Assembly (NCBI RefSeq): GCF_030936135.1
Contig: NC_082617.1
Coordinates: forward strand, 1,732,001-1,796,000
Length of the DNA stretch: 64,000 nt
Reading direction: 5' to 3'
From: Gavia stellata
Taxonomy: Eukaryota; Chordata; Aves; Gaviiformes; Gaviidae
A program made the position numbers and the translations under genes. Shown here piece by piece: positions 1-64,000 of the stretch; the first letter of the stretch is position 1, and each line of letters begins with the position of its first letter. Below the pieces are notes generated by a model. That model saw only the letters and a list, made by a program, of their open reading frames with translations. It did not search any database and was not told the origin of the DNA.

Positions 1-975
1 GTCGCTTGCTTCCATTTTTATTTTCAAGGGAGAAACCAACCCAGTGTGCTGCCACACTGCTTGATTCCCACTCGGCTCTTCCTGCGGTGCCTCTCCCCAG
101 CGAGGGCTGCAGGGAGCTGGTGAAAGCAGCAGCAGCTCCTCCAGTGCTACCAGCCCTGCACCAGGGATGGCTGCAGGACCTCTGCCAGGATCAGCTCCTT
201 GCATAGCGCCTTTCCCAGGAGCAATCCCCAGCTCTCCCAGACCCTCTCTAGCGACAGCACTCAGTCCTTCCCGAGAAGGTCTGGGATTCCCATTTGGAGC
301 TAGGACCTCGCTTGTCATCCTGCATGGCCACTTGAGCCCTTCTCCTTCTCCCAGATCGTCCTGAGGCTGAGACCCCCATGGAAGCTGGGCTGGTGGTCTC
401 AGCACATGGGAGCATGCTGTGAATGAGTGATGTGGCTTCAGTTCAGCCCGGGGGAGCTGCCTCTGTGTTTTGCAAATCTCTTGGGGCACCTCCCTATGGA
501 TGGGCTGGTGTGTGGGGACTTCCCCAGACGCCTTCATCCCTGCAGTCCTCTGTTCCCAAAGGCCATCCCCACTGACAGTGCCCCACGCTGGCTCCCAGGA
601 GCTGGGGAGCACAGCAGTGAGGGGGGACCATTTTCCCCTGGATGGAGGTGGGTGAGAGCCAGCTGGCATTGTGCTGGCATTTGGAGAGTTTCAGACTGTC
701 CCTGGCCTCCCGCTGCCAGGCCTGTCCCCCTACAGTGGCGGTTCAGGCTGTCCATCAGCCTGGCATCCTGCAACGGTGATGCCCCTTCCCTCCCAGTCTT
801 CCCTGCAGCTCCTGGCCTTTCTCCCTGCTGGCTTCTCCGTCCCTCCCCATCCCTCCACCTTTTACTGTTTGCAAACCCTGCAGCAGTGCTGGGTGAGGCT
901 CTGATTCAGCACGGGGCTCCCTGCCAGCTTTGCCAGAAGGCAGGGACGGAAGGAGGCACACAGCACTGGAATAAA
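1..975. other. Flank beyond the 3' end of GRIN1, no gene recognised
   Basis: GC-moderate sequence with open frames on both strands but no family I recognise and no clear exon. A plus-strand AATAAA at 970-975 could be the end of a convergent transcript, but no coding sequence supports one. Confidence 0.5.
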
Positions 976-979
976 CCAC

Positions 980-2610
980 TTCATGATCCAGTCTAGACTT
1001 TACTGAGCTCTTGCAAAAACTTGGTATTAATGTTACATTGACGTATAAAGTAGAATGGTTCCAATTTCTCAGCTGGAGCGAGATGAACTTGATGGAGCCA
1101 CTGCAGTCAGTGGGGCGATACTCACAGACCTCAGCTGCCGTCTGAAAATCCTGTCTGCAAAGGCTGCCAACTCTCAGGGGGAAGCCCCATCTGCCCGGCT
1201 GGGGCAAGGAGAAGGCAGTTCATGCCGCTGGGGCTTGCTACCACATTGCAGGTGGGTTTTCCACCTTCGCAGGAGGCGGGATGTGATGTCACCTGCGCGC
1301 GTGCCATAGCTGCTCATCACCAGCCTGGCTGGTGCCAGATGCTTCCCTGATGCTGGTGTCTCTGCACCTGCTCACAGCGCCGACGGGGAGGGTGGTCAGA
1401 GATGTTGGCACATGGGCACGTATGCTTGAGGGGAGGAAGGTGTGGGGAGGAACGGCGTCAGCCTGTCTCATTTGGTTCCCTTCTCCTGAACTGGGATCTG
1501 GTTTCCCCGTCTCCAGGTTCAAGCAGATGCAGCCACGTGAGCTGGGGCTTCAGGGCTGCCGCGGGAGCTGTTGGCAAGCTTGAACTGCAGGCAAGCGTGG
1601 CAGGGACGCTGCCAGTGCCTGCTGTGGTGCCCCAACACTGCAGACACCACAGCACATGGCAAGCCACGACTGGCCAGCAGCATCTCTCCTTGCATTGCTG
1701 GTGCTGAGGCAGTGTGGAGCTTGGCTGAAGGTCAGTGCAGCCATCCAGAGCCATTCCGCATGGCGATGTTCCTGGGCAGAAGACCCACGGTGTGAGAGCT
1801 ACATGCTGGCCATGGCCAGGTCCTGGAGAAGTCTTCTGTGCAGGAGAGGTGGGGAGCCAGGATCTTGGCTGACAGCATGTTATGAGCTCCAGAGTACCAC
1901 ATTTAGCACAGGAGCGTGGGCTGCAGGGCTGGGAGCACTTCTGCTGCAAACAGACCATGTACAGGAGCCAAGTCATAGCCATGGGCTGACGGGAGGGAGG
2001 AACAGGGGGTTCATCCCCTGTGAGGAGCAGAGCACACATCTTCCAGCCCCTGCTGCAGAGGCGGCATCCACTCGGCACAGCAGGAACACGTGCCCAACCT
2101 CCTGAACTGCGCCAGCTGCTCCGGCTGCTTGGGACCAGGAGCACGTTGCACTGGAGCCCGCCGGGGTGGTGGGAGACGTAGAGCACACGTCTGAGGGACC
2201 GTGTGTGTGCTGAGAAGCCTGAAGCCTGCAAAGTGAAGCACATGTTTGTAGTCTGGCACCAGGTCTTCCCCGCTACCGTGGGAGAGCAGGCACCATGTGC
2301 CTTTCAAAGTCCTTTCCCCTTGCACGTAGCCAGTCAGTGGCAATACTGATTATCAACAGCACTGGTTGGAAGCAATTATCTCTGTACAGTGAAGTCCAAA
2401 CCGTGTCCTGGTTCTGCCGTGCATTCTGGGGCACGCGCATGGCAGCAGGCCTAGAAAGGGAGGGAGATATACAATGAAGTCACTGTGTATGGATGAAGGA
2501 TGCTTTCCTCCCATCTCACCCAGAAGAACCCATCAGTGTCCCTTGAAAGGCAGTCCTGGCTGTGCCTTCCTACTGTGTTGGGCAAGGACTGATGGCCCTC
2601 GGGGAGAAGG
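980..2610 (-). other. GRIN1: GRIN1 3' untranslated region (far end approximate)
   Basis: Sequence after the C2' stop shows no further coding signal. The far end is inferred from a variant AGTAAA poly(A) signal at 1004-999 on the minus strand followed by a GT-rich stretch. The last 120 bases (about 1000-1120) are AT-richer than the rest. The exact cleavage point is not determinable from sequence alone. Confidence 0.5.
999..1004 (-). terminator. GRIN1: Candidate GRIN1 polyadenylation signal AGTAAA
   Basis: AGTAAA on the minus strand, followed by TTTATT and a GTGCTGTGTGCC downstream element. It is the best candidate I find below the C2' stop. A second possible signal, AATAAA, lies on the minus strand at 22-17. 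Confidence 0.4.
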
Positions 2611-41386
<38,776 letters not shown>

Positions 41387-41442
41387 TCAGCGCGGCCCCA
41401 TGCGGGGCCCGGCCCGGCGCGGCTCGGCGCGGCGCGGCGCGG

Positions 41443-41463
41443 GGCGCTCTCCCTGGTGCTGAA
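41443..41463 (-). promoter_or_regulatory. RE1/NRSE element (REST/NRSF binding site) of GRIN1
   Basis: Read on the minus strand, the left half TTCAGCACC (41463-41455) is a perfect match to the canonical RE1, followed by the normal 2-nt spacer and right half GGAGAGCGCC (41452-41443), which has one common substitution from GGACAGCGCC. It lies 126 bp upstream of the ATG. REST represses neuronal genes, GRIN1 included, in non-neuronal cells; a site near the start region is known in mammals. Confidence 0.85.
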
Positions 41464-43493
41464 CCGCCCGCGCCGCTCCGCGCCGCTCCGCCCGCCGCCG
41501 GCTCCTCCCGCCCCGCGCTGCCGCAGCGCCGGCCCCCGGCCCGCCCCCGGCCCCCGGCGGAGCACGGGCGGGACCCCCGCCGGCCCCGGGCGCTGCGGCA
41601 GAGCCCCGCCCGGAGCGCTGGGCGCTGCTGCGGGGACGGCTGTGCGCCCGCACCCCCCGGGCTCCTGCTGCCGCCCGTGCCGGACCCCGCGGGTACGCGG
41701 GGAGGGAGGCTGCGGGGCTGGGGTCTGGCTCCGCACCGCTCGGAAGTGTCGCTGGTGCAGGGGGCGCGGAGCTCGTCCGGGGCTGAGCCTCCGGCTGCAG
41801 CGGAGAGCGTCTCCTGGGGGTCTCAAGCCGTCCTTTCCACCTGCGCTGCCCGTGCGGGGTCTGGGTTTTCCCCTTGCTTTGGGAGCACACCAGATACTGG
41901 GCAAAGCGGGGTCTCCCCCAGGCATAATCACACCAGACTGGGGGTAAACCAGGGTCTTCAGGATTTGTTCTCCACAACAAATATTCCCAGTTATGCAGCA
42001 TCTCTGAACAACACGCTTCTCCTCCCCTAGCTGGAGAGAGTTGCCTGTGACATGAAAATCCTCAGGGCCTGTGTTGACTCTAGAGCTGGAGAACCCTTCC
42101 TTGACCAACACACCTCTTGGGCAGAGATGTTAAGTAGACACTCATCCTGGTTCCTTGGCTTCACCCTGTCCCTCCAGACAGAGCCACCACTCTTCCAGAC
42201 ATTAGCTCACAGGTCAAACGGCCATTTTCCTCCATTAAATTCACCACATTACTCTGGGGTATGACCTTAATTTTTGTCTGCTGAGGAGATTTCTTGGGGT
42301 TCTCTTTATCTACCTGCCCCTGGGATACCGTTAGCCTCCCCAAAGGAAATGGAGGCACAGCAGCTAGTGGCCAACATCTGGACGACAGTCCAGCTCCACA
42401 GCTGAAAGGGATTGGACCTGTTTCTCCCATTCCAGGGCTGGAGGGGTGAGGTGGCCAGAACAGCACATTGCTCCCCAGAGCTGCCACTTTGGCCTTTTTG
42501 GAAAAAACAAAGGGGTTGCAGATAGCGGCAGGGTGTTGCTTTGTAACTGCATGGGACAAATGCCATCAGCCAGCCCACTGTATGCCAGCCAAGAAGAGAG
42601 CAGGGTGAGCACTGCAGAAGAAAAATCACCAGCGATGTCTTTACGTCAGCCATTTCTAGGGTATTGCTGCAGCCCACCTCTGTGCTTGCTTGCAACGTGA
42701 GCTGAAGGAGAAATTTTTTTCCCCCAACGCAAATTTTCTCACTGGCATCTCTGAAGTGCAAGTTGCCATGGAAACCATTTTGCCTGTGTCCCACGTTGCC
42801 CACATGCACACGGAAAAAGCTGCGGAAGCAAAATGGCCGTTGTATAATGCCGCAGGATCTCAGCATACAGGGGGCTTGCATGCTACGCATCACCCTTCCA
42901 GCTGTGAGACCCTCTCAGGGAAGCTGCGGACAATTGCTTGGGGAAGCAATGAAACCCATGGAGGTTATGACACGCCCTGTGAGAGAAGGAAAATGGCCCC
43001 ACCTCGCCTTAACTCTTGCAGTGCTTTGCGTGGAGCTCCACACCAATCCTGCTGTGCTCTCAGCACAGACTTCCTGGCACACTTTAGTTTTTTTCAGTGC
43101 CACTGTGTCATTCCTACTCTTCCACACATGGAGATGAGGGTCTTGTGGTACTTATGTGGTGTGGCTCTGTCTGCCCCGAGGGGCCCGAGTGCTGTCTTGG
43201 AGGGACAAAGGGTGCAAGTTGAAAAGAGTTGCATCTATATCCTTAGACTGCACACTTTTGACTTCATCCCATCCTCTGCCTACCAGGTACATTTGCAGCA
43301 GGTTTTTTGGGAAGAAACTGATTTGGAGTGGGCTATACAGACCCGGACCCTGGTGGGTGTGATGGCAGTAGAATAATACAGGCAAGACCTGGCCACAGCA
43401 GGGGACTTAGCAGAGAAGATGAAAGAAAAAGGCAGGCTTTGAAACATTATTTGGCTTGCCCATGTTGGAGTGCAAAAGGTCTTTCCTCATTAT

Positions 43494-43533
43494 AGGTCTT
43501 TCCGAACCTTAGTGATTCTGTGATTCTGTGATT
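43494..43533 (+). mobile_element. CR1 LINE 3' tail remnant
   Basis: GGTCTTTCCGAACCTTAG followed by GATTCTGTGATTCTGTGATT matches the end of CR1 elements (GGTCCYTTCCAACCT plus ATTCTRTG repeats). Only the last 40 bases or so are recognisable. Confidence 0.6.
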
Positions 43534-46500
43534 ATCTGGAGTTCCCTGTAGGGAGAAAAAAGAGTACAGTTACCGAGCCCTTTCTGTGTTGCCCATGGGT
43601 CTTGGATGATCATACTCAGGAGTCGGGGTCTTCCCTCTGGGTCTCCATTCGTTTTTTGTCTCCAGAGACTCTTGTTCCTGGCACCGTTGCAGAGATCTGA
43701 GAAACGCCTTCTTCCCTTGCAGGCCATACCTCCCACCGGGCCGGGTTGTCCTGGCATCAGGAACAGCCCAGATCACAACCTCCAGCAGCCAGGCTCAGCC
43801 AGCACAGACGTTGTCACTGCATGATTTCCACTCTCGCTGTGTCCTCAGGCTCTTTGATCATCTGAAGGCAATGGGTGCATGCAGGGTTTGCCCAGGGTGG
43901 AAGCTGTGTAAATAGCAGGTACAACTGCATCCACCAGCTGATCCTTGTGAGGACTCTGTAGCGAGCAAAGGTCTTTGCTTTTCCTGTCGCTGCCTCCTGG
44001 CATATCATGGCAACCTTCTAAGCCATGGCTTGGCTCAAGAACTTAACATAGTTGCCTGTTAGCAATTAGCATGTGCGTAGTGTGATCCTGCTCTGTATGT
44101 CTGGCACCTTCTGGATGCAGGGGAGTTGGACAAGAGCATGGGACTGATGTTTGTGTGGTGTCCCATTGCCTGCGAATGGTGTAATTCCTCCAGCGGCTGG
44201 AGTAAGTCAGCATAAAACCTTGAGAGTTCAGGGGAGCAGCACTGAACCCATCTAGAAATGTCATCTGCCTTGGGGTAAGGCATCAGTCCCGGTGGTGGAA
44301 AAAATAACACGGAATTTCATAAAAGAGGAAATCAAGCACTAGGAATACGTGATTTGTGCCAGTCATCATGGAGCTGCCAAACAAACTAAATTCTTCTTTT
44401 AAGAAAGTTAAAATTTAATTGATAGCAGTAACCACACAACTATAACACAGGCTGTGGGAATGCATTTTACATACAGCTGCAAGATGTAACAGTGGTTAAT
44501 CTAAGGTATAAAACTAAGTAAAGGACATACTGAGTGGCCATGGCAGATCTCTTAAGAACAGTTGTTAGTGAAGAACTGCAATGGGATGGAGGTATTCCTA
44601 CAGGTATGAAAGGATTTGAGATGTGGTTGGTACTTCAGGATTTCTGCCATTGCTCTGGAAGCAATCACTGATGATAAAATCTGTGAAATAGCAAATAATG
44701 ATGCCAAATAATTTGGATTGTTTGATAAACAAAGTACTGAAACATATTTTAAGACAGTCAGTGCAAAGCCATGTAAGTAGAAGCAAATATTATTGGTCCT
44801 GCCCTTAGGACAGGACTGCAGATGCAGTGGAAACACTGACTGGAAAGGTGGTCTCTAATATTGACCAGGGGGTCAGAGATCATGGATTTCAAAACAAAAT
44901 GGAGACAATGTTGTCCTTGGATGTGCCCCTGATGGGTCAGAGCAGCAGCCAGCAATGGCTTGAGCCTCTGGAGGAAGCACTGGGGAAACCTGGATGGGAA
45001 AGCTGCCCACAGATCTGGGGATCACATTCTTTACAAAGAGGCTGAAAAAATGGAGAAAAGGACCCCTGAGAATATTTGGAGAAAAACTCCTCGTAAGCTG
45101 CTACAGAAGAGGTGAGAGTGGATGAAGTCAGAGCGTGCTGCCTGCAGTACCAGGCATTGCCTACCAGGAGCAATGACAGACGGCTGCCTCTGCACGGATG
45201 CTTTCCCCAGGGGCTCCGAGCACTGGAGAAGCTGTTTCCAGAGTCGCTGCCTCAGTGCAAGCCAACTCCAGCACGGCTGGGGTAGGCAGGGTGGTGAATT
45301 TGGAAGAAAGCAACCCTCCCCTCCTCGCACAGTCTCCATGCTGTGGCCAGAGCCTCCTGCCCAGCTTCATCACGTCTCCTGTTCCTATTGCTCGGGCATC
45401 TGGGCACCCCTTTGGGGACTCCCATGCCCTGGGTACCCTGCAAGCAGAGGAATCCTGCCCTTGGTGGGTGGCTCTCCGCCGCATGACCAACACAAGGGTG
45501 GCCTGGGATGGGGACAGAGAACAGCACTAAGCCCCAGTGTGAGGTCGAGGCAGGCAGCGGGTGGTGGCGGACAGCAGGCAGGGATGATGAACAAGGAAGG
45601 GGTGCAGGGACCGCCTGCAGCTCCTCACCACCTGTCTGGAGGCTGGTGCAGTGTGTTCCCCACTTGTCAGTCCACCTGGGGATGCGATTTGTGTGAGCAG
45701 CTGGGACGCAGCAGGAGGACGCCCTTGTCTGCCATCCAGCCAGACCGACAGGCAACGGTTGGTGACTGCAGAGAGTAGGGTGCCCAAAGGCATTATTTCT
45801 ATGGTGGGGGAGCTGCAGGGAGCAATGGGGTGGAGACCAAGGTGAAAGTGTCTGAGCAGCCATTTGGCCTCAGCTGTTGCTCTCATACGTTCTGGCCCTG
45901 CCTCCGCCTCTTTTCCAGAGGATACCCAGGACAGACTGCGGTCCCTAAGCAGGTCTTGTGCTTGCCCTAAATGCTTTTCCAGCTGAAAGGGACTCAGTCC
46001 AGCCAACTCTGCAATTCAGATCTGGCTGGTGGAGTCACCAGGCAGCACAGCTCCCTGCTCCAACACTGATGCTGCACAGAGCTGCCCTGCTATGGGCATC
46101 CGTGTTGTCTTTGCTCAGCTCTCCCCACCCAGCACGAGATCTAGGGCTCCAAGGGCCTTTGCCACCCTCCCGATCACAGTATGTGTCACCTCTGGAGTCC
46201 CTGTCATCACAGAAAGAAGCTGCAGCAGCATTCTATGCCAAGTGATGAGAATTGAAGTATCTCTCCCCCTCCACTGTCAGGTTACTGCATCACCCATGCA
46301 CAGGAGCATTTCCACCATCGACCAGTGCTTTGCATTCATCCAAGGCAGCTGGGCATTCATGGGGCTGGGGGGAGCTAAAACAAGATGCAAGCAGTTAGTC
46401 TGGCTTTTGGATACCAAGAGGCTCCTGAGCAGCAGGGAGATATTCACGTCACTGGTAAGAGGATGGGACATGGAACATAAATGGCCAAAGGCAAAGATGG

Positions 46501-49500
46501 TGAGAAACACAAGAATAGCTTCTGTGAAATCAGAAGGAACTGAATGCACAGAAACACACCGTCAGATGTGCAGTAGGAGTGGGTGGGAATTTCCACTGGA
46601 ATAATTTTCTAAGGGAAAACCAGCATTCACATATTTGAAATGTTCTGCAGGGAAACTTTCATTTTGAATAAATTCCAATTTTCTGCTGGAAAACCAGCCA
46701 AGAGGTGGCTGGGCTTCAGCTGCCTGCACATCGTGTCCCAGGAGATGGGAAAACTTGTCCTCAGGGACTTCGAGCCCCTTGGGGCTGCTGCATAGCAGAG
46801 GCTGGAAAGGAGCTCAGAGAGATCAGTCACTGCTTGGGGCCTTCCTGCACATCACCTTGGAGGACGCTGGAGCCTGGATGTAGGTAATGCGGTGATGCAG
46901 TCACCGGTGCAGAGTGGCTGGAGATAGACCACGCTGCGGAACATCAGCCTGCCTGCAGCCCTTCGTGCTCCCCAACATGCACAGCCCACCGCGCTGGAGG
47001 TCAGGCCAACAGCTTGGGTGTCCATGGGAAAGCTTGCTGTTGGGATGTGGCTGCCTTGCTTTGCAAGGTAGAGCTGACATCCAGGGCTGTCACATTCACT
47101 TCCCTTGTCTCCAGGGACTCTCTGGGGACACTGGGACACCAGAGGCTGCTGTTGCACCAATAACCTGCAGCCCTGCTCATTGCAAGATGGGGTGGGTCAT
47201 GCCCGTGCAGCACCTTGGTCAAGCAGAAATGGTCCCACCATTTGAAGAGGCTGGAGGCATGCTGGAGGAGCTAAATTCCCTGGGAAAGGGGACATATGAG
47301 CTTCTCCAGGTGGGTGTGTCTCCCCAGTAGAGTCCAGGTGGTTACAGGCTTCATTGGTAGACAGAGGTGCCCTATCAACTGACGAGTGAGACCTGTGGGC
47401 ATGCCCAACCTCTTTGGTTGGCTGAAAAGAGGGAAGGAAAAGGGTGTCAATGACAAATGAGGCACTCTGGAACTTGTAACCCTTCCAGAGACAGGAGTCC
47501 TCAAAGACAAGACATTGTCTTCACAGTGATGGGTGCAGAAAAGTGCAAGAGTTCCCACCTCTGAAACCTGCCTTTGGGAGGTGACAGCAAACATCTCATC
47601 AGCTGAACCCCTTTGTGTGCATCCCCAAGCCTCCTCTCCCCCTCCCAGGAGCCCGCCACAGTGCTCAGAGCTCCCCTGACATCCTGGGACTCAGCTCTGC
47701 GCTGGCCCAGCCAGACGTGGAGCTCCCTCCTGTAGTGAGCAGTGTCTAGGACACTTCAGTACTCTCAGTACTTCATGCTCCTGCTGGGAAATTTTCATGT
47801 CTTTGTGAACGTTTAACTAGCTCCAGGGGCTCCCCAGCCTGTGCAGCTCCCATGTGAATGCTCCCAACTTTGCGAGAACAGAAAAATTAGAGGGCTGCTT
47901 TCCAACCTGCCAGATGTGGCTTTCAAAGAAACCAAACGTGATAAATGAGAGGCATACGGCCTCAGGAGTAGCTTTGGAGGATGCTGAGCAAGTCAGACAA
48001 AGCCAGAGCTGGCCCAGTTGTGTCAATATGGCATGTAGGGGCAGGAGCTGAGTGGCACCAGACTTTCTGCTGCCCTTGACGTACCTCACCCCATGAACCA
48101 GCTGGCAGGCTGGAGCGTGGAACCTGGGTGCGCTCCAACGCGCACCAGAACAGATAATTGGTGGGTTAGGGCTCAAACGCAAAATCCGGAGCACAGGAAT
48201 GTGACAGCAAACCTGCCCCCTCAAGAGCTGTGCCCTCCTGTCATGTGTGATTGATATTTGCTAGAAGATCAAAACCTTGTTGCCAAGGACAGATAGAAAG
48301 ATTGATTGCACAAGTTTTATCATGAAACCAGCCTAAAAACAAATAAAAACATGATGAGACAAGGCTAAACAGCACTGGTTTTGAAGAAAACACTGTTTTT
48401 ATCTCATCTCCTTCCCTGAAGGTATCTATAATGTACTTGCAAGTCAGCGCATCTGGAAAGCGAGACACACAGGCTCAAGGTGGGCTTCCTGGAAAGACGA
48501 AGACACAGGTAGAGTTATCTATCTGGTGAAAAATGTCATTGAGAGTCTTTGCGGCCAACAACCCAGTTCTCCAAGGCTTCATCCTCCTCCTGCAATCCTG
48601 TGAATTGCCCTTTACTTCCCATTTGAGTCTCCACTTAAGTCCCAGCCCTGATCTAATGCAGAGATGCGCTAGAAAGTCCCAGCCAGTCTAAGGATTTCTA
48701 ATATTAGCTAAACACCATGTTTCTCCTTTACTTGTTTTTCTATAGAGTTAAACTTCGTGTTGTCAACCTCTTGAAGCAGATGAATCCTCCCTACCATGGC
48801 CACTGCTTCTGTATGTCTCAAACCTGGGGAGTGAAGCATTTCAGCCTTAGGCGGTTAGTTAGTTCAGCAAACTCGGAAGTGTTTGAAATTGGGGTTTTGT
48901 ACATGGTGAAAGGCATTCAGCATCTGTAACCATAGGCACTACTTCAAACCCCACACAAATGCTTTAGTATAGCTAAGGTTGCTATGTACCAGTCAAAAGA
49001 CTCAGTATATCCTAAAAATAAATACAGAGATAGTAATAACCCACAGAAGCCAGTTACCTCACCAGTGCTTAATTATACTCAGCTTACATAATTTACAGAA
49101 ACATTTACTGTTTCTTGGACTCAAATGTCCTAGCTTCCTCCTTTTCTGTCTCCCAGCTGCCTTGGGACAGTCCCCTGCAGGTCATTGCCCAGCTTTGCCT
49201 GCAAAGTTAAGATCGAGAAGGAAATCTCTGCATTGAACTTGATTTTCCCTTCTCGCACAGCGTGTGCTTCATCCCAATACTGCCCATCCCCAGCACCCTT
49301 GAGCCAGGCACCCCAGAAAGCAGGAGGACACAAGGTAGAGCCACACGCCCTGCGTGTGTGTGTAGGTTCTGCATTACTCAACAAGATCACGGGTGCTCCT
49401 GTCATCACCCCACTCAGAATCTCCCAGCGCCGTGTCCTGGGCCCACGATATCCATCCGTAAATGCCTCTTGCACTCAGTCTCTAACACCCAGGGCTTCTG

Positions 49501-50254
49501 GGCAGCCTTCACACACTGAAGGCTGTTTCACTTCTGTTCCCTGCCCCAACCTATGCCCAGGGAAGCAGAGGTTTCCACAGTGGCACACCAGACGTATCCT
49601 GAATAACCCTTGATGCTTCATCAGTGGTGGTGAATGCTTCATCAGGGGATGCACCCCTGTGTGTCCCACCAGGGATGCTGTGGGTGCCCTGGCCCTCCTG
49701 TTTGCACCTGTAAGATGTCTTGGAAGAAAGGTGTTTAAGATGTCTGGGGAAGAAGAGCAGAGCAACGTGTTCATAAAGGCTCTGGCCAGCCGGTTCTTGG
49801 ACTGAGCCCTTCCGTGCCACGGAGGTAGCTATTGCTGCTGGGTTTATGCAGCAACACTCTGGGGCTCCCCGTGTCTCCTGTTGTCCTTTTGTTTTCTGAT
49901 TTCCCTTTTGCTTGACCCAGTTCTGCCCACTCATAAATTCCTTCAAACTTGGAAAAGGGGTCAAATATGAGCTTAAAAGGAAAGTGCTAGACTGAGACAA
50001 AGTCCCACCTAGTTCAGTGACTAGTACTGGATGGGTAAAGTCACCCTCCGACTTTCAAGGCTTCAAGTCTACTCTATTCATGCCACTCCCTGCTTCTGCT
50101 CACTCTCCTCTTTTGTCTGTATCTCCTGGTTTACTCCATGCGAATTGAGGTGGCCACTATTACACGCACCTTGCAGTAGACCAAACGTGTGCAGATGTTT
50201 TTTTGCTCTGTTCCCAACTACATTCCTAATTATTCTTGAAGGAGGGCTATTACG

Positions 50255-50340
50255 CCTGAAAGCTTGTCAACTTTTTTCCAGCTGTATCAGCTCATCTAAT
50301 AGAAAATATTATTGTCCTCTGTGGACCTTGCTTCTTTTAT
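50255..50340 (+). repeat. Probable ancient interspersed repeat fragment
   Basis: The segment CTGAAAGCTTGTCAAC, then CAGCTGTATCAGCTCATC, TAAT and a GACCTTGCTTC end resembles a recurring sauropsid repeat tail (GAAAGCTTGTC...TCTAATAAAAGATATTA). The family name cannot be fixed from memory. Confidence 0.35.
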
Positions 50341-52282
50341 ACGCTTAGATCATCATGCCTACAAAAGCATTAATACTAATTATTCCTAACATTGCATTTG
50401 TCTTTTTGAGCAGCGTGGACCAGTGAGCAGATGTATTCACAGACCAAGTCAAGTAACACTCAGATCTCTTTCTAAGTGCCAATTACCAGCTAACCCTCTC
50501 CTGTGGGTCTTCACCACGTGCATTACATTTCACTGGCAGGCAGTGCTGTTTGCCTGCCAGTCACCGAGAGATTTGTAAGGCTTCTTTTGCAATAGTTCAC
50601 AGTCAACTTTACATTTTACCATAGTAAATAATTTAGAATCATCTTAATCAGATGATTTAGACATCTGTTTATCGCGTTTCCCAGGTTCTGCGGAAATAAA
50701 TGCATACTACTCTCTGTTGTAAGAGCTGAGCATCTATTCCTTTTCCTTGGTTCCTATCTTCTCTCCAATTCCAAAAGCAGAGTGCGTCCTCCCTGCTATT
50801 CCAGGATTATTTAAGGACCAACATACCTTAGAGGAAGTGTCTTGAAAAGCCAGGTGAACAAAGTATGAACTTGTTCGCCTGTTTGCTGATTCCTCAGCTC
50901 TGTTTGTGAGATGTGACTTCTCTGGGCAAGCGGGGTGCTGACTCTTTCCCAGCAGAGCACCTTCATTCCTGTGTCTCTCAGCCCCTTCACTGCAGCATCT
51001 AATGGATTTGCCCAGCATGGTACTGAGACTCATTGGTCTGCCGGTCCCCGAACCACCCATCAAGTCTCTGGTTTTGTGCAACGGATTTATTTATTATGTG
51101 CTTTTATTCCCTTAGTAAGTCGCTCTTGAAAGTCCCTCTTTGACCTGCCTTATTTTGACTTGATCCCTCACTCACCAGGGTTGCTGCTTTCTTCCTTTTC
51201 CCTGTTCAGACAGGACTCACAGCCTGTTCCTCTCTGAAGGATGCCTGTTTACTTCCAACTGTTGTGTTCAGTCTCCTGCGTAATTACACTGGCATTCTTC
51301 TCCTAGAACAGGTTTCCATCACGCCATTTACCTGAATCTTTCATGTGAGGTCTTCAAGCTATTCACCCTGTCTGAATTCACCCTTTTAGTTGCTCCTTTT
51401 GCTTCAGCCAGATGCTCCATTTCTGTGTACTTTTCAATTACTCAGTACTAGGGTGGGTATTTTGAGTTGCTGCTTCTCCTAGAAATCTCTGGCTATATCT
51501 ACATGACAGGTGGCTTTTCTAGAGTTACCTCTTGAACCTGTGCAAATCTTTGGATTAAATCGAGCATTACTTCTCTGCCTCAGTTTTCCAGCCAGCTGGC
51601 ATGCCTGAATAGCCCAACCTTGGCTTTGCACTGATTTATCCTGTCTGCACAGAGGGGACCCAAGTCCCTTGTTACCCCTGTTTTCTGTGCTGGCACCTCT
51701 CTGAGCTGCTCTTGAGCTCTGAGAGACCTGTCAGGGTCCTGTCAGGTGCCCGATATCAAAGCCAGCCCCAACAGCAGGTTCCCCCTTTTTAAGCACGGGA
51801 GAGCAGCTCAGGAGGATGCTGGAGTATTTATTGATCTAATTAACACACCTACTGCATTTAAGACCGCTCTTCCAAGGAAGTGTTATTTTCCTTATGTGCA
51901 GTGGAGTTCCCTTTGCTGCAACTTGCGCTCGTTGCCTCTTCGCTGCGTGTCTCGGAGAAGCGCCCGGCTCTCTCCGCTCCGTAACCCCGAGCTGGCAGCA
52001 GGCTGCGGTTGGACACCCCCCGCCCCCAGTTCGCCTCCCCTTCCCCAAACGAAGCAAACCCCTCTCCCTCAGCCTCTCCTCGCCCCCCCGAGCCTCTCCG
52101 CTCGGCCCCGCCGCGGGTGCTGGGTGGGCTCGCAGCCCCCCCGGGGCCGAGCAGAGGGGATCCCCCCGCGCTCCCACCGCCGCAGCCCGGGAGGCAGCCG
52201 GGGATGCCCGGGGGGTCCCCGGCGTGGGGAGTCCCGTGTCCCCCCGCCCACCGAGCGCCTCCCCGGGCGGGGCCGGCCGCGC

Positions 52283-52289
52283 TATAAGG
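52283..52289 (+). promoter_or_regulatory. TATA-like element TATAAGG
   Basis: TATAAGG in an otherwise GC-only context, 34 bp upstream of the ATG. If used at normal spacing the 5' leader would be only a few nucleotides; otherwise transcription starts further upstream in the island. Confidence 0.35.
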
Positions 52290-52316
52290 GGCGGTGGCGG
52301 CGGGGCCGGGCGCGCT

Positions 52317-52614
52317 ATGGGGAGCGGGTGGGGCGGCGCGGCGCTGCTGGCGGCGGGGCCGGGGCTCGGGGCGCTCCTCTTCCTCCTCCTCCTCTTCCTC
52401 GTCCTGCTGCTGCTGGGCTGCTCCCGGCCGCTGGCGCTGCGGCGCGGCCCCGGGCAGGTGGGCTACCTGCCGGCCCCGGGGCTGAGCCCGGGGCAAGCTG
52501 CCCGCCGCGCCCGCCGCCCCGGTGCCCTGCCGCCGCCCTACCCCAACGGCTGGTACCGCCTGCTCGACTCCGCGCAGCTGCCCCGCGGCGCCGTCCGCAG
52601 CCTCGCCCTGCTCG
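52317..52614 (+). CDS. Rieske oxygenase exon 1 (residues 1-99)
   Basis: The ATG has G at -3 and G at +4. Encodes [11 protein letters not shown], a Leu-rich membrane anchor (about 8-34), a basic Pro/Arg linker and the family start motif [18 protein letters not shown]...LALL. Donor GTGAGT at 52615 after one base of Gly100. The frame stays open into the intron because of the 15-bp repeat there, but the Rieske exon joins exactly at this donor. Confidence 0.88.
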
Positions 52615-55600
52615 GTGAGTGCCGGCCGCCGCCTCCCCCCCGGGCTCCCCCGACCCCCGCCCGGGCAACGGGGGCGACGAGGCTCGGGATCCTGGCCAGT
52701 GAGCAGCGCATCCCTGCCCGGGCATCCCTACCAGGGCATCCCTGCTCGGGCATCCCTACTCAGGCACCCCTACCAGGGCATCCCTGCCCGGGCATTCCTA
52801 CCAGGGCATCCCTACTCAGGCATCCCTACAAGGGCATCCCTGCCCAGGCATCCCTACAAGGGCATCCCTGCCCAGGCATCCCTACAAGGGCATCCCTGCT
52901 CAGGCATCCCTACCAGGGCATCCCTGCCAGGATGCTGGGGCATCCCTACCAGGGCATCCCTGCTCAGGCATCCCCGCTTGGGAATGGGGCATCCCTGCCT
53001 AGGTATTTCTGCTGGGGCACTAAGGCATCCAGGCCAGCGCCCATGCTGGGGCACTGGCACATCGCAGCCGGCATCCCCACAGTGGCACCAGGACATCCCT
53101 GCTCAGACATCCTCACCGGGGCACCAGGACATCCCTGCCTGGGCATCTCTGCCGGGGCACCAGGGCAGGTACTAGGCCATCCCTGCCTGGGCACACCACT
53201 GGGGCACAGGGACATCCCTGCCTGGGCATCCCCACTGAGGCGCTGGGACATCCTCACAGGGATACCCTCACCAGGGCACTGGAGCATCCCAGCCAGCACC
53301 TATGGTGGGGGACTGCGGTGTCCCTGCCCCGGCTCCTTGCCAGCGTGCAGGGCATCCCTGCCAGGGCATCCCTGCCTGAGGTCTGTGCTGTGGCACTGGG
53401 ACAGCTCTGCCCAGGCATCCCTTTCAGGGCACCCCAGCCTGCACCCACATAGGGGCACCAAGGGTGTCACAGCCTGGGCTTTTGCATGGGTGTTGCCCTG
53501 CTGGGGCACATCATGGCACAGGCTTCTTGAGAGTGTGCAGGGCACCCCTGTCTGGGCTCCTTGCTGGGACACCGGAGCATCTCGCCTCCTGGGCTCTCCT
53601 CCCAGGCATCACTGCCTGCAGCTCCCCATGTCCTGGTGAGATCAGAATGGGGCCTCACAGCCACATCCAGTGGGGTGCTGTGCTTGTCCAGGGTCCTTGC
53701 GCCTTGAAGATGTTTTTGGATTTGTGCTGGTGCCTTCGTCATCTGAAGGGATGTTTCTGCATTGAAATCCCTCAGATTCAGTGGTGGTGGGGTTTCTATT
53801 TTCAAGAGCCATCCTCTCCTGTGAAGCTGTTTGGGCTTAGGTTTTTTTTGTATAATGGGACCGACATAATTCAATGTACATGTCCTAGAGAGCCCCCACC
53901 AGCCTATCTGTTATGACTCGGTTTTCTGCCCGAAGACTGGTTCCTGGCACCCAGTCCTCTGGGTCTGGCTGAAATGTGCGGGCAAAATCACTTCTAGTGC
54001 TAGAGTGACAGTAGTGTACGGGTGCCAGGAAGGTCAGTAAACAAGACAGTTAAACAACCTGTAGCCTCCAGGTTTGTGGGTGTCTAATTCGCTTTGGACT
54101 CTGAGCATAGCCTGGAAATGCAGCTCTGCTCCAGAGGCAGCGAGCCAGAGGAGATCAAAGAATAAAAATCTATTGACTCAGTCCCTGCAACACTCATCCT
54201 CTGGGATGGGACACCTTCCAAAACATGGCACTGAGCATGCAGGAAAGCCTCATTCACCCTGAGATTGTGGAAGTGGGGTGAGAGCTGCTCCGGTCTGCGG
54301 GGCATGGTGCAGCACTACTGTCCGGGTACTTGCTGCAGGGAAGCTGCTCAGACCCTGTGAGGCTCCTGCGCCGGAAAGCCCCAGAGGGGATCCTCTGAGC
54401 CACGTGCCCAGAACTGCAGTGGCCTTGGGGCTTTCTATGTTCCATGTGCTATTCTTGCTACAATTGCCGTTTGATTTCCATAAAAGAAATAGGCTCTAAT
54501 AGGAAAACATCAGTATGTGGCTGCTAATGCTCTATAGATATTCACCTGCAATGCAATTTTTCAGTATGCCCAGAACCTCAGGTCAGGTAGAGGCAGGTTA
54601 GAGAGAGAAGAAAATGCTGATGCTTCAGAATGAACCTCTGTTACCTGGGGCAAGGGGAAGGACCTGCACCTTGGGTGCCTCTACTCCCCTGTGCCTGCTG
54701 CCAGCAGGTGTGTGAGAGCCCTCCAGAAAGACTCCAGGGACAACAGAGCCAGGCGTCCTGGGTAAAGGACAGACCTCCAGGCACTGGAGTACAACAACTA
54801 ATTTCTGCCAGACATCAGAAATAATCCTTCCTAGGCTCAAAGGCTGGGAAAGTTTTCAGGGTTTCCTTTTCTTTGCCCAGACCACAAAACTTCAGTCAAG
54901 GAAAGTGGTTTTGGGTGGGATAGCTCACACTGTGTCACTTGTCATCAGTGTGGCTGTCTGGGAAAATACAGACAGAACCTGGCTCCCAAAGTTTAGTTTG
55001 GTCTTATCTCACTAGTTGAGCTTTAAGTTACAGCAACCGCTATAATGATCAGATTTCATAAGCTGATGAAATCTGAATACTTACATGCATAACGTGAAGC
55101 ACAGTATGGAAGAGGGGACCTGGTCTTTAACTCAGTAGCCACGTCTGTATGAACAGCCCCCAAGTGCTTCTGAGCGCCCAGACCAGCTCTGTCCCCTTCC
55201 AACCAAGACATGACTTGAGGCGATGCTGGAGCAGGTCTGGCTTTGCTTTCAGGCCAGGTCACCGATGAGCAGCCCCTCTCCTCTGAGCTGCTGGCAGGGA
55301 TGTGGGTGCTGGCAGGGCTGCAGTGCCGCAGCACCCTCGGAGCAGCTCTGTGCCGGGCCAGGAAAGCACCTGGCACCTATTCAGTCCCTCCAGAAAGAGC
55401 ATTTGTTTCGATAATGCTGTGACATGCCATCCAGCTGCGGTTGCCTTGCACAGCTGGGCGGAGCAGTGCCGTGAACAGACCTACGGCTCTAGCCCAAGAA
55501 CTGTCTGTCTCTCCATTTTAATAGTTCCTTGCTCAGCAAACGCGGTGCTACCCTGGGGGTGGGGAGGAAGAGGGCAATCCCAGAACTGAGCAGGGACAGA

Positions 55601-58600
55601 TCCCAGCAGGACAAACCTCACCTTGCTTCAGGGACCACAAGGAATCAGGCCCAGTGACCGAGAAAAGCAAGTCTGAGCGCTGGGGCAATACAGCCCCAGC
55701 CACTCCAGCACCGACTCTCCTTCACTCACCGCGCAGAGCACACCAGAGCCAGGGGCTTCCCTCCGCTTCACCAGAAAACTCCCTTTTGCCGAGGAGGTGT
55801 CAGCGCTCCGGCTCGCAGCACCCATCCGTCTCTGCCTGAGGAAGGGGTTCTTTGCTGATTTGCAGCATGGACGGCTCTTGTTGTTCAAGAGCAAACAGAT
55901 GAAAGGCTTCTCTTTCCAGCTACCATTACCAGAGATTCCTGAAATGTATGAGCTCGTGCACTTTCCTCTACACCTCTGAGGCAAAGGGACGGGAACAGGG
56001 TTCTTTAAATGCAGCTATTGCTCTGCTCCCTGTGGATCCCTCCCTCAGCAGGGGAAACACCCTAAACCTTTAAATACCTCTGTGAAGGCACCTTTTATCC
56101 TGCAGCTGAAACAGGCTCTGAGAGCTCAAAAACCAGGGCTGAGGGTCAAAGCCATGAGGGTTTAGAGACGACCAAGAGAAATTACGCTCCCTCTGCCTGG
56201 AGCAAGGCCATGCCCTTCAGCACGGACGTTTCTACGCTACAGCAGCCCGTTGGGACTCCGGGCAGCTGCCCGGCTTTGCAGGGTGCCAACGTGCTGCGGT
56301 GAAACCCGGGGTGCGACGGGCCTTGGCACAACCGCGCACTGCTCTGGGATGTCTAAAACCCGGGCAGCGAGCTGACGGCCACCACACCCTGGGCATTTGC
56401 CGCAGCAGCTGCCATCCCGATCTTGCGTGGCCCTTTTTGCAGTCAGCAAATGCCTCCTGCCTGCACCCTGCCAGGTCTCTCCTGCCCCGGCTCTGGCAGC
56501 TGCCTGGTGCCATCTCGTGGTTAAATAACTTCTCCAGAGCAACCCTATTTCAGTCCTGCCACTGCTAGTCCACTAGAAAGGAAAGAAACCCTCCAATATT
56601 AATTTTTAGCACAGTATTTCTGCATGTCTTCGCACAGGCGGATGCCTGCAACTTTGGGTAAAAGTCGGTCAGTGCTGTCTGTTCAGAAGGGGCTGAGCAA
56701 TGTGTGTCGTGTCTTACCTGACCCTCCTCATGTAGGGATGTTGTTTCTATAACTTCATAATCTCTTATTTTGGCAGGAGAACAGCTCGCTGCGTTTCGCA
56801 CCCAGGATGGCCAAGCCTATGTGGTCGACGCTTACTGCCCTCACCTCGGGGCTAACCTCGCCGCTGGCGGGCGTATCGTGGGCAATTGCATCGAATGCCC
56901 GTTTCACGGCTGGCAGTTTCGAGGAGAAGACGGAAAATGCACCCGTATCCCATATGCTGAAAAAGGTGAACATCCCCCAAACCCGCAGAAAGCATCTGCA
57001 GAAATGGTAGTGCATTGTGTATCCTCATTAAAAGCTGCTTCATTAAGAAAAAATGCTCTTTATAATAACTCACTCTCCATCCTGCTCCCCTATTTCATGC
57101 AGCACCCTACTTTTCCTCCTGGGTTGTCCGTGTTGGGGCACAATATTCCAATGCCCTTTCCTAAGTTAGATGATACCTGCGAATTTAGTCCAGTTAAATA
57201 ACCACCCTACTTGATTTTGATAGTCCTACAACTCCTGTATTCAGCAAGCAGGGTATAAAAGAAGATTTTTAATTGGAAGTCATTCATTAAATGGAATTCA
57301 TCCATTGCATCCACAGGGATGGATCCTGAGGAGCTATTGGGTTTTGGGAATGATTCTGTACTCTGTAGCGATAGCTTATACCATGTCAGTGCTTAAGTCT
57401 GTTGCATCAGCATGACAGAATAGTCTCTCAATGGCAATTTTTTTCTCCTTTTAAGGCTTGAAGAGAACTTTTGGTTGGAATCCAGGAAAGCTCTTCGCAT
57501 ACACCTACCACCTAGATGCCTTTTGCGTTGACTGTGTAGGAAGAGTATCTTACTTCAAGTTCACATGTAACAATTACTTGATCTGGCTGCACTTAGTTTA
57601 AATCACCAATTCTAGATGTGGCTGAAACCAGCAGACAGACTTACCTTGAGTTTTGCTTTGGCTTGCACTGCTTAGTTATCTTCCTGAGAAGTTCAGCCTT
57701 CTCTGATTGGGACCGACTGGGATAGCAATGAAAACATTGATTAGCAGCAAAAGTCAGTCTTTCTACTGAATGGACTCTTTTTCCCAAAGTGAAAGAAACA
57801 TTCCGTCTATATGGGATGAGATAAACATTTTATAGATCTGTTACAAAATTCAACCACACATGGGTTACTCTAGGCTTGCTTTATTATCAACTCAGAGTTG
57901 GGCCATCACCTCAGTGAGTGGCACTTGTTAGACAAAAATACACACCTTTTATACCCAGTAACAAACACTACGTAAAGCTCAAAGTCTTTGGTATATTCCC
58001 ACGTATTTCAGTTCTTATTTTTTCTTCATTTATCAAAAAGTCCATCACGATCCCCTGTCTCAGCAACTTCTTGCTTGTCTGGTTCCAATTCCTTTTTTCT
58101 AATTTCAGGGTCGTTCCAGGGATCATCTTTCTTCATTTAGCAACTTGACCTTTTACAATTCTGAGAAAGGACTTTGTGATGTTATCTTCATAGGTCTACT
58201 TGGTTAAGCAATTTTCTACATTTTAATTTTATGACCTTAAAAATATCCTTCTCCAGGTTAATCAATTATCTATTGTTAGTTTCTGATTTCTACTGATTAG
58301 CTCGACTGAGTTTTAAGTCAGCCATGGTTAGGGCTATACAGAGGAGCAGGCCATGGATATAATGTTCATGGCCTGTGAACAGCTTCGTGGTTGTTTCGCT
58401 AACTTCTCACAATTCTGTTTTCAATGTCTTCTTCTTTAAAAATCTATTACAATACTATTGCTTAAGATTTTTCATTTTATTTTACAGATCTCAAACAGCA
58501 ATTCTTTTTTGTGTGTGTGTCTTATTTTCAGGAAAAAGATTAATACTGTATTTTTTTCCCATACATACTTAGTCAGGAGCTGCATTCAAATGAAAATTTG

Positions 58601-61600
58601 GTTCCAAGTAATGGGCAAAGATATGTTTCATCACAAAATGAGAGTGAATTCTGGATATACTAAAACGCTTGCCAAGATGCATTGTTTCATCTGAAATGGC
58701 TGTATTCAGGGTCATTGTTATCTGTAGCTACTAAAAGAATGAAACTGCGGACAGCTGCCCTGCTCCCATACAGCCCAAATGGGTCAGGTTGATTTAAACA
58801 GATTTCAAAGCCATCTGTGCTCATGCAGGTCACTTTGATGGAGAGGGATTTTGGAGAGCTCGGATGGGCAGCTCCTCTGGCACTGGGCTTGCAGGGGACT
58901 GACAGCCAAGCAGAGCCACAGAGCCCAACGTGGTGCTTGATGAAGCTGGTGAGAGGTCTGGACCACAAGTCTGATGAGGAGCAGCTGAGGGAGCTGGGGT
59001 TGTTCAGTCTGGAGAAGAGGAGGCTGAGGGGAGACCTCATCGCTCTCTACAACTACCTGAAAGGGGGTTGTGGTGAGGTGGGTGTTGGTCTCTTCTCCCA
59101 AGTAACAAGCGATAAGATAAGAGGAAATGGCCGCAAATTGCGCCAAGGGAGGTTTAGATTGGATATTAGGAAAAATTTCTTCACCGAAAGGGTTGTCAGG
59201 CATTGGAACAGGCTGCCCAGGGAGGTGGTGGAGTCACCATCCCTGGATGAGGCACTTAGGGACATGTTTTAGTGGTGGACTTGTCAGTGCTAGGTTAATG
59301 GCTGGACTCGATGATCTTAAAGGTCCCTTCCAACCTAAATGATTCTATGATCCTATGTCTGCGTGGGGGCAGATGAAGACCTCTGTAAAATTTAATGAGA
59401 TGCATCCCACCCAAAGCACCAGATTTTTCCAATTGCAGTGATGGTCTCCTCCTGCCCCCTCAATATCAATTTATTGACTAAAAGGGAGACATAATTTCTC
59501 CTATTATTTCACCTCCCACATGACTGTACAGGGCTGAATAATAAGGAAGCACTATTCTCTGTGCTTGTTTGCAAATTAGGAAAAAAAGTAATGAAGGCAA
59601 AAGCCTTCCAATCCAGTAGAAGTCACATTTTCTGACAATTGGGTAAATATAAACACCAAAATTCATTTCACTGGAAGGAGTGCACATATATTCTTAAAGC
59701 AACACATGATACTGCAGTATTTTAACAGAGAATGACTTGAGCTCGAGAAGTAGAGGTGGCTTTTACTCTCTGCACATCTGTAACAAAAAGCATCTCCTTT
59801 TAGCTCATTGAAACTTGAGGATGGTCCATTGATGCAGCAGATGTTTACCTATTCGAACAATTTTAAGAGTAGTGAAAGTGCTTCTGCCTTAAAAAACATA
59901 TGCAAAACACCCAACTGAAATAAAACTGATTTAAGCAAACTCTCTTCTGTGAACTTCAGAAGCTGTTGTCCTTCTTCAGCAGCCTGAAAGCTGGAAAAGT
60001 GTCACCAGAGAGTCTGTGCCACATGAATATCTCCCATAAAGACGATCTCTGAGCCATGGTTCAGGACGAGGTGACTCTTAGCGTCAGCGTCAGCCTTGGA
60101 GATGTCACTTTTAACCAATTGCTTTCTGTCCTCTGCAGTGCCAGATTTTGCAAGAGTCCGGACCTGGCCGTCCTGCGAGGTGAACGGGATGCTGCTGGTC
60201 TGGTACCACTGCGAAGGCTCGGTCCGACGTGGGCAGTGCCCGAGCAGCGGGAGATCACCACCAATGAGTGGGTGTTCCGCGGGCAGACAGAGCACTTGGT
60301 TGACGCGCACATCCAGGTAGGGAGCCCAGTCCCCCCGTGGGGCAGGTCCACACCTGGGTCCTCTCCTATAGTGCAGTTCAGGGACATCTCCTCCCAGTTA
60401 ACCCATTCAGGGACATCTCCTCCCAACTAACCAGGCCCTGCCTGCGCCCAGTGTCATCGCTGCTGCTGGCAGAGCTCAGACCTAGAAATACATCCCTGCG
60501 CCGTATACCGAGAGTACGGCATATGTTCCCCAAACACGGATTGTGGGCTTCTTGAGTAGAGAGCAGATGTTCTGGGTACTTAAAAAGGAATCTGTTAATT
60601 TGCTTTGACTTATAACTGATGCAATTTAAAAAAAGATTCTCTAAGAATTGCTGCACTAAGTGTCAGGAGGCTTTTCAACTCATCGATCACTGAAATGGAA
60701 ACACGCGGTTATTTTGCTCTTAATCTTTATAGTCACCATCACACACTGACAAATGTGCCACGGAGAACAAAATGGCTGCTGCCTCCATCGCCTCTCAGCG
60801 GAAAGGAGTCCAGAAAAGGGGAAACATCTGGTGGCACTGAACAGAAGGGATCGCAGCCGTGGTCCGTGGAGGGAGCTGGGGGCAGCCGCAGGTGGAGGCT
60901 CCTCCAGGAGAGCAATGGGAGGCAGCAGCAGTTTTGAAAATGGGCAATCCCTTGGGATTTTGGACCTTGGGAGATTTTTATATACTTGTCACTGAGCAGA
61001 ACACTTCTATGTGTAAAAATCAGTGACAAAAATGACCCTTAATCTAAAGTACACTTCTCTCCAAAGGCAGTGCCTGCCTGCTGACTAAATCACGCCGAAG
61101 GTGAGTGGGTTAGAAAGAACTGAAGAATTATTAGAAGAAATTAAGAAGGTGCATGAGACACAGGAGATGCGGCTCTGGGAGTGGGCAGAGAAGTTGTGAG
61201 AAGCGGGGAGAATTTGGGAGATTGACAAAATAGTAGTATTTATTTCATGTATGCTTTTCAGTGAAAACCACTGTACATAGGTCTATACCGGGGCCAGCCT
61301 GTGCTACTTGCCAAGCTGGTGGAAAGCTGGTAATAAAGCTGAGTAATAAAGCAGTTAAAACTCCTGAAAAAGTGACATATTGTGGGCAGGCTTTAAAGAT
61401 TCAAAAGGGTTTAAAAATTCAAAAGGGTTTAAAGATTCAAAAGTATGTGAAAACTAGTCTAGGAGGACAAACGCAAAAATGCTTCATTCCTTAGAACTAT
61501 TGCAGGGCCAAAGGAAGGACTTATTTGGAGTCCCAGCTTGTGCAGCTGCAGAAGTTAACATGCGTAGACTTCTTGGAGCTTAAAATGAAGTCTGAATTTT

Positions 61601-62394
61601 CTGAGCTTCATGTTTAAATTATTTCTATACACTAGTTAAGAATTAGTCCTAAGTCAGTCTGTGCTAAGGCCCCTTCCTCCACACACTCGGTAGCCTTTTG
61701 CTGTGACATTGTGACATGTACCTGCGAACATCTCTGCTGTGCTCGGGGTGACACACCCTGGGCTGTACTGCAGTGCTATTGCAATATTGCTGTGAAGTAT
61801 AGGCAGCTCGCACCCAATGCAGCTCTCACCGATGGTAAATTGTCCCCCAATGGCAGGAAATCCCTGAGAACGCGGCCGACACGGCTCACCTGGCATTTCT
61901 CCACGGACCGGCTATTCTGGGTGGATCCGATCTGAGATACACAAGGTCCAAGCTGTGGGATTTTATGAAGCACATCTGGAAGGTAAGACCCTAGCTCCCC
62001 TCTTAGCTGTGAGAGGGTCAAAGTCTTTCAAACCAGGTCCCTTTTATGCTGCAAAGTGTCAGTCCCACCTCACCCCCTCTGCCGCATCCCCCCACCTTCA
62101 TGTCCAGTCTCTTTTCCATGTCTGTGAGGGTTTTAGCTGCACTCCCTCGTCTGTGCTCATCTCTAGATGGTCTTCACAGCCAGCTCTTGTCAGCATCTCG
62201 CTGCTACCTCCCCTCAGCCTATAGTCCCGTCTCCCCATCTCTTGGACTGAGCCGACACTTCTCCACCCGTCCAGGCGGAGTGGTGGCCGGAGCCGGAGCC
62301 CAACAAGCATTGCTCCCGGCTGCTGGTTCAACACACCGCGACTGCCTTCGGGAAGCACGTCTCCTTGATGGATTTGACAGTTTCAGTCAGGCAG
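52317..62394 (+). CDS. Neverland/DAF-36-like Rieske oxygenase (cholesterol 7-desaturase), 5 exons, partial and frameshifted
   Basis: Homologues convert cholesterol to 7-dehydrocholesterol, using a Rieske [2Fe-2S] cluster to pass electrons to a mononuclear iron. Exons at 52317-52614, 56777-56965, 60139-60316, 61857-61982 and 62275-62394 join by GT-AG sites. Residues 8-34 form a membrane anchor; [11 protein letters not shown] follows at 75-85. The Rieske ligands are C120, H122, C140 and H143, and the iron motif E226, D230, H233, H238 is in exon 4 (numbering assumes exon 3 restored to phase). Exon 3 needs one more base near 60216-60226; as written, the frame runs into TGA at 61933. The C-terminal third of the family is not seen by 64,000. 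Mammals lack this gene; insects, nematodes, fish and frogs have it. Whether this copy is active depends on whether the indel is real. Confidence 0.88.
52615..56776 (+). other. Rieske oxygenase intron 1
   Basis: 4.2 kb. The first 1 kb is the 15-bp minisatellite; the rest shows no exon or mobile element I recognise. Confidence 0.7.
52707..53620 (+). repeat. 15-bp minisatellite (GGGCATCCCTACCAG-type unit)
   Basis: Near-perfect 15-bp units from about 52,707 to 52,975, then increasingly irregular longer units (GGGGCACTGGGACATCCCTGC-like) to about 53,620. Because 15 is a multiple of three, several frames stay open, producing long repeat-peptide open frames that are not genes. Confidence 0.9.
56777..56965 (+). 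CDS. Rieske oxygenase exon 2, [2Fe-2S] domain (residues 100-162)
   Basis: Encodes [48 protein letters not shown] and CTRIPYAEK. The CxH...CxxH cluster has 17 residues between H122 and C140. Acceptor TTGGCAG, donor GTGAAC, phase 1 at both ends. Confidence 0.95.
56966..60138 (+). other. Rieske oxygenase intron 2
   Basis: 3.2 kb between the Rieske exon and the frameshifted exon. AT-rich at 57,900-58,700, with a CR1 fragment at 58.94-59.36 kb. No further exon of this family is expected or seen. Confidence 0.7.
58940..59357 (+). mobile_element. CR1 LINE, truncated 3' end
   Basis: Recognisable from GGTGAGAGGTCTGGACCACA through the segment GGCTGAGGGGAGACCTCATC, the segment AGGTTTAGATTGGATATTAG, to CCTTCCAACCTAAATGATTC and the closing ATTCTATGATCCTATG. 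This is the usual 5'-truncated bird CR1, in the sense direction of the host gene. Around 59,245-59,255 the part between CCATCCCTGGA and GGCACTTAGGGACATG is shorter than in the common consensus. Confidence 0.93.
60139..60316 (+). CDS. Rieske oxygenase exon 3, contains a one-base frame break
   Basis: The 5' half reads [20 protein letters not shown] then WYHCEG in the frame set by exon 2. The 3' half reads [20 protein letters not shown] then [11 protein letters not shown], but one frame over, ending exactly at a codon border before exon 4. Both halves are conserved in the family. The shift lies between about 60216 and 60226 (GGCTCGGTCCG). The 178-nt length should be 179. Acceptor CTGCAG, donor GTAGGG. 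Confidence 0.9.
60317..61856 (+). other. Rieske oxygenase intron 3
   Basis: 1.5 kb, including a small 18-bp tandem repeat; otherwise nothing recognised. Confidence 0.7.
61392..61445 (+). repeat. 18-bp tandem repeat, three copies
   Basis: TTTAAAGATTCAAAAGGG at 61392, 61410 and 61428, with single-base changes in copies 2 and 3. Confidence 0.85.
61857..61982 (+). CDS. Rieske oxygenase exon 4, mononuclear iron site (residues 223-264)
   Basis: 42 codons in phase 0, starting [16 protein letters not shown], which contains EX3DX2HX4H, then [17 protein letters not shown] to HIWK. All four iron-site residues are present. Acceptor TGGCAG, donor GTAAGA. In the shifted frame coming from exon 3 it hits TGA at 61933-61935. 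Confidence 0.94.
62275..62394 (+). CDS. Rieske oxygenase exon 5 (residues 265-304)
   Basis: 40 codons in phase 0: [20 protein letters not shown] to [11 protein letters not shown]. This matches the part of Neverland just before the conserved C-terminal GPG segment. Acceptor GTCCAG, donor GTATGT. Confidence 0.88.
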
Positions 62395-64000
62395 GTATGT
62401 CCCGCGCCGGTGACCGCCAGTACCCCGAGCTGAAGGGCTTTGTCACCCAAAAGGCTAAGTGAGTCCTGGCCCATCCTGCCCAGTGTAGCCTTTCCTACCA
62501 AGTGCATCAGACACACGGGCCAAAAACTACACACTGGCATTGGGGCTGCTCCACAGCTGGGCAGCATGGAGGAAAGGGAGAGTTTGCAAGGACTGCTGTG
62601 CCCACAAAACAACTGAAAAAAATAAATAGCTAGTACCTAAGCAAAGACAGGCGGAAATCCCAAGGGACCTTCACACCACAGTGTCACAGTGCTTTACAGA
62701 ACAGAAGTGTGGACCTTTTCAGTCCATGGCAAACATGCCTGGGAAAGGTGTAGAGAGCACTCAATATACAGTGAGAAACGTTTTAAGGATGTTGATCTGT
62801 GTGATCCAAAAAACTCAGGGTTTTTCAGACAGCTTTCTGGAAAGCACAAAGATTCATCAGTTTACAAACATTTACACAAAAGAAATAAATTCATACTATT
62901 GTCAAGAGCTCCTTCTGCAATTAAAAGTTCACTCATTTTCTTATTTTCTTCCTTTCTCATATTTTTGGGTTTTGTTTTGGAAACTGTTACTAACCACACT
63001 TCTCTTTCCTCTGTCCACTTCCAAAAAGTAAGAAACGGTGTGTCTTGTAGCCCAAGAGCAGCCCTGAATGAGATAATAAAACAGTTGACACAAATTGATG
63101 AAGAATTAAAGGAAAATAGAAATAATGCCACTAAACATGAATCAATGGGAACTAGATGTTCTCACTTTCATTTCTGGTTGTGCGGTTTCTTTTTTTTGAT
63201 GGAATGCTAAGCTTGCCTGATAAAACCAGTAACTTTGTTCTAGTACATTTTTTAAGGCATTTGACCTGTTCCCATATTACAAATTCAGAAGAATAGGAAA
63301 ACAAGTCATGATTCAAAATTTTGATAAGGGGTAGATCTTGGCGTGATTAGCAAATTATCACAAAGCGGATGTTGATTGTACCTCTGTTCAATTCTTTGAG
63401 CTGTGCTATTTAGCACTGATATCAATGAACAGGAGAAAAAAGACATTAAAACAACCTTACAAAGAGTTTGTACCCAACCAACCATTAAAGGAGTAGTAAA
63501 TAAAGTAGCCAAAAAAACCCCAGCAATATCTGCACTGCTTCAAAGAACGAAGTGTATGACCATGAATTTGTATGTCTGGATGCACGTCAAAGAGCAGAGA
63601 ACAAGTGCTTTGTGTCATACAAGATAAAAGGCTGAACCTGATTTCAGCTAAAACCTAATGTGACTGCTGTAGCTGCAAAGGAGAAAGGCCGAGCAGGAGT
63701 AGGGATGTTGTATTACCTCCATATTGTATTGCAATCGCTGCTACTGAGATTGGAGCCCAGGACTGGTGTCAACAATCCAACAAGGCTGTTGATGACCTGA
63801 AGGTAATTCAACGATGAACAAGATCAAGTGAAAATTTGGAAGCATTTCCTAGACGATTAGATTTTAAACTTTTTGGGACCAGTAGAGCCCTGTAAACCCT
63901 CATGAATTCCCATGGGCCCACAGTGGAGCCACCCAGCCCTGACACATCTGTGAATGTTCCAGGCCAACACGGGCTCCATGGCTCTGCTGGCCTTCCTGGG
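62395..64000 (+). other. Sequence after Rieske oxygenase exon 5, final exon not identified
   Basis: An AT-rich 1.6 kb in which the expected C-terminal segment (beginning VGPG in relatives) is not visible. Short open frames around 62.7-63.8 kb have no recognised family; they could be decayed repeat sequence. A possible acceptor (TTCCAG) lies at about 63,961 with an open frame to the window edge, too short to judge. Confidence 0.5.

Follow-up and report, generated by a model that had tools for sequence, protein, structure and literature searches.

Does a bird genome encode a working cholesterol 7-desaturase of the Neverland/DAF-36 type? The original prediction for this locus was of an intact, five-exon gene of that kind lying beside GRIN1 in a bird and missing from mammals. 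We analysed a window of 64,000 nt from Gavia stellata (assembly GCF_030936135.1, contig NC_082617.1, positions 1,732,001-1,796,000 of the forward strand). Neverland in birds is already known. In the available parts of PMC7609953, PMC3076616 and PMC4967820, the gene is described as present in non-mammalian vertebrates, including chicken, and missing from mammals, and PMC7609953 names a chicken orthologue, XP_425346.2; the suggested novelty of an avian gene is weak, as the chicken orthologue and the mammalian absence are both in print. We found that the gene had been recognised correctly and its completeness overstated, and that a lesion in exon 3 is the one remaining point.

Exon structure and family of the locus

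Five exons lie in the window on the forward strand, with AG and GT ends at exactly the expected junctions (52614/56777, 56965/60139, 60316/61857 and 61982/62275). Exon 1 (52317..52614) starts with an ATG, after which come a hydrophobic run of 18 residues, seen in the translation only, and the 10-residue start of the Rieske region; it ends in phase 1 at the donor GTGAGT. Exon 2 (56777..56965) holds the Rieske [2Fe-2S] core, as judged by Pfam, profile match and motif, and exon 3 (60139..60316, 178 nt) holds the end of the Rieske domain and the linker toward the catalytic domain, together with a frame break discussed below. Exon 4 (61857..61982, phase 0) carries the non-haem iron motif E-X3-D-X2-H-X4-H and exon 5 (62275..62394, phase 0) a portion of the KshA_C-type catalytic domain by Pfam. 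The gene does not end at 62394. No terminal exon was found within 62395-64000 with Pfam or a profile of bacterial homologues, and exons 6 and 7 lie just past the window, at 64209-64385 and 65792-65953 in window-style coordinates. Both keep the phase and exon 7 closes with a stop codon, giving seven exons in all; apart from exon 3, each is open and keeps the phase. The window gave no match in an Rfam scan or a tRNA scan.

Both metal-site motifs are present. The Rieske motif CPH-X17-CPFH (56836-56907) and a 13-residue iron motif (61866-61904), the latter in exon 4's own phase-0 frame, fit the Neverland/DAF-36 patterns C-X-H-X16-17-C-X2-H and E/D-X3-D-X2-H-X4-H given in the available part of PMC7609953. 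Pfam matched Rieske (5.8e-23) and KshA_C (2.1e-08) in the pieces inside the window; once exons 6 and 7 were added, KshA_C (PF19298) reached 8.7e-28 over profile positions 10-207 of 207. The best PDB matches of the upstream piece were KshA chains (4qdc at 1.4e-25, 2zyl and 4qdf). The downstream piece had no relevant PDB match without exons 6 and 7, and with them it matched KshA (8.1e-09), mostly within the last exon. In NCBIfam, the upstream piece gave 11 matches, every one under its cut-off, and the downstream piece none.

We also scanned the window in six frames with a profile built from 20 bacterial homologues. Only four frames rose above the inclusion threshold: exon 2 (4.2e-30), exon 1 (4.2e-07), exon 4 (0.0017) and the 5' half of exon 3 (0.0082). 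The same scan gave no significant match for the 3' half of exon 3 taken by itself (E 28) and did not list exon 5; these two segments were assigned because the longer downstream piece matches KshA_C. Over the Rieske part the bird sequence was 40-49% identical to its bacterial relatives (best ten rows). Conservation across 18 or more of the 20 aligned bacterial homologues was seen in 48 columns, and in 44 of these the bird has the commonest residue. This similarity to Rieske oxygenases exceeds chance and, on sequence grounds, the exons encode a KshA-type Rieske oxygenase.

A Rieske domain is also common to RFESD, CMAH and AIFM3-like proteins, which raises the alternative that the locus belongs to one of those families instead of Neverland. 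RFESD/CMAH-like proteins are defined by a Rieske domain without the KshA_C catalytic domain, whereas here KshA_C is present almost end to end, the iron motif accompanies it and the closest matches among solved structures are to KshA. At least seven other Rieske matches of the genome lie on five other contigs, and in neither Pfam nor the PDB did the best matches fall to a different Rieske family. We regard such an assignment as extremely improbable. The assignment to a Neverland/DAF-36-like Rieske sterol oxygenase beside GRIN1 is supported. Very probably this seven-exon gene is the bird's orthologue of the cholesterol 7,8-desaturase Neverland/DAF-36. Orthology is drawn here from published listings and family motifs, the sequences compared directly being those of bacterial and KshA relatives only. 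The family, domain order, ligands and exon phases can be read from the locus itself, and exon 2 (as a protein query) and exon 3 (as a DNA query) each gave one match in the 1.32-Gb assembly, among the best-scored candidates. This genome size and a CR1-like repeat are in keeping with a bird.

By analogy with known relatives, a Rieske oxygenase anchored in the membrane would be expected from an intact gene. Its [2Fe-2S] cluster, bound by the Cys and His residues of CPH...CPFH, would pass electrons to a mononuclear iron with E-D-H-H as ligands. This iron would use O2 to take two hydrogens off C7-C8 of cholesterol, the substrate of those relatives, yielding 7-dehydrocholesterol. The 7-dehydrocholesterol made by Neverland relatives is provitamin D3.

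The frame break in exon 3

Exon 3 lacks one base that the phases of the neighbouring exons require. The two halves are read in different frames, the 5' half as ...VWYHCEG and the 3' half as PTWAVPEQ...HIQ, and both frames of the exon are open. The break falls within five bases of the forward strand (60219..60223). The nearest codons with clear homology on either side are 60216-60218 in the upstream frame and 60224-60226 in the downstream frame. At this position, two residues occur in half of the 20 aligned bacterial homologues, and 1, 3, 7 or 8 in the other 10. The literal splice product runs into a TGA at 61933-61935 in exon 4 after 247 residues. Because of the break, translation in the frame of the Rieske domain does not yield the E-D-H-H ligands, and the truncated product is missing the iron site. 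In the printed sequence the two motifs thus do not share one continuous coding frame: the predicted metal-site apparatus survives as a pair of motifs, but not as one product holding both, and the intact, retained enzyme that had been proposed finds no support in the printed sequence. The break bears on the function of the printed allele, not on the descent of the gene.

Two main explanations compete, recent inactivation of the gene and an error in the assembly. If a genuine lesion is fixed in the species, or common there, the enzyme has been lost recently and the rest of the gene has yet to decay. The position of the break speaks for this explanation and against an error: it lies outside homopolymers, exon 3 having its sole run of at least four equal bases at 60146. 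The neighbouring GRIN1 (GluN1) points the same way. Its approximate coding extent is 8734..41317 on the reverse strand, the low end being set by what we take to be the GluN1 C-terminal motif, and its 14 fragments aligned to GluN1 contain no internal frame break over roughly 700 aligned residues; the local assembly error rate was judged from this gene alone. An intact second copy elsewhere in the assembly was considered and rejected, given the single matches to exons 2 and 3 among the best-scored candidates, and the lack of a further reported copy of either exon also favours a real lesion. We place recent loss at somewhat under an even chance.

What weighs against a real lesion is how well everything else has been kept. 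No damage is seen in the other exons, the splice sites, the ligands or the stop codon, and of the 48 conserved columns 44 are retained, as would be expected too of a working gene carrying one sequence error. A lone lesion in an otherwise preserved gene is what one would see in a bird with a working Neverland if the sequencing or assembly were at fault, or if the allele were rare. The contig is 13.9 Mb, the size of a microchromosome, and exon 3 has a GC content of 63%; GC-rich microchromosomes are harder to polish, which supports this explanation. Set against it are the clean GRIN1 nearby and the break's position outside a homopolymer, and we give error or a rare allele an even chance.

A third possibility is that the gene product avoids the break altogether. 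A cryptic donor, GAG/GTGAAC, is present at 60180; its phase 0 is in frame to exon 4, and the spliced reading is open through exon 5. The resulting product would keep both metal motifs, while the 137 bases at the 3' end of exon 3 would be spliced out. In the alignment, however, the lost stretch comprises the conserved end of the Rieske domain and the linker to the iron site, and the product would probably not fold. Ribosomes might instead shift frame, as the two open frames of exon 3 would allow, but no slippery heptamer (XXXYYYZ, Y = A, C or T) was found in exon 3. We consider escape by either route very unlikely. Rescue by leaving out exon 3, with or without exon 2, was also rejected, as the reading meets a stop at once; this failure and the missing heptamer count in favour of a real lesion.

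Significance and comparison with known relatives

The role of Neverland in non-mammalian vertebrates is called not elucidated in the available part of a 2011 publication (PMC3076616). In the literature searched, judged by title and the start of the abstract, we found no paper on loss of Neverland in birds. Vertebrate Neverland enzymes were reportedly tested in cells in a later JBC paper of 2011. It is possible, at rather less than an even chance, that this bird recently lost Neverland through the one-base exon 3 lesion while keeping its ERG4/ERG24-family (DHCR7-type) genes. If the lesion is real, bird lineages with intact and broken genes would form a natural experiment on the role of the vertebrate enzyme, provitamin D3 supply being one example; should the lesion be an error, the locus is one more orthologue of a known gene.

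The bird locus shares its two-domain layout and KshA_C domain with the oxygenase of bacterial 3-ketosteroid 9alpha-hydroxylase, KshA (4qdc, 2zyl and 4qdf). KshA differs in its reaction, hydroxylation at C9 of 3-ketosteroids, and in its intronless gene, and it is not known to have an N-terminal anchor such as that predicted for the bird protein. Among the bacterial loci compared (L001-L080), relatives from Chitinophagales, Gemmatimonadetes, Luminiphilus and Nannocystis are 43-49% identical to the bird in the Rieske part, the weaker L069 excepted, and their C-terminal pattern IW..K....PL......D....R.WY.QFY also appears in bird exon 7. These bacterial Rieske relatives are prokaryotic and have single open frames, unlike the seven exons of the bird gene. 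The Neverland/DAF-36 family has the same two metal motifs and KshA-like architecture as the bird locus, whereas in the printed bird sequence the exon 3 break separates the frames of the two motifs.

Exon structure of the gene

The original prediction placed five exons of a Neverland/DAF-36-type cholesterol 7-desaturase gene beside GRIN1, at 52317-52614, 56777-56965, 60139-60316, 61857-61982 and 62275-62394 on the forward strand, and these positions were upheld, with AG and GT ends present at the claimed junctions. The phase is 1 at the end of exon 1 and stays so through exon 2 (189 nt); exon 4 (126 nt) and exon 5 (120 nt) are read in phase 0. In the source genome assembly (G000; 1,320,717,556 bases, 1185 contigs), where the window is C24:1732001-1796000 on a contig of 13,938,045 bases, a profile of 20 bacterial homologues matched two more exons in the stretch after the window (6.1e-15 and 0.00018). 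Both lie on the forward strand, in phase and with proper splice ends: exon 6 at 64209-64385 and exon 7 at 65792-65953 (window-style coordinates), the latter finishing with KEGLDW and a stop. The gene therefore has seven coding exons spanning about 13.6 kb, six of them without damage.

The start codon sits inside a 33-base tandem repeat of 2.2 copies (52265-52336). The upstream unit carries GCGCTATAAGGGGCGG and the downstream unit GCGCTATGGGGAGCGG; a TATA-like site and the region of the ATG are thus duplicates of each other. Intron 1 starts with a minisatellite-like stretch with units of about 14 bases (52704-53376) and a 56-base period at 52708-52925, and intron 2 contains, at 58940-59360, what we take to be the tail of a CR1-like repeat, a feature that favours an avian source for the sequence.

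The frame break in exon 3

Exon 3 has 178 nt, one base too few to link phase 1 to phase 0. Its 5' half codes in the frame entered from exon 2 and its 3' half only in a different frame, with the break at 60219-60223, and the literal splice product runs for 247 residues before a TGA at 61933-61935. Thus, the metal-site apparatus predicted to be complete is present as separate parts, but not in one product. Nonsense-mediated decay depends on the position of the stop relative to downstream junctions; because this TGA precedes the end of exon 4 by 47 nt and the next two junctions by 167 and 344 nt of mRNA, decay of the literal transcript would be expected. At the break, the bird has five bases where 10 of the 20 homologues have two residues and the other 10 have 1, 3, 7 or 8. 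The homologues are thus compatible with the expected length but cannot alone establish it.

A real lesion is a serious possibility, if somewhat short of an even chance. The break lies outside any homopolymer, and the neighbouring GRIN1, the only control for the local error rate, aligned on the opposite strand of the window to solved GluN1 in 14 fragments (about 700 residues) with no internal frame break; the GRIN1 pieces absent from that query are also open. In searches scoring the best candidates only, exon 2 had one genome match (protein search) and exon 3 one (DNA search), and a second copy of either was not reported. However, the rest of the gene appears constrained, and an error, too, would leave a single lesion in an otherwise well-kept gene; we put error or a rare allele at even chances.

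We see little room for recoding or bypass: a slippery heptamer was not found in exon 3, and omitting exon 3, or exons 2 and 3, gives an immediate stop. Splicing to exon 4 from an in-phase cryptic donor upstream of the break (GAG/GTGAAC at 60180, forward strand) would preserve the frame and with it both metal motifs (Rieske CPH-X17-CPFH and E-X3-D-X2-H-X4-H), but exon 3 would lose its final 137 bases. The exon 3 lesion is the sole point here that is worth a second look.

Family assignment and bacterial relatives

The Neverland-type family call is supported by Pfam and by solved structures. The Rieske domain was matched at 5.8e-23. KshA_C (PF19298) matched the piece downstream of the break at 2.1e-08 within the window and, with exons 6 and 7 added, at 8.7e-28 over positions 10-207 of 207; VanA_C fell under its cut-off for this extended piece. 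Chains of KshA, the bacterial 3-ketosteroid 9alpha-hydroxylase oxygenase, were the best solved structures for the upstream piece, with strong matches, and for the extended downstream piece; without exons 6 and 7 the latter had no KshA match among solved structures.

A scan of prokaryotic genomes retained 80 of 89 relatives, the ten best rows showing 40-49% identity across the Rieske part. In BLAST of the filtered proteins, the upstream piece was matched by all 68 and the shorter downstream piece by 15 of 68. Of the 48 alignment columns in which at least 18 of the 20 homologues agree, the bird matches the commonest residue in 44; the remaining four differ (V to I, D to T, F to L, P to G). For the Rieske oxygenases of Chitinophagales, Gemmatimonadetes, Luminiphilus and Nannocystis among these relatives (L001-L080), identity to the Rieske part of the bird protein is mostly 43-49%; the best segment of a gammaproteobacterial one (L066) has 52%.

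Sterol context and known Neverland proteins

A family search of the genome gave 11 ERG4/ERG24-family rows at two places, G000:C2:2093227-2102282 and G000:C17:4709537-4711122, presumably DHCR7 and LBR. Stops in some C2 rows may merely reflect reading beyond exon ends.

In an intact product, the [2Fe-2S] cluster would pass electrons to the iron bound by the E-D-H-H motif, as predicted from Rieske non-haem oxygenases, and by analogy with Neverland cholesterol would be dehydrogenated at C7-C8 to 7-dehydrocholesterol (PMC3076616 and PMC7609953). The literature searched, with most subscription journals outside its reach, held no report of Neverland loss in birds. The novelty implied for the bird gene is low: PMC7609953 names relatives in chicken (XP_425346.2), Anolis, two further squamates, zebrafish and frog, and a table note in PMC4967820 gives the distribution as 'vertebrates, except mammals', so the presence of Neverland in a bird is already known. 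The worm and chicken proteins are 44.0% identical (PMC7609953).
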